In this document: piece after piece, positions 1-64,000 of the stretch
Layout: every line of letters begins with the position of its first letter
How positions within the stretch are numbered: position 1 is the stretch's first letter
Assembly (NCBI RefSeq): GCF_900105965.1
Contig: NZ_FNTV01000001.1
Span: forward strand, 558,001-622,000
DNA length: 64,000 bases
Source: Arthrobacter alpinus
GTDB taxonomy: Bacteria > Actinomycetota > Actinomycetes > Actinomycetales > Micrococcaceae
Direction: 5' to 3'
Made by a program: the position numbers and the translations under genes
The notes under the pieces: model-generated
Database searches by the model: none
What the model saw: the letters and a program-made list of their open reading frames with translations, nothing else
What the model was told of the DNA's origin: nothing

Positions 1-788
1 CGGAGGTGCCCGCGGCCATCGCCAAGGATGGCAAACTCACCGTGGGAACCACGGCTGGATCGGTGCCGCTGAGTTTTTACGCAACGGACAACAAGACGCC
101 CGTCGGCTCGGAACTCGATCTTGCCCAGCTGGTGGCGGACAAGCTTGGCTTGGAACTGGATGTTCAGGTCACGGCATGGGAGAACTGGCCGCTCAAGACC
201 CAATCCGGTGACCTGGAGGTGGTGTTCTCCAATGTGGGCATCAATGCCGACCGCGTGAAGCTCTTTGACTTTTCCACCTACCGGGCCGCCTACATGGCCT
301 TTGAAGCCAAGAGCACCTCAAACCATGACATCAAGGGCTCCGACGACATCTCCGGGTTGAAGATCTCCGTAGGATCGGGCACCAATCAGGAAAAGATCCT
401 GCTCGCCTGGAACAAGGAGCTGGTTGCCAAGGGCAAGGCTCCGGCCGAGCTGCAGTACTACTCATCCGACGCGGACACCATTTTGGCGCTGGGTTCCGGG
501 CGCACGGACGTCAATATCACGCCCTACCCCTCCGCCGTGTACCGCACCAACACCCGCGATGATCTGAAAATCGTGGGCAAGGTCAACGCGGGCTGGCCCA
601 ATGAAACTCTCGTGGCGGCCACCACCCTCAAGGACAACGGCCTGGCGCCAGCCATCACCGATGCCTTGAACGCCGTGATCAAGGATGGCAGCTATGGGAA
701 GGTCCTGGCTCGCTGGGGTCTGAGCGAGGAAGCTCTCCCGGCCGCCGAAACCATTACCGCAGCCAATTACAAGGCAGGCGCCAAATGA
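1..788 (+). CDS. ABC transporter solute-binding protein, family 3 (5' end outside window)
   Basis: This is the C-terminal part of a periplasmic/lipoprotein-type solute-binding protein of the amino-acid (family 3) class. It is open from base 1 with no signal peptide, so the true start lies upstream. The readable part begins at KDGKLTV and carries YATDNKTP and GSGTNQEKILLAWNKE. The same blocks occur almost unchanged in the solute-binding lipoprotein at 4451-5422, so the two are paralogues that flank the flavin monooxygenase genes. Its job is probably capture of a small organic solute for import; the ligand cannot be read from sequence. No permease or ATPase gene is present in the window, so those would have to lie upstream or elsewhere. 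The DUF1684 gene starts 51 bases downstream in the same direction. Confidence 0.85.
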   Translation, partial: EVPAAIAKDGKLTVGTTAGSVPLSFYATDNKTPVGSELDLAQLVADKLGLELDVQVTAWENWPLKTQSGDLEVVFSNVGINADRVKLFDFSTYRAAYMAFEAKSTSNHDIKGSDDISGLKISVGSGTNQEKILLAWNKELVAKGKAPAELQYYSSDADTILALGSGRTDVNITPYPSAVYRTNTRDDLKIVGKVNAGWPNETLVAATTLKDNGLAPAITDALNAVIKDGSYGKVLARWGLSEEALPAAETITAANYKAGAK

Positions 789-839
789 CCTCGCAGCCAA
801 GGAACGTTCCCGAAGAACAATTCACGCACAGGAGTAACC

Positions 840-1688
840 ATGTCTACACCCACTGATACTCGCCTTGATGTATTCACCACGCAGTGGCAGCACTGGCACG
901 ACGCCCACGAAAAACTGCGCAGTGATCCCCACGGTTTCCTGGCCGTCACGGATCTGCACTGGCTCACCGCCGACCCCGCGGAGCTTGCCGGCGCGCCGGG
1001 GAAGTGGCGCGTTGCGGACGACGCCGTTCATCTCACCTTGGATGCCGGGGAAAGCCTGCTCCGCGACGGCGTGGAGCTCAACACCCCTGAAGCACTGAAC
1101 GCGGACGGCGAACTGGTCTTTGGGCCCATCGCCGAACGTGACGGCTTCAACCTCGGTTATGGCCAGAGTGTGCTGGAACTGGCCAAGCGCGGAGGCGGAT
1201 ACATTCTCCGACCCCGCGATCCGAACAACGCGTTGCTGCGCCACTACCGCGGCACACCAAGCTACGCCCCGGATGATCAGTTTGCGCTCGCAGCAACCTA
1301 TGTTCCCTTCCGCCAACCGCGCGAAACAACCGTTGGCGCCGCCGTCGAAGGTATTGCGCATGTGTACCAGGCCCCAGGCCAAGTGAAATTCAAGATCAAC
1401 GGACAAGAGCTGGAGCTGACAGCATTCAACGGATCGGCACCGGGTACTTTCCAGGTGTTGTTTACGGACCAGACCTCGGGGGACACCACATATGCGGCCA
1501 ACCGGTCCCTGACGTTTGCTGCTCCGGAGGAGGGAGGCTCGGTGTCACTTGATTTCAACCGCGCCGTGAATCTGCCCTGTGCCTATACGGACCTGGCCAC
1601 CTGCCCGTTGCCGCCAGCCGAAAACCACCTTCCTGTCTCGATCGCCGCTGGCGAGAAGACCCCCTTTGAACGAGAGGCCGCCGCATGA
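840..1688 (+). CDS. DUF1684 family protein
   Basis: This 282-residue protein has no signal peptide. It is recognised by the C-terminal DUF1684 signature, here LDFNRAVNLPCAYTDLATCP followed by LPPAENHLPVSI, near residues 238-270. The biochemical function of the family is unknown. An aggagta ribosome site lies just before the ATG, and the stop overlaps the start of the next flavin monooxygenase by four bases, which implies translational coupling. Genes of this family often accompany luciferase-like monooxygenases in actinobacteria, so a role in handling the same organic substrate is a reasonable inference, but nothing in the sequence names the reaction. Confidence 0.85.
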   Translation: MSTPTDTRLDVFTTQWQHWHDAHEKLRSDPHGFLAVTDLHWLTADPAELAGAPGKWRVADDAVHLTLDAGESLLRDGVELNTPEALNADGELVFGPIAERDGFNLGYGQSVLELAKRGGGYILRPRDPNNALLRHYRGTPSYAPDDQFALAATYVPFRQPRETTVGAAVEGIAHVYQAPGQVKFKINGQELELTAFNGSAPGTFQVLFTDQTSGDTTYAANRSLTFAAPEEGGSVSLDFNRAVNLPCAYTDLATCPLPPAENHLPVSIAAGEKTPFEREAAA

Positions 1689-2827
1689 GCGCCACAGATC
1701 AGCCCCGCAAGGGTTTCCTAGCCCTGGAGCTTGACGGAGACGGGGCGCACCCGGCTGCCTGGCGGGCAGCACGTCACACACCTGCCGAACTTTTGACCGG
1801 TGATCGGATCAAAGCCACAGTACTGGCCGCAGAATCGGCAGGCTTCCACATTGCAACATTTTCCGATGGTGAGGTGGGCGACGGGGCGGACATTGGGGGC
1901 CGGCTCGATGCCGTCCAGCGCGCAGCCTTTGCCGGGCCGCTGACGCGCAGCATTGTGCTGGTTCCCGAGGTGGACACGGTTTATACCGAGCCGTTCCATG
2001 TGGCGACCCAGCTGGCCAGCCTGGACTATGTTTCCGGCGGCCGGGCCGGTTGGCTCGTTGCCGCGAGCGGCACCGAACTCGAAGGGGCAGCCGTGGGACG
2101 TGGAGCTGTAGAAGGGCGTGCGCTGGTCACGGAGGCGGCTGCTTCCATTGAGGTTGGACGCCGGCTCTGGGATAGCTGGGAGGATGACGCCGTGATCCGT
2201 GACGTTGAATCCGGCCGATACCTGGATGTGGACAAATTGCACTATGCAGACTTTGAAACCGGTCCCGATTTCCCAGGCCAGGGGTATTCGGTCAAGGGGC
2301 CGTCCATCATTCCACGTCCATTGCAAGGGCAGTTGCCCGTGGTGGCGCCGGCCGCATTGGTGGCCGGGGGACTAGCCGTGGGCGGCCCGGATTCCGGGAT
2401 TGATGCCGTGTTGGTATCCGCCCCCTCGGCAGATGTTCTTGCCGCGGAGGCTGGGCGTGTCCGCGAACGCTCCCAAGGCGCGGTGGCCGTCATCGCCGAG
2501 TTGGACGTTGTCCTCGATGCCCGCGGACAAAGTGCAGCCGAACGGGTTGCCGAACTCGACGCGCACACCCCGTGGACCAGCAAGCGCGCCCGTTACGCAG
2601 GCGGGTCGGCAGGCCTCGTGGAACTGTTGACGAACATTCTGGCCACGGCCGACGGCGTCCGCCTGCACCCGGCCGTCCTGGACGTGGATCTCGATGAACT
2701 TTCCCGCGTGGTGCTGCCGGAACTACGGCGGCGTGGTGTTTTGGCGCCGACAACAGCCGATGCCACTTTCCGTGACCTGCTGGGTTTGGCACATCCGGCC
2801 AACCGCTATGCGCACGTCGAGAATTAA
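1685..2827 (+). CDS. LLM-class flavin-dependent monooxygenase
   Basis: A 380-residue luciferase-like monooxygenase of the TIM-barrel flavin-dependent class. Support comes from the VATQLASLDYVSGGRAGWLV block near residues 100-125, typical of the NtaA/SnaA/DszA branch, and from the RRLWDSWEDDAV block that follows. These enzymes use reduced FMN supplied by a separate reductase to oxidise or cleave organic substrates such as organosulfur or amine compounds. The gene overlaps the DUF1684 stop by four bases and is followed nine bases later by a second LLM gene, so it belongs to one operon. The substrate is not identifiable. The C-terminal half is less conserved relative to the neighbour at 2837. 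Confidence 0.85.
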   Translation: MSATDQPRKGFLALELDGDGAHPAAWRAARHTPAELLTGDRIKATVLAAESAGFHIATFSDGEVGDGADIGGRLDAVQRAAFAGPLTRSIVLVPEVDTVYTEPFHVATQLASLDYVSGGRAGWLVAASGTELEGAAVGRGAVEGRALVTEAAASIEVGRRLWDSWEDDAVIRDVESGRYLDVDKLHYADFETGPDFPGQGYSVKGPSIIPRPLQGQLPVVAPAALVAGGLAVGGPDSGIDAVLVSAPSADVLAAEAGRVRERSQGAVAVIAELDVVLDARGQSAAERVAELDAHTPWTSKRARYAGGSAGLVELLTNILATADGVRLHPAVLDVDLDELSRVVLPELRRRGVLAPTTADATFRDLLGLAHPANRYAHVEN

Positions 2828-2836
2828 GGACAGACC

Positions 2837-4276
2837 ATGAGTGAGAACAGCGAAATAGGAAACGGCTTCATTCCCAGTGGACAGCTGCAGTTTGGTGTCT
2901 TCTTCCAGGGCGTCAACTCAGGCACCGTGTGGAAGGCAACGGAATCGGGATCGCAAACAGACTTTGATTCCTTCCGCCACCTGGCACAGACTGCCGAGCG
3001 AGGGATCTTCGCAGCATTTTTCCTCGGCGAAGGTTTGCGGTTGCGCGAGCATCTGGGCCGCCCCCACGCCCTCGATGTGGCAGGCCGCCCGGATGCCCAG
3101 ACCATGCTGGCGGCCTTGGCAGGGGTAACCAACAAGATTGGGCTGGTGGCGACTCAAAACACCACGTACAACGATCCTGCCCACCTGGCCCACCGGTTCT
3201 CCACCCTGGATTTGCTGTCAGGTGGCCGGGCAGCGTGGAACGTTGTCACCACGGACAACGCCTGGACGGGTGAGAACTTCCGCCGTGGCGGGTATCTGGA
3301 CCATGCTGACCGATACCGCCATGCGGAGGCATTCGTGGAGACGGCAAAAAGGATCTGGGACAGCTGGGAAAGTGGCGCAATTGCCGAATCCGAGACAGCG
3401 GCTGCATGGTCCACCCCGGGTTCGGTCCGGAAGGTTAAGCACACAGGCGAGCACTACACCGTTGACTACGCCCCAAGACTGCCCCGGAGCGGGCAATACC
3501 GGCCCATCGTGTTCCAAGCCGGCGATTCACCGGAGGGCCGCGACTTCGCGGCCCGGCAGGCCGACGTCATCTTTTCCGCGCACCCGGCCTACGAGGCGGC
3601 ACTTGCCTTCCGCCGTGACATCGTTGCCCGGAGCGTTAATGCCGGCCGTGGCCCGAATGACGTGCAGATCATGCCGGCGAGCGAGTTCATCCTCGGGGCG
3701 ACTGCCCAAGAGGCGTTCGAGAAGAAGGAATGGGTTCGCAGCCTGCAGATCGGGCCGCAACAGGCCATTGCCTACCTGGAACAGTTCTGGGGGCGGGAAC
3801 TTTCTGAGTACGATCCAGATGGTCCGTTGCCTGCAATCGATCCCGTGGTTGTGGAAACCTCCGAGACCCGGGGGAGTGGCTTCCATGGGGCCAAGGCACG
3901 CCAATTGGCGGACCAGTGGCGGGCGGAGGCGCTCGACAAGGGATTGTCGATCCGGCAGTTTGTCAGTGGCAAGACCAGTCGGGTTGATGCCACATTCACG
4001 GGTTCCTATTCGGACGTTGCCGACCACCTTGCCCGCTATGCTGCCACGGGTGCTGTGGACGGCTTCAACATCTCGCCGTGGCTGGTTCCCACCGGACTGG
4101 ACGACATCGTCAATCATTTGGTCCCCGAATTGCAGGCCCGCGGCGTGTACCCCACCGAGTATGCCGGCACCACCCTGCGTGATCACCTGGGGCTGCCCAT
4201 CCCCGAACGCCCGGTCGCCAACGACGGTGCCAGCGAGATAGGGCTGGAACTAGCCGCCCGCCAACTCCAGCTCTAG
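2837..4276 (+). CDS. NtaA/DmoA-family FMN-dependent monooxygenase
   Basis: A 479-residue, full-length member of the NtaA/SnaA/DszA (DmoA) flavin monooxygenase family. Typical blocks are ARFSTLDLLSGGRAAWNVVT-type sequence near residue 120-140 (here HRFSTLDLLSGGRAAWNVVT), YRHAEAFVETAKRIWDSW, RPIVFQAGDSPEGRDFAARQ and the C-terminal DGFNISPWLVP...VPELQARG. The family consumes FMNH2 and O2; known members act on nitrilotriacetate, dibenzothiophene sulfone or dimethyl sulfide. The gene is the last of the four rightward genes that begin the window and is followed by two strong hairpins. The matching reductase could be the gene at 7060-7575. Substrate unknown; sulfur or carbon scavenging is the likely theme. 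Confidence 0.9.
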   Translation: MSENSEIGNGFIPSGQLQFGVFFQGVNSGTVWKATESGSQTDFDSFRHLAQTAERGIFAAFFLGEGLRLREHLGRPHALDVAGRPDAQTMLAALAGVTNKIGLVATQNTTYNDPAHLAHRFSTLDLLSGGRAAWNVVTTDNAWTGENFRRGGYLDHADRYRHAEAFVETAKRIWDSWESGAIAESETAAAWSTPGSVRKVKHTGEHYTVDYAPRLPRSGQYRPIVFQAGDSPEGRDFAARQADVIFSAHPAYEAALAFRRDIVARSVNAGRGPNDVQIMPASEFILGATAQEAFEKKEWVRSLQIGPQQAIAYLEQFWGRELSEYDPDGPLPAIDPVVVETSETRGSGFHGAKARQLADQWRAEALDKGLSIRQFVSGKTSRVDATFTGSYSDVADHLARYAATGAVDGFNISPWLVPTGLDDIVNHLVPELQARGVYPTEYAGTTLRDHLGLPIPERPVANDGASEIGLELAARQLQL

Positions 4277-4278
4277 CA

Positions 4279-4369
4279 ACGCTCGCTCACTTATGGGGCA
4301 GTTTCAGCGAACGCTCCTGCACCTCGTGCAGAAGCGTTCCGGAATTCAGCCCCATAAGTGAGCGAGCGT
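4279..4369. terminator. Two-storey hairpin
   Basis: Outer arms at 4279-4299 and 4349-4369 form a perfect 21-base inverted repeat. The enclosed segment holds a second hairpin, roughly 4308-4341 (GAACGCT and CTGCA pairing with TGCAG and AGCGTTC). It lies between convergent genes and probably works as a bidirectional terminator. Confidence 0.65.
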
Positions 4370-4386
4370 TTGGGGATCGGGTACGG

Positions 4387-4435
4387 ACGACGGCGGGAGG
4401 TGACCTTTGAATCAAAGGTCACCTCCCGCCGTCGT
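4387..4435. terminator. Perfect 24-bp palindrome with ACGACGGCGG base
   Basis: Arms 4387-4410 and 4412-4435 are exact complements around a single central base. It sits between the stop of the monooxygenase (+) and the stop of the solute-binding protein (-), so it likely ends transcription from both sides. It belongs to a family of intergenic hairpins in this window sharing the outer ACGACGGCGG stem. Confidence 0.65.
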
Positions 4436-4450
4436 ACTCCGGTGCCAAAC

Positions 4451-5422
4451 CTAGCTGGCCGGCAGTCCGGGCGGATTCAATTCAGATTCCTTGACGGCCT
4501 CGCTGGAAAGACCCCACTTGTCCAGAATCTTGGCGTAGCTGCCATCGGAGATCAGGTGGTTCAGGCCCGCCTGTGCCGCAACGGCAAAGCCATTGCCTTT
4601 CTCGGTGGTGACGGCAATGCTTGCGCTCAAGGGCCAGCCGCCGTCGACGATTCCCACCAGCTTTGACTTGCCATCCGTGGCGGCTTTGTAGGCACCGGAG
4701 GGATTGGGGCCGAACGTCAGATCAGCACGCCCGGACTGCATCGCCAAAGTGGAGGCGGAGTCGTCGTCGTAATACTGGAACTCGACTGGTGCCAGCCCTT
4801 TGGCGACATTTTCCTTGTCCCAGGCCAGAAGGATCGCTTCCTGATTGGTTCCAGATCCAACAATCACCTTCTTGCCGGCAACATCCGCTGCCGATTCCAC
4901 CTTCGTGATCGGGCTGTCCGTTGTTGCGTAGAAGCCCAACACGTCTTCGCGGTACGTGGCGAAATCAAACTTGAGCTTGCGTTCCTCGGTGACCGTCACA
5001 TTGGATATGACGGCCTCGTATTTCCCGGACGCCACTCCCAGTGGCCAATCTGCCCATGCCACGGGCACAATGTCCGCCTCGAGACCCAGCGACTGGGCAA
5101 CAGCGATTGCTACATCCACCTCATTGCCAATGGGTGTCTTGTTGTCAGTTGCGTATAGGCCCAAGGGAGCCGTGCCCAGTGCGACCGCAACGGTGAGCTT
5201 GCCGTCCTTCTTGATCTCGTCGGGGACCAGTGCGGCCGCTGCCGGGTCTTTTGTGACGCTGACCCGATCCTGTTGGGGTGTCAGATTGAATGTTTTGGTG
5301 CCGGAGGTGTTCGCGGCAGCTGGCGCCGCACTGGCACCGGGGTCCGAGCACGCCGCCAGACCAAGGAGCGCGGAGGCGGCTACGGCGATGCTGAGAGCTG
5401 ATTGGGTGATGGGATGTTTCAT
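4451..5422 (-). CDS. ABC transporter solute-binding lipoprotein, family 3
   Basis: A 323-residue extracellular solute-binding lipoprotein. The chosen start (ATG at 5422) gives a classical lipoprotein signal, MKHPITQ, a hydrophobic stretch and the lipobox LAAC with Cys near residue 26; an upstream in-frame ATG at 5527 would spoil this signal. The mature domain resembles amino-acid binding proteins (family 3), with YATDNKTPIGNEVDVA and GSGTNQEAILLAWDKEN. It is a close paralogue of the partial gene at the window start. It diverges from a monooxygenase gene, with 301 bases between them containing two dyads. No permease or ATPase gene adjoins it. The substrate is probably related to what the LLM enzymes oxidise (inference). 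Confidence 0.9.
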   Translation of the reverse strand: MKHPITQSALSIAVAASALLGLAACSDPGASAAPAAANTSGTKTFNLTPQQDRVSVTKDPAAAALVPDEIKKDGKLTVAVALGTAPLGLYATDNKTPIGNEVDVAIAVAQSLGLEADIVPVAWADWPLGVASGKYEAVISNVTVTEERKLKFDFATYREDVLGFYATTDSPITKVESAADVAGKKVIVGSGTNQEAILLAWDKENVAKGLAPVEFQYYDDDSASTLAMQSGRADLTFGPNPSGAYKAATDGKSKLVGIVDGGWPLSASIAVTTEKGNGFAVAAQAGLNHLISDGSYAKILDKWGLSSEAVKESELNPPGLPAS

Positions 5423-5535
5423 GGTTTCCTCTGCCAAAAGTTGGTGGATTGGTGTGGTGACAGCAACTATCCGGCAGCCTGTGGTCCAGTTACAAAGCGC
5501 AGGAAACGCACAGATATACACGTTCATGGTGCGTA

Positions 5536-5629
5536 GTCCTGCGACTCATCAGGACATGGCGCTGAAGCCATTCAGGCCCGGATTGCCAGGGATTTTTCTC
5601 CGCGTGCGATGCAAATATTACGGTTTGCA
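5536..5629. promoter_or_regulatory. Divergent intergenic region with two 20-bp dyads
   Basis: The 301-base gap 5423-5723 separates the solute-binding lipoprotein (-) from a monooxygenase (+). It contains GTCCTG-N8-CAGGAC at 5536-5555 and TGCAAA-N8-TTTGCA at 5610-5629. Both are perfect 6-8-6 inverted repeats and are candidate operators for a regulator that controls both genes. No gene is seen in the gap. Confidence 0.4.
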
Positions 5630-5723
5630 ACACTGCACTCATGGCATTGTGAAACGCTCTAAACACGAAGCCGTCTGCAGGACCCGCAGCACCGGTCACC
5701 TTTCACATCAGCAGAAAGACATC

Positions 5724-6929
5724 ATGACATTCAACGCAGCATCACAGACCGGGTTTACCCCAACAGGCCAGCTCCATTTTGGGGTCAATCTTTTGGGGCC
5801 GGCCGCACAATTGGGTTTTGATGAATTGCGGACCCTGGCACAAACGGCGGAACGAGGATTGTTTTCACTGTTGACCTTGGACGAACGGTATTGGCTGCGG
5901 GAAGATCCCGGAGCCGTATCCGCCACGGATCCGTCCGGCAGCAATGATGTGGCAACGCTGTTGGCCGCCCTTGCCGCCGTAACCGAAAACATTGGTCTTG
6001 TCGCGGCGGCTGCCCCTGACTATGACGACCCGGCGGACCTCACCCGCCGCATCGCTGCCCTGGATTCGATTTCCGCCCGCCGGGCGGCATGGCACATCCT
6101 GGCCGATGGAGCCATCTACGGGGACGCGGCCCTCGAATCGGACAACGAAGGCATCGCCTCAGCTGACGGGCGCCGCAGCCTGATCGAATCCACCCGGCGA
6201 GACTGGGAGGCTTTAGCCAAGGAAGATCCCAAAGGGCCCGTGGAAACGCTGGGTGCCTTCGAATGCGACGGTCAGCTCTACAGTGTGGGTTTGGGTGCGC
6301 TTCGCCAATGTGAATCGAGTCGCGGCCCTGTCATCATCCATGATGCCGAATCCGCCCAAGATGTTGCTTCCGCCGATTTCGCCGACGTGATCATTTCGGT
6401 GGCGGCGAGCTTGGAAGAAGCCCTGACTTTCAGACGAGATGTGGTTGCGCGCAGTCTACAAGCCGGGCGGGGTGCCGACGCTGTGAAGATTATCCAGACC
6501 GCAACCTTCGTCCTGGCGCCAACGGCCGACGAGGCGGTTGGGAGGGCGGACTGGATGCGTGAGCAGTTGCCCGACTCTGTGTGGGACGCACGGACGTTCA
6601 TTGGATCCTACGCCGGCGTTGCCGAAACCTTGTTGGACTTTGCCCGGTCAGGCGCTGTAGACGGATTCACGGTGATGCCCTGGCTCTTCGCCAACGAACT
6701 GGCCGATATTGTGAATCACCTGGTTCCCGAGCTGCAGGCGCGAGGAGCGTACCCCGCCGACTACGCGGCCAGCACCCTTCGGGAGAATCTGGGCCTGTCG
6801 GGACGCGGTCCTGGCATCAAGGGCGGCGCCACCCACACACTGCCTGTCATTGAAGTGGGCGATTTGGATGACGTTCGGCTGGATCTCGATTTGCGCATGG
6901 AAGTGATTGTGCAAAAAATGCAGGGCTGA
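5724..6929 (+). CDS. LLM-class flavin monooxygenase, short form
   Basis: A 401-residue luciferase-like monooxygenase closely related to the enzyme at 2837-4276. The open frame runs much further upstream, but the ATG at 5724 aligns with the family N-terminus (FTPTGQLHFGVN against the neighbour's FIPSGQLQFGVF), and the upstream portion overlaps the opposite-strand lipoprotein. The C-terminus keeps SGAVDGFTVMPWLF and LVPELQARGAYPADYA. Compared with its paralogue it lacks about 70 residues between the segments ADWMREQLPDSVW and TFIGSYAGVAETL. That stretch includes the loop region near the active-site mouth in this family, so activity or substrate range may differ. A flavin reductase gene follows 130 bases later. 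Confidence 0.85.
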   Translation: MTFNAASQTGFTPTGQLHFGVNLLGPAAQLGFDELRTLAQTAERGLFSLLTLDERYWLREDPGAVSATDPSGSNDVATLLAALAAVTENIGLVAAAAPDYDDPADLTRRIAALDSISARRAAWHILADGAIYGDAALESDNEGIASADGRRSLIESTRRDWEALAKEDPKGPVETLGAFECDGQLYSVGLGALRQCESSRGPVIIHDAESAQDVASADFADVIISVAASLEEALTFRRDVVARSLQAGRGADAVKIIQTATFVLAPTADEAVGRADWMREQLPDSVWDARTFIGSYAGVAETLLDFARSGAVDGFTVMPWLFANELADIVNHLVPELQARGAYPADYAASTLRENLGLSGRGPGIKGGATHTLPVIEVGDLDDVRLDLDLRMEVIVQKMQG

Positions 6930-7059
6930 ATGGGGCCTTTGTTACGCCCCGTCACCTCATGTTGAGTGCCATTGAGTCGTATTGCCGAGGATGTCGGCAA
7001 CCTTGGCCGGGACGGTGTCGAGGTGATGGTGTAGCAGGACATCCTCGAAAGGAAGCGCC

Positions 7060-7575
7060 ATGTCACCGGAACTCTCCGTCACACCCCAGCAACTACGCAA
7101 TGTCCTCGGCCACTTCGCCACTGGACTGACAATCATCACCGCGGCGACGCAGGGAGGACCTGCCGGATTCACCTGCCAATCTTTCGCCTCACTCTCACTG
7201 GATCCGGCGTTGGTGACGTTCAGCCCGGCCCGTACATCCTCCACCTGGCCGCTCTTGCGTGCTGCGGGACGCTTCACGATCAACATCCTGCCCGCCGAGC
7301 ACCAGCACCTCTCGGCACAGTTTGCGCGGTCAGGTGCCGACAAGTTCGCCGGCGTGGAGTACACCAATTCACCCTTGGGAAACCCCATCTTGGACCAGGC
7401 GTTGGCCTGGGTGGACTGCGAGCTTCACCAGGAGTACGACGGCGGAGACCACACCATAGTTGTGGGGTCCGTGCGCGCCCTGGAAGCAAGGTCAGAGGCC
7501 GAGCCTTTGCTCTTTTACAAGGGAGCGTATGCCGGCGTCGCACCGGTTCCTGTCCTGATAGGCACCAACGCATGA
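7060..7575 (+). CDS. Flavin reductase family protein (FMN-binding split barrel)
   Basis: A 171-residue protein of the flavin-reductase-like family (HpaC/DszD type). Family blocks are LRNVLGHFATGLTIITA near residues 10-27, SFASLSLDPALVTFSP near 45-60, INILPAEHQ near 75 and HTIVVGSV near 130. It reduces FMN or FAD with NAD(P)H and hands the product to a partner monooxygenase; here the obvious partners are the LLM enzymes at 5724, 2837 and 1685. The ATG is preceded by a gaaaggaagcgcc ribosome site. A short hairpin at 6981-6999 (TTGCCGA/TCGGCAA) lies upstream. It is followed by a hairpin shared with the convergent MFS gene. Confidence 0.88.
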   Translation: MSPELSVTPQQLRNVLGHFATGLTIITAATQGGPAGFTCQSFASLSLDPALVTFSPARTSSTWPLLRAAGRFTINILPAEHQHLSAQFARSGADKFAGVEYTNSPLGNPILDQALAWVDCELHQEYDGGDHTIVVGSVRALEARSEAEPLLFYKGAYAGVAPVPVLIGTNA

Positions 7576-7620
7576 TCTGCACTAGACAGGTTCGCTGCGC
7601 ATGAACCCGTCTAGTGCAGA
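7576..7620. terminator. Bidirectional terminator hairpin
   Basis: TCTGCACTAGAC...GGTTC at 7576-7593 pairs with 7603-7620 with one mismatch. It sits at the convergent ends of the flavin reductase and MFS genes; its right arm overlaps the last codons of the MFS gene. Confidence 0.6.
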
Positions 7621-8840
7621 ACGGCCGGGTCCTGTTTCGTATCCTTGGCGGGGAGCCAGAAAAGGAAACTAATCAGGGCCACGGCGGTTGCCATGAGGAA
7701 GGCCGGGCCGTAGGAGAAAGCATCCACAAGGAATCCGGCAGCGATGGGTCCGATGATGGCGCCCAGGTCTGAGCTCATCTGGAATGTGGCCAGCACCTTG
7801 CCGCCGGAGCGTTCGTTGCCAATGATGTCGGCCACGGTGGCCTGCTGTGCGGGGCCCATGAGTCCGCTGCCCAAGCCCGCGATCGCGGAGACCAGGAAGA
7901 ACCAGAACTCGGTGCCTGTGAACCCCAGGGCGCCCATTGCAAGGCCGTTCACAGCCAGGCCGGCCAAGATCATGGGCTTGCGGCCCCAGGTGTCGGTCAG
8001 CCGGCCCGAGAAGGTCAGCGCCACACCGGTGCCAATGGCAAACACGGCCAGGGAGATGCCGGCAACCTCGGGGCCTGCGCCAAGGGCCGCCGTGGCGAAC
8101 AAGGGCACAAGCGCCATGCGGATGCCGAAGGCTGACCAGCCGTTGGCGAATCCGGATGTCAGAACAGCGCGGTAGGCCGGCAGCACCAGAGCCGTCCGCA
8201 GCGGCAGAACTTCCTTGGCTGCCGCCCTTCGTGCATGGGAGGGGACAACGGCCGGGAGCATGGTCGCCACTAGGACCGCCACCAGCACCAGCGCAGCGGC
8301 GTAGACCAGGAACGGCAGGTGAAGGCCAAGACCGGCCAACAATCCGCCCACGGCAGGGCCGGCAATGTTGCCCAGCAAGAATGATCCGGAGTACAAACTG
8401 GAAACCCGGCCCCTCGCCAGTGGGGGAGCCAGCCGGATGAGCAAGCCCATGGCTGCCACCGTGAACATGGTGGAACCGATGCCGCCAAGTCCGCGGTACA
8501 CCAAGAGCTGCCAGTAGTTTTGTGCAAAGGCACACGCCGCGGAGGACACGGCAACAATCAGGATTCCCACAATATAGGTGCGACGCTCTCCCATGCGTTC
8601 AACGAGCCAGCCACTCAGAGGGGCAAAGACCAGGCGCGTGAAAGCAAAGGCGCTCACCACCACGGCAGCGGCTGTGACGCTGACATCAAAACTTTGGGCG
8701 AATTGCGGCAGCACGGGGGCCACAATGCCGAAGCCGATCGCGATCATGAAGGCGGCCGCAACGAGCACCTTGATCTCGCGGGGAAGTTTCACCGGAGCTG
8801 GCTTTGCGGAATTGGGGGAAGGGGAGCTGATCATTCTCAT
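7611..8840 (-). CDS. MFS transporter (drug/efflux type)
   Basis: A 409-residue major facilitator protein with about twelve hydrophobic segments and an MFS motif-A region near residues 75-85 (SGWLVERMGERRTYI). A second half-repeat signature, GRLTDTWGRKPMIL, lies near residue 285. The general arrangement suits a drug/H+ antiporter-like exporter, but the substrate cannot be assigned. It converges on the flavin reductase gene and diverges from ftsY. The start is uncertain by two codons, because ATG occurs at 8840 and again at 8834. It could export a product of the neighbouring oxidation pathway or be unrelated. Confidence 0.85.
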   Translation of the reverse strand: MRMISSPSPNSAKPAPVKLPREIKVLVAAAFMIAIGFGIVAPVLPQFAQSFDVSVTAAAVVVSAFAFTRLVFAPLSGWLVERMGERRTYIVGILIVAVSSAACAFAQNYWQLLVYRGLGGIGSTMFTVAAMGLLIRLAPPLARGRVSSLYSGSFLLGNIAGPAVGGLLAGLGLHLPFLVYAAALVLVAVLVATMLPAVVPSHARRAAAKEVLPLRTALVLPAYRAVLTSGFANGWSAFGIRMALVPLFATAALGAGPEVAGISLAVFAIGTGVALTFSGRLTDTWGRKPMILAGLAVNGLAMGALGFTGTEFWFFLVSAIAGLGSGLMGPAQQATVADIIGNERSGGKVLATFQMSSDLGAIIGPIAAGFLVDAFSYGPAFLMATAVALISFLFWLPAKDTKQDPAVLH

Positions 8841-8906
8841 CAGCTAAGAGTTTGTCACAGGGTGGCTGAAACTGGCGTGTTGTGGGCACCATGAGAGACT
8901 GGGTGA

Positions 8907-10097
8907 GTGAACGATCTTCTCCCCATCATCCTGTCCATTGTTGTTGGGCTCGCCGTCATTGGCGGGCTCATCCCCGTCTTCCTGAAGGCACGCCGCAACA
9001 GCCAGAACTACACCGGCCCCCGCGATGCCAACGACCCGGCACCGTTGGATGCCGCCGACGCCCAAGGCGACACGCTGGTCGCCGATCGCCCGGATACCCA
9101 GGCTCCGGCGTCGGACCTTGAAACGGAACTGCTTGAGCCAGAAGCCCCGGCTGCCCCGTCGCTGGAGACTCCACTGCCCGTTGAAGGCCGTCTGGTTCGG
9201 CTGCGTGCGCGCCTGTCGAAGTCAAACAACGCGCTGGGCAAGGGCCTGCTGGCACTTCTTTCACGCGACACCATCGATGAAAACGTGTGGGAAGAGGTCG
9301 AGGAAACGCTGCTGCTGGCTGACATCGGCACGGATTCCACGATGGAGTTGGTGGATACCCTGCGCGACCGCGTGAAGGTTTTGGGCGTGCGCAGCCCCGA
9401 GCACGTGCAGGCGATGCTGCGCGAGGAGCTCATCAAGCTCGTTGATCCGACCATGGATCGCAGCCTGAACATTGACCGTCACGACGGCCGCCCCGCCGTA
9501 CTCATGGTGGTCGGCGTCAATGGTGTCGGCAAGACCACCACAGTTGGCAAGCTTGCCCGTGTCCTGGTCGCCGAGGAGAAGGACGTGCTGCTGGGTGCCG
9601 CGGATACTTTCCGCGCCGCGGCTGCCGAGCAGCTGGCCACGTGGGGTGCCCGCGTGGGCGTTCCCACCGTGAAGTCCGACGTCGATGGTGCAGACCCGGC
9701 CTCTGTTGCGTTTGAGGCGGTGAAGGCTGGCATCGACCAGGAGGTTGATGTTGTCATGATCGACACCGCAGGACGCCTTCAGAACAAGGTTGGCCTGATG
9801 GACGAGCTGGGCAAGGTCAAGCGCGTCATTGAAAAGCAGGCCACGGTTGATGAGGTGCTGTTGGTGCTTGATGCCACCACGGGCCAGAACGGTCTGACGC
9901 AGGCAAAGGTTTTTGCAGAGGTCGTCAACATCACCGGTATTGTGCTGACCAAGCTGGACGGCACGGCCAAGGGTGGGATCGTTGTTGCCATCCAGAAGAC
10001 GCTGGGCGTTCCCGTGAAGCTGGTGGGCCTGGGTGAAGGTGCCGATGATTTGGCTCCCTTCGACGCAGAGAACTTCGTGGACGCCCTCTTGAGCTAA
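8907..10097 (+). CDS. ftsY: Signal recognition particle receptor FtsY
   Basis: A 396-residue SRP receptor GTPase that docks SRP-ribosome complexes at the membrane for co-translational insertion. It starts at GTG. Residues 1-27 form a hydrophobic N-terminal anchor, as is common in actinobacterial FtsY, followed by an acidic linker and the NG domain. The G1 motif GVNGVGKTTTVGK is near residue 202, with AADTFRAAAAEQL, IDTAGRLQNK and TKLDGTAKGG in the expected order. Its partner Ffh is encoded at 21426-23000. It is followed immediately by a strong terminator. Confidence 0.97.
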   Translation: MNDLLPIILSIVVGLAVIGGLIPVFLKARRNSQNYTGPRDANDPAPLDAADAQGDTLVADRPDTQAPASDLETELLEPEAPAAPSLETPLPVEGRLVRLRARLSKSNNALGKGLLALLSRDTIDENVWEEVEETLLLADIGTDSTMELVDTLRDRVKVLGVRSPEHVQAMLREELIKLVDPTMDRSLNIDRHDGRPAVLMVVGVNGVGKTTTVGKLARVLVAEEKDVLLGAADTFRAAAAEQLATWGARVGVPTVKSDVDGADPASVAFEAVKAGIDQEVDVVMIDTAGRLQNKVGLMDELGKVKRVIEKQATVDEVLLVLDATTGQNGLTQAKVFAEVVNITGIVLTKLDGTAKGGIVVAIQKTLGVPVKLVGLGEGADDLAPFDAENFVDALLS

Positions 10098-10118
10098 GCG
10101 CCACTGATCGGATGCAAC

Positions 10119-10154
10119 AAAGGAGGGTGCCCGCTTTGGCGGGCACCCTCCTTT
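10119..10154 (+). terminator. ftsY terminator
   Basis: A perfect 16-bp stem (AAAGGAGGGTGCCCGC and its complement) with a TTTG loop, ending in TTT, lies 22 bases after the ftsY stop. It also separates ftsY from the convergent exosortase-island operon. Confidence 0.85.
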
Positions 10155-10182
10155 GTGTCTTGTGTCTATCCCATTGCGGCCG

Positions 10183-11862
10183 TTACGGCCGACGTCCGGC
10201 AACGAGGATTGAAACGAGCATGGGTAGCAGCGGCAGGCACAGTGCCGTGAGGAAAGTCGGTCCGAGCATGCGGAAATAAATGTCAACTTCACCTTGGCTA
10301 AACATGACGTTCCAGAACAACAGCCAGGCTGCAACGACCATGATTGTTGAGGTACGCCCCAGAGCCACAGCCACGAGCCCCACGTTTCTGCGCAGGGCCA
10401 CCGCCACACCCAGCACGAGAACCAGCAGTTGGAGTCCGAACGCGGCAATGGGGGCCGAACCCAGGCCCCACAGAATCTTCGACACCACAGAGACACGAGT
10501 GTCCTGGGAGTACTCTGCCTGGCCGCTTTCCTGAGTGTGGTGACCCAAATAGTTCATTTGCGGTCGAACCAGGGCCAGAACCCCACGTTCTGACAGGCTC
10601 ACCAAGCGCTCCGGGTGGGTCAGGTAAAAGCCAGCCAATTTCAGGTTGGCAACCTCAGTTGTGAACTGCTCGAAGTTCGGATTGTTGACCCCAGAATCGG
10701 CCGTTCCATAACTGGTCCCGGCGTACCGGGCAAAATCAGCGCCTACCCCAAACCACGCCAAATCCCCTTCAGGGTTGGGGCTGTAAGCCAAAACCTCCGC
10801 GAAGACTGCGTTGTACAGCTGTGCTTCACGGTCTTTGTGCGCAGTGGCGCCCAAGGCCAGGGCAGCTCCGGCGGTTAGTACAACAATCACCATGGTTGCG
10901 GCAATGCGCCGGATGAACCGGTATTTGCCGGTGGCCTCGAGGGTAGTTGAAGCGCCCACGCGAGTACGGGATGGACGCCACCAGAGGGCCAGCGCCAGCG
11001 CTGGCAGAATCGCCACTGTTTGCGGATCCGCTGTAAATACACAGAGGGCGGCCACAGCCACGCCTACGAGACCTGGGATGGTCACCGTGTCGCGGCGCCA
11101 AAGAAATAGCAGTGAGACAAACAACCCGAAGAGCCCCAGAAAAAGAGCTGCTTGGGGGTATGGGGAAACGAAAAAGACGGCAAAGCTACTGTCTGAGACG
11201 ACAGCGGTCATTCCAGCAGCTGCCAAGAGGCGGAACGGCAAGCGGCCAGGGCAGGCCACAACAAAACCAGCCAACAACAGTCCAAACACTGCGGCGCTGA
11301 CAACGGCAATTGCGCGGGTGTCCAAACCATCGCCCCACCCCAGCACCGGCGTCAGGAGCTGGCCCAGCCACGCCAGAAGATGCGGCGAGGAGAACCAGTA
11401 CAGCGAGTCACTATTTGCCGGACAGGCCTCTCCAACCCAGCTGTGAGGAACCCACTGCGGGAAGATGAACTGGGTGAACTCTTGGTAGCTCCAAGGGCGG
11501 ACATTGCTGAGTCCCAGCCGGCACATCATCATGAACCCGTCGCCACGGTCTGCGACGCCAACGGTGGAGGGCAGCAGCAGCCGAACGAGGACCACCGTGG
11601 CCGCCATGATTCCTGCAACGGCCGCGGCGAGGCCGTGATGTTGAATCCTACGAACGGGGCTGCCCGGGCTGAAAGTGGTCCCAAACCACCGGAATGCAAG
11701 GCTGGCATAGCGCTGGCGAGTGGGTTTCTCTGCGACTGCCACAGAAGCGTTTCCAGGATTGGCCGCGGGTTGATTACCGGTTTCGGGACCATCGCCAATT
11801 GTGGAAGACGGCCCATCATTTTCAGCTGATGCGCTACTGCCAGCTGCGGAAGTTTCAATCAT
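10183..11862 (-). CDS. Large multipass membrane protein of the exosortase island (GT-C-like?)
   Basis: A 559-residue integral membrane protein that I do not recognise by family. The first ~75 residues are polar and Ser/Ala/Pro-rich, probably cytoplasmic. They are followed by a first hydrophobic helix (GLAAAVAGIMAATVVLV), a predicted outside loop with GVADRGDGF and three aromatic-rich segments, then roughly ten further hydrophobic segments. An early acidic motif after the first helix and a multipass body resemble GT-C lipid-linked glycosyltransferases, so sugar transfer at the membrane is a plausible guess only. Its ATG overlaps the end of the lipoprotein gene by eight bases (ATGATTGA), so it is co-translated with the island. 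It is the last gene of the leftward operon and ends next to the ftsY terminator. Confidence 0.75.
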   Translation of the reverse strand: MIETSAAGSSASAENDGPSSTIGDGPETGNQPAANPGNASVAVAEKPTRQRYASLAFRWFGTTFSPGSPVRRIQHHGLAAAVAGIMAATVVLVRLLLPSTVGVADRGDGFMMMCRLGLSNVRPWSYQEFTQFIFPQWVPHSWVGEACPANSDSLYWFSSPHLLAWLGQLLTPVLGWGDGLDTRAIAVVSAAVFGLLLAGFVVACPGRLPFRLLAAAGMTAVVSDSSFAVFFVSPYPQAALFLGLFGLFVSLLFLWRRDTVTIPGLVGVAVAALCVFTADPQTVAILPALALALWWRPSRTRVGASTTLEATGKYRFIRRIAATMVIVVLTAGAALALGATAHKDREAQLYNAVFAEVLAYSPNPEGDLAWFGVGADFARYAGTSYGTADSGVNNPNFEQFTTEVANLKLAGFYLTHPERLVSLSERGVLALVRPQMNYLGHHTQESGQAEYSQDTRVSVVSKILWGLGSAPIAAFGLQLLVLVLGVAVALRRNVGLVAVALGRTSTIMVVAAWLLFWNVMFSQGEVDIYFRMLGPTFLTALCLPLLPMLVSILVAGRRP

Positions 11863-12676
11863 GGAGCAAGGTGCCCTTCAAAGTCTTGGAGTCTTTCGAT
11901 CGAACGGCGCATCGAAGCGTTGACATTCCATTTCCCGGCACAACGATTCCGGTAACCGCTACGCCTTCCGGGATGGGGGCGGGAGCAAAGAATTCTTCGG
12001 CAAATGGTGTGCACTTGCCCAGAACCTCAGCTTCGGGGGGATTGCTGTTGTTGATGTTCAGCCAAGCGTTGATATCTTCGCCAACATGTGGTTCCGAACA
12101 CAAGACGACCGTCAGGCTGGGTTCCTTTGACGGTTCTGGAAAAGGCGCGTCCGGGTAGCATGTGCGCAGCCGAGCCGAGGCAGGCGTTGCCATCACGTCC
12201 TGGAGTGAGCCAGTGAGCAATACAGGTTCGTCACTGCCGGGGCTCTTGACCACAAGATCGCACCGAACCGTCCGGTCTCCAGCACTCCAAGCGGTTGTTT
12301 CTGGAAAGTAGGCTGTGATTCCAAGAGCAGAACTTGTGTCACGGTCCCGTGCACCCAGATAATCGCGCAGCATCTCAACGGTGCAGTATTGACTCGTTAC
12401 CGCTGCCAAACGTGATGAGTTTGGGCGGGAATCGCTGGCGGCCAGACTGCCCAGCAATTTAGCAATCCGAAACGTCTCGCTGGTGTGATCCGAGGTGCAG
12501 GGGACTGCCGGCTTAGTGTCACTCACGGCCTCGTTTTCCTCAGGCGTCGTGAGGAGGTGACATGAAGACACCTCAACGTTCGTTGCGGCAGGGCGTTCAA
12601 CGGGCAAGGTGCCACAGGCGGAAGTAACCAGCACAATCCCCAAGGTCGCCGCTAGTCGAAAACGTGCACGGATCAT
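11855..12676 (-). CDS. Septum-formation-like lipoprotein
   Basis: A 273-residue secreted lipoprotein. The signal peptide ends in the lipobox TSAC with Cys21. Two repeat-like halves follow the actinobacterial septum-formation domain pattern: a Cys, then a spaced Cys and His before a TFR/EDI block (SCHLL...VPCTSDHTSETF near residues 38-70, and RTCYPD...VVLCSEPHVGEDI near 170-205). It probably sits on the outer face of the membrane. The start overlaps the exosortase-like gene by four bases (ATGA) and the stop overlaps the membrane-protein gene. That places it in the protein-sorting operon rather than with division genes. A chaperone or assembly role for the sorted surface protein is an inference. 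Confidence 0.75.
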   Translation of the reverse strand: MIRARFRLAATLGIVLVTSACGTLPVERPAATNVEVSSCHLLTTPEENEAVSDTKPAVPCTSDHTSETFRIAKLLGSLAASDSRPNSSRLAAVTSQYCTVEMLRDYLGARDRDTSSALGITAYFPETTAWSAGDRTVRCDLVVKSPGSDEPVLLTGSLQDVMATPASARLRTCYPDAPFPEPSKEPSLTVVLCSEPHVGEDINAWLNINNSNPPEAEVLGKCTPFAEEFFAPAPIPEGVAVTGIVVPGNGMSTLRCAVRSKDSKTLKGTLLHD

Positions 12677-13248
12677 CCTCGTGACTGCTTGGCTGACTTG
12701 CGCGCAGACATGACCAGCACAATGAAGGCGCCCACGAAACCGATAATCACGACGATCGAACCCAGGTAATGATGCATGAGGTCAAACCCGGTCTGCCCCC
12801 ACCAGACGAGACCGAAAACGATCATGAGAAAACGGAGAACATTGCAGGCGGCTACGATGATTAGGCTCACGATGAGCGCACGGACCAGCGAGCCGCGTTG
12901 GCAACGCCCTGACAATAGAATCAGTCCTGCCGCTGCCAGCAGAGGCACCCACAGCACGGCTGTTGAACAAAGTGCCGTGATATTCAATCCATAGGGAACG
13001 TTGTCGCCCATTCGGAACACCACCATGCTGGCAACGCTGTAAACGCTTGTATCGGAGAACAACTGCAGCGTCCCGGCAAAGGCGCGGGCCTCAAGTGTGC
13101 GGAGCTGATCCTGAAACATGATCAAGGCTGCAGCGCCGGCAAACAGCATGAGGGCGGGGAAGCCGTGCGGCCGTGGAGCCCTGATCGCTGCGTTCGTTGG
13201 CGGGTTCGAAGCGTTTGGCACAGGGACGTGCGCGGGAGTCGTCGTCAT
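12673..13248 (-). CDS. Exosortase/archaeosortase-like transpeptidase
   Basis: A 191-residue multipass membrane protein with the three signature residues of exosortases in the right order and topology: Cys94 in TALCSTAVLW, Arg139 in CNVLRFLMI, and His159/His160 in LMHHYLGSIV, each at a membrane-segment boundary. Exosortases recognise a C-terminal motif plus helix plus basic tail on exported proteins and cleave or transfer them; the homologous class in Gram-negative bacteria handles PEP-CTERM proteins. It overlaps the GT2 gene by one base (TAATG) and the lipoprotein gene by four. Two proteins with suitable C-terminal tails are encoded directly upstream. The protein is short for the family (many are 270-300 residues), as is common for minimal actinobacterial forms. 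I identify it by triad and context, not by database search. Confidence 0.75.
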   Translation of the reverse strand: MTTTPAHVPVPNASNPPTNAAIRAPRPHGFPALMLFAGAAALIMFQDQLRTLEARAFAGTLQLFSDTSVYSVASMVVFRMGDNVPYGLNITALCSTAVLWVPLLAAAGLILLSGRCQRGSLVRALIVSLIIVAACNVLRFLMIVFGLVWWGQTGFDLMHHYLGSIVVIIGFVGAFIVLVMSARKSAKQSRG

Positions 13249-14603
13249 TAGGCTTCCTTTGCCAGTAGCTGGGCGTCAGATTCATTGTTTCGGCGGGTCT
13301 TGGCCCAGCCATTGCGGCCCGTAAGCATACGGAAACCGGCCCGCAGAACACACACGTAGCTTTGGTACATGTACAGCCAGTAGCCAACGCCCCAGACCAG
13401 ACCCATGAAAAAGTTGCGGCCAGGTTCTGCTTGGCGGCGGTAGATTGGCCCCCACAATGCGAACGGGACAACACCGGTCAAGAGAATGAGGGGGATGAGC
13501 CACCAGGCTTGACTCAGCCACAGGGCGACGCTGCCCGCCGTGACGGCACCGCTACCAATCATCGACAGGAAAAGGGTCGGCCACAGGAACAGGCCAATGA
13601 GCTGAACATAGGGAATCAGCAGGAAATAACTGGATTCCAGCGCCCCAAGGTTGGTGAAGTGGGGAGAAACGAAGATGTTCTTGAGGTAACGGCTGCACTG
13701 CATGCCGCCTTGGCACCAGCGAGTACGTTGGGTCAGCAGGCGTCGTACCGAGGGCAGGGCTTCCTGCGAGACATGGGTGTCGTGCATGTAGACGGTGTGG
13801 TGGCCGGCAAGCATGATGTGGATGGCGAGCTCATAGTCTTCCAGGAGCCCACCGTGCCAGGGGCGTTTGGCGATGTCGGCGACGGCATCCAGTGCCGAGA
13901 GCCGGGTGAACTGGCCATTTCCGCCAAGACCCACGGACAGTGTGTGTCGACGCAAGGACTGCATGGCAGCAATGGTGGTACGGAATTCTATGTCCTGCAT
14001 ACGCACAAGGTACCTGGCCATGGCTTGTTTCAGGCGGGAATTTCCGCTGGCCGGGTTGGGGTCATTGCGGTTGCGCATCCATACGGCGGCCTGCGCGGCG
14101 CCAACCGTCGGATCGCCAAACGCGAGTGAACCGGAGGCCTGCGCCAAAGCGTTGGGGGCCAGCTCTCCATCACCATCAACGACTGCCACGATGCAGCGGG
14201 TGCGGTCCGTGGTGGCCGGGAGCCAGGCATTGAGTGCCGCATATGCGGCGTTCAAGGCATCGCCCTTTCCTGTCCTGGCATTCGGGCGCCTGCGTTGGAT
14301 CAGATGGATCTTGCTGTTTTCACGCGACATGGCCACGACAACCTCGGCGGTGCTATCTTCACTGTCATCGTCGATGACCCAGATGTGGGCACCCGGGAAC
14401 TGGGTGACGAGGGATCTGACAGTGTTCTTGATGACCACTTCTTCATCTCGGCAGGGAATGAAGAAGTGCCAATCGAAGAGCGTTGGGTCACCTTCCGGAT
14501 CCTGTTTTCTGGTCAGGAAGGGAACCAGCAGGATTGCGACGTACGCCAAGAAGGTAACCAATAGGACGAAGGCAAGTGCCTGGGCCGATTCAAAAAAAGA
14601 CAA
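13248..14603 (-). CDS. Processive GT2 glycosyltransferase, membrane-bound
   Basis: A 451-residue cellulose/hyaluronan-synthase-like family 2 glycosyltransferase. It has one N-terminal helix (residues 9-30), a cytoplasmic catalytic domain and four C-terminal helices. The catalytic signature is complete: DDDSED (78-83), DGDGE (143-147), EDYE (255-258) and QRTRW (292-296), the last being the QxxRW motif of processive enzymes. It likely polymerises a glycan from nucleotide sugar and threads it across the membrane. I chose the TTG start at 14603, after GGGGAC, because earlier in-frame starts would place a large hairpin (14633-14669) inside the coding region; a TTG at 14675 is possible. It is the first of four overlapping genes leading to the exosortase-like protein. 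Confidence 0.88.
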   Translation of the reverse strand: MSFFESAQALAFVLLVTFLAYVAILLVPFLTRKQDPEGDPTLFDWHFFIPCRDEEVVIKNTVRSLVTQFPGAHIWVIDDDSEDSTAEVVVAMSRENSKIHLIQRRRPNARTGKGDALNAAYAALNAWLPATTDRTRCIVAVVDGDGELAPNALAQASGSLAFGDPTVGAAQAAVWMRNRNDPNPASGNSRLKQAMARYLVRMQDIEFRTTIAAMQSLRRHTLSVGLGGNGQFTRLSALDAVADIAKRPWHGGLLEDYELAIHIMLAGHHTVYMHDTHVSQEALPSVRRLLTQRTRWCQGGMQCSRYLKNIFVSPHFTNLGALESSYFLLIPYVQLIGLFLWPTLFLSMIGSGAVTAGSVALWLSQAWWLIPLILLTGVVPFALWGPIYRRQAEPGRNFFMGLVWGVGYWLYMYQSYVCVLRAGFRMLTGRNGWAKTRRNNESDAQLLAKEA

Positions 14604-14632
14604 TATGTCCCCAGAGCTAATGGATGCGGGTA

Positions 14633-14669
14633 GTGCGGACCCGGGCTTGTAACAAGCCCGGACCCGCAC
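14633..14669 (-). terminator. Hairpin between substrate genes and sorting machinery
   Basis: GTGCGG-AC-CCGGGCTTG pairs with CAAGCCCGG-AC-CCGCAC across a TAA loop: 9 bp, a 2x2 internal loop and 6 bp. It lies 33 bases after the 55-residue gene in the direction of transcription and has no U-tract. It is probably an attenuator or mRNA-stabilising hairpin that keeps machinery expression below substrate expression. Confidence 0.55.
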
Positions 14670-14702
14670 CGTCAATGCAAGGTGGTACTAACTAACGACG
14701 TC

Positions 14703-14870
14703 TTATTGGACGCTTTGCTTCTTCCGGCTGACAGAGCGCAGCAGAAAGAATCCAGCTACCAAGACCACTGCAGCAATGAGCAGGTACCAGCCCAGCGGGC
14801 CAGCTCCTGTAGCTGCTAGTGCTCCGGCGCCGGCAGCTGTTCCGCCGCCGCCAATTTTTGGTCCGTACAT
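14703..14870 (-). CDS. 55-residue tail-anchored mini-protein, probable sorting substrate
   Basis: A 55-residue protein. The start is the ATG at 14870, preceded by GGGAGC at good spacing and only 13 bases after the upstream gene's stop. It has no N-terminal signal peptide. After a Gly/Ala-rich head (GPKIGGGGTAAGAGA) comes ALAATGAGPLG, then a single helix (WYLLIAAVVLVAGFFLL) and a basic tail (RSVSRKK). That is the layout of a C-terminal sorting signal: LAATG fits the LAxTG motif of class E sortases, while the helix-basic tail also resembles the neighbouring anchor protein. It may be an accessory substrate or a membrane adaptor of the exosortase. Small size makes it easy to miss in annotation. 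Confidence 0.65.
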   Translation of the reverse strand: MYGPKIGGGGTAAGAGALAATGAGPLGWYLLIAAVVLVAGFFLLRSVSRKKQSVQ

Positions 14871-14883
14871 GTGTGATTGCTCC

Positions 14884-16164
14884 CTAGGCCATTGCCACGG
14901 TGCTGGCTGCACCGTTGCGACGGCGACGAACGACAAACATGCCCAACAGCACGATCAGACCGAGGCCACCAGCGATGGCCAGGCTGTCCTTGTTGACGAC
15001 CGGAATCGCAGCGGTGGTCAGGTTCGGTCCAACGCTTGCCGAAGCCAGGTCAATTGTGGTCAAAGAACCATTGAGCAGGCTCAGCTGAAGTGCTGTCTGA
15101 GTGAACGTGCCTGCCGTGGTGCTTTGTACGTTGACCTTCAGTGCAGCAATGTTGCTCACTGCGGCACTCAACGGGGGTAGCAGTGAGGTGCTCAAGCCGG
15201 TCAGCAGGGGATTCAGAATTCCCTGTGCCGTGGCGAGAGCAGCGCGGGCGACGATGCCGAGCACACCCGCGGGGATTGCTGCACCAACACTTGTCAGGAG
15301 GTCATTTACGATTTTTGTAAGCTTGGCGACTACGGCCTGCGGCAGGTACTGCAACAGGTCGGTGCCGGCGGGCAAGGCATTGATGTTGGCAACTCCAGCA
15401 GCTGCGAGCAGCTCGGCTTCGGTGATGGCAATCTTGCCACTGGCCAAGGGGTTGGTGATGTCTACGCCAACGAGAGATACGGCGGCCAAGAGGGTGTTGA
15501 TCGCCGGGTTAAGCGTGTTGGCAACACCTTGAATCACGGTTCCACCCACGGATGCGCTGACGCCGGCTACGTTGTACTGACCAACCGGGGCTGCGTCGAC
15601 GTCCTGCTTTGCAGCCGCGGCTAGTACACCGACCTGGAGATCAATGTTGACGAGGTCGGCTCCACCCAGCAAACCGGCCGTGCCAACCATGACGCGAGCT
15701 GCCGGCAATGCCGGATCGCCTGCGACAGGAAGGTTTCCGGGCAGGGTGACCAGCGACGGTGCGCCGGATACCAGGCCGGAGAAGGCTTCAGAGGAGCCAT
15801 CGTTGACGGCGTGGCCGTACTGGCCGACAGCGCCAAGCTGGATGATGCCATTGTTGCCAAGCAACGGAATGTTGCCAGCACCAACGTTAAGAATGCCCAG
15901 AGCGCTGAGGTCCAACGGCTGGTTGGCAACTACGTCTGCAGTCGTACCATCGTTGATGGCAGTTGCCGCACCGTTCTTGAGGTCAAGAGCGAAGTTCGGG
16001 TAGCTAAGAAGCGACCCGTTTAGCAGCTGGCCTGATCCCTGGCTGATGACGTCTCCGGGAGCGGCCTGTGCAGGCGCTCCCGCCAACATGCCAAGTGCCA
16101 GAGCGGCAACGGTTGCCGTTCCAACGGCGCCCGACCAAGCGCGCACAGTTTTAGTCTTGTTCAT
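14884..16164 (-). CDS. Exported choice-of-anchor-G-like surface protein
   Basis: A 426-residue secreted protein. It has a classical signal peptide (Lys/Arg head, hydrophobic core, cleavage after APAQA near residue 35), a low-complexity Ala/Leu/Val/Gly-rich body almost devoid of Cys, and a C-terminal sorting tail: PVVNKDSLAIAGG, helix, then RRRRNG. The body (SYPNFALDLKNG, GAVGQYGHA, then Asn-Thr rich beta segments) resembles the choice-of-anchor G family of actinobacterial surface proteins. Neither LPxTG nor PEP-CTERM is present, so the presumed processing enzyme is the exosortase-like protein encoded 1.6 kb downstream. A strong AGGGGAA site precedes the ATG. It is the first gene of the island and is likely the main substrate. 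Confidence 0.8.
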   Translation of the reverse strand: MNKTKTVRAWSGAVGTATVAALALGMLAGAPAQAAPGDVISQGSGQLLNGSLLSYPNFALDLKNGAATAINDGTTADVVANQPLDLSALGILNVGAGNIPLLGNNGIIQLGAVGQYGHAVNDGSSEAFSGLVSGAPSLVTLPGNLPVAGDPALPAARVMVGTAGLLGGADLVNIDLQVGVLAAAAKQDVDAAPVGQYNVAGVSASVGGTVIQGVANTLNPAINTLLAAVSLVGVDITNPLASGKIAITEAELLAAAGVANINALPAGTDLLQYLPQAVVAKLTKIVNDLLTSVGAAIPAGVLGIVARAALATAQGILNPLLTGLSTSLLPPLSAAVSNIAALKVNVQSTTAGTFTQTALQLSLLNGSLTTIDLASASVGPNLTTAAIPVVNKDSLAIAGGLGLIVLLGMFVVRRRRNGAASTVAMA

Positions 16165-16904
16165 TTAGTGGTTCCCCTAATAATTTGACTTTCGAGTACC
16201 TCAAGTACCGCCAACCGAAGGCTTAAAGCAGCTCTTCGATCCCCCCAATGGAACCGATTATTTTGCGAATGATACCGACAAGTCATGTCCAAGGTTGGTA
16301 GTGGCGAAACGGAACATACCGAGCGTCTGTCAACATTAATTGCAATGAAAAAATACGGGGAAAATCAGATCTGACAGCGGTCAGTTGAATTTCCCGAGAC
16401 CTTTATGTAATTGTTATGATTTCCTTTTTAGCGGTACTGCGTGCTTGCTATCACAAGGCAATCACAGTCAATATTCTCTCATCGGCAGTCGGAAAACCTG
16501 AGTGCCAGGCGGCTAAAATTGATTAGCCAAGTGGCTAAAATGTGGCGCTAATAATAGCCAGTTGGCTTTACCGGCAGCCTCGATTTAATTCGCTTCTGAG
16601 ATTATCTGACTAACATTGGGACCGGTCACTTGGTTGGCTGTGTACAGAGCGGAGTTGGCATCAGTGATGGAATCTATGTGCCAGCCATGACATGGGCGCG
16701 TCACAGGACTCTGTTTGATTCGAGATAGGACGCTGGCGCGCTATTCTTGGAGAAGTAGGCTTCGGGGGAAATACGTTATCGCCTCCTTCCATGCACGTGT
16801 GCATGGTGGGTAGCCGGATGTCACGTACCAATGCAATCTCGACCAGCCGGGTGGATCGTAAAGATCGTCCAGGCTAGTCCGGTAAGCGGTTACGTATTAG
16901 CTGC
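16165..16904. promoter_or_regulatory. 740-base non-coding divergent region with operator-like array
   Basis: No supportable gene lies between the surface-protein gene (-) and the LuxR-type regulator (+). The region is visibly more A+T rich than its neighbours. At 16503-16568 it holds related dyads: TGCCA-GG-CGGCTA (16503-16515), a perfect TAGCCA-AG-TGGCTA (16524-16537) and TAGCCA-GT-TGGCTT (16555-16568). The centres of the last two are 31 bases apart, about three helical turns. A further hairpin, CCATGCAC/GTGCATGG, occurs at 16789-16806. These look like binding sites for the divergent regulator plus a structured leader. Confidence 0.5.
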
Positions 16905-16922
16905 ATGGATAAGGGTTGGAAA

Positions 16923-17588
16923 ATGAATGTCGGAACTATACAGACCGTAGCGACCCTGCAGATGGCAGTCGTCGGATGCGACTACGTCACGAATCTCGGC
17001 CTGTCCCAACTCTTGAACCGCGCCAATTACATCAATGTGTTGGCTTCCGTGCCCAGCTTGCCAGCTCTCAATTCGGTCATGGAAACATCTAACGTGGATC
17101 TGGTTCTCATTGATGCGGGCATTCCACTCATGGACTTGATGCACATTTGCCGGGAACTTGCCGCGGCGGAAACCTCGCCCACCGTGGTGGTGATGGGGGA
17201 CCTGCCCTTTGAAGTTACCGAATCCCTCATCTTTGCCGGTGTTAGCGCAATCCTGAACAATGGCGTGGTTGCGGAAGATATTCCCACTGCTTTGCGCATG
17301 GCTCATCGAGGTGGCGCAGTGTTAGTCAACAAGGGCTCCCGTCTTGCCTTGATGGAGCGCAGCAACAGCTACGATATTGGCAATCGCGTTCGCTTTGACG
17401 GCCTCAATACTCGCGAACGAGCCGTGGCCCTCGGCGTTGCTGAAGGGAAGTCCAACGGACAATTGGCCTCGGAACTTCATGTCAGTGAAGCAACGGTGAA
17501 GCTTCTGGTTTCAAACGTCATGGGTAAGCTACGTGTTTCCAATCGAGTCCAGATCGCCGTTGTGGTCACCAAAGCCCGTCTCGTCTGA
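16923..17588 (+). CDS. LuxR-family response regulator with degenerate receiver
   Basis: A 221-residue NarL/FixJ-type regulator with an N-terminal receiver-like domain and a C-terminal LuxR helix-turn-helix (residues ~158-215; LNTRERAVALGVAEGKSNGQ, then SEATVKLLVSNVMGKL). The presumed phospho-acceptor Asp64 is kept (VLIDAG). However, the acidic pair after strand 1 is reduced to GCDY, the usual Thr/Ser after strand 4 is Met-Gly (VVVMGD) and the conserved Lys after strand 5 is Asn (AILNNG). Phosphorylation may therefore be absent or atypical. An AAGGG site suits the ATG at 16923; an ATG at 16905 is in frame. No sensor kinase adjoins it. It diverges from the surface-protein operon, which it probably controls. 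Confidence 0.8.
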   Translation: MNVGTIQTVATLQMAVVGCDYVTNLGLSQLLNRANYINVLASVPSLPALNSVMETSNVDLVLIDAGIPLMDLMHICRELAAAETSPTVVVMGDLPFEVTESLIFAGVSAILNNGVVAEDIPTALRMAHRGGAVLVNKGSRLALMERSNSYDIGNRVRFDGLNTRERAVALGVAEGKSNGQLASELHVSEATVKLLVSNVMGKLRVSNRVQIAVVVTKARLV

Positions 17589-17680
17589 ACAGTCGGCTGC
17601 ATGCACCGCGTCTAGCGAGACTCGGCCGAAACATGCCTGTTACAAGAGCGTCGATTGTCCTTTACAAAGACCTTAAAAAT

Positions 17681-17718
17681 GTAACGTGACGGAAATGATT
17701 CGGGTCTCACTTTGAAAC
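17681..17718 (+). promoter_or_regulatory. GlnR box upstream of amtB
   Basis: GTAAC-N6-GAAAT (17681-17696) and GGTCT-N6-GAAAC (17703-17718) are separated by six bases, a 22-base repeat period. This is the a-site/b-site layout described for actinobacterial GlnR operators, with one strong and one weaker half. Location 88 bases before the amtB start supports nitrogen-controlled expression of amtB-glnK. Confidence 0.7.
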
Positions 17719-17806
17719 ACGCAGGACCCAACATTGTAAGAGTCCACATTGCACGGGCCCAAAGAAGCGGCCGGCAGTAACTCTCGCAAGGAAAGGCCAG
17801 AAGCTG

Positions 17807-19168
17807 ATGAATACTGGCGATACAGCTTGGGTCCTAGCATCCGCATCTTTGGTGCTTCTGATGACCCCAGGACTAGCATTTTTTTACGGCGGCATGACCC
17901 GGGCAAAGGGTGTGCTGAACATGATGATGATGAGCTTCGGCGCCATCGCCGTGGTCGGCGTCCTCTGGGTCCTCTTTGGATACTCGGCAGCGTTCGGTAG
18001 CGACGTTGGCGGCGGACTCCTGGGCAACCCGTTCGAAAAGTTCGGTCTCCAGGGTGTTCTTGACACCTCAGACACCATGCCGCTGGTGGGAACCATCCCT
18101 GAGATTGCCTTCGTTGGCTTCCAGGCCGTGTTTGCCATCATCACCGTAGCCCTTATTACCGGTGCCATTGCAGACCGCGCCAAGTTCGGTGCCTGGATGC
18201 TCTTCGCCGCAATCTGGGTCACAGTTGTCTACTTCCCCGTAGCTCACTGGGTCTTCTCCTTTACCGAAGACGCGGAAGGCAACCCCACAGGTGGCTGGAT
18301 CGGCCAGGGTTTGGGTGTTATTGACTTTGCCGGTGGTACTGCTGTTCACATCAATGCCGGTGCAGCAGCTCTGGCCCTGGCCCTGATCCTGGGTAAGCGC
18401 AAGGGCTTCGGCAAGGATTCGAGCCACCGTCCGCACAACCTTCCGTTCGTTATGCTCGGCGCCGGACTTCTCTGGTTTGGCTGGTTTGGTTTCAACGCCG
18501 GCTCCGCCCTGGGTGCCAACGCTGTCGCCGGCTACGCCTGGATCAACACGCTGGCCGCACCTGCCGCAGCAATCTTGGGCTGGCTCTTGGTTGAAAAGCT
18601 CCGTGATGGTCACGCCACTTCCCTCGGTGCCGCATCCGGTGCCGTAGCCGGCCTGGTAGCCATCACCCCCGCATGCTCGGCCTTGACCCCGGTTTGGTCC
18701 CTTGTCCTGGGCCTGATCGCCGGCGTTATCTGCGCACTGGCAGTTGGCTTGAAGTACCGTTTTGGAATTGACGATTCACTGGACGTTGTAGGTGTCCACC
18801 TTGTCGGCGGCATTGTCGGCACGCTGTTCATTGGGCTCGCGGCGGACGAAAACTCGCCGGCAGGTGGCCAGGGTCTTTTCTATGGTGGCGGATTCGAACT
18901 TCTGGGCAAGCAGGCTATCGGCGCATTCGCAGTTATGCTCTACTCCTTCGTGATCGCGTTCGTCATCGGTTGGATCATCAACAAGACCATGGGCTTCCGT
19001 ATCTCGGACGAACATGAAGTAGATGGCATTGACGTCGCCATTCATGCAGAATCAGCTTATGACTTGGGCGGCCGCAACTCCGGTAGCTTCTCGCCCCTCC
19101 TTGAAAAACTCCCTACGGCTTCCGGGTCCAAGGAATCACGTAGCGTGGAAGCGAAGGTAGACGCATGA
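17807..19168 (+). CDS. amtB: Ammonium transporter AmtB
   Basis: A 453-residue Amt/Rh-family ammonium channel with eleven predicted helices. Typical blocks are FFYGGMTRAKGVLNMMMMSF near residues 25-44, AGGTAVHINAG near 175-185 and the C-terminal His-containing DSLDVVGVHLVGGIVG near 325-340. There is no signal peptide, as in Gram-positive Amt proteins. The ATG at 17807 lies downstream of an aaggaaagg-type site and a GlnR box. The stop overlaps glnK by four bases, so the channel and its regulator are co-translated. GlnK would bind its cytoplasmic face to block uptake when nitrogen is sufficient. Confidence 0.96.
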   Translation: MNTGDTAWVLASASLVLLMTPGLAFFYGGMTRAKGVLNMMMMSFGAIAVVGVLWVLFGYSAAFGSDVGGGLLGNPFEKFGLQGVLDTSDTMPLVGTIPEIAFVGFQAVFAIITVALITGAIADRAKFGAWMLFAAIWVTVVYFPVAHWVFSFTEDAEGNPTGGWIGQGLGVIDFAGGTAVHINAGAAALALALILGKRKGFGKDSSHRPHNLPFVMLGAGLLWFGWFGFNAGSALGANAVAGYAWINTLAAPAAAILGWLLVEKLRDGHATSLGAASGAVAGLVAITPACSALTPVWSLVLGLIAGVICALAVGLKYRFGIDDSLDVVGVHLVGGIVGTLFIGLAADENSPAGGQGLFYGGGFELLGKQAIGAFAVMLYSFVIAFVIGWIINKTMGFRISDEHEVDGIDVAIHAESAYDLGGRNSGSFSPLLEKLPTASGSKESRSVEAKVDA

Positions 19169-19503
19169 AACTAATTACGGCGATCATCCGCCCGGAACAA
19201 CTGGACGATGTCCGCAACGCCTTGGAAAGCTACGGTGTTCAAGGACTCACAGTCAGCGGCGCGCACGGCTACGGCCGCCAACGCGGCCACACCGAGGTTT
19301 ACCGCGGTGCCGAGTACACGGTGGACTTGCACCCGAAGATCCGGATCGAAGTCCTTGCCAGCGATGAGCAAGCTTACGATCTCATGGACATCATCGTTGC
19401 CAGCTCCAACACCGGTACCGCAGGTGATGGCAAGGTTTGGATGATCGAGGTTTACGAGGCAGTCCGGGTCCGGACCGGCGAACGCGGCGTAGCCGCCATC
19501 TAA
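19165..19503 (+). CDS. glnK: PII nitrogen regulatory protein GlnK
   Basis: A 112-residue PII signal protein of normal length. The T-loop carries Tyr51 (RGAEYTVDLHPK) and Tyr46, and the C-terminal signature is SSNTGTAGDGKVWM. In actinobacteria Tyr51 is usually modified by adenylylation by GlnD. It overlaps amtB by four bases. The usual third gene of the actinobacterial set, glnD, is absent: the next gene is zwf on the other strand. Modification would need a GlnD encoded elsewhere, or regulation may rely on ATP/ADP/2-oxoglutarate binding alone. Confidence 0.96.
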   Translation: MKLITAIIRPEQLDDVRNALESYGVQGLTVSGAHGYGRQRGHTEVYRGAEYTVDLHPKIRIEVLASDEQAYDLMDIIVASSNTGTAGDGKVWMIEVYEAVRVRTGERGVAAI

Positions 19504-19573
19504 GTAAATTCAGTGGGCCCACGCGCCCGTGGGTTTCCTGGCTGAGCTTGCGAGGTTGGGGAGGGTGCGGGGA

Positions 19574-19625
19574 ACGACGGCGGCCGTTGGGTGAGTTTCA
19601 AAACTCACCCAACGGCCGCCGTCGT
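19574..19625. terminator. Perfect 25-bp palindrome of the ACGACGGCGG family
   Basis: Arms 19574-19598 and 19601-19625 are exact complements with a CA loop. It lies between the convergent glnK and zwf genes and probably terminates both. Confidence 0.7.
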
Positions 19626-19636
19626 ACTTGTGCCTG

Positions 19637-21118
19637 CTAGTCGCTGCTGGTGGTCCACTGCGCCGGACCCGTGGTACCGGCTGCGTATTCCTCCATGGGG
19701 ACCTCATTTGCCTTCCATGCGGCAAATGCCGGCTCCACGATCCGCCAGCATTCCTCTGCGGTGTCGCCGCGAACGGAGAGGAGTGGATCCGCGCTGAGGA
19801 CGCCGTCGAGCACTTCACCGTAGGGCAGAAGGGGGTCACTGGCCAGCTTTGCCTCCAGCTGAACGCGATCCAGCGTGAAAAGGTCGCCGGGGCCATTGAC
19901 ATCCAGGTCCAGGGTGAGAGTCTCCGGGCCAAAGCCAATGTGAAGGCGGGTGGGGGAGTCAGTTCCCTTGAAGCCCACGGGAAGGTGCGGAACTGGTTTA
20001 AAGGTCACCACGGCCTCTTTGCGGGTTCGTCCCAAGGCCTTGCCGGAGCGCAGAATGAATGGGACACCGGCCCAACGCCAATTGTTGACAAAGACCTCCA
20101 CCTCAGCCAGCGTCTCCGTGCCATTTGCCGGATCCACGCCCTCCTCGTCCAAATAGTTTGGGACGGTTCGTTCGGCAATGGTCCCTGCTGTGTAGCGGGC
20201 ACGGCGGGTGTGTCCGGCGAGGTCGCCATTGCGGCCTATGCTGCTGGCTCGAAGCACCGAGGCAATGTTGGAGCGGACATCGTGCTCGTCAAGCGTGGCC
20301 GGCGGCTCCATGGCCATTATTGCCATGATTTGCAGGAGGTGGCTTTGAATCATGTCGCGTCCGGCGCCGGCATGATCGTAGTAGCGGGCACGGTTCTCCA
20401 AGGTCAGGGGTTCATCAAAAACAATCTCGACTTTTTCAATGTGGTCGCCGTTCCAGGAATGCTCCAGCAACCTGTTGGCGAAACGCAGCCCCATGATGTT
20501 AAGAACCGTGGACTTGCCCAGGAAATGATCAACGCGGTGAATATGATCCTCCTGGACGAGCCGGGCCAAGGTGGCGTTCAGGAGTTGCGCCGACTCTGTA
20601 CTCGAACCAAACGGCTTCTCCATGACCAGCCTGGTGCCGGCGGGCAAATCTTTTTTGGCAAGAATTTCACAAGCCTTTTGACTCACCGCGGGCGGCAGCG
20701 CGAAGTACAACGCCACGGGCCCCTCGATATCCTTCAAGAACGCACCCAACGCGCCCTTGGCCGTGACATCAAGCTGGTGATAGGTGCTGTCCTTTTGAAC
20801 GCTCGTGAGCTCGGCAATACCGGCCTCAGTTGACGCGCCGCCAGGTCTTAGGGCATCGGCGAAGCTGTCCGTGAGCCGTTCCTGCCACTGTTGGGCTGGC
20901 CACGCATCGTTTCCGGCACCCACCAACTTCAAGCCAGGGGCACGGCCGGAGGCAATAAGCCTGGCAACACCTGGCAAGAGCAGCCGCCCGGTGAGATCGC
21001 CGGAAGCACCCAAAATCACCAATGTCTTAATGCGCCCGCCTGGGCTGGCAGCGGCTGCCGGGGACCCGGCGTCGTGCGTGGCGGTGGACTGTGGACCGGA
21101 TTTGGAAGAGGTTTTCAT
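19637..21118 (-). CDS. zwf: Glucose-6-phosphate dehydrogenase
   Basis: A 493-residue NADP-linked glucose-6-phosphate dehydrogenase, first step of the oxidative pentose phosphate pathway. It has a nucleotide-binding N-terminus with a GASGDLTGRLL block near residue 30-40 and the active-site signature RVDHFLGKSTV near residue 200. The YFALPP and EKPFG segments are in the expected order. The ATG at 21118 was chosen; a GTG at 21121 is immediately upstream. The enzyme that uses its downstream product, 6-phosphogluconate dehydrogenase, is encoded at 59246-60697 and not adjacent. The gene lies between glnK and ffh, on the opposite strand. Confidence 0.95.
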   Translation of the reverse strand: MKTSSKSGPQSTATHDAGSPAAAASPGGRIKTLVILGASGDLTGRLLLPGVARLIASGRAPGLKLVGAGNDAWPAQQWQERLTDSFADALRPGGASTEAGIAELTSVQKDSTYHQLDVTAKGALGAFLKDIEGPVALYFALPPAVSQKACEILAKKDLPAGTRLVMEKPFGSSTESAQLLNATLARLVQEDHIHRVDHFLGKSTVLNIMGLRFANRLLEHSWNGDHIEKVEIVFDEPLTLENRARYYDHAGAGRDMIQSHLLQIMAIMAMEPPATLDEHDVRSNIASVLRASSIGRNGDLAGHTRRARYTAGTIAERTVPNYLDEEGVDPANGTETLAEVEVFVNNWRWAGVPFILRSGKALGRTRKEAVVTFKPVPHLPVGFKGTDSPTRLHIGFGPETLTLDLDVNGPGDLFTLDRVQLEAKLASDPLLPYGEVLDGVLSADPLLSVRGDTAEECWRIVEPAFAAWKANEVPMEEYAAGTTGPAQWTTSSD

Positions 21119-21425
21119 CACGGAATCAGCATGCCACTAAGCCGCGGCAAATTCAGCCCACTTGAGCCGGGCATGTTTGAATATTTACCCACGGGAAAAT
21201 CGTAGGAAGTCAATCGGAATCCGTTGGCGACGCGTGCAGCGAAGGGGCCCGCAAGTTGGTACCCTTGATAGTTGAGTCCCTCAGGAAAGGGAGTGGGGCA
21301 GCGAAAATGCTGGCCCGCCGGTCTCATCCTGAATATCGAAAATTGCCGCGCCCCTTGCGCGGGCAGGCCTAGCTGCCGGTCCGCGCGGGCGTCGGTTAAT
21401 CCCTGACGAAAGAAGTACGCGGCGC

Positions 21426-23000
21426 GTGTTCAACTCACTATCTGATCGGTTGACAGCAACCTTCAAAAACCTCCGTGGCAAGGGCCGGCTCAGCGAGGCC
21501 GACGTCGATGCCACAGTGCGCGAGATCCGTCGCGCCCTGCTGGATGCCGACGTTGCCGTTCCCGTAGTTCGCGAATTCACCGCAAAGGTACGCGAACGCG
21601 CACTCGGTGCGGAGGTCAACGACGCCCTGAACCCGGCGCAGCAGATCGTCAAGATCGTCAACGAGGAACTTGTTGCCATTCTCGGTGGGGAAACCCGCCG
21701 CATCAACCTGGCCAAGAACCCGCCCACCGTGATCATGCTGGCCGGTTTGCAGGGTGCAGGCAAGACCACGCTTGCCGGAAAGCTGTCCAAGTGGCTCAAG
21801 GGCCAGGGCCACAGCCCGCTGTTGGTCGCCGCGGATCTCCAGCGTCCCAACGCCGTCAAGCAGCTCCAGGTTAACGGTGAGCGCGCGGGCGTTCCCGTCT
21901 TCGCCCCGCACCCAGGCGTCAGCAGCGAATTTGAAAGTGCCACGGGCGATCCCGTAGCCGTCGCCATGGCCGGTTTGGCCGAAGCCAAGTCCAAGCTGTA
22001 CGACGTGGTCATTGTTGACACCGCCGGCCGCTTGGGTATCGACGCCGAGCTGATGAAGCAGGCCGCGGACATCCGCGCCGCCATCAACCCCGACGAAGTG
22101 CTCTTCGTCATCGATGCCATGATCGGCCAGGACGCCGTCAACACGGCCCAGGCGTTCAACGAGGGTGTCAACTTCACAGGCGTTGTGCTCACCAAGCTCG
22201 ACGGCGACGCCCGCGGTGGTGCCGCCCTCTCGGTGGCTTCCATCACGGGCAAGCCCGTCATGTTCGCCTCCACCGGCGAGTCCCTGGACGACTTTGAACT
22301 GTTCCACCCTGACCGCATGGCCAGTCGCATCCTCGACATGGGTGACGTACTTACGCTCATCGAGCAGGCTGAAAAGAACTGGGACAAGGGCGAAGCCGAG
22401 CGGATGGCGAAGAAGTTCGCCGACCAGGAAGACTTCACCCTGGATGACTTCCTGGCCCAGATGCAGCAAATTCGCAAAATGGGCTCCATGAAGAAGATGC
22501 TCATGATGATGCCGGGTGCCGCCGGAATGCGCCAGCAGCTCGAGAACTTCGACGAGCGTGAGATCGACCGCGTCGAGGCCATTGTCCGCTCCATGACCCC
22601 GCACGAGCGTGTTGCGCCGAAGATCGTGAACGGATCACGCCGCGCCCGCATTGCCAAGGGTTCAGGTGTTCACGTCTCCGAGGTCAACGGCCTGCTGGAG
22701 CGCTTCGGCCAGGCCCAGAAGATGATGAAAAAGATGGCCCAGGGTGGCGGCATTCCCGGCATGCCGGGTGTTGCTGGCCCCGGCGGCTTCAACAGCGCCC
22801 GCAAGGGAAAGCAGGGCCCCAAGAAGAAGGCCAAGTCAGGCAACCCGGCCAAGGCCGCGGCTGAGCTGAAGGCGGCGCAGGAGAAGGCCAACGCACCCAA
22901 GGCCCTGCCCACGGGTGCCGCCTTTGGTGCCGGCGCCGAAGACTTTGATCCGGCAAGCCTGAACCTGCCCAAGGGATTTGAGAAGTTCCTGGGTAAGTAG
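21426..23000 (+). CDS. ffh: Signal recognition particle protein Ffh (SRP54)
   Basis: A 524-residue SRP GTPase with a GTG start. The N domain is followed by the G domain motifs GLQGAGKTTLAGK near residue 108-120, AADLQRPNAVKQLQ, VDTAGRLGID and TKLDGDARGG. The C-terminal Met-rich M domain (MGSMKKMLMMMPG near residue 355) binds signal sequences and 4.5S RNA. The tail is Gly/Lys/Ala-rich and longer than in many bacteria. In many actinobacteria ffh is near rpsP; here about 5 kb of unrelated genes separates them. Confidence 0.97.
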   Translation: MFNSLSDRLTATFKNLRGKGRLSEADVDATVREIRRALLDADVAVPVVREFTAKVRERALGAEVNDALNPAQQIVKIVNEELVAILGGETRRINLAKNPPTVIMLAGLQGAGKTTLAGKLSKWLKGQGHSPLLVAADLQRPNAVKQLQVNGERAGVPVFAPHPGVSSEFESATGDPVAVAMAGLAEAKSKLYDVVIVDTAGRLGIDAELMKQAADIRAAINPDEVLFVIDAMIGQDAVNTAQAFNEGVNFTGVVLTKLDGDARGGAALSVASITGKPVMFASTGESLDDFELFHPDRMASRILDMGDVLTLIEQAEKNWDKGEAERMAKKFADQEDFTLDDFLAQMQQIRKMGSMKKMLMMMPGAAGMRQQLENFDEREIDRVEAIVRSMTPHERVAPKIVNGSRRARIAKGSGVHVSEVNGLLERFGQAQKMMKKMAQGGGIPGMPGVAGPGGFNSARKGKQGPKKKAKSGNPAKAAAELKAAQEKANAPKALPTGAAFGAGAEDFDPASLNLPKGFEKFLGK

Positions 23001-23014
23001 TCTTGCTGCGCTGG

Positions 23015-23059
23015 AAGGCCCCGTTCGCTGCGTTAATCTTCGACGCCGGACGGGGCCTT
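23015..23059 (+). terminator. ffh terminator
   Basis: AAGGCCCCGT at 23015-23024 pairs with ACGGGGCCTT at 23050-23059, followed by a T-rich step. It starts 15 bases after the ffh stop. Confidence 0.7.
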
Positions 23060-23196
23060 TCGCTGTCTCGGCGCGGCGGTGGCTGGTCGGAACGACGCGA
23101 CAGACTCACACGATGTGGGCGACACCTAACGCGCAAACATCGCGGCCAGGTGGCGAAATCGGGCAACTTGCCAGCCCCATCCGGTAATCTGCACCA

Positions 23197-23916
23197 ATGA
23201 GTAAAACCCGGATTGTGTTTGTGCACGGCATGGACGGCTATGGGATTGCAGCCTGGCCCGCCCAGCATCTCTTGGCCGGGAACTATGATTGTCTCTTTCT
23301 CAAGCGGACTGGTTTTGACGCTACCGAACCACCTGTAGCAACAGATTTTGAGGCCGACGCCCGCATCGTTACTGACGCATTGGGACAGGGCGGACATCTT
23401 GTGGCCCATGCACAAGGTGCCATCGCCGCAGTGATGGCAGCGGTGGAGCGCCCTGATCTGGTCAAGTCGCTGGTTCTGGTCGAGCCGGCCTTGCTGTCAC
23501 TCACGGCAGAACTTCCGGCAACTACGGCCTACCGCGAATACGTTGAGCCACTGTTTGCCCGCAGCGCCGAACTCACCGACACCGCCTTCTCAGCAGAGTT
23601 TCGACGATTGACAGCATCCATGGCAGGTACCGCAGCGGTGCGGACGGTCCCGGCCGAGTCATCAGCCAGAATTGCCGCCCGCATCCACCTGCAGGCACCG
23701 CAGTGGGAAGCCCCATTGCACATAGTTCCCGGAGTTCCCACGCTTGTGCTGACCGGTGGGTGGGAGCCTCTCTATGAAGAGATTGCCGAGTACCTCACCA
23801 CGACGGGGGCCCTTCACCGCATGGCCCCGGGCGGCCACCGCCCACACGACACTCCTGCCGGGGCTGCGATGATCACTGAATTCATCGCAGCCCAAGAGGA
23901 CGCTGCCGGCGCCTAA
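23197..23916 (+). CDS. Alpha/beta-hydrolase-fold protein lacking the nucleophile serine
   Basis: A 239-residue alpha/beta-hydrolase-fold protein: HGMDGYG oxyanion loop near residue 10, elbow region HLVAHAQGAIAAV near 67-79, a late Asp-free GGWEPLY segment and a terminal GGHRPHD His. In active members the elbow reads GxSxG; here residues 70-74 are AHAQG, so the nucleophile position (72) is Ala and the first Gly is Ala. Hydrolysis by the standard mechanism is unlikely. It may be a binding protein, a non-hydrolytic lyase-like enzyme, or inactive. The ATG at 23197 follows the ffh terminator region. It converges with thiC. Confidence 0.75.
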   Translation: MSKTRIVFVHGMDGYGIAAWPAQHLLAGNYDCLFLKRTGFDATEPPVATDFEADARIVTDALGQGGHLVAHAQGAIAAVMAAVERPDLVKSLVLVEPALLSLTAELPATTAYREYVEPLFARSAELTDTAFSAEFRRLTASMAGTAAVRTVPAESSARIAARIHLQAPQWEAPLHIVPGVPTLVLTGGWEPLYEEIAEYLTTTGALHRMAPGGHRPHDTPAGAAMITEFIAAQEDAAGA

Positions 23917-23926
23917 CCCGGCGCAT

Positions 23927-25770
<1,844 letters not shown>

Positions 25771-25826
25771 TCAGAGTCGAAGCTACACGATCAACGGGGT
25801 CCGATGTCAAGCCGTAGGATCGGTGC

Positions 25827-26333
25827 ATGCTTGAAATACGTCCCGCCGCACTGAGTGAGTTTGCGCTGCTGCCCTCCATCGAGGCCGAGGCAGACGCGGC
25901 TTTTGAAACACTGGATCCACCGCTGAGCACCTCCGATTTTCCGCCGCCGGCCCTGCCCGCCGATTACGCGGCTGCCTTTCACATCATGGTGGCCGGGCGG
26001 CCCCCGGCGGGCTTTGTTCGCTTGGAAATTGTTGACGGTCAGGCGCATCTGGAGCAGTTGGCAGTGAGCCCCGAGTATGCGCGACAGGGTATTGGCAGAG
26101 CTCTCGTCAGCGCTGCCAAGGCATGGGCACTCGAGGCAGGTTTTCATTCCATGACCCTGTGCACCTTTGCCGATGTCCCCTTCAACGCACCCTTCTATGC
26201 CAGTTGCGGATTTAGTGAGCTTCCCCACAGTGAGTGGACCCCGGGGCTGGCCAGGATGCGAGAGCACGAGGCTGCGCTAGATGCCGCGGGCAGGAGGGTT
26301 GTCATGAAAATAAAACTAACCACCCAGGAATAA
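25827..26333 (+). CDS. GNAT-family N-acetyltransferase
   Basis: A 168-residue acetyltransferase of the GNAT fold. The acetyl-CoA-binding motif A is visible as LEQLAVSPEYARQGIGRAL near residues 70-90, followed by AKAWALEAGFHSMTL and FYASCGF. It acetylates an unknown amine or protein. The ATG at 25827 diverges from thiC. Its stop codon overlaps the left edge of a perfect palindrome that lies before the VOC gene, so the two genes may not be co-transcribed. Confidence 0.85.
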   Translation: MLEIRPAALSEFALLPSIEAEADAAFETLDPPLSTSDFPPPALPADYAAAFHIMVAGRPPAGFVRLEIVDGQAHLEQLAVSPEYARQGIGRALVSAAKAWALEAGFHSMTLCTFADVPFNAPFYASCGFSELPHSEWTPGLARMREHEAALDAAGRRVVMKIKLTTQE

Positions 26334-26348
26334 CTTGAAGCTTCAAGT
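26333..26348. promoter_or_regulatory. Perfect 16-bp palindrome before VOC dioxygenase
   Basis: ACTTGAAG directly abuts its complement CTTCAAGT. The site is 41 bases before the VOC start and just upstream of a promoter-like TTTGCTACTATAT stretch. It is a good candidate operator, for example of a MarR-type repressor responding to aromatic or quinone compounds, but no regulator gene adjoins it. Confidence 0.5.
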
Positions 26349-26388
26349 AGTTTGCTACTATATGAGTACAACAAACCTTGGAGACATC

Positions 26389-27273
26389 ATGACTGCACGC
26401 AACGATCTACTTTCCGCCGACCTTACGATGGGCACCGTGATGCTCAAGGTTGGTGACATGACGATGATGAGCAACTATTACCAGAAGGCCCTCGGTCTGG
26501 ACATCGTTGCCGAAGCCGATGGAGGCCAGTATCTGGGCCGCGGCAGCACCCCGCTGGTGCACTTGCAGCCTGCCGGCGGCCTCCACATTCCCGGACGCGG
26601 TGAAGCCGGGCTGTTCCACACCGCCCTGCTGTTCAATGACCAGGCGTCCCTTGCCGCAACCGTGGCCACCGCTGCCCAGTACAGCCCCCAGGCATTTGCC
26701 GGCAGCGCCGATCATCTAGTCTCCGAGGCCTTCTACTTCACCGATCCTGAGGGTAACGGCATTGAGCTTTACTGGGACCGCCCGCGTGATTCCTGGGCTT
26801 GGAGCAACGGTGAAGTTGAGATGGACTCCCTGGCGCTCTCGCCCCAGCACTATCTCCAGCAGCACCTGACAGAAGAGGCCGTTGTTGGACAGCGCCAATC
26901 CGGCGCTGACATTGGGCACGTCCACCTGCAGGTTGGTGATGTGAAAACGGCCGAGAAGTTTTACGTTGACACGCTCGGCTTCGAAAAGACCTCCAGCTTT
27001 CATGGCCAGGCCCTGTTTGTTTCGGCCGGCGGCTACCACCACCACATGGCCATGAATGTTTGGAACAGCCGCGGCGCCGGTCCGCGTAAGGACACGTTGG
27101 GCCTGGGTGAGGTGCTCATCCAGCTGCCGGGCCAGGACGACGTCGGGGCCCTCCACGAGCGTTTGGCCCACCATGGCATTGCGGTTGCCAATACTGGCGC
27201 CGAGATCACATTTAACGATCCGTGGAGCAACCAAATTCGCGTTAGTGTTGATTCCGGACAGTCCGCCAAGTAA
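26389..27273 (+). CDS. Two-domain VOC-family ring-cleaving dioxygenase-like protein
   Basis: A 294-residue protein with two vicinal-oxygen-chelate (glyoxalase) modules: the first at residues ~10-130, with YFTDPEGNGIELYWDRP, and the second at ~165-290, starting GHVHLQVGDVKTAEKFY, with HHHMAMNVWNSRG. This layout is that of CatE/MhqO-type catechol-2,3-dioxygenase-like proteins, often induced by quinones. The ATG at 26389 follows TTGGAGAC and was preferred over a 26335 start, because the earlier start would overlap the palindrome. Metal ligands fit His and Glu positions in the first module; the last module ends in NDPWSNQIRV. Confidence 0.85.
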   Translation: MTARNDLLSADLTMGTVMLKVGDMTMMSNYYQKALGLDIVAEADGGQYLGRGSTPLVHLQPAGGLHIPGRGEAGLFHTALLFNDQASLAATVATAAQYSPQAFAGSADHLVSEAFYFTDPEGNGIELYWDRPRDSWAWSNGEVEMDSLALSPQHYLQQHLTEEAVVGQRQSGADIGHVHLQVGDVKTAEKFYVDTLGFEKTSSFHGQALFVSAGGYHHHMAMNVWNSRGAGPRKDTLGLGEVLIQLPGQDDVGALHERLAHHGIAVANTGAEITFNDPWSNQIRVSVDSGQSAK

Positions 27274-27329
27274 TAGGTGGGCGCCCTGGCACTCCTGCGT
27301 GTCGGACCACCAACTTGAAAGGCTTGTGC

Positions 27330-27782
27330 GTGGCCAATTATTCTGAGTTCTTCATCGCCGACCACCACCAGGCAGTAGCACGGGCCAAGGCTCGGCAGTC
27401 CGGAAAATCGCCGTCGATCGATGTTCCCGTGCTGCCAACGCCGGGCCTGAGCGATTTTGAAATTGAAGTACTGGGCGAGTTTGCCGTCAAGAAAGTCCAC
27501 GCAACAGGCGTTGGCGCAGAGCTGAGCCTGGTGGACATCGAACTGGACACCCTGTTCGCCGTGCCGGATGCCCTGCTTGAGGTTTTCGCCGAGCTCAACG
27601 CACCCGAAGATCCCGAAGAAATTGTGGAGTTGGCTGCCGAATGGGCCGCTGCCGAGGAGATGGAGTCAACTCCAGAGGTGACCGAACCGTTGTTGCGCGC
27701 GCTCACCGCAATGGCGGCCGCCGCCCTCGCCGCCGCGGAAGACAACGCCAAGATGGGGCTGTTCTTCTACTCCGCGGACTAA
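27330..27782 (+). CDS. Unknown acidic, alanine-rich protein
   Basis: A 150-residue protein I do not recognise. The GTG at 27330 gives MANYSEFFIADHHQAVARAK; a TTG 15 bases earlier is also possible. The protein is cytosolic, with no membrane segment. Its middle third is strongly acidic (APEDPEEIVELAAEW), and the C-terminus is Ala-rich and ends in GLFFYSAD. It follows the VOC gene by 56 bases in the same direction. The acidic helical composition suggests a small regulatory or immunity-type protein, but no function can be stated. Confidence 0.65.
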   Translation: MANYSEFFIADHHQAVARAKARQSGKSPSIDVPVLPTPGLSDFEIEVLGEFAVKKVHATGVGAELSLVDIELDTLFAVPDALLEVFAELNAPEDPEEIVELAAEWAAAEEMESTPEVTEPLLRALTAMAAAALAAAEDNAKMGLFFYSAD

Positions 27783-27802
27783 TCCCCGCGCCGTCCTGAA
27801 AA

Positions 27803-27864
27803 ATGACACCGATCCCGCTTTCCGATGCCGAAATACCGGTGTCGAAAAGCGGAATCGGTGTCAT
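27803..27864. terminator. Long hairpin before rpsP
   Basis: ATGACACCGAT at 27803 onwards pairs with ATCGGTGTCAT ending at 27864, with further pairing through CCGCTTT and one mismatch. It ends in TTTT and lies between the unknown protein gene and rpsP. Confidence 0.6.
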
Positions 27865-28094
27865 TTTGCGTGGAGCGTCGTGCGTTCGGGGCCAGCATGG
27901 GGAGCAACACGCGGCAGGTGGGCAGCAACACGTCGCGCGGATCGGGTATTTTCTGGCATAATGAACAGGTACTCGATCCACATGGCCCCTCTCTCCGTGT
28001 GATGATCCTGTCCTTAGGATTCTGAAGAACGGCCCGCCCCACGGGAGCGTGAACCGGAATTCGCCCCTTTTTCGAAACAGGAGTAACCACAAAA

Positions 28095-28502
28095 GTGGCT
28101 GTAAAGATTCGCCTTAAGCGCTTTGGTAAAATGCGCGCCCCGTACTACCGCATCGTTGTTATGGACTCACACTCAAAGCGTGACGGCCGTGCCATCGAAG
28201 AGATCGGTAAGTACCACCCGACCGAAAACCCGTCCTTCATCGAGGTCGACACCGACCGCGCTCAGTACTGGCTCTCCGTCGGCGCTCAGCCGTCTGAGCC
28301 TGTTGCCAAGATCCTGAAGATCACCGGTGACTGGCAGAAGTTCAAGGGAATCAAGGGCGCCGAAGGCACCTTGAAGACCAAGGCCCCGAAGGTTGCATTC
28401 GTTGCTCCTGAGGCCAAGAACGTTGTTGTCAAGGAAGCCATCACCAAGAAGGCCAAGAAGGCTGACTCGGAAGAGGCCGCTGAGAGCACCGAGGCCGAGT
28501 AG
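28095..28502 (+). CDS. rpsP: 30S ribosomal protein S16
   Basis: A 135-residue S16 with the conserved N-terminus [20 protein letters not shown] and the ISPREED-type core [13 protein letters not shown] Lys/Glu/Ala-rich C-terminal extension of about 40 residues, as in many actinobacteria, follows residue ~90. It starts at GTG. It heads the rpsP-khpA-rimM-trmD-rplS ribosome-maturation run and is followed one base after its stop by the khpA start. Confidence 0.96.
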
Positions 28503-28503
28503 T

Positions 28504-28746
28504 TTGTTGGCTGAAGCGCTGGAGCACCTAGTTCGCGGGATTGTTGACTCTCCCGAGGACGTACAGGTGAGCGTCAAGAACAACCGCCGCGGGGAATCCC
28601 TCGAGGTGCGAGTTCACCAAGACGATCTGGGCCGGGTTATTGGCCGTCAGGGCCGCACAGCCCGTGCCTTGCGCACGGTGGTTGCAGCCTTGGCCAATGG
28701 CGAACCGGTACGTGTTGACGTTGTCGACACCGACCGCCGCCGCTAA
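28504..28746 (+). CDS. khpA: KH-domain RNA-binding protein (KhpA/YlqC)
   Basis: An 80-residue single KH-domain protein, with GRVIGRQGRTARALRTVV near residues 42-59 carrying the GxxG loop. The TTG at 28504, or the next TTG at 28507, gives the family N-terminus LAEALEHLVRGIVDSPEDVQ. Only one base separates it from the rpsP stop. KhpA proteins bind RNA, often with KhpB, and influence cell shape in some Gram-positives. It is followed by a terminator-like hairpin before rimM. Confidence 0.88.
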   Translation: MLAEALEHLVRGIVDSPEDVQVSVKNNRRGESLEVRVHQDDLGRVIGRQGRTARALRTVVAALANGEPVRVDVVDTDRRR

Positions 28747-28812
28747 CCTGCGTCAAAGAGCCTGGCACCTCCACAAGGGGTGTCTGGGAAGTTTTCAGCA
28801 GTAAAGCCAAAT

Positions 28813-28849
28813 GTTTGGCCCCGGCACCATAATGGTGACGGGGCCAAAC
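28813..28849 (+). terminator. Intrinsic terminator between khpA and rimM
   Basis: GTTTGGCCCCG pairs perfectly with CGGGGCCAAAC around GCACC-ATAAT-GGTG, followed by TTTTT. It should separate the rpsP-khpA transcript from rimM or attenuate readthrough. Confidence 0.85.
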
Positions 28850-28903
28850 TTTTTCCCCAAATTTTCAAGCAATACATCATTCCAGCAGTACTTAGGAGTA
28901 CTC

Positions 28904-29473
28904 ATGCAGGTTCAGGTTGCCCGAATTGGCAAGCCCCACGGCATCAAGGGTGAAGTGACCGTTCTGGTCCTCACCGACGCCCCCGATTCCCGGTTCGCAG
29001 TCGGCGCCGAGTTCGTTGTGGAGCCAGCAAAGATTGGCACCCTGACCGTCAAGAGCTCGCGCTGGAACAAGGACATCCTCCTGCTGGGTTTCGAGGGCAC
29101 CACCACCCGCAACGAAGCGGAGCTGCTCCGTGGCGCAACCATGTTCTTTGAGTCAGAGGATGACGAGGACGACGACGCCTGGTACGAACACGAATTGCTG
29201 GGCCTTGAGGTCCGGGTTGGCACAGAGAAGGTTGGCAAGGTGACGGGCCTGCGGACCCTGGCCGTGCAGGATCTGCTCATTGTCGAAGACAATGACGGCG
29301 ATGAAGTCTTGGTCCCGTTCGTTGATGAGATCGTCCCCGAGGTGAACATCGAGGAAGGTTACGTCTTGCTGACTCCTCCTGCCGGCCTGTTCACCGTGAA
29401 TAAGGAAATCTCTGCCAGCGATGAAACCGGCGAAGCAGCGGATCTGAATGGCTCGGAAGGATTGCCTGAGTAA
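28904..29473 (+). CDS. rimM: Ribosome maturation factor RimM
   Basis: A 189-residue 16S rRNA processing factor that binds S19. The start at ATG 28904, after AGGAG, gives the family N-terminus [20 protein letters not shown]. The PRC-barrel half begins near residue 95 ([13 protein letters not shown]) with the signature [14 protein letters not shown] short acidic tail follows. The stop overlaps the trmD ATG (TAATG), so the two are translationally coupled. Confidence 0.96.
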
Positions 29474-30270
29474 TGCGTTTTGACGTAGTCAGCATCTTCC
29501 CCGAGTACCTTGCGCCACTGGACCTGAGCCTGATCGGCAAGGCCCGCACCGAGGGCCTGCTGGAATTGAAGGTCCATGACCTGCGCAGTTACACGCAGGA
29601 TCGCCATCGCACGGTGGATGACACACCCTATGGTGGTGGCGCCGGCATGGTCATGAAGCCGGAACCCTGGGCTCAAGCCCTGACGGACATCGCCGCAGCT
29701 TCTCCCTCGTCCGACGGCGTGAAGCCAACCTTGATTGTCCCGTCGCCTGCTGGCGAAGTGTTCAACCAGGCGCTGGCCTATGAGCTGGCCGAAACCGAAC
29801 ACCTCGTGTTCGCGTGTGGCCGTTACGAAGGCATCGACGAGCGTGTCCTTGAATGGGCAGCGGACGATTACATTGTTCGCCCCGTCAGCCTGGGCGACTA
29901 TGTCCTCAACGGCGGCGAAGTCGCTGTGCTGGCCATGGTTGAGGCAATTGGCCGGCTGATCCCCGGTGTGGTGGGCAACCCTGAGTCCCTCATTGAGGAA
30001 TCACACTCCGATGGTTTGCTCGAATACCCGGTCTACACCAAACCTTCCAGCTGGCGCGAGCGTGACGTCCCCGAGGTTCTCCTCAGTGGAAACCATGGCA
30101 AGATTGCCAAGTTCCGCAAAGAACTCCAGCTGCGCCGCACCTCCGAACGCCGCCCGGACCTGATCGCCGCCCTCGATGTCTCCAAGTTCAGCAAAGCGGA
30201 CCGCAACATCCTCTGGGAACTTGGCTACGCCGTCGTCGATGGCAGGGCAGTACGCCGCGAAGGCGAGTAG
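29473..30270 (+). CDS. trmD: tRNA (guanine-N1-)-methyltransferase TrmD
   Basis: A 265-residue SPOUT-family enzyme that methylates G37 of tRNAs with AdoMet. It shows [13 protein letters not shown], the [12 protein letters not shown] loop near residue 55-66 and the knot region [10 protein letters not shown] and [13 protein letters not shown]. The length is slightly above the usual 240-250 residues, owing to a C-terminal extension. The gene overlaps rimM by one base. Confidence 0.96.
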
Positions 30271-30307
30271 AGCCCGCCACCCCGCTACACAGGACTCATC
30301 ATGAACT

Positions 30308-30537
30308 AAGCCGCCGGATGAATTAGTCTGGCGGCTTCGAGTATGGCAAAATAAGTAGATGTGCCTACTGGGCGCGTTCCTGCCACAGGGGGAGCGTTCG
30401 TCAACAGAGCGGCACACCGGTGAGCCAACCTAGGCGATCCGGTCCAATTCTTTCGATCCCCGTGACTGGCCGAGTGCCGTCCGTGGGGATCGTGACACAA
30501 AGTAAATGACCTGTGGCGTTTACCTGGAGTGAGAAAA
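30308..30537 (+). promoter_or_regulatory. Hairpin and leader region before rplS
   Basis: AAGCCGCC pairs with GGCGGCTT at 30308-30337 as a likely end for trmD. The following ~200 bases to the rplS start hold a second hairpin in which GATCCCCG pairs with the later GGGGATC. The length and structure suggest a separate rplS promoter with a structured leader. Confidence 0.4.
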
Positions 30538-30897
30538 ATGCATCTTCTCGATTCAGTCGACGCAGCCAGCCTGCGTACCGACATCCCCGCCTTCCGCGCC
30601 GGTGACACCCTCAACGTTCACGTGAACATCATTGAAGGTTCCCGCGCCCGTGTCCAGGTATTCAAGGGCTTCGTCCTTGGCCGCCACGGCGATGGCCTCC
30701 GCGAAACCTTCACGGTTCGCAAGGTCTCCTTCGGTGTCGGTGTAGAGCGTACCTTCCCGGTACACTCCCCGGTTCTGGAAAAGATCGAAGTTGTCACCAA
30801 GGGTGACGTTCGCCGCGCCAAGCTGTACTACATGCGTAACCTGCGCGGCAAGGCTGCAAAGATCAAGGAAAAGCGCGACAACCTCCCCACCAAGTAA
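30538..30897 (+). CDS. rplS: 50S ribosomal protein L19
   Basis: A 119-residue L19 at the 30S-50S interface. The ATG at 30538, after TGGAGTGAG, was preferred over a GTG nine bases earlier. Family blocks are [31 protein letters not shown] and [17 protein letters not shown]. It is followed 17 bases later by the first signal peptidase gene. Confidence 0.97.
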
Positions 30898-30914
30898 CAA
30901 AGGGGAGTCGCACT

Positions 30915-31574
30915 TTGACTCAAGCGAAACGCCAGTCCAGGAAACTGGGCTGGCGTTTTGTTTTTTTGGCAGTGGCCTTGATTTTCGTGTTCCTGGCATT
31001 GGTGCGCAATGTCTGGGTGGATGTGTATTACATCCCGTCCGAATCGATGGAGCCCCTGCTGCTGGCCGGAGACCGTGTTCTTGTGTCCCGGACGGCGTTC
31101 GCCACCCAGCCCATAGAGCGTGGGGATGTGGTTGTCTTTGACGGGCGCGGATCCTTCAGGCCTTTGAAGTCCGGGGCCGGTGATCTTGCCGATGGCATCG
31201 TAGCTGCGGGGCAATGGCTGGGGTTCGTGCCCAACAACAATGTTTACGTAAAACGCGTCCTTGGAGTCGCCGGCGATACCGTCAAGTGCTGCTCGGCCAG
31301 CGGCCTCTTGGAAATCAATGGAGTTCCGGTAACTGAGAGTTACCTATATCCCGGTGATGAGCCCAGCGCGTTGACATTCGAGGTGAGCGTCCCGCAGGGT
31401 AAGTTGTGGCTTATGGGTGATCATCGCAGCGTTTCACTGGATTCAAGATCGCTCCTTGGCGCGCCCGGTGGCGGCCTGATCTCCACCTCGCGAGTCATCG
31501 GTTCGCCGATTGCCAACGTTTGGCCCCTGGGCCGGATCCACGCAATCTACAGCGACGGAACGGCCCTGCCCTAG
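30915..31574 (+). CDS. lepB: Signal peptidase I (shorter paralogue)
   Basis: A 219-residue type I signal peptidase with a TTG start. One N-terminal helix (residues 14-30) is followed by box B with catalytic Ser44 (YIPSESMEPLLLAGD), box D with Lys113 (YVKRVLGVAGD) and box E (GDHRSVSLDSR). It acts on the outer face of the membrane to release exported proteins. A second copy follows 82 bases downstream. The pair may divide substrates; this one lacks the long N-terminal extension of its neighbour. Confidence 0.93.
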   Translation: MTQAKRQSRKLGWRFVFLAVALIFVFLALVRNVWVDVYYIPSESMEPLLLAGDRVLVSRTAFATQPIERGDVVVFDGRGSFRPLKSGAGDLADGIVAAGQWLGFVPNNNVYVKRVLGVAGDTVKCCSASGLLEINGVPVTESYLYPGDEPSALTFEVSVPQGKLWLMGDHRSVSLDSRSLLGAPGGGLISTSRVIGSPIANVWPLGRIHAIYSDGTALP

Positions 31575-31656
31575 TAGTTGACCTTGCTCCTGACCGCTGC
31601 CCACGGACTTCCATAAAGAATTCTTTGACCTGACTTTGCTAAGGAAATAGACGTTG

Positions 31657-32583
31657 ATGCAAGAGAACGTGCCGGAGAACAATGGTGGCGAGCCGCCCCA
31701 CGAAAGTGACGGGCAGGGAACAAACCGGGACCACGTCCGCCAAGATTGGCGCGGACGCCGTTTCAAGGCACACAAGCACGCAGAGGGCACCAATGCAGAG
31801 CACCGCGCCGGCGATGGTGCCGGCCACAACGACCTTGAGGCGAACGACGACGGCACGGCCACCGAGCGCTTCGGCCGCCAGGCCTGGGCCTGGGGCAAGG
31901 AACTGCTCACCATTGTCGTCATTGCTGTGGTGCTCTCCTTCTTGATCAAGACGTTCCTATTCCGGGCGTTCTACATCCCCTCCGGTTCCATGGAAAATAC
32001 TTTGGAGATCCATGATCGGATCTTTGTGAACCTGCTGGTTCCGGAGCCCTTCTCGCTCAAGCGCGGAGACGTTGTTGTCTTCAAGGACACGCAGGGATGG
32101 TTGCAAGCCCCCGACACCGCCGCGGATCCGGTCAGTTGGCTCGGCGAGGTTGCCACCTTCATCGGCCTTGCCCCTGACAGCTCCGAGCAGCACTTGGTCA
32201 AGCGCGTCATTGGCCTGCCAGGGGATCACGTCATTTGCTGCAATGCCGAAGGAAAGCTGACCGTCAACGGCGAAGCCATCACTGAACCGTACCTCTTCCC
32301 GGGGGCGTCACCATCGGAGACCACCTTTGACGTTACGGTCCCTGAGGGACACCTGTGGGTCATGGGTGACCACCGCAACAACTCTCAGGATTCGCGCTAC
32401 CACGACGCTTTCAATGGCACCGGATTTGTCCCCATCGAGGATGTTGAAGGACGCGCCGTGGTGATTGCCTGGCCCATTACCCATTGGGGCTTCTTGGGCA
32501 ATCACCCCGAAGTTTTTGACAAAGTTCCGGACCCGACAACCAACAGCGTTGGCTCGGCTCCGCATGTTGCGGCGGGCCAGTAG
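31657..32583 (+). CDS. lepB: Signal peptidase I (extended paralogue)
   Basis: A 308-residue type I signal peptidase. About 75 polar, charged residues precede the single helix (ELLTIVVIAVVLSFLIKTFL). The catalytic Ser is in FYIPSGSMENTLEIHDRIF, the Lys in HLVKRVIGLPGD, and box E is GDHRNNSQDSRYH. The ATG at 31657 follows AAGGAAATAG. Its stop shares a base with the rnhB GTG. The long hydrophilic N-terminus facing the cytoplasm is typical of the main actinobacterial LepB. Confidence 0.95.
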   Translation: MQENVPENNGGEPPHESDGQGTNRDHVRQDWRGRRFKAHKHAEGTNAEHRAGDGAGHNDLEANDDGTATERFGRQAWAWGKELLTIVVIAVVLSFLIKTFLFRAFYIPSGSMENTLEIHDRIFVNLLVPEPFSLKRGDVVVFKDTQGWLQAPDTAADPVSWLGEVATFIGLAPDSSEQHLVKRVIGLPGDHVICCNAEGKLTVNGEAITEPYLFPGASPSETTFDVTVPEGHLWVMGDHRNNSQDSRYHDAFNGTGFVPIEDVEGRAVVIAWPITHWGFLGNHPEVFDKVPDPTTNSVGSAPHVAAGQ

Positions 32584-33251
32584 TGGCCGCCGCGGCGCCC
32601 ACACTTGATTGGGAACGTGAGCTGGCGGAGCAGGGCTACGCTGTCGTGGCGGGCTGCGATGAGGTGGGCCGCGGGTCTCTTGCCGGACCTGTAAGCGTTG
32701 GGGTGGTCATTGTTCGGGCCGCAACGGCGGTTGAGCTGCCCGGCGTGAAGGACAGCAAGCTCCTGCGTCCGGCCGTTCGCGAGGCATTGGCGCCGGCCAT
32801 TGAAGAGTGGGCTGCAGCCAGTGCCGTTGGCCATGCTGCCGCACATGAAATTGATGCGCTGGGCCTCGTCAGCGCCCTGCGGCTTGCAGGAACCCGGGCC
32901 TTGGCACAGGCGTCCGCCATGGTGATGCCCGATTTTGTGATCTTGGATGGCAATCAAGACTGGCTTTCCGAGCCTGAACAGGGTGACTTGTTCGGGGCCT
33001 CACTGCCCACCGCGGCGCCCGCCCCATGGCGGCTCCAGACTCGGATCAAGGCCGACATGACCTGCTTGTCCGTTGCTGCCGCCAGCGTTTTGGCGAAGGT
33101 GGAACGCGATGCCATCATGACCGGCCTGGCCCAGGAGTTCCCCGCCTTCGGGTGGGACGCCAACATGGGGTACGGAACGGCGGGGCACCGAGCGGCCATC
33201 GCCGCCTGCGGTCCTACTGACTTCCATCGAAAGACGTGGCGACTTCTCTAG
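32583..33251 (+). CDS. rnhB: Ribonuclease HII
   Basis: A 222-residue RNase HII that removes ribonucleotides from DNA. The catalytic opening is GCDEVGRGSLAGPV near residue 23-36 with the acidic DExGRG motif; later acidic residues lie in DGNQDWL and the KADMTCLSVAAASVLAKVER block. The GTG start overlaps the lepB stop by one base. Next in order comes the DUF2469 gene, as in other actinobacteria. Confidence 0.95.
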   Translation: MAAAAPTLDWERELAEQGYAVVAGCDEVGRGSLAGPVSVGVVIVRAATAVELPGVKDSKLLRPAVREALAPAIEEWAAASAVGHAAAHEIDALGLVSALRLAGTRALAQASAMVMPDFVILDGNQDWLSEPEQGDLFGASLPTAAPAPWRLQTRIKADMTCLSVAAASVLAKVERDAIMTGLAQEFPAFGWDANMGYGTAGHRAAIAACGPTDFHRKTWRLL

Positions 33252-33322
33252 ATTGTGCACACTTTGTGCCGCTTGGCCGCGCCCGTTGGGTAAGTAACGC
33301 GCATGTGATGGATGATGGAACC

Positions 33323-33655
33323 ATGAGTGCTGAGGATCTGGAAAACTACGAAACTGACATGGAGCTGCAGCTTTACCGCGAATACCGTGACGTGGTGAAC
33401 CTGTTCAGCTATGTGGTGGAAACCGAACGACGTTTCTACCTGGCCAACCATGTGGATTTGCAGGCCCGATCCGCCGACGGTGAGGTGTACTTTGACCTGA
33501 CACTGCAGGATGCCTGGGTCTGGGACGTGTACCGCACGGCCCGCTTCGTGAAGAACGTGCGGGTCATCACCTTCAAGGACGTCAACGTTGAGGAACTCAT
33601 CAAGTCTGACGACCTGCAGATCCCCAAGGATGGCCAGCTGGGCCCGCTGGGCTAA
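33323..33655 (+). CDS. DUF2469 family protein
   Basis: A 110-residue protein of a family widely conserved in actinobacteria next to rnhB. The N-terminus MSAEDLENYETDMELQLYRE and the VVETERRFYLANHVDLQ block are characteristic. Function is unknown. The ATG at 33323 fits the conserved start; an upstream in-frame ATG at 33308 would add five residues. It is followed by a 29-bp perfect hairpin. Confidence 0.9.
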   Translation: MSAEDLENYETDMELQLYREYRDVVNLFSYVVETERRFYLANHVDLQARSADGEVYFDLTLQDAWVWDVYRTARFVKNVRVITFKDVNVEELIKSDDLQIPKDGQLGPLG

Positions 33656-33678
33656 GGTGCCCTGCGCCCGCTCCGCCA

Positions 33679-33740
33679 AGGATTAAAGGAAAGGACGACG
33701 CCGGAACGCAAGTTCCGGCGTCGTCCTTTCCTTTAATCCT
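33679..33740. terminator. Perfect 29-bp hairpin
   Basis: Arms 33679-33707 and 33712-33740 are exact complements with a GCAA loop. It lies between convergent DUF2469 and HxlR genes and is the longest perfect stem in the window. Confidence 0.8.
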
Positions 33741-33760
33741 CTAATCCTCTAATCGTCGAT

Positions 33761-34138
33761 TCAGTCCTTCGGGGCGTGTTCTGCGTCGTAGGCATCGCGA
33801 GAGCTGAGGATGGATGGCATGTTTTCCTTGGCCCAGTCCTCCAGGGCCAGCATAGGCCCGGCAAGACTAATGCCGGACTCGGTCAACTCGTAGTCAACGC
33901 GCGGGGGAATCTGGGCGTACATGGTGCGGGCCACGAGGCCGTCGCGCTCAAGACCACGCAGTGTCTGCGTCAGCATCTTCTGGGACACGCCATCCACCGT
34001 TTTGGCGAGAGCGGAAAAACGCAGGGGCCCATGCGCCAAAGCCCCGACCACCAAAACGCTCCAGCGGTCGCCAATCCTGTCCAGCACCTGCCGTGAAGGG
34101 CAATTCCGGTCGTAGGGATCCCACATTGGCTCATTCAT
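33761..34138 (-). CDS. HxlR-family transcriptional regulator
   Basis: A 125-residue winged-helix regulator. The HxlR signature appears as CPSRQVLDRIGDRWSVLVVG near residue 12-31 with a Cys that can sense reactive electrophiles, then GPLRFSALAKTVDGVSQKML and YELTESG. The start was set at ATG 34138, after GGAGAAG; a GTG 15 bases upstream is possible. It diverges from an NAD(P)-binding oxidoreductase gene, the usual arrangement for an HxlR regulator controlling the enzyme beside it. Confidence 0.88.
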   Translation of the reverse strand: MNEPMWDPYDRNCPSRQVLDRIGDRWSVLVVGALAHGPLRFSALAKTVDGVSQKMLTQTLRGLERDGLVARTMYAQIPPRVDYELTESGISLAGPMLALEDWAKENMPSILSSRDAYDAEHAPKD

Positions 34139-34169
34139 AATTCTCTTCTCCACACTGGTTGTCCCAATG

Positions 34170-34220
34170 AGTCTAGCAAATACTTACTTCCCATTAGTGT
34201 GTTACTCTCTATTGGTAACC
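34170..34220. promoter_or_regulatory. HxlR-type divergent operator region
   Basis: The 125-base gap contains TACTTAC near 34180 and a perfect inverted repeat GTTAC-N9-GTAAC at 34201-34219. TACTTAC-type elements are common for HxlR/YodB/QorR regulators. It likely controls both divergent genes. Confidence 0.4.
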
Positions 34221-34263
34221 AAGAAAATGATGTGGCGCCTAGCCACCCACAAGGAGATCCACC

Positions 34264-34908
34264 ATGGCAAAGATCAACGTAATCGGCGGAACCGGCTACG
34301 CAGGAAGCAACATTGTTCGTGAGGCTGTCAAGCGGGGACATGACGTCACATCCTTTAGCCGCAACCTCCCCGAAGTTCCTGTTGAGGGTGCAAAGTACGT
34401 CACCGGGTCGGTGCTCGATGCCGATTTCTTGGCGACGACCGTCACGGACGCCGACGTGGTGATTCATTCCTTGTCTCCCCGCGGAGAGCTGGTGGGAAAG
34501 CTTGACGGCGTTGTGGACCAGCTGCTACCGCTTGCAGAGACCGCAGGTGTACGCCTTGGCGTCATCGGTGGCGCAGGTTCCCTGCAGGTTGCCGCAGGAG
34601 GCCCCTTGGTCATGGACACACCGGGTTTCCCGGCCGAGATACTGCCCGAAGCCAAGACCGCTGGTGCGCTCCTGGAGACGCTGAAGAGCAGCGAAGCAGA
34701 TCTTGACTGGTTCTATGTCAGCCCTGCTGGTGGATTTGGTGGCTTTGCCCCGGGCACGGCCACGGGCACCTACCGCACCGGAGGCGATGTCCTGCTCGTA
34801 GACGATCAGGGAAACTCGCACATCTCCGGTGTTGATTTCGGCTTGGCCATCATTGATGAGGTGGAGACGCCGGTGCACCGCAACCAGCGCTTCACTGTGG
34901 CGTACTAA
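34264..34908 (+). CDS. NAD(P)-binding oxidoreductase (SDR, atypical NmrA-like)
   Basis: A 214-residue Rossmann-fold protein with the glycine motif INVIGGTGYAGSNIVREA at the N-terminus, then VVIHSLSPRGELVG and LGVIGGAGSLQV. The protein lacks the YxxxK pair of classical SDRs, fitting the NAD(P)H-binding NmrA/YwnB group. The likely role is reduction or sensing of quinone-like or electrophilic compounds, given the HxlR partner. An aaggagatcc site precedes the ATG, and it is followed by a strong terminator. Confidence 0.85.
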   Translation: MAKINVIGGTGYAGSNIVREAVKRGHDVTSFSRNLPEVPVEGAKYVTGSVLDADFLATTVTDADVVIHSLSPRGELVGKLDGVVDQLLPLAETAGVRLGVIGGAGSLQVAAGGPLVMDTPGFPAEILPEAKTAGALLETLKSSEADLDWFYVSPAGGFGGFAPGTATGTYRTGGDVLLVDDQGNSHISGVDFGLAIIDEVETPVHRNQRFTVAY

Positions 34909-34965
34909 ATCAATTTGACCTTCACATGGCGGTGTTGTGCCGCGTAAGAGCACCACAAGGTTCTC

Positions 34966-34997
34966 AGTGCCCGGTCGGGTCTTTCCGGCCGGGCACT
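34966..34997 (+). terminator. Terminator after oxidoreductase
   Basis: AGTGCCCGG at 34966-34974 pairs with CCGGGCACT at 34989-34997, followed by GTTGT. It separates the inserted HxlR pair from yraN. Confidence 0.65.
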
Positions 34998-35104
34998 GTT
35001 GTCTGTTCCTCCACAAGCGGCGGTGACAGGGCGACTGCCCACAATTGGGCCACGTGGCCTTTCGGGCGCTCCCGAAGCCAGCCAAGCTGGCAGTGGAGGC
35101 AAAG

Positions 35105-35461
35105 ATGAGAACAAAGGATGAGCTCGGTCTGAGCGGTGAACAGTTGGCGGCCGACTATCTGGAAGATCGCGGAATTCGGGTCATTGACAGCAACTGGCGA
35201 TGTTCCAGCGGCGAAATCGACATTGTGGCGCTCGATGGGCAGGATCTGGTCATCGTGGAAGTAAAAACGCGTCGATCGCGGCGGTATGGCGATCCGCTTG
35301 AAGCCATTACCAAGGCCAAACTCTTGCGCCTGCGAACCCTGGCTGTGCTGTGGGCGCGCGACCACAACCGCGTTGTTGGTGCGCTGAGGATCGACGCCGT
35401 GGGAATTATCATGGGTGGCCGGCAAGAGCCTAGTATCGACCACATCAAGGGCGTGGCCTGA
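35105..35461 (+). CDS. yraN: YraN-family (UPF0102) endonuclease-like protein
   Basis: A 118-residue protein with a restriction-nuclease fold core: GEQLAADYLEDRGIRV then SGEIDIVALDGQDLVIVEVK, which carries the E-x-D and E-x-K pattern. Its exact role is unknown; genomic neighbours suggest a link with recombination or DNA uptake. The ATG at 35105 follows GGAGGCAAAG and aligns better than the earlier in-frame ATG at 35045. The stop overlaps comM by one base. Confidence 0.88.
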   Translation: MRTKDELGLSGEQLAADYLEDRGIRVIDSNWRCSSGEIDIVALDGQDLVIVEVKTRRSRRYGDPLEAITKAKLLRLRTLAVLWARDHNRVVGALRIDAVGIIMGGRQEPSIDHIKGVA

Positions 35462-37014
35462 TGGGAATGGGTCGATCGTTGGCAATTGCCCTTGTGGGAC
35501 TCAACGGCCACGTCATTGAGGTTGAGGCGGACATTGGCCAGACATTGCCAAACTTCATTCTCCTGGGGCTGCCAGACGCATCGCTGAGTGAAGCGCGCGA
35601 GAGAATCCGTTCGGCGGCTCAAAACTCCGGGATTCCTCTAAGCCGACGCAAAATCACCGTGAACTTGGTTCCGGCGTCCTTGCCCAAGAAGGGCTCCGGC
35701 TTTGATCTGGCCATTGTCATGGCGGCATTGGATGCCGCTGGCGATGTCCGTGGGACCGGCAGAACGGTTTTCATTGCCGAGTTGGGCCTCGATGGTCGAT
35801 TGCGTCCCGTGCGCGGAATCCTACCCGCTGTCATAGCGGGCCTTGCAGCAGGGCATGCCGAATTCGTGGTGGCGAAGGCCAACCTTGCCGAGGCGCAGCT
35901 TGTTAAGGGAGCAAAGGTGCGCGGCTATGAGTGCCTCGCCGAGGTAGCCGTGGACTTTGGTGCGGATCCCCATGACCTACCGGCCGTGGATCGCGAATGG
36001 GTCTCCGGCCCCGAACCCGGCGGAACCGCCCAGAGACAGCCACACGCGCAGGAAAGCGTTGATCTGGCCGAGGTGGCTGGACAACCAATTGCTCGCCTTG
36101 CTTTGGAAATAGCGGCGGCTGGAGGGCATCACCTCATGATGGTGGGCCCGCCTGGATCGGGTAAAACCATGTTGGCTGAACGGCTGCCGGGGCTGCTGCC
36201 GGATCTCAATGACGCCGAATCCATGGAGGTCACAGCAATTCATTCCCTTGAACACAGTGCCTCCAATCTGGTTGCGCTAATTCACCGGCCACCCTATGAA
36301 CGCCCGCACCATTCCGCCAGTACGGCAGCCATCATTGGCGGCGGCAGCGGCATACCCAGGCCAGGGGCAGCGTCGCGTGCGCACAGGGGAGTGCTGTTCC
36401 TGGACGAGGCGCCCGAGTTCGACAAGAGAGTCCTTGATGCACTCAGGCAGCCGTTGGAGAGTGGGGAGCTGGTTCTGCACAGATCCGCTGGAACAGCAGC
36501 ATATCCGGCGCGTTTTCAGCTTGTCCTGGCCGCCAATCCTTGTCCGTGCGGCAAGGCCACCGGCAAAGGGGTGCACTGTGAGTGCACCCCGATGGCGCGA
36601 AGGCGATATTTCGGACGATTGTCTGGTCCATTGCTGGACAGGGTGGACATTCAATTACAAGTTAATAAGGTCCAGCTGTCCCAGCTGGCCGACACCGAAC
36701 CCCGAGAATCCAGCGCCCAAGTTGCCGAACGCGTGAAGCTGGCCCGGGCTGTCGCCGGTGAGCGGCTCAAGCCTTGGGGATTGGTGCACAATGCGGACCT
36801 CACCGGCCGGATCCTGCGAGGTCCCCTGCGTCTGGGCGGGCATGACACCGCACTTCTGGACAAAGCCATGGGTGTGGGTGTGCTCAGTGCCCGCGGTTAC
36901 GACCGTGTGCTGCGCCTGGCCTGGACAGTGGCCGATCTGCAGGGCCTGGAACGCCCTGGCAGCGATGAAGTAGGGCTGGCTCTGACATTGCGACAACGAG
37001 GAGAAGGTCTATGA
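35461..37014 (+). CDS. comM: YifB/ComM-family AAA+ ATPase
   Basis: A 517-residue Mg-chelatase-like AAA+ protein. It has an N-terminal Lon-type fold (VEVEADIGQTLPNFILLGLP), Walker A GPPGSGKTMLAERLPGLLP near residue 230, Walker B LFLDEAPEF near residue 315, and the Cys-rich insertion ANPCPCGKATGKGVHCEC. In other bacteria ComM is a branch-migration helicase for natural transformation. It lies between yraN and dprA; it overlaps dprA by four bases. The interruption of dprA makes natural transformation doubtful in this strain. Confidence 0.93.
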   Translation: MGMGRSLAIALVGLNGHVIEVEADIGQTLPNFILLGLPDASLSEARERIRSAAQNSGIPLSRRKITVNLVPASLPKKGSGFDLAIVMAALDAAGDVRGTGRTVFIAELGLDGRLRPVRGILPAVIAGLAAGHAEFVVAKANLAEAQLVKGAKVRGYECLAEVAVDFGADPHDLPAVDREWVSGPEPGGTAQRQPHAQESVDLAEVAGQPIARLALEIAAAGGHHLMMVGPPGSGKTMLAERLPGLLPDLNDAESMEVTAIHSLEHSASNLVALIHRPPYERPHHSASTAAIIGGGSGIPRPGAASRAHRGVLFLDEAPEFDKRVLDALRQPLESGELVLHRSAGTAAYPARFQLVLAANPCPCGKATGKGVHCECTPMARRRYFGRLSGPLLDRVDIQLQVNKVQLSQLADTEPRESSAQVAERVKLARAVAGERLKPWGLVHNADLTGRILRGPLRLGGHDTALLDKAMGVGVLSARGYDRVLRLAWTVADLQGLERPGSDEVGLALTLRQRGEGL

Positions 37015-38306
37015 GCACTACGCACGGCAGCAGCACAATGGGCGCGAGCGCATGGTCAGGCAAGGGCCTGCGAGTCGCCAGGGCGGCGCTCACCCGGTTG
37101 ATGGAACCCTCAGACCTGCCCGGGCTTGCCTTGATTGAGGTCCTGGGACCGGAGGAGGCGCTAGGGCTCATTGAGAGCGGTGCGGCCACTGACGCCACGA
37201 CGGAACGGGATATGACAACCGTATTGGCTGCGGCCGGTACCCAACGGTGGGCCGGTCTGCCAGAGGCGTTGGGACGTTGGCGGCCACGGCTGGCAGATCT
37301 TGCCCCGGAACGTGATCTTTAGACAGTCGAGCGGTTCGGTGGACGGCTTTTGATTCCGGAAGATGACACGTGGCCACTGGCTCTTCTTGACTTAGAACTG
37401 AAGGCACCCATCGCGCTGTGGTGCCGCGGCTCCCATGATCGAATCCCGGATCAGGACAGGTGCATCGCCGTGGTGGGATCTCGGGACAGCACCAGCTACG
37501 GAGCCAATGTCACAGCCGAGATTGCCAATTCCCTGGTTCAGCGGGACTTCACGGTGGTCAGCGGAGGCGCCTATGGGATCGACGCGCACGCTCATCGAGG
37601 AGCATTGGCCGCTTCGCCGGATGTCACGAGGCGGTCAGGCGGTGAACGACCCCCCGCCAGAACCTCAGCTGTCGATGCCGAACAGCAACGAGAAGCACCG
37701 CCCACCTTGGCCGTTATGGCTGGGGGAGTGGACAGGTTTTATCCCTCCGGCAACGACGATCTGCTGCATGTCATCGCCCAGAGGGGACTCGTGGTCGCCG
37801 AGGTGCCGCCGGGTACAAACCCCACACGATACAGATTCCTGCAGCGCAACCGGCTGATCGCCGCCCTGTGCTCTGTCACGGTTGTCGTGGAAGCACGGTG
37901 GCGATCCGGGGCTCTCAACACGGCACACCACGCGGAATCGCTGAGCCGTTTGGTGGGGGCAGTGCCTGGGTCTGTCTATTCGGCCAATTCTGCTGGCTGC
38001 CACAGACTGCTGAAGGAGGGGGCGGCAGTTTGTGTCACCGATGCCGCAGACATCGCTGAACTGGCCGGCTCGATGGGACAGCATATGGTGGATGAGCCGA
38101 TCGCCCAGGCAGCTCTGCACGACGGGCTGGGCACCTCTGATTTACTCCTCCTTGACGCCCTGCCGCTGCGGACAGCTACAACTCTGGAAAAGCTCTGTGT
38201 GGTTGCGGGGTTGAGTGCCCCTACCGTCCTGGCAGGGTTGGGCAGGCTGGAAGTCTTGGGCCTGGCCGAGCGCTTCGCGGGAGGTTGGAAGCGCCACGGG
38301 AAATAG
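37011..38306 (+). pseudogene. dprA: dprA interrupted by an in-frame amber codon
   Basis: The DNA-processing protein A reading frame starts at 37011 (ATG overlapping comM) and would give ~431 residues, but codon 104 is TAG (37320-37322). Translation in the same frame continues after it without any shift: ERDL-stop-TVERFGGRLLIPEDDTWP, which matches the family's normal continuous sequence. The downstream part keeps the ssDNA-binding Rossmann core (VVGSRDSTSYGANV, SGGAYGIDAHAHRGAL, RSGALNTA) and a winged C-terminus. A TTG at 37350 could start the 318-residue C-terminal part. There is also an unusual ~30-residue Arg/Pro/Ser-rich insertion before the GGVDRFYP block. The sequence may be a true nonsense mutation, a base-calling error, or a readthrough case. 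Confidence 0.85.
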
Positions 38307-38446
38307 CCAAAGGGCATGGTGTGCATCGCCGTCATGGCCCATGAGTTCCCCTGTGATGCGTGGGAGGATGCGTCAGTGAAAGGGGTCTGGGCTAGTCCAC
38401 GGCGGGGCAACTTGCCCCAGGCACCGCAACAGCGCACAGTGGGTGT

Positions 38447-39382
38447 GTGGACTCCGAAGAACGCGCAGCACTGCCGCCAGCTCTAGCTCAAGCCGCCGAC
38501 GCGTTCGAAAGGTACCTCCGCGCTGAACGGGGCAGGTCTGAACACACGATTCGTGCCTATCGCGGGGATATTGATGCGCTCTTGATCCACGCCGTCACCG
38601 AGGGCATCAGCAACCTCGGTGAGGTTGACTTGGCACAGTTGCGACGCTGGCTCGGCGAGCAGAGCGCTTCAGGGCTGGCACGCTCCACCTTGGCCCGCCG
38701 TGCGGCCACCATTCGAAGCTTTACTGCGTGGGCGCTGCGCGAGGAGATCATTTCCGTGGATCCCTCCTTGCGCCTCAAAGCTCCCAAAAAGGAGAAAAAC
38801 CTGCCAGCCGTCTTGCAACAGCAACAGCTGGGCCGGCTCCTTGAAAACTTGGCCGTCGCAGCCCAAGAACAAGACCCCATAGCCCTGAGGAATCTAGCCA
38901 TGGTCGAGTTTCTCTACGGGACGGGAATCCGTGTCGGCGAACTGACAGGACTGGACGTGCAGGATGTCAACCGCGAACGGCGCACCGTCAGGGTGCTCGG
39001 AAAAGGGAACAAGGAACGCGTGGTTCCCTATGGTGTTCCGGCCGAGGAGGCGCTGGGCAGGTGGCTGGACCGGGGTCGCAACGCATTGATTCAAAGCCAG
39101 AGCGGGAGTGCCTTGTTTCTGGGGAAACGCGGCGGTCGGATTGATCAACGCACGGTCCGGTCAGTTGTGGACAAACTTTTTGCCTTATTGGGTGACACCT
39201 CGGCCACTGGTCCGCACACCCTGCGCCATTCGGCCGCCACACACCTGCTCGACGGCGGCGCCGACTTGCGGAGCGTCCAGGAAATTCTGGGCCATTCTTC
39301 CTTGGCGACAACGCAGCTTTACACCCATGTTTCGGTGGAACGTTTGCGCGAAAGTTATCGCACAGCACACCCACGTGCATGA
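38447..39382 (+). CDS. xerC: Tyrosine recombinase XerC
   Basis: A 311-residue site-specific recombinase. The N-terminal SAM-like domain is followed by the catalytic domain with Arg in YGTGIRVGELTGL, Lys in VLGKGNKERVVP, HxxR in HTLRHSAATHLL, the second His in ILGHSSLATTQ and Tyr in LYTHVSVERL. This is the full set of Xer residues, and the length is normal. It acts with XerD at the dif site to resolve chromosome dimers. It starts at GTG. Its place after dprA is the usual actinobacterial arrangement. Confidence 0.95.
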   Translation: MDSEERAALPPALAQAADAFERYLRAERGRSEHTIRAYRGDIDALLIHAVTEGISNLGEVDLAQLRRWLGEQSASGLARSTLARRAATIRSFTAWALREEIISVDPSLRLKAPKKEKNLPAVLQQQQLGRLLENLAVAAQEQDPIALRNLAMVEFLYGTGIRVGELTGLDVQDVNRERRTVRVLGKGNKERVVPYGVPAEEALGRWLDRGRNALIQSQSGSALFLGKRGGRIDQRTVRSVVDKLFALLGDTSATGPHTLRHSAATHLLDGGADLRSVQEILGHSSLATTQLYTHVSVERLRESYRTAHPRA

Positions 39383-39601
39383 GCTTGGGGAGGAAATGCG
39401 CCTTCGGTTGCGACGGATTGTCCTGACGGTGGCGTAATCGGCCCGGCTACGGCACAATGATAGGGAGCCATAGCTCAAGAACTAAAGGTCGGGTTTCAAA
39501 CCCGGATAATCAGGGCCGGTAGATGCCAAGCTCTGCGCAAGACCAAGTTTCATCCTAAGAAGGTCGTTGGGGAAGACGCACCTACTGCAATGGAGGATGG
39601 A

Positions 39602-40105
39602 ATGAAGGTAGAAACCACGCGCGGGGTTTTGTTTGTACACTCAGCCCCGGCTGTCATGTGCCCGCATATTGAATCGTCCATTGCAGCCGTAATGGATCAA
39701 CGCTCGGACTTGCAGTGGACTGCACAGCCCGCGGCGCGCAATGTGCTGCGCACCGAACTTGCCTGGCGCGGCCCTGCTGGCACCGGCGCACGGCTCGCTT
39801 CGGCACTACGTGGTTGGGCCAATGTCCGCTACGAAGTCACCGAAGACCCGAGCCCGGGAGTGGATGGATCACGCTGGTCGCACACCCCTGAACTGGGCAT
39901 CTTCCATGCCGTCACCGATGTTCATGGCAACATCATGGTGTCTGAGGATCGCATCCGCTACGCCTACGAGACTGGCAAGGGTGATCCCTCAATGGTCTAT
40001 CAGGAGCTCTCGCTGGCACTGGGTGAAGCATGGGACGAGGAACTCGAACCCTTCCGTCACGCCGCGGCTGGGGCGCCTGTCCGCTGGCTTCACCACGTTG
40101 GCTAG
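39602..40105 (+). CDS. DUF3145 family protein
   Basis: A 167-residue actinobacterial protein of unknown function. Characteristic segments are TRGVLFVHSAPAVMCPHIE at the N-terminus, WTAQPAARNVLRTELAW near residue 40-56 and TPELGIFHAVTDVHGNIM near 95-112. The ATG at 39602 follows TGGAGGATGGA. It lies between xerC and the fatty acid synthesis cluster and converges on fabF. The gap 39383-39601 holds only a short palindrome (CGGGTTT-C-AAACCCG) and no gene. Confidence 0.9.
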   Translation: MKVETTRGVLFVHSAPAVMCPHIESSIAAVMDQRSDLQWTAQPAARNVLRTELAWRGPAGTGARLASALRGWANVRYEVTEDPSPGVDGSRWSHTPELGIFHAVTDVHGNIMVSEDRIRYAYETGKGDPSMVYQELSLALGEAWDEELEPFRHAAAGAPVRWLHHVG

Positions 40106-40132
40106 CCAAAACTAGAATCCAAAAAACAAAGA

Positions 40133-40173
40133 ACGACGGCGGCGCCCACCTTTTGGTGAGAGCCGCCGTCGTT
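40133..40173. terminator. ACGACGGCGG-family hairpin
   Basis: ACGACGGCGGC pairs with GCCGCCGTCGT, with an inner CACC-GGTG stem, between convergent DUF3145 and fabF genes. It likely works in both directions. Confidence 0.65.
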
Positions 40174-40194
40174 ATTGTCCCTGCAAAGGGGAGC

Positions 40195-41454
40195 CTAGGC
40201 CAACTCGACCTTGGGGCCCGTGCTGCGGATGGCTACAACTGCATTGTGGCCTCCGAAGCCGAAGGAGTTGTTCAACGCCATGATCTCGCCGTCGGGCAAT
40301 TCACGAGGAGTGCCGGTGACGACGTCCAAGGGAATTTCCGGATCCTGATTTTCCAGGTTGATCGTGACAGGGGCCAGGCGGTGGTAGACGGCCAGAACCG
40401 TCAGCACAGACTCAACGGCGCCTGAGGCGCCAAGCAAGTGGCCCATCTGGGACTTGGTGGCTGAGACACAGACGTTGTTGACGTGATCGCCCAGGGCAGA
40501 CTTCAAAGCCGTGTACTCGGGACGGTCGCCAACAGGGGTGGACGTCGCGTGTGCGTTGACGTGGACCACGTCTTCCGGCAGTGCCCGGGCATCGAACAGC
40601 GCAGCCTTGAGCGCGCGGGTTGCACCCAGGCCCTGGGGGTCCGGAGCTGTGATGTGGTACGCGTCGGCCGTGACCGCAGTGCCGGCCAGCTCACCGTAAA
40701 TACGTGCGCCGCGGGCAATGGCGTGCTCTTCAGCTTCCAACACCAGTGCACCAGCACCTTCACCCATGACGAATCCGTCGCGGCTGATGTCGTAGGGGCG
40801 TGACGCGGTCTCCGGGGAGTCATTGCGCTTGGAGAGTGCCTGCATGGCGGCAAAGGAGGCCAACGGCATGGGGTGAATGGCTGCCTCGGCGCCACCGGCC
40901 ATGACAACATCTGCCTTGCCGGAGCGGATGAGCTCCAGTCCGATGTGCAGGGCTTCGGTACCTGATGCGCAAGCGGAAACCGGTGTGTGCGCACCGGCGC
41001 GGGCGCCGAGGTCAAGGCTGACTGCTGCTGCCGGGCCGTTGGGCATCAACATCGGAACCGTCATGGGCAAGACGCGGCGGGGCCCCTTTTCGCGCAGGGT
41101 GTCCCATGCGTCCAGGAGTGTCCAAACTCCACCAATGCCAGTTGCGAAGGCCACTGCGAGGCGGTCGTGGTCGATCTCCTCGATGCCGGAGTCCTTCCAG
41201 GCCTCACGGGCTGCCACAACGGCGAACTGCGTTGAGGGGTCCATACGCTTGGCTTCAACGCGGCTCAGGACATCTGTTGCGGGAGTTGTTGCTTTGGCCG
41301 CGAAGTGAACGGGCAGATTGTACTTTTCCACCCAATCATCGGTCAGCGTGTGGGCGCCGGAAACACCCTTCAGGGCGTTCTTCCACATGGTCGGAACATC
41401 GCCGCCAATGGGCGTCGTTGCTCCGAGACCGGTGATGACTACTTTGCGGGCCAT
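40195..41454 (-). CDS. fabF: Beta-ketoacyl-ACP synthase II
   Basis: A 419-residue condensing enzyme elongating fatty acyl-ACP with malonyl-ACP. The active-site Cys is in PVSACASGTEALH near residue 165, with the two His in VNAHATSTPVGD and KSQMGHLLGASGAVE. The first residues, MARKVVITGLGATTPIGGD, are typical. It is the last gene of the leftward fabD-fabH-acpP-fabF set. Two hairpins at 41503-41566 lie between it and acpP. Confidence 0.96.
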   Translation of the reverse strand: MARKVVITGLGATTPIGGDVPTMWKNALKGVSGAHTLTDDWVEKYNLPVHFAAKATTPATDVLSRVEAKRMDPSTQFAVVAAREAWKDSGIEEIDHDRLAVAFATGIGGVWTLLDAWDTLREKGPRRVLPMTVPMLMPNGPAAAVSLDLGARAGAHTPVSACASGTEALHIGLELIRSGKADVVMAGGAEAAIHPMPLASFAAMQALSKRNDSPETASRPYDISRDGFVMGEGAGALVLEAEEHAIARGARIYGELAGTAVTADAYHITAPDPQGLGATRALKAALFDARALPEDVVHVNAHATSTPVGDRPEYTALKSALGDHVNNVCVSATKSQMGHLLGASGAVESVLTVLAVYHRLAPVTINLENQDPEIPLDVVTGTPRELPDGEIMALNNSFGFGGHNAVVAIRSTGPKVELA

Positions 41455-41502
41455 GATTCAACTCTCTAAAAAATTATGGGTCAGGGCTAAAGGATGGTGA
41501 TG

Positions 41503-41566
41503 TGGTTGGCCGGCGTCCTGCTCCTCCGGCCAACCACCATGCCCTGGACCACTTGCGTGGCCAGGG
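41503..41566 (-). terminator. Tandem hairpins between acpP and fabF
   Basis: TGGTTGGCCGG/CCGGCCAACCA (41503-41536) and CCCTGGACCAC/GTGGCCAGGG (41542-41566). They probably reduce readthrough so that acyl carrier protein is made in excess over FabF. Confidence 0.5.
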
Positions 41567-41584
41567 AACAAGGCACAGGGCTGC

Positions 41585-41830
41585 TTAAGCCTGTGCGCCT
41601 GCGATGAAGCTGACAGCGTCGCCGACGGTCTTGAGGTTCTTGACTTCCTCGTCCGGGATCTTCACGTCGAACTTCTCTTCGGCGTTGACGACGATCGTCA
41701 TCATGGAGATGGAATCGATGTCCAGGTCATCCGTGAAGGACTTCTCCAGTTCAACGGCCTCGGGGGCAAGACCGGTCTCTTCGTTAACGATTTCGGCCAA
41801 TCCAGCCAGGATTTCTTCGTTGCTAGCCAT
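41585..41830 (-). CDS. acpP: Acyl carrier protein
   Basis: An 81-residue acyl carrier protein. The phosphopantetheine Ser is in DDLDIDSISMMTIVV near residue 40, within the DSL-type motif (here DSI). The protein is strongly acidic and of normal length. It carries growing chains between FabD, FabH and FabF. A 10-bp hairpin (41890-41913) precedes it on the minus strand and hairpins follow it, suggesting a distinct, abundant transcript or stable mRNA segment. Confidence 0.96.
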   Translation of the reverse strand: MASNEEILAGLAEIVNEETGLAPEAVELEKSFTDDLDIDSISMMTIVVNAEEKFDVKIPDEEVKNLKTVGDAVSFIAGAQA

Positions 41831-41889
41831 TGATGGCTCCTTTTCTTCTTTGTGCTGTGATCAAGAAATTGATCATGTCAGGCATGCTG

Positions 41890-41913
41890 ATCCAGCCACG
41901 GTTGTGGCTGGAT
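41890..41913 (-). terminator. Hairpin between fabH and acpP
   Basis: ATCCAGCCAC pairs perfectly with GTGGCTGGAT around a four-base loop, immediately after the fabH stop. It may be an attenuator or mRNA processing/stability element. Confidence 0.45.
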
Positions 41914-41917
41914 GCGT

Positions 41918-42979
41918 TTAGGGAAGGCGCACCACTTGGGCACCAAACACCAGTCCGGCGCCAAAGCCGATCTGAAGCGAAAGTTTACCGGAGAGCTCCG
42001 GGTTCTCCGCCAGCAGGCGGTGTGTTGCCAACGGGATGGAGGCTGCGGAGGTGTTTCCAGCATCGGCGATGTCCCGGCCAATGAGGACGTGTTCGGGCAA
42101 CTTGAGCTGCTTGGCCAGTTCGTCGATGATGCGCATATTGGCCTGGTGCGGCACAAAGGCGCCAAGATCCTCGGCCGTGATGCCGGCGGCATCCAGGGCC
42201 TTTTTTGCCATCTTAGCCATCTCCCAGACTGCCCAGCGGAAGACGGTCTGTCCGTCTTGGCGCAGAGTTGGCCACAGGGTGGCGTGAGCCTCGTCAGCGG
42301 CCGCCTGGGCGACGTCGTCGCCCTTCATGGCCTGTTCGCTGAAATCGCGGACGTCGGTCAGGGAGTGGGTCATGCCGATGGTGTCCCACTTGCTGCCGTC
42401 CGAACCCCACACGGCCGGGCTGATGCCGGGCTCATCGGAGGGGCCAACGACAACAGCGCCGGCGCCGTCGCCCAACAGGAAGGAGATGGTGCGCTCGTGG
42501 TTGTCGATGACGTCGGAGAGCTTCTCGGCGCCGATGACAAGAACGTAATCTGCCGTGCCCGAACGAACCAGCGCGTCAGCCTGGGCCACGCCGTAGCAGT
42601 AGCCGGCGCAAGCGGCGGAGATGTCAAAGGCAGGCGCGGGGTTGGCCCCGATCTTGTCTGCGATCAGGGCAGCGGCCGACGGCGTCGCGTAGGGGTGCGA
42701 CACCGTGGAGACCAGGACCGCGCCAATCTGGGACGGTTCGATCCCCGCGTTCTTGATGGCTTCGGTGCCGGCGCCGACGGCCATGTCCACCACGGAGACG
42801 TCCTTGGGGGCACGGTGGCGGGTGATGATGCCGGTGCGCTGTTGGATCCACTCGTCCGAGGAATCGATCCACTGGCATACGTCTTCATTGGTCACGATCA
42901 CGGACGGTCGGTATGCGCCAATGCCCATGATGCGTGAGCCTGTGTGGATCGGATTTTGCTTCAGCGTAGGGGTGCTCAC
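41918..42979 (-). CDS. fabH: Beta-ketoacyl-ACP synthase III
   Basis: A 353-residue initiating condensing enzyme joining acyl-CoA to malonyl-ACP. The catalytic Cys lies in FDISAACAGYCYGV near residue 125-140, His in FVPHQANMRI near residue 270 and Asn in AGNTSAASIP near 300. The length is slightly above the usual ~320. In actinobacteria FabH accepts branched-chain starters. It overlaps fabD by four bases. Confidence 0.95.
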   Translation of the reverse strand: MSTPTLKQNPIHTGSRIMGIGAYRPSVIVTNEDVCQWIDSSDEWIQQRTGIITRHRAPKDVSVVDMAVGAGTEAIKNAGIEPSQIGAVLVSTVSHPYATPSAAALIADKIGANPAPAFDISAACAGYCYGVAQADALVRSGTADYVLVIGAEKLSDVIDNHERTISFLLGDGAGAVVVGPSDEPGISPAVWGSDGSKWDTIGMTHSLTDVRDFSEQAMKGDDVAQAAADEAHATLWPTLRQDGQTVFRWAVWEMAKMAKKALDAAGITAEDLGAFVPHQANMRIIDELAKQLKLPEHVLIGRDIADAGNTSAASIPLATHRLLAENPELSGKLSLQIGFGAGLVFGAQVVRLP

Positions 42980-43929
42980 AGTGTTCCTGCTTCCAGCGAA
43001 GAGTGTGCTGCCAGCAGTTCCTGTGCAGCTTGAAGATCATCGGGCGTTTTCACGGCGACGGTGGTGATGCCGCTCATTCCACGCTTGGCCAGACCGGTCA
43101 GCGTGCCGGCCGGAGCCAGCTCAATCAGCCCCGTCACGCCCATGGCGCTCATGGTTTCCATGCACAGGTCCCAACGGACCGGGCGCGAAACCTGGGCGAT
43201 CAAGGACTCAAGTGCCGCTTCTCCGGAAGGTACGACGGCGCCGTCGTAGTTGGAGAGCAGCGGCACCTTGGGTGCGTGGGTGGTCAGGGACGGTGCCAAT
43301 GCCTCCAAAGCGGAAACCGCAGGTGCCATGTGGTGCGTGTGGAACGCGCCCGCAACCTGGAGGGGGATGACCCGTGCCTTGGCCGGCGGAGCTGCTACGA
43401 GGGCGGCAATTTGTTCCAGCGTGCCGGCAGCAACAGTTTGGCCCTTGGAGTTCATGTTCGCCGGAGTCAGCCCGGCTGCTGCAATGGCGGCAATGACCTC
43501 ATCCGGGTCGCCACCCACAACGGCGGCCATGCCGGTGGGTGTGGCGGCAGCGGCGTCGGCCATGCGGTTGGCACGCTCACGCACAAACGCCATGGCGTCC
43601 GCGTTGGAGAGCGTCCCGGTGAGAGCCGCAGCAGTGATTTCACCGACCGAATGGCCTGCGATGACCACCGATCGTGGGGTCAGGGCCCCTGGTGCATCGG
43701 CACCTAGAAGTGCCTGAGCCGTGATGAGCCCGGCCGCAACGATCAGGGGCTGCGCAACCGCGGTGTCCTTGATGGTTTCGGCGTCTGAGGTGGTGCCGTG
43801 GGCCAGCAAATCGATGCCGGCTGCATCACTCAAGATGGCCAATTGTTCCTGTACACCCGGGCGTTCAAGCCATGGTGAAAGGAAACCGGGGGATTGGGAG
43901 CCCTGTCCAGGGCAGACTATTGCAAGCAC
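42976..43929 (-). CDS. fabD: Malonyl-CoA:ACP transacylase
   Basis: A 317-residue acyltransferase that loads malonate onto ACP. The catalytic Ser is in VIAGHSVGEITAAALTG near residue 95 and the partner His in GAFHTHHMAPAV near residue 205. The opening MLAIVCPGQGSQSPGF is typical. It is the first gene of the fab set; its ATG is downstream of a 180-base gap with a dyad. Confidence 0.95.
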   Translation of the reverse strand: MLAIVCPGQGSQSPGFLSPWLERPGVQEQLAILSDAAGIDLLAHGTTSDAETIKDTAVAQPLIVAAGLITAQALLGADAPGALTPRSVVIAGHSVGEITAAALTGTLSNADAMAFVRERANRMADAAAATPTGMAAVVGGDPDEVIAAIAAAGLTPANMNSKGQTVAAGTLEQIAALVAAPPAKARVIPLQVAGAFHTHHMAPAVSALEALAPSLTTHAPKVPLLSNYDGAVVPSGEAALESLIAQVSRPVRWDLCMETMSAMGVTGLIELAPAGTLTGLAKRGMSGITTVAVKTPDDLQAAQELLAAHSSLEAGTL

Positions 43930-43996
43930 ATTAACCAGCTTTCCAAACTTAGGGGCTTTTGACGGTGTTTCCCCACACCAAGCTCTTCAGCACATT

Positions 43997-44013
43997 TTGT
44001 AGGAAGTCTACAA
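43997..44013 (-). promoter_or_regulatory. Dyad upstream of fabD
   Basis: TTGTAG-N5-CTACAA is a perfect inverted repeat 68-84 bases before the fabD start. This is a sensible activator position for the PucR-type regulator encoded just upstream. No other notable structure is seen in the 180-base gap. Confidence 0.45.
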
Positions 44014-44109
44014 TGACTGCGCTGTTTGGTGACAAAGGGAGGGAAGTTTTAGGCGAAATCTACTAACGGTTCACCTCGCGGGCCGAGGTGGGCTTGGTGT
44101 CCAGGGGCT

Positions 44110-45369
44110 TTACCGCAGTGGTTTGGTGGCATAATTTTTCGATGGCGTGGCGAGCCTGCCCACGATGACGGCCGTCTGCAACACAAAGGCTTCCCGGGGG
44201 ATCAACGGATCCCAGCCGGTGACGTCACATACCCGCCGCAAGCGGTAACGAACCGTGTTGGAGTGCACAAAGAGTTCCCGGGCAGCGGCCTCAAGCGAGT
44301 GGCCGCCCTGCAGGTAGCTGCTGAGGGTTTCAATGAGTCCGTTGGAAGCTGCGATCAAGGGCCGGTAGATGTTCACAATTAGCGCCCGCCGTGCCGATTC
44401 GTCCCCGCCCATGACTCGTTCCGGCAGGAGGTCATCGGCTGAGACCGGACGCGGTGCGCCGGACCATCCCTTGGCAACCGAAATACCGGCAAACGCTGCC
44501 TTGGCAGATGCAGTTGCATCCGACAGCGTGGCGGCCATAGGGCCGTAAACAACCGGGCCAGGGGCAAAAAGGTCGCTGAGGCGCAGGTACGCCGATTCAG
44601 GGTCTTTCACATTGCCCAGAACCAGAATCAGTTTGTCGCCCTGGATGCCCACCATGACGTCCTCGGCGAAACGGGCGGCCGCGCGTCGCAGTGTGGCCAG
44701 GAACAAGGCATTGGCTTCCTGCGGGGCAGGTCCAACCATGATCGTAATGTGGCTGTGACTGGTCCAACCCAGGGCTGAAATACGCGATTGCAAGGCGTCC
44801 GTGTTTTCACCGCGCAAGATCCCGTCCACCGCCAAGGCCTCCAAGCGCGTATCCCACGCTCCACGATTTTCTGCGGCACGCGCATAAACATCGGCGGCGG
44901 CGAAGGCCACCTCGCGTGAATAGCGGAGCACCGCTTCACGAAGAGCCGTCTGCTCCTCCGCGGCAGCCAGCTCCGGAACACGATCTTCCACCACCTGGAC
45001 TACGGTGCGGATTAGTTGCAGGGCCCGTTGGAGGCTGATGGCACGTGTCAGCTCGGTGGGTGCGGTGCCGAAGACATCTGAGAGGACCCAGCTCGGTGAT
45101 GACGGCTGCTCGTACCAGGAGACGAAGGCCGTGATGCCATTTTGTGCGACCAGGCCAAGAGCTGAACGTTCATCGGCACTGAGCCGTCGGTACCAGGGCA
45201 AGGTATTTTCAAGTTCGCTGCGCATCATGGAGGAGAGCGATCCCACGTTTGCGCGCAGGCGCTCCAAAGTCTCGGTGCTGCCGTGGACCTTGGTGGGTTT
45301 GCGCGGGGCCTTGGTGGCCGGGGAACCCTCTGCCGGCGACTCTGTCACCGGTTTTTTTGTTGCTGCCAT
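44110..45369 (-). CDS. fasR: PucR-family regulator, likely FasR-type activator of fatty acid synthesis
   Basis: A 419-residue regulator with a diverged N-terminal region, a central GGDEF-like degenerate domain and a C-terminal PucR helix-turn-helix (LEAAARELFVHSNTVRYRLR near residues 365-385). Genes of this type directly upstream of fabD-fabH-acpP-fabF encode FasR, an activator of fatty acid synthesis in Streptomyces; here it has the same position and direction. The symbol therefore rests on position and domain, not on experiment. The 180-base gap to fabD carries a dyad that may be its target. Confidence 0.75.
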   Translation of the reverse strand: MAATKKPVTESPAEGSPATKAPRKPTKVHGSTETLERLRANVGSLSSMMRSELENTLPWYRRLSADERSALGLVAQNGITAFVSWYEQPSSPSWVLSDVFGTAPTELTRAISLQRALQLIRTVVQVVEDRVPELAAAEEQTALREAVLRYSREVAFAAADVYARAAENRGAWDTRLEALAVDGILRGENTDALQSRISALGWTSHSHITIMVGPAPQEANALFLATLRRAAARFAEDVMVGIQGDKLILVLGNVKDPESAYLRLSDLFAPGPVVYGPMAATLSDATASAKAAFAGISVAKGWSGAPRPVSADDLLPERVMGGDESARRALIVNIYRPLIAASNGLIETLSSYLQGGHSLEAAARELFVHSNTVRYRLRRVCDVTGWDPLIPREAFVLQTAVIVGRLATPSKNYATKPLR

Positions 45370-45468
45370 GATTCGAGGGTATGTCCTTGAGGCCCGGAAG
45401 CGCTATTTGTGTGAATCCCACAACTCCATGATGAGTCATGAAGCGGGCTTGCGCACTTAAAAGCGAAA

Positions 45469-45515
45469 GGGTGGTTGGTGTTGCTGTAGAGGTTCTACAG
45501 CAACACCAACCACCC
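45469..45515. terminator. Perfect 22-bp hairpin between fasR and aceE
   Basis: Arms 45469-45490 and 45494-45515 are exact complements with a three-base loop. On the minus strand it lies after the aceE stop and is the likely aceE terminator. Confidence 0.75.
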
Positions 45516-45548
45516 TTGGGGCAGAAGACGCGAGCGTGGGTGTGGGGC

Positions 45549-48296
45549 TTAGCCTTCGCCGCCGGCGTTGCCGGTGGTGCCTGCGTTGACGTTGAGGAGA
45601 TCGTATTTCGCTGCTGCCTGGGCGGCGGCGTTGGGGTCGATCTTGCCTTGCTTGGCGAGCATCTGCAGGGTGCGGACTACCACTGAGTGGGAGTCGATCT
45701 TGAAGAAGCGGCGGGCCGCGGAGCGGGTGTCGGAGAAGCCGAAGCCGTCGGCACCGAGGGTTGCGAAGTCATTGGGCAGGAACTGGCGTATCTGATCCGG
45801 CACTGCTTTCATGTAGTCGGTCACGGCGATGACCGGGCCCTGGGCATCAGCCATTTTTGCGGTGATGTATGGGACGCGGGCTTCTGCTTCGGGGTGCAAG
45901 AACGCGTCCTCTTCGGCAGCAAGGCCGTCGCGACGCAGCTCGTTCCAGGAGGTTACGGACCAGACATCGGCTGCTACGCCCCATTCGGTGGCGAGGATCT
46001 GCGCAGCTTCCAGGGCCCAGGGCACGGACACGCCGGAGGCCAGCAGTTGAGTGCGGGGCCCGTCGATCTCAGCAACCTTGAGCTTGTAGATGCCCTTGGT
46101 GATGCCCTCGACGTCGATGTTCTCCGGCGCCTTGGGCTGGCTGATCGGCTCGTTGTACACGGTGATGTAGTACATGACGTTGGGATCAACTGAATCCTTG
46201 CCGTACATGCGCTCAAGACCGGACTTGATGATGACGCCGATTTCGTAGCCGTAGGCGGGGTCGTAGGTGACCACTGCCGGGTTCGTGGAGGCCAGGATCG
46301 GTGAGTGCCCGTCAGCGTGCTGCAAACCTTCACCAGTGAGGGTGGTGCGCCCTGCTGTGGCGCCGATGATGAAGCCGCGGGTCATCTGGTCACCGGCGGC
46401 CCAGAAGGAATCACCGGTGCGCTGGAAACCAAACATGGAGTAGAACACGTAGACCGGGATCAACGGTTCACCATGGGTGGCGTAGGCGGTGCCGGCGGCG
46501 GTGAACGCTGCCACGGAACCGGCCTCGTTGATGCCGGCGTGCACGATCTGCCCAGAAATGGATTCCTTGTACGCCAAGACCAGGTCGCGGTCCACGGAGA
46601 GGTAGTTCTGCCCGTTGGGGTTGTAGATCTTCGCGGTCGGGAAGAACGCATCGATGCCGAAGGTGCGGGCCTCATCAGGGATGATCGGCACAATACGCTG
46701 GCCAATCCCCTTGTCACGCATCAGATCCTTGAGCAGGCGTACGAAGGCCATGGTGGTGGCTGCCTGCTGCTTGCCGGAGCCGCGGTTGGCAACCTCGTAG
46801 GTTTTATCGCCGGGCAGTTCCAGCTCGGTGTGCTTGCTGCGACGCTCAGGGACGGAACCGCCCAGTGCGTTGCGGCGCTCCATCATGTACTGGATTTCCG
46901 GCGTATCCATCCCTGGGTGGTAGTACGGGGGACGGTACGGGTCGGCTTCGAGGACCTCATCGCTGATGGGCAGGCGCAGGTGTGTGCGGAAGTCCTTCAA
47001 GTCCTGCAAGGTGAGCTTCTTCATCTGGTGCGTGGCGTTGCGCGCCTCGAAGTGGCTGCCCAGGCCGTAGCCCTTGACGGTGTGCGCCAGGATCACTGTG
47101 GGCTTGCCCTTGAACTCGGTCGCTGCCTTGTAGGCGGCGTAAACCTTGTGGTAATCGTGGCCGCCGCGCTTGAGGTTCCAGACCTCATCGTCGCTAAGGT
47201 GTGCGGCGAGTTCCTTGGTTTGCGGGGTTTGCCCGAAGAAGTGCTCGCGGACGAACCCGCCGGATTCGGCCTTGTACGTCTGGTAGTCACCATCGCGGGT
47301 GGTGTTCATGACATCGACCAGGGATCCGTCGCTGTCGCGGTCTAGCAGGTCATCCCACTCACGGCCCCAGAGGACCTTGATGACGTTCCAGCCGGCACCG
47401 CGGAAGAACGCTTCGAGTTCCTGAACGATCTTGCCGTTGCCGCGTACCGGACCATCGAGGCGTTGGAGGTTGCAGTTGACAACGAAGGTGAGGTTGTCGA
47501 GCTTGTCGTTAGCGGCGAGTTGGAGCAGGCCGCGTGATTCGGGCTCGTCCATTTCACCGTCCCCCAGGAACGCCCAGACCTGCTGGTCGCTGGTGTCCTT
47601 GATGCCGCGGTTGTGCAGGTATCGGTTGGACTGGGCCTGGTAGATCGCGTTCATCGGGCCAATGCCCATGGACACGGTGGGGAATTCCCAGAATTCCGGC
47701 ATCAGGCGCGGGTGCGGGTACGAGGAAAGCGCGTGGCCTTCCTTGGACTTTTCCTGACGGAATCCGTCCATGTCTTCTTCGGAGAGGCGGCCTTCAAGGA
47801 AGGCGCGGGCGTACATGCCGGGGGAGGCGTGGCCCTGGAAGAAGACCTGGTCCCCGCCACCGGCGTGGTCCTTGCCGCGGAAGAAGTGGTTGAAACCGAC
47901 CTCGTACAGGGTTGCGGCACCTGCATAAGTGGAAATGTGTCCACCAACACCAATCTCCGGAGACTGGGCCCGGTGGACCATAATGGCGGCGTTCCAGCGC
48001 AACCAGGCACGGTACTTACGCTCGATCTCCTCGTTGCCGGGGAACACGGGTTCCTGATCAACGGGAATCGTGTTTACGTAGTCCGTGGTCGTGACCATCG
48101 GCACGCCAACGCTCTGCGCACCAGCCCGCTGAAGCAGGCTACGCATAATGTACTGGGCACGCTCTGTGCCGCGTTCCTGAATCAACGTATCCAAGGACTC
48201 AAGCCATTCGGCTGTCTCTTCTGGATCGCGATCAGGCAGCTGGTTTGTCAACCCGCTGAGGATATGGGAGTTTTCGTCTCCTGCAGCCACGTCCAA
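45549..48296 (-). CDS. aceE: Pyruvate dehydrogenase E1 component, homodimeric
   Basis: A 915-residue thiamine-diphosphate enzyme decarboxylating pyruvate for acetyl-CoA formation. The cofactor-binding block contains [17 protein letters not shown] near residue 240 followed by [17 protein letters not shown]. Later segments include HTVKGYGLG and [11 protein letters not shown]. The homodimeric E1 form is normal in actinobacteria, where E2 and E3 genes are usually separate; none is present here. It is divergent from the DUF3052 gene. Confidence 0.96.
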
Positions 48297-48614
48297 CCTC
48301 TCTTATAAAAGCAGTGTGGGGGCGCCCAGAGCTGTGGCCATGGGCGTGTACCAACACTCTAGACCGCAGGGACCGCTAGTGCGTAGCTGCGCCCGTTGCA
48401 TGACCAGCTGCATGAACTGCATCTAATGCCGTTACAAGCGAACTCCCGCGCACCCGCGAAAAGTGCCATGTTGTGCAAATCACAAAATGATCGAGGACTT
48501 TGCGGGGTGTTTGTTGCCAATGGCAGTTAAGTAGAGGCAATATGGGCTGACCCCCTAGACTGGGGATACATACCAACAAACCAGCGCGCAAGTGCTGACC
48601 GCAGGAGGAAAAAC
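48297..48614. promoter_or_regulatory. aceE/DUF3052 divergent intergenic region
   Basis: There is no gene in this 318-base gap. TTGTG-CAAAT-CACAA at 48471-48485 is a dyad resembling a degenerate CRP/GlxR site with five instead of six central bases. It could regulate aceE by carbon status. Confidence 0.35.
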
Positions 48615-49034
48615 GTGAGCGAGGCCGACGCCGGCACTGTTGCCAAGGTGGCAGGCAAATTGGGGTTCAAGGATGAGGATCTTGTCCAGGAACTCGGATA
48701 CGACGACGACGTTGATTTTAAACTTCGCGATGACATTGAGGATCTGATTGGGTCCGAAATGTTTGATGAGGACGATCATGACGTTGTGGACGCCATTATC
48801 TTCTGGTGGCGCGCAGACGACGGCGATCTGGTGGATTCCCTGGTGGATTCACTGACGACTCTGGATGAGGGTGGGATTGTTTGGATCCTCACACCGAAGC
48901 AGGGCCGGGATGGTTACGTCCCGCCGTCGGACATTCAGGAAGCTGCCCCTACGGCGGGCCTGCATGTGACAACCACCGCCGGAGTGTCCGCGGATTGGGC
49001 GGCAACCCGCTTGGTTCCACGCAAGCGCCAGTAG
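48615..49034 (+). CDS. DUF3052 family protein
   Basis: A 139-residue protein conserved in actinobacteria. Identifying segments are GTVAKVAGKLGFKDEDLVQE at the N-terminus and DDVDFKLRDDIEDLIGSEMF. It is strongly acidic in its first two thirds. Function is unknown; the fold has been compared with methyltransferase-like or regulatory proteins. It starts at GTG after GCAGGAGG and is followed by a peroxiredoxin gene 13 bases later. Confidence 0.88.
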   Translation: MSEADAGTVAKVAGKLGFKDEDLVQELGYDDDVDFKLRDDIEDLIGSEMFDEDDHDVVDAIIFWWRADDGDLVDSLVDSLTTLDEGGIVWILTPKQGRDGYVPPSDIQEAAPTAGLHVTTTAGVSADWAATRLVPRKRQ

Positions 49035-49047
49035 CGCAGGACTGCCT

Positions 49048-49527
49048 GTGACGAACGACGGCGGCACGGACTTTGGATTGCGCGTGGGGGACATGGCTCC
49101 CGACTTTTCCTTGCCGAACCAGTTTGGCGAGCCAATTTCCCTTTCCGGGTTGCGTGGTGCTCCTGTGGCGATCGTTTTTTACCCTTTCGCGTTCTCCGGG
49201 ATTTGCACGGGGGAGTTGTGTGAACTTCGTGACAATATTGCCGATTTTGCTGCTGTGGGCGTGCGCTTGTTAGCTGTGTCCGTGGACACGAAATACACAC
49301 TGCGCGCCTACGCCCATGCCGAGGGCTATGACTTTGACCTGCTGGCCGATTTTTGGCCCCATGGTGGGGTGAGCCAGGCTTATGGAGTCTTTAACCCTGT
49401 CCGCGGCATGGCCGGGCGAGGCACTTTTTTGGTGTCGGCCGATGGGCGCATAGCTGACATGTTCAGCACTCCCACAGGCCAGGCTCGTCCGTTGGCTCGG
49501 TACCGTCAAGCTTTGGGGCGGCTTTAG
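49048..49527 (+). CDS. Peroxiredoxin (AhpE/BCP type)
   Basis: A 159-residue thioredoxin-fold peroxidase. The peroxidatic Cys is in FSGICTGELCELRDN near residue 50, preceded by the PxxxT/S-type region YPFAFSG. The second Cys five residues later could act as a partner, or an external thiol may be used. It reduces peroxides with thiol-derived electrons. It starts at GTG after AGGA and the sirtuin gene starts two bases after its stop. Confidence 0.88.
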   Translation: MTNDGGTDFGLRVGDMAPDFSLPNQFGEPISLSGLRGAPVAIVFYPFAFSGICTGELCELRDNIADFAAVGVRLLAVSVDTKYTLRAYAHAEGYDFDLLADFWPHGGVSQAYGVFNPVRGMAGRGTFLVSADGRIADMFSTPTGQARPLARYRQALGRL

Positions 49528-49529
49528 TC

Positions 49530-50498
49530 ATGGACAAGGTGCGTCCGGGTATTGGCCAGACGGCCTTCGCAAAGGGGTCGCCCTTGCCGCCCGATGGCTT
49601 AGCCGCGGATGCTCAGCGGTTCGGTGACCTTCCCGCTGGTGCCCTATCGGCTGGGGATATTGAGGCGCTCGACCGGCTGGCTGAAATGATGAGGCACCGG
49701 CGTGTAGCTTTGCTCACCGGTGCCGGACTCAGCACGGATTCGGGCATTCCGGATTACCGCGGCCCGGACTCAGCGCCCCGCCAGCCTTTGACGTACCAGG
49801 AATTTGTGGGCGACCCGCTGCTCCGTCAGCGTTATTGGGCCAGGAACCATATTGGCTGGGCACACATGCACCGAGCCGAACCCAATGTTGGACATTTTGC
49901 CGCAGCGGCACTGGAGCGAGCAGGTCATCTCACAGGCATCGTGACTCAGAATGTTGACCGCCTGCATGAGGATGCGGGGGCCTCAAATGTTGTGGACCTG
50001 CACGGTCGCTTTGATCAAGTCGTGTGCATGAATTGCCAGACAACCTATTCGCGATCGTTTCTCGCCACGATTCTTGCCGAACTTAATCCAGGTTTTCTTG
50101 AGGCCGTCAACGGAGCCCCGATAGGGCCTGATGCCGACGCTGACATTGCCGATGAACTTCTCATTGCCTCTTTCAAGATCGCCAAGTGCCCCTTGTGCGG
50201 CGGGATGCTCAAACCCGATTTTGTTTTCTTTGGAGAAAACGTTCCTAAGGAAAGAGTTGAACGGTCCTTTGCCATGGTGGAGGCCGCGGAGTTGTTGTTG
50301 GTGGCCGGATCCTCTTTGACGGTCATGAGCGGGTTAAGGTTCGTGAAGAGAGCGGCCAAAGACCTAAAACACGTGGTGATCATTAATCGCGGTGAAACCC
50401 GCGGTGATCCGCTAGCCAATGCCAAATTAGAGACCGGCGTGGGGGAGAGTTTGAGCTATTTGGCAGGCGCGCTGGGACTCGATTGGCACAATCGCTAA
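49530..50498 (+). CDS. Sir2-family NAD-dependent protein deacylase
   Basis: A 322-residue sirtuin. The NAD-binding motif is LTGAGLSTDSGIPDYRG near residues 60-76, the catalytic His lies in NVVDLHGRFDQVVC after TQNVDRLHEDAG, and the zinc ligands are CMNC and CPLCGGMLKPDFVFFGE. An N-terminal extension of ~50 residues precedes the core. It removes acyl groups from lysines, linking protein acylation to NAD state. It is two bases after the peroxiredoxin stop, suggesting an operon. Confidence 0.93.
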   Translation: MDKVRPGIGQTAFAKGSPLPPDGLAADAQRFGDLPAGALSAGDIEALDRLAEMMRHRRVALLTGAGLSTDSGIPDYRGPDSAPRQPLTYQEFVGDPLLRQRYWARNHIGWAHMHRAEPNVGHFAAAALERAGHLTGIVTQNVDRLHEDAGASNVVDLHGRFDQVVCMNCQTTYSRSFLATILAELNPGFLEAVNGAPIGPDADADIADELLIASFKIAKCPLCGGMLKPDFVFFGENVPKERVERSFAMVEAAELLLVAGSSLTVMSGLRFVKRAAKDLKHVVIINRGETRGDPLANAKLETGVGESLSYLAGALGLDWHNR

Positions 50499-50567
50499 AA
50501 CCTGTGTACAGTAGTTTCTCGTTGGTCAGGCCAACAAGCGCAAAGCTTGGAAGCTGAATCAATGAAT

Positions 50568-50643
50568 GGGTCTTTAGCTCAGCTGGTAGAGCGCCACGTT
50601 TACACCGTGGATGTCATCGGTTCGATCCCGGTAGGACCCACCA
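50568..50643 (+). tRNA. tRNA-Val (anticodon TAC)
   Basis: A 76-base tRNA with acceptor GGGTCTT pairing with AGGACCC (one G-U), D-loop AGCTGGTAGA, an anticodon stem CCACG-TTTACAC-CGTGG with anticodon TAC, a T-arm with GGTTCGATCCC, and an encoded CCA end. It decodes valine codons GTA and GTG. Confidence 0.96.
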
Positions 50644-50646
50644 CAG

Positions 50647-50694
50647 AAGAACCCCTCGGTTTCACGGTTTAGACCATGAAACCGAGGGGTTCTT
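50647..50694 (+). terminator. tRNA-Val terminator
   Basis: AAGAACCCCTCGGTTTCA pairs perfectly with TGAAACCGAGGGGTTCTT, ending in a T-rich stretch, right after the tRNA gene. Confidence 0.88.
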
Positions 50695-50783
50695 TGCTTT
50701 GCCCCGTGAATTCATCTGGGCTGAATCTGAGCCTTTGCTGCCACGAAAATTTTGGGCACCAACGGCTGTACGTAGAGGATTGC

Positions 50784-51686
50784 ATGCAAGGGATATCGTT
50801 CACGGCCATTGACTTCGAAACGGCCAATAACTTCCGCGCCTCTGCATGTGCTGTGGGGCTGACGAAAGTCCGGGCCGGGCGCGTTGTGGCTCAGGTGGCA
50901 TGGTTGATGAAACCATTGCCAGGCTACGAGGAGTTTCATCCGGTCAATGTAGGCATCCACGGGATCACTGCAGCCCACGTTCGGGCCATGCCTGACTGGC
51001 GGGGCATTTACGGCCCCATGATGGATTTCATTGAGGGTGATGCCTTGGTGGGCCATAATGTCAGTTTTGAGAAGTCGGTCATTGCCAAGGCCAACGAGGC
51101 CAGCGGGCTGCCCGTTCCCACGTTGGACTATTACTGCACCTTGGCTCTGGCGCGAAAGCAGCTGGAATTGCCGCACTACACGTTGTCGGATGTTGTCGGG
51201 GCCTTGGATCTGCCTGCCTTCAACCACCATGACGCCGGAGATGACGCTCGTGCCAGCGCACTGATCGCTATTGAGCTGGCCAAGCGCAGCGGTGCCAGCA
51301 CGCTGGCTCAGCTGTGGCCGGCGGCTAGCGGGCCCAGTGCCCGAGTTCCTGCCTACTATTCGCCAGGGTACACGCGGAAGCTGGCGGAGCTGCCGCAGGC
51401 AAATCCACAGGCCAATCCCTACGGGCCGCTATTTGGCCAGACCATGGTCTTCAGCGGTGACCTGGACGCCATGCCCCGTGCCGAGGCTCAGGACGCATCG
51501 GCTGCACGAGGTGCCACGATCGCCAACGGTACAACGAAAAAGGTCACCATAGTCGTTTGCGCCGAGCTTGAGCGCGGAGGCCGGCCAAGCGCCAAGGTGA
51601 AGCGTGCTCACGAGCTGGCGGCAGCAGGCCAAAACATCATGGTCATCGGTGAACTGCAGTTCCTGAGGCTGTTGGCGTTTAAGTAG
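50784..51686 (+). CDS. DEDDh 3'-5' exonuclease with C-terminal BRCT domain
   Basis: A 300-residue protein. The N-terminal DnaQ-type exonuclease domain carries AIDFETANN (Asp/Glu), HNVSFEKSVI and HHDAGDDARA (the final His-x4-Asp). The C-terminal BRCT-like module begins near residue 220 (GPLFGQTMVFSGDL). This fusion is found in actinobacteria and is thought to act in DNA repair or proofreading, but specific partners are unknown. The ATG at 50784 was preferred over an in-frame upstream start at 50676, since it matches the exonuclease domain boundary and avoids the tRNA terminator. Confidence 0.88.
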   Translation: MQGISFTAIDFETANNFRASACAVGLTKVRAGRVVAQVAWLMKPLPGYEEFHPVNVGIHGITAAHVRAMPDWRGIYGPMMDFIEGDALVGHNVSFEKSVIAKANEASGLPVPTLDYYCTLALARKQLELPHYTLSDVVGALDLPAFNHHDAGDDARASALIAIELAKRSGASTLAQLWPAASGPSARVPAYYSPGYTRKLAELPQANPQANPYGPLFGQTMVFSGDLDAMPRAEAQDASAARGATIANGTTKKVTIVVCAELERGGRPSAKVKRAHELAAAGQNIMVIGELQFLRLLAFK

Positions 51687-51722
51687 CCGCTACGCCCCCA
51701 GTACGGAACATCCCGGGCAGGC

Positions 51723-52055
51723 ATGTCAGACCCTGTCCGTAAGGTACCGTCCATGACCTCATATCCTGAAGAAGTTCTGGTACGCATCTCACCCGCCGGA
51801 GTCCCACTGGCGATCACTCGAAATGGTCGCGTCTGGTTTGTGGGAGCTGAACCCATCCGATGGTTTGAGCGGACGGCCTGGTGGAAGCATCAGCGGCGCA
51901 TGCCCAAGGGGCAAGGCCGGGTGGATGTTCAAGTGTGGCGGATTCAAGCCCGGCTGGGACACAATCCTCGCAGCGAGTTGGTCACCATGGAATTGGAATG
52001 TGATTCCGATGGCGGTGCGTGGCGCATGCGGGGCCCGATTGCCCTGGCCGGCTAA
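51723..52055 (+). CDS. Small DUF6504-like protein
   Basis: A 110-residue basic, Trp-rich protein. The pattern LVRISPAGVPLAITRNGRVW, WFERTAWWKHQRRM and VDVQVWRIQARLG is similar to the DUF6504 group of small actinobacterial proteins, which in some genomes adjoin translesion polymerase genes. The assignment is tentative. ATG at 51723 or 51753 are both possible. It follows the exonuclease gene by 36 bases in the same direction. Confidence 0.6.
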   Translation: MSDPVRKVPSMTSYPEEVLVRISPAGVPLAITRNGRVWFVGAEPIRWFERTAWWKHQRRMPKGQGRVDVQVWRIQARLGHNPRSELVTMELECDSDGGAWRMRGPIALAG

Positions 52056-52093
52056 AGTTGTGGCCGCCCAGAATATGCCTTGTTAAAGTGAAA

Positions 52094-52136
52094 GGTTCCC
52101 CGCCACAGCTATTGGGGGACGCTGTGGTGGGGAACC
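52094..52136. repeat. Twin hairpin repeat, copy 1
   Basis: Sixteen-base arms (GGTTCCCCGCCACAGC and its complement, with one G-U pair) enclose the 11-base loop TATTGGGGGAC. Copy 2 at 52306-52348 has the same loop but different arms. Flanking A/T-rich sequence after each copy is also similar. Confidence 0.65.
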
Positions 52137-52305
52137 AGTAATAAAAATATAACGCCTCATTCTGCAAGATGCAAACTGACACGCCAAATTTCCAGATTGC
52201 CGCCGGAGGGGCGCAACAACGCATGACACAGTGTGGTGCCAAGTGCTTTTGGAGTGGGTAATTGCATTCGGAGCAGGCTCAGACGAATGGTTCTTTAAAA
52301 TGGAG

Positions 52306-52348
52306 GACCCTCCACTGTGGCTATTGGGGGACGCCACAGTGGAAGGTC
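52306..52348. repeat. Twin hairpin repeat, copy 2
   Basis: Arms GACCCTCCACTGTGGC and GCCACAGTGGAAGGTC (one mismatch) enclose exactly the same 11-base loop TATTGGGGGAC as copy 1, 212 bases away. The stem base pairs changed together while the loop was kept, which argues for selection on structure. The 462-base gap 52056-52517 holds no other gene. Confidence 0.65.
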
Positions 52349-52428
52349 TGAAAAAGAATATACAGCCCCCTTGGGCAAAACACAATACCGGACGTTCTAC
52401 CTCTTCGGCTGACCAGTATGGTGGAACT

Positions 52429-52446
52429 TGTTCACTGTAATGAACT
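52429..52446 (+). promoter_or_regulatory. Candidate IclR autoregulatory operator
   Basis: TGTTCA-N6-TGAACT is a near-perfect inverted repeat 72-89 bases upstream of the IclR-type gene. It shares the TGTTCA element with sites before the transporter and dehydrogenase genes. Confidence 0.45.
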
Positions 52447-52517
52447 AGAATTGTGTTGTATATTACCGGCCTGTGGGACGCATGGGCCACCCCCCCCTTC
52501 AGCGTCGAGGAAACCAC

Positions 52518-53354
52518 ATGAGTGAAGTTATGGCCGAAGCTACGAGCGCACCTTCCCGTCAGTCCGCGACTGCCGGCAAGGGCCATGACGTTAGGCCAAA
52601 CGCGACCCCGGCTCCGGCGGTAACTCGGGCGGCAGCCGTACTGGACGCCTTGGCGGATTCACTCACGGGGCGCCTCACTCTTAGTGACTTGGCGCGGGAG
52701 TTGGCCATCCCTAAATCCTCCACCTCAAACTTGCTGCAGGCCCTGGAGGACGCGGAACTCATCACTCGCGTTGGAACCGACTATGCGCTAGGTGTGAAGC
52801 TGGTGGAACTTGGTGCTGCTTATCTGAGTCGCCGCGATGAGGTGAAAGAGTTTTACCGCTTCTGCGAGCAGGCGCCACTACTTAATGCTGCAACGGTTCG
52901 CATCGCCATGCTTGACGGCGACAATGTCATCTACCTGGCCCGTTATGAGGGGCACCCCGCTGTTCGGTTGACGTCCAATATTGGCGACAAGATGCCCGTG
53001 TCGCTGTGCTCCGTTGGCAAGGCCTTGGTGGCAAAGCTGCACGACCATGATCTGGATGAGCAGTTTCCGGATGATGTGGCGTTACCCATCATGACCTCCA
53101 AGTCCCTAAAGACCGGGCGCGAGCTCAAGGCTGAGATCAGGTCCATCCGAGCGCAAGGTTATGCCTTCGAGGATGAGGAATCCACCCTGGGGGTTGTGAG
53201 CCTGGGTGTTGCCGTACCTACCCGCGGCTCTCACGGGCCAAGCCTGGGTGTCTCCGTGACGGCATTGAAGGCAACTTTCTCTGAAGCCGAGCGCGAGGCC
53301 ATGGTGGGCGAGTTGCGTGATTTGACTAAAATGCTGGGCAACCCGATGGGGTAG
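52518..53354 (+). CDS. IclR-family transcriptional regulator
   Basis: A 278-residue regulator: winged-helix DNA-binding domain at residues ~35-100 (LTLSDLARELAIPKSSTSNL) and a C-terminal effector domain with SVGKALVAKL and YAFEDEESTLGVVSLGVAVP. The ATG at 52518 follows GAGGAAACCAC and was preferred over an upstream GTG frame. It precedes an MHS transporter and lies near sugar-acid dehydrogenases with matching candidate sites, so it probably senses a sugar acid or intermediate. The ligand is unknown. Confidence 0.88.
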   Translation: MSEVMAEATSAPSRQSATAGKGHDVRPNATPAPAVTRAAAVLDALADSLTGRLTLSDLARELAIPKSSTSNLLQALEDAELITRVGTDYALGVKLVELGAAYLSRRDEVKEFYRFCEQAPLLNAATVRIAMLDGDNVIYLARYEGHPAVRLTSNIGDKMPVSLCSVGKALVAKLHDHDLDEQFPDDVALPIMTSKSLKTGRELKAEIRSIRAQGYAFEDEESTLGVVSLGVAVPTRGSHGPSLGVSVTALKATFSEAEREAMVGELRDLTKMLGNPMG

Positions 53355-53384
53355 TGACATAAACTACATTTTCTCTTGGCGAAG

Positions 53385-53409
53385 TGTTCAATGTACTGTA
53401 CGCTGTTCA
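53385..53409 (+). promoter_or_regulatory. TGTTCA direct-repeat operator before MHS transporter
   Basis: TGTTCA at 53385-53390 recurs at 53404-53409, a 19-base period, between the IclR gene and the transporter gene. The same geometry occurs at 56160-56188. Confidence 0.5.
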
Positions 53410-53484
53410 ACATAGTGATCGACCTTCGGGTCGTTGTCGCCTGCCTGAACCAATGGTGGTTCGGTACGTTTCAAGGGAGATTCA

Positions 53485-54843
53485 GTGACTACACAACCGC
53501 TACGCTCGGCTCCGGCATCAGCTTCGGATGCAGACGAGAAGGTAGATCCGGACCAGCTTCGCCGGGCCACGCTCGCAAGCTCAGTAGGTTCAGCACTTGA
53601 GTACTACGACTTCTACATTTACGGTCTCGCTTCGGCGCTGATCTTTGGTCCACTTTTCTTCGCTCCACTGGGCGACACAGGCGCCTTGATCGCATCCTTC
53701 GCCACGTACGGCGTTGGCTTTGCGGCTCGCCCCTTCGGTGGCCTGGTGTTTGGCTACATTGGAGATCGCTTCGGCCGCAAGCAGGTTCTGCTGCTTACCA
53801 TCGCTCTCATGGGTGGCGCATCGTTCGCCATCGGCCTGCTGCCCACCTATGAGCAGGCGGGTATGGTCGGTGCCGTGCTCTTGGTTCTCATGCGAATCCT
53901 GCAGGGCTTGGGCGCAGGCGCCGAGCAGGCTGGAGCCACAACTCTCATCTCCGAAGTTGCCCCGCGAAAGCGCCGTGGCTCCTTCGCGTCCCTGCCCTTC
54001 GTGGGTATCCAGGTCGGTACGCTCCTGGGTGCCGGTACCTTCGCCTTGCTCGGCATGGCCAATCCGGAAATCCTCACCGGTTGGCTGTGGCGTGTGCCGT
54101 TCCTTGCCAGCATCGTGCTGATCGCCGTCGCCGTGTACATCCGCCTGCAGCTCAAGGAGACCCCCGTCTTCCAGGAGCTGGAGAAGCACAAGAACGTCAC
54201 CAAGAACCCGCTTGGAACGCTGTGGCGCACCTCCAAAAAGAATGTCCTGATCGGCATTGGCCTGCGCATGGGCGAAAACGGCAACTCCAGCATCTACTCC
54301 ACACTTCTGGTTGGCTTCATGGCTGGCAAGGGCGGCGTGTTTGAAGGGGACAAGTTCATTGGCCCCGTGGGTTTGCTGATCGCGGCCGGTTTCGCAGCAA
54401 TCTTGGTCATCACTTTCGGCGCACTGTCCGACCGTGTCGGCCGTGTCAAGGTGTACCGCTATGGCGCTCTGTTCCAGCTGCTGTTTGCCTTCCCTGCGTT
54501 CTACCTGATCACCCTGGGGCACGTCTGGCTCGTCTGGGCGGTCATGGTTGTGGGCATCTCCATCGGTGTTCAGTCCATGCTCGGCCCGCAGTGTGCGCTG
54601 CTACCGGAGCTCTTCGGTGCCACCCACCGATTCACGGGCGTGGCCATGAGCCGCGAAATCTCGGCCGTGTTTGCCGGTGGTTTTGCCCCCATGATCGGTG
54701 CGGGTCTGCTGGTCCTCACGAACCACTCCTGGCTGGTTCTGGCCGTGTACTCCGCCGTTCTGGCCGGCATCTCCTTCGTCACCACTTTCTTTACCCCGGA
54801 AACCGTGGGCCGCGACCTCAACCTCGTCGAGGACGCCTCCTAA
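53485..54843 (+). CDS. MHS-family MFS transporter
   Basis: A 452-residue metabolite:H+ symporter of the MHS branch, with twelve predicted helices. The family opening GSALEYYDFYIYGLASALIF and the motif-A loop GDRFGRKQVLL near residues 90-100 are clear. MHS proteins import organic acids such as shikimate, 2-oxoglutarate or citrate. Its place after the IclR gene, before sugar-acid dehydrogenases, suggests import of idonate, gluconate or a related acid (inference). It starts at GTG after AAGGGAG. A perfect hairpin follows. Confidence 0.88.
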   Translation: MTTQPLRSAPASASDADEKVDPDQLRRATLASSVGSALEYYDFYIYGLASALIFGPLFFAPLGDTGALIASFATYGVGFAARPFGGLVFGYIGDRFGRKQVLLLTIALMGGASFAIGLLPTYEQAGMVGAVLLVLMRILQGLGAGAEQAGATTLISEVAPRKRRGSFASLPFVGIQVGTLLGAGTFALLGMANPEILTGWLWRVPFLASIVLIAVAVYIRLQLKETPVFQELEKHKNVTKNPLGTLWRTSKKNVLIGIGLRMGENGNSSIYSTLLVGFMAGKGGVFEGDKFIGPVGLLIAAGFAAILVITFGALSDRVGRVKVYRYGALFQLLFAFPAFYLITLGHVWLVWAVMVVGISIGVQSMLGPQCALLPELFGATHRFTGVAMSREISAVFAGGFAPMIGAGLLVLTNHSWLVLAVYSAVLAGISFVTTFFTPETVGRDLNLVEDAS

Positions 54844-54856
54844 TATCTAACAAGTA

Positions 54857-54890
54857 CAGAACGGCGCCCGTCTCGACGGGCGCCGTTCTG
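54857..54890 (+). terminator. MHS transporter terminator
   Basis: CAGAACGGCGCCCGTC pairs perfectly with GACGGGCGCCGTTCTG around TC, followed by a T-rich stretch, 14 bases after the stop. Confidence 0.85.
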
Positions 54891-55039
54891 CATTTAATTG
54901 ACCCGGCCGATCCCTGTCCCGCCAAGTTCGACGCCGGCCTCCGGCCCCGCGGCCACCCCACCAGGGCCGATGCCCTCGCTGGGCAGTCTTCTCCTGGGAG
55001 AGCGGGCCGCACCCGGCCTCGTGAGTTCTTTCGGGCATG

Positions 55040-55076
55040 AAGAAGGGGAACCTGCACGGTGCAGGTTCCCCTTCTT
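55040..55076. terminator. Terminator of the D-2-hydroxyacid dehydrogenase gene
   Basis: AAGAAGGGGAACCTGCAC pairs perfectly with GTGCAGGTTCCCCTTCTT. On the minus strand it lies 21 bases after the dehydrogenase stop. Confidence 0.75.
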
Positions 55077-55096
55077 GATGGATTGTTGCGAGGTGC

Positions 55097-56149
55097 TTAG
55101 TAGAAGTGAACCGGGTCCACGATGTGCAGAAGAGGCTCGCCAGCTTGGAAGCTGCTGAGGTTCTTGATGAACCGTTCTGCGATGAGACGGTTCTCGGCAG
55201 CACTCAAGGCCGAAGTGTGCGGAGAGACCATGACGCGCGGGTGGTCCCAGAGGGGGCTTGTGGCCGGCAGAGGCTCCACGGCGAATACGTCGAGGCAGGC
55301 GTAGGACACCTGGCCGTTGTTCAATGCCTCCAGCAATGCATCCTCGTCAACAACGGTGCCACGACCAACGTTGACCAGCACGGTGCCGGGCTTCATCGCA
55401 TTGAAGATCTCAGCATTGATCATCTTTTCCGTGTACGGCGTCCCGGGAAGAGTGTTGATCAGCACGTCAGCGGTGGAGACCAGCCCTGGCAATCCGGCGG
55501 TGTCGGTGACCTGCTCGATGCCGTCGATGGGTTCAACGTTGCGCTTGGTGCCATTGACCTTCATTCCCAGAGCGCGGGCCAAACGTGCCGTCTCCATGCC
55601 GATCTCTCCGAGGCCGGTAATGACCACGGAGGAGCCGCTGGCCAGGCGTGTAGGCGTCCGCAGTTCGGGCCAGTTCTTGACGGCCTGGTCTGCCGCCAGC
55701 TCAGCGGTGCGCTTGAATCCATTGAGGACGCCCATCATGGCGAATTCAGCCAAAGGAAGGGCGTGGACTCCGGCGGAGCTGGTTACGGTGATCCGGGCCA
55801 AATCGGCGGCCGGGAGATTGGCAGCCTTGACGGCTCCGCCGGCTCCTGCGGCCATTGCCTGGATCCACTGCAACTTCTGGCTTGAGGCGATGGCGGCCAG
55901 GCCGGCAGGGTTCTCGTTGGGGAATCCATAGAGTACCTCGGCGCTGTTCAATAGTTCCCAGTAGCGAGCCTCCTGTTCCGGTGTGCGCACGAATGCCGGA
56001 TCGCCGGCGTGGTCGGCGGGGAAGCGTTCTTGGGGGAGCAGCTCCGGCTCGTAGAGAACTGTGACAGCCGGGTGGGCGGCGCGAATGGCCTCCACAAGCT
56101 CGGCTTCCAGGGGGACAGCAATCGCAACGGTGAGATTATTTGTGGTCAT
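55097..56149 (-). CDS. D-isomer-specific 2-hydroxyacid dehydrogenase
   Basis: A 350-residue NAD(P)-dependent D-2-hydroxyacid dehydrogenase. The Rossmann signature is GLGEIGMETARLARALG near residue 158-174, with Arg in LVNVGRGTVVDEDAL, then Glu in DVFAVEPLP and the catalytic His in VMVSPHTSAL. The ATG at 56149 was chosen; in-frame ATGs at 56158 and 56161 and a long upstream frame exist, but the latter overlaps the opposite-strand dehydrogenase. Substrate may be glyoxylate, hydroxypyruvate or 2-ketogluconate, in line with the sugar-acid genes nearby. It diverges from the beta-hydroxyacid dehydrogenase gene over a shared candidate operator. Confidence 0.88.
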   Translation of the reverse strand: MTTNNLTVAIAVPLEAELVEAIRAAHPAVTVLYEPELLPQERFPADHAGDPAFVRTPEQEARYWELLNSAEVLYGFPNENPAGLAAIASSQKLQWIQAMAAGAGGAVKAANLPAADLARITVTSSAGVHALPLAEFAMMGVLNGFKRTAELAADQAVKNWPELRTPTRLASGSSVVITGLGEIGMETARLARALGMKVNGTKRNVEPIDGIEQVTDTAGLPGLVSTADVLINTLPGTPYTEKMINAEIFNAMKPGTVLVNVGRGTVVDEDALLEALNNGQVSYACLDVFAVEPLPATSPLWDHPRVMVSPHTSALSAAENRLIAERFIKNLSSFQAGEPLLHIVDPVHFY

Positions 56150-56159
56150 GATGTTCATC

Positions 56160-56188
56160 ATACTGAATTGTGGATAGAATACTGAACA
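56160..56188. promoter_or_regulatory. Direct-repeat operator between divergent dehydrogenases
   Basis: ATACTGAA at 56160-56167 recurs at 56179-56186, a 19-base period, immediately upstream of the minus-strand ATG at 56149. On the minus strand it reads TGTTCAGTAT...TTCAGTAT, matching the arrangement at 53385-53409. Confidence 0.5.
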
Positions 56189-56246
56189 CATGTGACTTTG
56201 AGTCGCAGGGAAAATCCAACTACAAAGTTGTGAGGACAGGTACGCA

Positions 56247-57185
56247 ATGACGCAAACCCCTTCATCTCGACCGCCATCGGGAATTTCATACAGTCCAAGC
56301 GGCCCACAAGCGCTTGGATTTGTTGGCTTGGGGCACATGGGTGCGCCCATGGCCGCCAACCTCCTGCGAGCCGGATGGGCCGTGACTGTCTGGAACCGCT
56401 CCGCACGTTCCGTAAATGACCTCGCCAAACAGGGCGCGAAGGCCGTCGCCAGGGTTGCCGAACTTCGCGACCACAACGTGATCATCTTTATGCTGCCTGA
56501 TCTGGACTTCATCGCAGAGGCAGCAGAGCCTCTTTTGGACTCTTGGCGAGCCGAACCACCCGCGCCGGGAAGCGCCGTCGTTGTTATGAGCAGTGTTTCA
56601 CCGCAGGCGGTCAAAGCCTTTGGAGAAACGGTGGCACAGGCAAGTTCAGGCAACGCATCGGTCGTTGATGCTCCCGTGAGCGGCGGAACCGTAGGTGCGC
56701 GCAACGGCACGTTGGCCATCATGGCAGGAGGAGCCGCAGCGGACTTCGCACGTGTTCGCCCGGTCCTTGAAAGCATGGGGAGCACCGTGCGATTGCTTGG
56801 TGGGCTTGGCTCGGGGTCGTTGGCCAAGGCGTGTAACCAGTTGCTAGTGGGGACTGCTGCCGCGGCATTGGCGGAGGCCGCCGAGCTGGCTGAGCGATCG
56901 GGTATGGATGTTGACGCGCTTTTTGAGGTCCTCAGTGGCGGGCTCGCCGGAAGTGCCGTCATGCAAATTGTGGGGCCGCGGATCGCCGCCAAGGACTACA
57001 CCCCCACGGGGCCGGCGAAGTTCATGCACAAGGATCTGGGCTTTGTTTTGGACAGTGCTCAGGCCGCCGGCTCAGCGGTTCCCATGGCATCGGCAGCTCG
57101 CGCGTTGTACGGCACCCTCAAGGAGCAAGGGCTCGGCGATCTGGACCTTGCCGTAGTACGCGAAAGTATTGCCCGGCTGGCGTGA
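56247..57185 (+). CDS. Beta-hydroxyacid dehydrogenase (HIBADH/tartronate semialdehyde reductase type)
   Basis: A 312-residue NAD(P)-dependent enzyme. The N-terminal Rossmann motif is LGFVGLGHMGAPMAANLLRA near residues 25-44. The substrate loop is DAPVSGGTVGARNGTLAIM and the catalytic Lys lies in GSLAKACNQLLVGT near 193. It may be 3-hydroxyisobutyrate or 2-hydroxy-3-oxopropionate (tartronate semialdehyde) reductase; the setting favours a sugar-acid breakdown role. It is followed 91 bases later by the gluconate 5-dehydrogenase gene in the same direction. Confidence 0.85.
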   Translation: MTQTPSSRPPSGISYSPSGPQALGFVGLGHMGAPMAANLLRAGWAVTVWNRSARSVNDLAKQGAKAVARVAELRDHNVIIFMLPDLDFIAEAAEPLLDSWRAEPPAPGSAVVVMSSVSPQAVKAFGETVAQASSGNASVVDAPVSGGTVGARNGTLAIMAGGAAADFARVRPVLESMGSTVRLLGGLGSGSLAKACNQLLVGTAAAALAEAAELAERSGMDVDALFEVLSGGLAGSAVMQIVGPRIAAKDYTPTGPAKFMHKDLGFVLDSAQAAGSAVPMASAARALYGTLKEQGLGDLDLAVVRESIARLA

Positions 57186-57276
57186 TTCCCATCCCGGTGC
57201 CCACAGCCCCTCACCTGGGGCGACGGCAGGGTATTTCTCACGGAAAGTTCTCGACAAGCAGTGAAGGAACACAGTA

Positions 57277-58047
57277 ATGACTGGAATGTTTGATCTAAGC
57301 GGCCGAGTGGCCCTGGTGACCGGTTCAAGCCGGGGTATTGGCAACGCATTGGCGCGTGGCCTGGCCGAAGCCGGGGCAACGGTTGTGCTCCATGGGCTCG
57401 ACCCGGTTCGATTGGTGGCAGCCGAAGCTGCGATGGCCACCGACTTCGCGGAAGGACAAATCCGTTCCGTCGCATTCGATGTCACCTCCGATGTGGCCGC
57501 CGCCGAAGGCGTGGCGTGGATTGAAAACAATGTTGGACCCCTGGAAATCCTCGTCAACAACGCCGGGATTCAGCACCGCGTCCCCCTGCTCGAAATGGAC
57601 GTCAAGGACTGGGAGCGCGTCATAAGCACGGATTTGACCAGCGCATTCTTGGTGGGCCGTGAAGCTGCCAAGGGCATGCTGGCGCGCGGACACGGAAAGG
57701 TCATCAACATTTGTTCCGTACAGACTGATCTGGCGCGGCCCACGATTGCCGCTTACACAGCAGCCAAGGGTGGATTGCGGAATCTGACCCGTGCCATGAC
57801 GGCCGAGTGGGCCGGTGGCGGATTGCAGATCAATGGGATTGCTCCCGGATACATTCATACCGAAATGACCCAAAACTTGGTCGACGATGAAAAGTTCAAC
57901 GCCTGGATTCTGGGACGCACGCCGGCAAATAGGTGGGGGACCGTGCAAGACCTTGCAGGACCTGCCGTGTGGCTCGCCTCGGATGCATCGAACTTTGTCA
58001 ACGGCCAGACCATCTTCATTGATGGCGGCATGACGGTGGTGGTCTAG
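57277..58047 (+). CDS. idnO: Gluconate 5-dehydrogenase-like SDR
   Basis: A 256-residue short-chain dehydrogenase. The cofactor loop is GSSRGIGNALARGLAEAG near residues 16-33, the active-site Ser is in INICSVQTDLARP, and the Tyr-Lys pair is in YTAAKGGLRNL. The C-terminus FVNGQTIFIDGGMTVVV is typical. It probably interconverts 5-keto-gluconate and gluconate. The very close idonate dehydrogenase gene three bases downstream supports the idn-type assignment; the symbol is therefore a likely, not proven, name. Confidence 0.8.
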   Translation: MTGMFDLSGRVALVTGSSRGIGNALARGLAEAGATVVLHGLDPVRLVAAEAAMATDFAEGQIRSVAFDVTSDVAAAEGVAWIENNVGPLEILVNNAGIQHRVPLLEMDVKDWERVISTDLTSAFLVGREAAKGMLARGHGKVINICSVQTDLARPTIAAYTAAKGGLRNLTRAMTAEWAGGGLQINGIAPGYIHTEMTQNLVDDEKFNAWILGRTPANRWGTVQDLAGPAVWLASDASNFVNGQTIFIDGGMTVVV

Positions 58048-58050
58048 GAC

Positions 58051-59109
58051 ATGGCTGAATTCTTAGCGCTTCCGGCCACGGCACCGGCCGTAGTTGCACA
58101 TGGCAAGGGTGACTTGCGGATAGATCAGCTCACTTTGACCGAACCGGGCAATGATGAGGCCGTGATTGAAATTTCCTACGGCGGCATCTGCGGTTCCGAT
58201 CTTCATTACTGGATCCACGGTGCTGCGGGGGAGTCAATCCTGAAGGACCCCATGGTTTTGGGCCATGAAGTGGTGGGCACTGTGGCACGTGCCGCTGCTG
58301 ATGGGACAGGACCTGCCGTGGGGACCGCCGTCGCCGTGCACCCGGCTACGCCCGGGGAAGGCGCCGCAAAGTACCCTGCGGACCGCCCCAACTTGTCACC
58401 GGGGTGCACTTACTTGGGCAGCGCTGCCCGCCACCCCCACACAAACGGGGCGTTTCTGCGCTACGCCAACTTACCCACCCGAATGCTGCGCACCTTGCCA
58501 CCATCGCTGCCGATGCGTTTGGCAGCACTCGTGGAGCCGGCCAGCGTAGCGTGGCACGCAGTAGCCCGGGCCGGAGATGTGCGCGGAAAATCCGTACTGG
58601 TCGTTGGCTGTGGCCCCATTGGAACCCTGGCAATCGCCATCTTGAAGCGCGCTGGCGCTGGGCATATTACGGCAGTTGACATGCACGCCAAGCCCTTGGA
58701 GATTGCGGCCGCCGTTGGGGCTGATCGGGTGCTTCAAGCGCCAGACGCGGAGACCATTGCTGCGATTGAGGCTGATGTGGTGATTGAATCCTCCGGCAAT
58801 CATTTTGGCCTGGGAACGGCTATCAATGGCGCCACCCGAGGCGGGCGCGTCGTTATGGTCGGGTTGTTACCCTCAGGTCAGCAACCGGTTGCCATCTCCT
58901 TGGCGATCACTCGTGAGCTTGAGCTCTTGGGATCATTTCGCTTCAATGAAGAAATTGAAGACGTTATCGACGCCCTTGCCGACGGTTCACTGTTCGTAGA
59001 TCCTGTCATTACGCATGAATACGCACTTAGTGACGCCCTGGAAGCATTTGACATGGCCAAGAATTCCGCATTGTCCGGCAAGGTTTTACTTAACTTCGAT
59101 GCACATTAA
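58051..59109 (+). CDS. idnD: L-idonate 5-dehydrogenase-like MDR protein
   Basis: A 352-residue medium-chain alcohol dehydrogenase-like enzyme. It shows GGICGSDLHYWIHG (catalytic Zn Cys near residue 47), PMVLGHEVVGTV (His/Glu) and the Rossmann motif VVGCGPIGTLAIAIL. The end LLGSFRFNEEIEDVID is characteristic of idonate dehydrogenases. The structural zinc lobe is unusual: where MDRs carry four Cys, this protein has PGEGAAKYPADRPNLSPGC and only one Cys. Its likely reaction is L-idonate to 5-keto-D-gluconate, feeding the neighbouring SDR. The start is three bases after the SDR stop. Confidence 0.8.
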   Translation: MAEFLALPATAPAVVAHGKGDLRIDQLTLTEPGNDEAVIEISYGGICGSDLHYWIHGAAGESILKDPMVLGHEVVGTVARAAADGTGPAVGTAVAVHPATPGEGAAKYPADRPNLSPGCTYLGSAARHPHTNGAFLRYANLPTRMLRTLPPSLPMRLAALVEPASVAWHAVARAGDVRGKSVLVVGCGPIGTLAIAILKRAGAGHITAVDMHAKPLEIAAAVGADRVLQAPDAETIAAIEADVVIESSGNHFGLGTAINGATRGGRVVMVGLLPSGQQPVAISLAITRELELLGSFRFNEEIEDVIDALADGSLFVDPVITHEYALSDALEAFDMAKNSALSGKVLLNFDAH

Positions 59110-59245
59110 GGCAGGATGGCATCCGGTTGCCAACGTTTCCATGGTTTGTGCGTCATGTTACGTATCCAAATCATGGAACCAAGTGGGGATCCGGTGTCAA
59201 CACCGATAAGCTGTAGGAAACTGTTCAATTCACTCTGGAGGTAGT

Positions 59246-60697
59246 ATGTCTGCACAAATCGGCACTGCACAGATCGGCGTTACAGGTCTGGCCGTCATGG
59301 GCGCCAACTTGGCCCGCAACCTGGCCCGCAACGGATTCACCGTTGCCCTGCACAACCGCTCGGTCGAGAAGACCGATTCACTTCTTGCTGCGCACGGCAC
59401 CGAGGGCGACTTTGTTCGTACCGAGACGCTGGCAGAGTTGGTCGAGTCCCTGGAGAAGCCGCGCCGCGTGCTCATTATGGTCAAGGCCGGTGGCCCGGTT
59501 GACTCCGTAATCGATCAGCTGGTTCCGCTCCTGGAAGCTGGCGACATTGTTATTGACGGTGGCAACTCGCACTACCTGGACACCCGCCGCCGAGAAGCTA
59601 CGCTGGCCGAGAAGGACCTGCACTTCGTAGGCGTTGGCGTTTCCGGTGGTGAAGAAGGCGCCTTGCTGGGCCCGTCCATCATGCCCGGCGGCTCCAAGGA
59701 ATCCTACGATGCACTTGGCCCGCTGCTGGAAAAGATTTCCGCCAAGGTTGACGGCCAGCCCTGCTGCGCCTGGATCGGCACCGACGGCGCCGGCCACTTC
59801 GTCAAGATGGTTCACAACGGCATCGAATATGCTGACATGCAGGTTATCGGTGAAGCGTTCGACCTGCTGCGTAGCGCAGCCGGCATCGAGCCGGCCGAGC
59901 AGGCAGAGATCTTCGGCAAGTGGAACGAAGGCCAGCTGGCCTCCTTCCTGATCGAAATCACCGCTGAAGTTCTGGGTCACGTTGACGCCAAAACCGGCAA
60001 GCCGCTGGTTGACGTCATTGTTGACTCCGCAGGCCAGAAGGGCACGGGCCGCTGGACGGTTCAGTCCGGCCTGGATCTGGGTTCGCCCCTCTCCGCCATC
60101 GCCGAGTCCGTTTTCGCTCGCGGCCTCTCCTCACAGCGTGATCAGCGTGCCATCGGCCAGGAAGTTCTGGCCGGCCACGAGGTTGCCGTTGAACTTGGCG
60201 CCGACTTCGTTGAAGACGTTCGCCAGGCACTCTACGCATCCAAGCTCATCAGCTACGCGCAGGGCATCGACATGCTGCAGTCTGCCGCCGTTGAATACAA
60301 CTGGGACCTGAAGCTGGACGAGATCGCTTCGCTGTGGCGTGGCGGTTGCATCATCCGTGCCGAACTCCTCAAGGACATCACCAAGGCCTACGCGGCAGCG
60401 GACAAGCCGGCCAACCTGCTGTTCGCACCGGCGTTCGCCGCCGAAATCGCGGAGGTTCTCCCTGCCTGGCGCCGCGTGGTTTCCACCGCTGTCCAGCTGG
60501 GCATCCCGGTTCCGGTATTCTCCTCCTCGCTGGCTTACTACGACGGCCTGCGCCGCAAGCGCCTGCCCGCCGCACTGACCCAGGGTCTGCGCGACCTCTT
60601 CGGTGCTCACACGTACAGCCGTGTTGACGTTGAAGGCACCTTCCACACTCAGTGGAGCGGCGACAAATCCGAGATCAGTGCAGTAGACACCCACTAA
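59246..60697 (+). CDS. gnd: 6-phosphogluconate dehydrogenase, decarboxylating
   Basis: A 483-residue enzyme of the oxidative pentose phosphate pathway. The NADP motif is GLAVMGANLARNLARNG near residue 11-27, then VSGGEEGALLGPSIMPGG, the catalytic Lys and Asn in HFVKMVHNGIEYADMQ near residues 184-199, and the C-terminal ALTQGLRDLFGAHTY. The length is normal. It lies next to gluconate and idonate genes, which supply gluconate, while its upstream partner zwf is 40 kb away. The ATG at 59246 follows CTGGAGG. Confidence 0.97.
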   Translation: MSAQIGTAQIGVTGLAVMGANLARNLARNGFTVALHNRSVEKTDSLLAAHGTEGDFVRTETLAELVESLEKPRRVLIMVKAGGPVDSVIDQLVPLLEAGDIVIDGGNSHYLDTRRREATLAEKDLHFVGVGVSGGEEGALLGPSIMPGGSKESYDALGPLLEKISAKVDGQPCCAWIGTDGAGHFVKMVHNGIEYADMQVIGEAFDLLRSAAGIEPAEQAEIFGKWNEGQLASFLIEITAEVLGHVDAKTGKPLVDVIVDSAGQKGTGRWTVQSGLDLGSPLSAIAESVFARGLSSQRDQRAIGQEVLAGHEVAVELGADFVEDVRQALYASKLISYAQGIDMLQSAAVEYNWDLKLDEIASLWRGGCIIRAELLKDITKAYAAADKPANLLFAPAFAAEIAEVLPAWRRVVSTAVQLGIPVPVFSSSLAYYDGLRRKRLPAALTQGLRDLFGAHTYSRVDVEGTFHTQWSGDKSEISAVDTH

Positions 60698-60700
60698 TCC

Positions 60701-60764
60701 GCAACCGCGAGGGGCCCCAAATAAAGCCGCTGGCGCGTCTTTATTTGGGGCCCCTCGCGGTTGC
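60701..60764 (+). terminator. gnd terminator, perfect 26-bp hairpin
   Basis: Arms 60701-60726 and 60739-60764 are exact complements, four bases after the gnd stop. Confidence 0.85.
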
Positions 60765-60801
60765 GGGCCCAGATAACTGGGCTTGCGCGGTTTAGAGGTA
60801 A

Positions 60802-60856
60802 GTGCGACGGCGGCCGGTGACATTCCTCAGGGAAGGTCACCGGCCGCCGTCGCACT
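60802..60856 (-). terminator. cysE terminator of the ACGACGGCGG-like family
   Basis: GTGCGACGGCGGCCGGTGAC pairs perfectly with GTCACCGGCCGCCGTCGCAC, with an inner TTCC-GGAA. On the minus strand it lies just after the cysE stop. Confidence 0.7.
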
Positions 60857-60878
60857 TTAAGCGAGCGTCAGGAAAAAA

Positions 60879-61466
60879 TTAGATCCACATGGCGGGATCA
60901 ATGTACTCTGCCGGATCCACGGCCGGTGCCATCTCGCGCTTCGCATCCCGGTGGCGCCACGTGGCAGGGATGCCGGTGATGATGGAGTTGGCGGGCGCAT
61001 CCTTGACCACGACGGCGTTGGAACCAACGGCCGAATCGTCGCCAATATTGATGGGCCCCAAAACCTTGGCGCCGGCACCGATGGTGACCCGATTGCCGAT
61101 GGTGGGGTGACGCTTCGTCTTGGCCAGGGAACGGCCGCCAAGGGTTACGCCGTGGTAAATCATGACGTCGTCACCAATTTCGGCTGTCTCGCCGATAACA
61201 ACGCCCATGCCGTGGTCAATAAAGAACCGCCGACCGATGGTGGCTCCGGGGTGGATCTCAACCCCGGTGGCGAAACGGGTCAGCTGTGAGAGGACCCTGG
61301 CCGGGAATCGCAGTCCCGGATTGGCCCACATCTTGTGCGTCAGCCGATGCATCCAGATGGCATGCATGCCCGAATAGACAAAAAAGTTCTCCAGGGAACC
61401 TCGAGCTGCCGGGTCATGCGACCGGGCGGATTCAAGGTCTTCACGTATCCTGCCGAAAAATCCCAC
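60879..61466 (-). CDS. cysE: Serine O-acetyltransferase
   Basis: A 195-residue left-handed beta-helix acetyltransferase making O-acetylserine. An N-terminal helical part ([19 protein letters not shown]) is followed by hexapeptide repeats ([34 protein letters not shown]). The short length is typical of actinobacterial or plant-like CysE. It supplies O-acetylserine to CysK, encoded 139 bases upstream in the same direction, separated by a hairpin. The start is GTG. Confidence 0.94.
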
Positions 61467-61542
61467 AGACTTCTTTCAGTTGACCGCCGCAGTTTTACTT
61501 CGGCGTGGTTCTTGCGTGCACCTAACCCTGCAGAGCCAAAGA

Positions 61543-61578
61543 CCCGCATCACTGACACAAGAGCGTCAATGATGCGGG
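61543..61578 (-). terminator. Hairpin between cysK and cysE
   Basis: CCCGCATCA pairs with TGATGCGGG around an inner GAC-GTC pair. It is probably the cysK terminator or an attenuator before cysE. Confidence 0.65.
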
Positions 61579-61605
61579 AATTATTCCAGCAGGGCGCAGG
61601 GAGTT

Positions 61606-62541
61606 CTAGCCTCGGATGTCGTCGTACAGGACGGTGGAGATGTAGCGTTCGCCGAAGTCGGGGACGACGGCAACAATGAGCTTGCCGGCGTTTTCCGGTC
61701 GCTTCGCCAGTTCCAGGGCGCCCCAGACAGCGGCTCCGGCCGAGATGCCGCCCAGGATGCCTTCCTGGTTGCCCATGGCCCGGGAAACGGCAACGGAGTC
61801 CTCCAGTGTGGCGTCCAGGACTTCGTCGTAGATGCCCTGGTCAAGAACCTCGGGGATGAAGTTGGCGCCAAGGCCCTGGATCTTGTGCGGGCCCGGTGCG
61901 CCACCGTTGAGGATCGCGGAGTCGATCGGCTCCACGGCTACGATCTGAATGCCGGGCTTGCGCTCCTTCAGAAGCTGACCGGCGCCCGTGATGGTTCCGC
62001 CCGTTCCGATGCCGGCAACGAAGATGTCGATGGCGCCGTCGGTGTCTTCCCAGATTTCTTCACCCGTTGTGGCGTGGTGAATGGCTGCGTTGGCCGGGTT
62101 GGCGAACTGTTGGGCCCAGATGGCGTTTTCCGTGTTGGAAACAATTTCCTTCGCCTTCTCGACGGCACCACGCATGCCTTCGGAGCCTGGAGTAAGGACG
62201 ATCTCGGCGCCGTAAGCGCGCAACATGACACGACGCTCGGTGGACATGGTCTCGGGCATGGTGAGGATGACCTTGTACCCACGTGCCGCACCCACCATGG
62301 CCAGGGCAATGCCGGTGTTCCCGGATGTGCCTTCCACAATGGTTCCGCCGGGCTTGAGCGCGCCTGAGGCTTCGGCGGCGTCGACGATTGCAACACCGAT
62401 CCGGTCCTTGACGCTGTTGGCGGGGTTGTAGAACTCAAGCTTCACGGCGACGGTGGCGTCCAAGCCCTCCGTCAAGCGGTTCAGGCGCACCAGTGGGGTG
62501 CCGCCAACCAGCTGGGTGACATTGTCATAAATACGTGCCAT
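61606..62541 (-). CDS. cysK: Cysteine synthase A
   Basis: A 311-residue PLP enzyme forming cysteine from O-acetylserine and sulfide. The PLP Lys is in [11 protein letters not shown] near residue 44, the substrate loop is [13 protein letters not shown] and the phosphate loop is [12 protein letters not shown]. It ends with [13 protein letters not shown] sequence ([12 protein letters not shown]). It pairs with CysE for sulfur assimilation. No sulfate-reduction genes are nearby. Confidence 0.96.
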
Positions 62542-62653
62542 GAAAGGTCCTTAGAATCGTCTGGAAAACGGGGGAGTGCGGACTGCTGCGACGGGCGCGC
62601 CGTGTCCGCGGACAGTGCATTACCGTCAGCGTACCGAGTCCAATTGCGTGGTC

Positions 62654-63178
62654 CTAGGCAGTGAGCCACTTCGCGTAATGTTTGCGAACTTTTGCAATTT
62701 TTGGGTTGATAATGACCTGGCAGTAGCCAACTTCGGGCCGCTGGGCATAAAAATCCTGGTGGTAGTGCTCGGCGGGGAAAATCTTCACCTGCGGGCTTAC
62801 CTCGGTAACAATGGGATCGGACCAAAGTGGCTGATTCCGTTCCACGGCCGCCAGGAAGGCCGCTTCCTGTTTCGCATCAGCGTAGTACATGGCCGAGCGG
62901 TACTGGGTGCCGACGTCGTACCCCTGCCGGTTCAAGGTGGTTGGGTCATGCTGGACAAAGAACATGTCCAAGATGACATCCTCCGGGATGACCGTTTCAT
63001 CGAACGTCACAGCCACAACCTCCGCGTGGCCTGTCATTCCGGTACAGATTTGTTCATAGGTGGGGTTGGGCAGGGCGCCGCCGGTGTAGCCGGAAACCAC
63101 TGATTCCACGCCCCGGGTCATCTGATAGACGGCATCGAGGCACCAAAAGCAGCCGCCGCCAAGTACAAAAGTCTTCAT
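62654..63178 (-). CDS. msrA: Peptide methionine sulfoxide reductase A
   Basis: A 174-residue MsrA repairing methionine-S-sulfoxide. The active-site motif GGGCFWCLDAVYQM is at residues ~7-20 and the downstream EVVAVTFDE and FFVQHDPTT blocks are typical. The C-terminal half keeps YCQVIINPKIAKVRK but no late Cys pair is visible, so regeneration may use a thiol partner. The gene diverges from the Nif3-family gene. Confidence 0.95.
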   Translation of the reverse strand: MKTFVLGGGCFWCLDAVYQMTRGVESVVSGYTGGALPNPTYEQICTGMTGHAEVVAVTFDETVIPEDVILDMFFVQHDPTTLNRQGYDVGTQYRSAMYYADAKQEAAFLAAVERNQPLWSDPIVTEVSPQVKIFPAEHYHQDFYAQRPEVGYCQVIINPKIAKVRKHYAKWLTA

Positions 63179-63268
63179 AGTCCTTTATAAGCCATTTGAG
63201 GCCAGCATCATTCCCGCCGCGGCGTTCTGTGTCCCTCCGCAGGGGCCTGCCGGAAGTAAGCTAGAAGC

Positions 63269-64000
63269 ATGAGCAAGGAACCAACTTTCCCCTCGTCCGA
63301 GGACGGGGCTGACGCAGCTGCCCAGGGTGCCGAGGCACTGACGGCACATCTTGAAGGATTCGAGACCGCCGGCGATGCTGCTGCGGTGCTGCCTGACGCC
63401 GTAGAAGCCGCCGGGCTTTCCGTTGTTGGTGATGACGAACTTGTTGGCGATGTTTCCGACGCCGACGACGCCGACGAGGAATTTGAGCAGGAGGATCTGG
63501 ACACCCCTGTCCTTTCCGACGTGCTTGTGGCTGTCGAGGAGCTCTGGCCCGAATCATTGGCCGAGGACTGGGACCGTGTAGGGCTGGTGGTTGGTCGCCC
63601 AGAAGCCGAAGTAAGGCGGATCATGTTTGCCGTGGATCCTACGATCGAGGTGGTTGAAGAGGCCCTTGAATGGGGTGCCCAACTTCTCATCACCCACCAC
63701 CCCCTGCTGTTGAAGGGCGTCAATTCCGTCGCCGCAACATCCGGCAAGGGCCGAATTGTCCATCGGCTCATTGAGGGCGGCTGCGCACTTCTTACGGTCC
63801 ATACCAATGGTGACAGCGCCGTGGGCGGCGTCTCCGATGTTCTCGCCGACGTCTTGGGACTCGCCGATACCCAACCGCTTACACCCGCGGTCCACGGACT
63901 TGTTGAAGAAGGCATTGGCCGGGTGGGTCTGCTGCCCGGAGTTGAAAAGCTCGGAGATTTGGCGGCACGAATCTTCCTGACTCTGCCCGCCGTCGCTGGT
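63269..64000 (+). CDS. Nif3-like dinuclear metal centre protein (3' end outside window)
   Basis: The first 244 residues of a Nif3/YbgI-family protein. The conserved core begins near residue 80 (SDVLVAVEELWPESLAEDWD), with RVGLVVGRP, LLITHHPLLLKGVN carrying the metal-binding His pair and LTVHTNGDSAVGGVSDVL. An unusually long, very acidic N-terminal extension of about 75 residues precedes it. Known members form hexamers and have been tied to GTP cyclohydrolase-like functions, but the reaction is uncertain. The ATG at 63269 follows a weak AGTAAG. The frame is open to base 64000. Confidence 0.88.
   Translation, partial: MSKEPTFPSSEDGADAAAQGAEALTAHLEGFETAGDAAAVLPDAVEAAGLSVVGDDELVGDVSDADDADEEFEQEDLDTPVLSDVLVAVEELWPESLAEDWDRVGLVVGRPEAEVRRIMFAVDPTIEVVEEALEWGAQLLITHHPLLLKGVNSVAATSGKGRIVHRLIEGGCALLTVHTNGDSAVGGVSDVLADVLGLADTQPLTPAVHGLVEEGIGRVGLLPGVEKLGDLAARIFLTLPAVAG

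Follow-up and report, generated by a model that had tools for sequence, protein, structure and literature searches.

A 55-residue mini-protein with a sortase signal beside an exosortase S gene hints at two unrelated anchoring machines in relay

The window, that is, the whole analysed stretch of 64,000 nucleotides, comes from a host that is described as a soil actinobacterium. Judged by the names of homologues (for the cargo described below, Arthrobacter alpinus with 88%), the host is a relative of Arthrobacter. Between positions 10183 and 16164, a cluster of six leftward genes on the (-) strand was read from the window sequence and the list of open reading frames:

14884..16164, (-) strand: cargo, a choice-of-anchor G protein of 426 aa (NF033766, NF051874)
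14703..14870, (-) strand: mini-protein of 55 aa with an MY start, LAATG, one transmembrane segment (TM) and a basic tail, over the cut-off of no curated model
13248..14603 (open frame to 14675), (-) strand: GT2 membrane glycosyltransferase (NF053846)
12673..13248, (-) strand: exosortase S (XrtS), 191 aa (NF033767)
11855..12676, (-) strand: lipoprotein with a Septum_form domain (PF13845)
10183..11862, (-) strand: WsfD-type multipass hexose transferase, 559 aa (NF051875)

The GT2 and exosortase genes overlap by one base, the exosortase and lipoprotein genes by four bases, and the lipoprotein and multipass protein genes by eight bases. The genes, their coordinates and these overlaps had been reported in an initial annotation and were borne out when the sequence was reread. 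The cargo, GT2, exosortase and WsfD proteins passed curated NCBIfam cut-offs, and with such models at hand for four of the six proteins the former statement that the gene set has no described function was too strong. The identical six genes, in the same order, were also found in loci L033 and L037. Because this order is kept, and because of the four NCBIfam matches and the Septum_form match, the set represents more than a chance assembly.

The block, previously proposed to be a gene island, is an insertion between ftsY and amtB. In six out of six same-genus genomes examined, this interval lacks the block; ftsY is followed by amtB, glnK and a G6PD gene, and no relative of the six proteins lies between. 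A match to exosortase S was found in none of seven same-genus genomes (the interval was compared in six of them). A LuxR-type gene was assigned to the outside of the island, because loci L100 and L102 retain a LuxR-type gene. The composition gives no strong sign of the insertion, as the GC content is 0.57-0.60 across the block, 0.60-0.65 to its left, and 0.51 at positions 16000-17000.

The proposed exosortase identity of the 191-residue protein was confirmed by a model search, which yielded 202.5 bits against NF033767 (cut-off 145) and 26.8 bits against the superfamily model TIGR04178 (cut-off 23). Pfam model PF09721 gave 22.2 bits, under its cut-off of 25.7, and neither the exosortase P model (62.6 of 200 bits) nor the R model (54.4 of 150 bits) was passed. 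Among 36 aligned exosortases (35 loci and the window), Cys94, Arg139 and His159 are invariant, as are Glu53, Pro102, Asn136 and Gly163; when the comparison was widened to 23 matches from the order survey, the matching Cys, Arg and His columns again showed no variation. Position 160 is His in only 18 of the 36 sequences. From the Cys94/Arg139/His159-160 triad that had been suggested, His160 must hence be removed, and the conserved His is His159. Exosortase S is rare among the sampled genomes: matches over the cut-off were found in 4 of 149 genomes of the family and 3 of 396 genomes of the order (25 of 396 at E 1e-3), and the host genome contains one single match to the XrtS protein.

The cargo passed both NF033766 (129.5 bits, cut-off 45) and the PVV-CTERM model NF051874 (44.7 bits, cut-off 27). 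It begins with a signal-like segment and ends with a PVV-CTERM tail composed of IPVVNKDS, a TM and RRRR, and its AlphaFold model (pLDDT 82.3) has a terminal helix at residues 392-422. This cargo, which adjoins XrtS, is the only PVV-CTERM protein over the cut-off in the host genome; weaker matches under the cut-off are also present. It is almost certain that the locus encodes an exosortase S with a dedicated cargo.

The GT2 assignment was upheld by 636.5 bits against NF053846, the model of an XrtP-associated glycosyltransferase (cut-off 520), and the motifs DDD, DGD, ED and QRTRW were read directly from the sequence. However, the start had to be revised. In the 475-aa reading from 14675, the family match does not begin before residue 31, and translation probably starts at the TTG at 14603 (451 aa), with GGGGACATA upstream. 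The septum-formation-like lipoprotein scored 67 bits against PF13845 (cut-off 25) and contains a lipobox-like SAC as well as a second C..H..E stretch, which suggests a duplicated domain; the pLDDT of its predicted structure is 69.5. The 559-residue multipass protein was present as annotated and matched the WsfD model NF051875 with 268.7 bits (cut-off 80). WsfD was found in 3 of the 396 genomes of the order, as four copies in total, and a strong lipoprotein match lies beside every copy. Three of the copies adjoin an exosortase, and the fourth, located elsewhere in the host genome (L094), does not.

Most of the gene set is of an already known kind, and what is new here is the 55-aa mini-protein between the cargo and the GT2. 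Its MY start is followed by a Gly/Ala-rich head, and the ATG lies 13 bases past the cargo stop and has a Shine-Dalgarno-like GGGAG upstream. In three sets of relatives, dN/dS-like ratios of 0.08 (36 pairs), 0.21 (10) and 0.34 (15) were obtained, and these low ratios together with the GGGAG support that it is a real gene. Exosortase-type tails had been ascribed to both upstream genes; the cargo indeed has a PVV tail, whereas the mini-protein carries the class E motif LAATG instead of the tail motif of the cargo, which does not support the earlier view of both proteins as exosortase substrates. PMC5148588 describes LAXTG as the recognition signal of class E sortases, and the features of their substrates, LAxTG, a TM and a basic tail, are all present in the window mini-protein. 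Its score against NF058583 (LAXTG motif-containing small protein) was 38.8 bits, under the cut-off of 65; six of ten tested relatives scored 29.6-37.7 bits.

Altogether, 48 mini-proteins were compared. L033 and L117 apparently represent one contig (168,071 bases), so that the 48 mini-proteins correspond to 45 distinct sequences from at most 47 genomes. Start codons were ATG in 41 cases and GTG in seven, Tyr2 was present in 46 of the 48, and [LI]AxTG in 45. In the 45 distinct sequences, at most one Lys/Arg precedes the TM and at least two follow it, and thus the positive-inside rule predicts a head-out orientation. An upstream hydrophobic 12-mer was detected in 7 of the 45 by a hydrophobicity count, not by a signal-peptide predictor. 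Thirty of the 35 mini-proteins from named loci combine MY with [LI]AxTG, two have LAATG and an MS start (L124, L125), and three have lost LAxTG and kept MY (L134, L136 and L137; two Curtobacterium, one Gryllotalpicola).

The named loci, 40 in number, had been gathered by a cargo-guided scan of genome contigs. Exosortase and GT2 were found in 35 of them, and a mini-protein in all of the same 35, across several genera; in the remaining five, all from Subtercola, exosortase, GT2 and mini-protein were absent from the fetched stretch. Tail-bearing proteins accompany the exosortase at each of the 35 loci, as had been anticipated. Co-occurrence of all six families was seen only in part: cargo, mini-protein, GT2 and exosortase occur together 35 times out of 35, but the lipoprotein in 22 and WsfD in 23 cases (WsfD is present and no lipoprotein was detected at L109; the two from Curtobacterium match WsfD weakly, at 63-66 bits). 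Because both are found in only part of the 35 loci and occur together, lipoprotein and WsfD form an optional module. A WecB-like UDP-GlcNAc 2-epimerase was present at 23 of the 35 exosortase loci versus none of the five others; none was found beside the window locus within the first 25 kb of the window. The WsfD of Paenibacillus alvei is credited in PMC2943079 with the addition of glucose to the ManNAc of a tyrosine-linked glycan. The WecB pattern, this precedent and Tyr2 together suggest that the mini-protein may carry a ManNAc glycan.

Among the loci of the first survey, a scan for short LAxTG proteins detected one beside the exosortase in 13 cases. A motif-free scan with an MY start and a head-out TM as criteria was positive at all 13 of these loci, at none of nine f7/f14 exosortase loci and not at L035; one match each also came from the 22 GT2-only loci and the five Subtercola loci, both of them unlike the mini-protein family. 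All 20 neighbourhoods that were fetched have a GT2 next to the exosortase, and ten of these (nine f7/f14 loci and L035) lack a mini-protein or its LAxTG-bearing form. At E 1e-60, the GT2 was detected in 38 of the 396 genomes of the order, 19 with and 19 without an exosortase S-model match.

The cargo tails did not have a uniform anchor signal. At all 35 exosortase loci they are of the TM-basic type and lack LAxTG; they mostly contain P-x-V/A/I, with PVVN, PVAG, PLIN and PGP as motifs. At the five exosortase-free Subtercola loci, the cargo ends in LAHTG in three cases and has no TM tail in two, and an exosortase S match was found in none of the five genomes versus five out of five positive controls. 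Five cargo relatives from a protein search (P0073, P0080-P0083) also end in LAHTG, LAATG or LAETG tails, and a choice-of-anchor G protein, assigned at the family level, ends in LANTG in G106, a genome without an XrtS match. Thus, the sortase signal is located on the cargo or else on the mini-protein. The tail swap reflects few events, and all five exosortase-free named loci belong to one genus, Subtercola. Alignment A4 comprised 26 sequences (24 of 79 homologues and two locus translations), and alignment A5 comprised 14 of the 79 homologues.

A class E sortase over the cut-off was found in 26 of 27 genomes searched, and the sole miss was a 2.1-Mb MAG. The host enzyme is encoded at G000:C1:3411456-3412100 (241 bits, cut-off 160). 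Class E sortases are also present in the genomes of the three mini-proteins without LAxTG and in the five Subtercola genomes, and because of the latter the presence of this enzyme does not discriminate.

Exosortases are thought to be transpeptidases that attach an unknown new moiety, according to PMC11980579. The best overall explanation, which we favour tentatively and with less than even confidence, is a self-contained exosortase S system in which the acceptor would come from the mini-protein and the GT2 glycan and a class E sortase would provide the wall link; the overall interpretation in the initial annotation is partly supported, namely in the exosortase identity, the Cys-Arg-His residues, the tail-bearing cargo, the glycan enzymes and the island. 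From the gene identities, conservation, co-occurrence and tail swap observed here, we infer the following chemical steps. The cargo sequence suggests that it would be exported and then retained in the membrane by the PVV tail, and Cys94 of XrtS, as a member of its family, would cut this tail and form an acyl-enzyme. The acyl group would be transferred to an acceptor from the neighbouring genes, namely the exposed head of the mini-protein, bare or with a GT2 glycan, which would probably be made from UDP-ManNAc or UDP-GlcNAc and to which the WsfD homologue may add branches outside the membrane. Next, the housekeeping class E sortase would cut the mini-protein at LAxT/G and join it to peptidoglycan, and the cargo would become wall-bound via a short peptide.

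It is probable that the acyl group is transferred to an acceptor which the neighbouring genes make, and quite possible, if short of an even chance, that the mini-protein is the wall link via the class E sortase. The full two-enzyme relay is more doubtful; in it, XrtS would join the cargo to the head of an adaptor of about 55 aa (at the N-terminal amine or a Tyr2 glycan), and the class E sortase would join the LAxT end of the adaptor to peptidoglycan. The relay is proposed mainly because LAxTG is found on one or the other of two proteins, the cargo or the mini-protein. The favoured explanation as a whole is further backed by the XrtS and cargo models, the strict mini-protein co-occurrence, Tyr2 with [LI]AxTG, the head-out topology, the frequency of class E sortases, the LAXTG precedent, the WecB pattern, the WsfD precedent, and the proposal in PMC7157517 that an amine resolves the acyl-enzyme of archaeosortase A. 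Against it stand the three mini-proteins without LAxTG in genomes with a class E sortase, the two mini-proteins without Tyr2, the ten exosortase/GT2 loci without a mini-protein, the missing WecB beside the window locus, the few events behind the Subtercola swap, and the non-discriminating presence of the sortase. In addition, most mini-proteins have no evident signal peptide, unlike ordinary sortase substrates.

In a rival reading, XrtS would pass the cargo directly to what the GT2 makes (a glycan or glycolipid), and the mini-protein, with an uncut LAxTG, would do no more than stabilise GT2 or XrtS or serve one of them as a membrane subunit; this is a realistic possibility without being our first choice. 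Direct transfer to a glycan or glycolipid is assumed for other exosortases, and small partners of polysaccharide synthases offer a comparison for the subunit role. The GT2 beside the exosortase in all 20 fetched neighbourhoods, including the ten loci just mentioned, and the three mini-proteins that lost LAxTG and kept the rest agree with it, as does the usual setting of exosortases in exopolysaccharide loci (PMC12188702). However, a subunit role leaves the sortase signal unexplained, LAxTG persists in 45 of 48 mini-proteins despite the divergence of exosortase and cargo tails, and GT2 relatives without an exosortase have no convincing partner in 22 loci, where one unrelated chance ORF was found. 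It is improbable that the mini-protein is a second XrtS substrate, a small surface peptide or decoy processed independently of the cargo: the two are adjacent and each has a TM and a basic tail, but one enzyme would have to accept two unlike motifs, LAxTG in every clade where it is retained and the varied cargo motifs. Very improbably, XrtS only releases the cargo and its neighbours are a chemically unconnected glycan locus sharing the operon, since the four-gene association at all 35 loci in several genera and the stop/start overlaps oppose this reading, although the GT2 occurs without an exosortase in 19 of 38 GT2-bearing genomes of the order and the acceptor in the relay is still putative.

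The preferred reading, an exosortase S system with an acceptor from its neighbours and a class E sortase wall link, has similarities to several known systems. Exosortase S and its PVV-CTERM cargo passed both models, lie adjacent and are themselves no different from that system; what differs is that a mini-protein partner strictly accompanies the exosortase, and we found no description of this partner or of its co-occurrence in the literature. The likeness to the small-protein family NF058583 is weak and confined to the LAxTG-TM part, and all eleven tested proteins, including that of the window, stayed under 65 bits. The exosortase-GT2 pair is shared with the exosortase P/R systems (NF012139, NF012138; glycosyltransferase NF053846); several relatives score alike on the P, R and S models and passed none, whereas the window protein is S. 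Class E sortase substrates (chaplins, LAXTG proteins) have LAxTG, TM and basic tail in common with the mini-proteins, but the latter are 50-70 aa long, mostly without an evident signal peptide, begin with a conserved MY and are tied to an exosortase. The WsfD match and the ManNAc theme are shared with the S-layer glycan branching by WsfD in P. alvei, but no S-layer cluster is present here.

To our knowledge, Gram-positives require neither an outer membrane nor an exopolysaccharide sheath, and therefore the question of the exosortase acceptor has been open. A partner with a sortase signal at 35 of 35 exosortase loci is a specific and testable candidate acceptor, and one cargo family switches between exosortase and sortase anchors. 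The mini-protein with its sortase signal beside an exosortase hints that two unrelated anchoring machines may act in relay. If this is true, the adaptor would be a linker with two ends, each served by one of two non-homologous transpeptidases, and the acceptor of a Gram-positive exosortase would have been identified.

The genome that carries the window (G000) contains a second pair of a septum-formation-type lipoprotein and a WsfD-type multipass protein, which is located at L094:8366-10914 (G000:C1:2583865-2586413), and no exosortase was found adjoining it in the L094 neighbourhood. This pair is adjoined by a reverse transcriptase gene with a YADD motif (L094:5027-6595), which we take to be retron-like, and a sialidase-like protein is encoded in the same neighbourhood (14849-17161). 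The same genome also encodes a second choice-of-anchor G protein at L206 (G000:C1:2114000-2120000), and no sorting tail was seen in its 647-aa frame.

The window also contains the following feature:

25666-25776, minus strand, TPP riboswitch (56 bits; gathering threshold 54.3)

Relatives of the island's membrane glycosyltransferase (GT2) were present in the absence of an exosortase at L067-L077 and L089. In several such loci, e.g. L076, L077 and L089 among the matches listed, they were adjoined by histidine-kinase and response-regulator-like genes. One surveyed genome, G129, carried two exosortase/GT2 loci on contig C2 (L035 and L036) in addition to its exosortase S. Of these two loci, the mini-protein was present only at L036, where LAFTG and LASTG proteins were also encoded close by.
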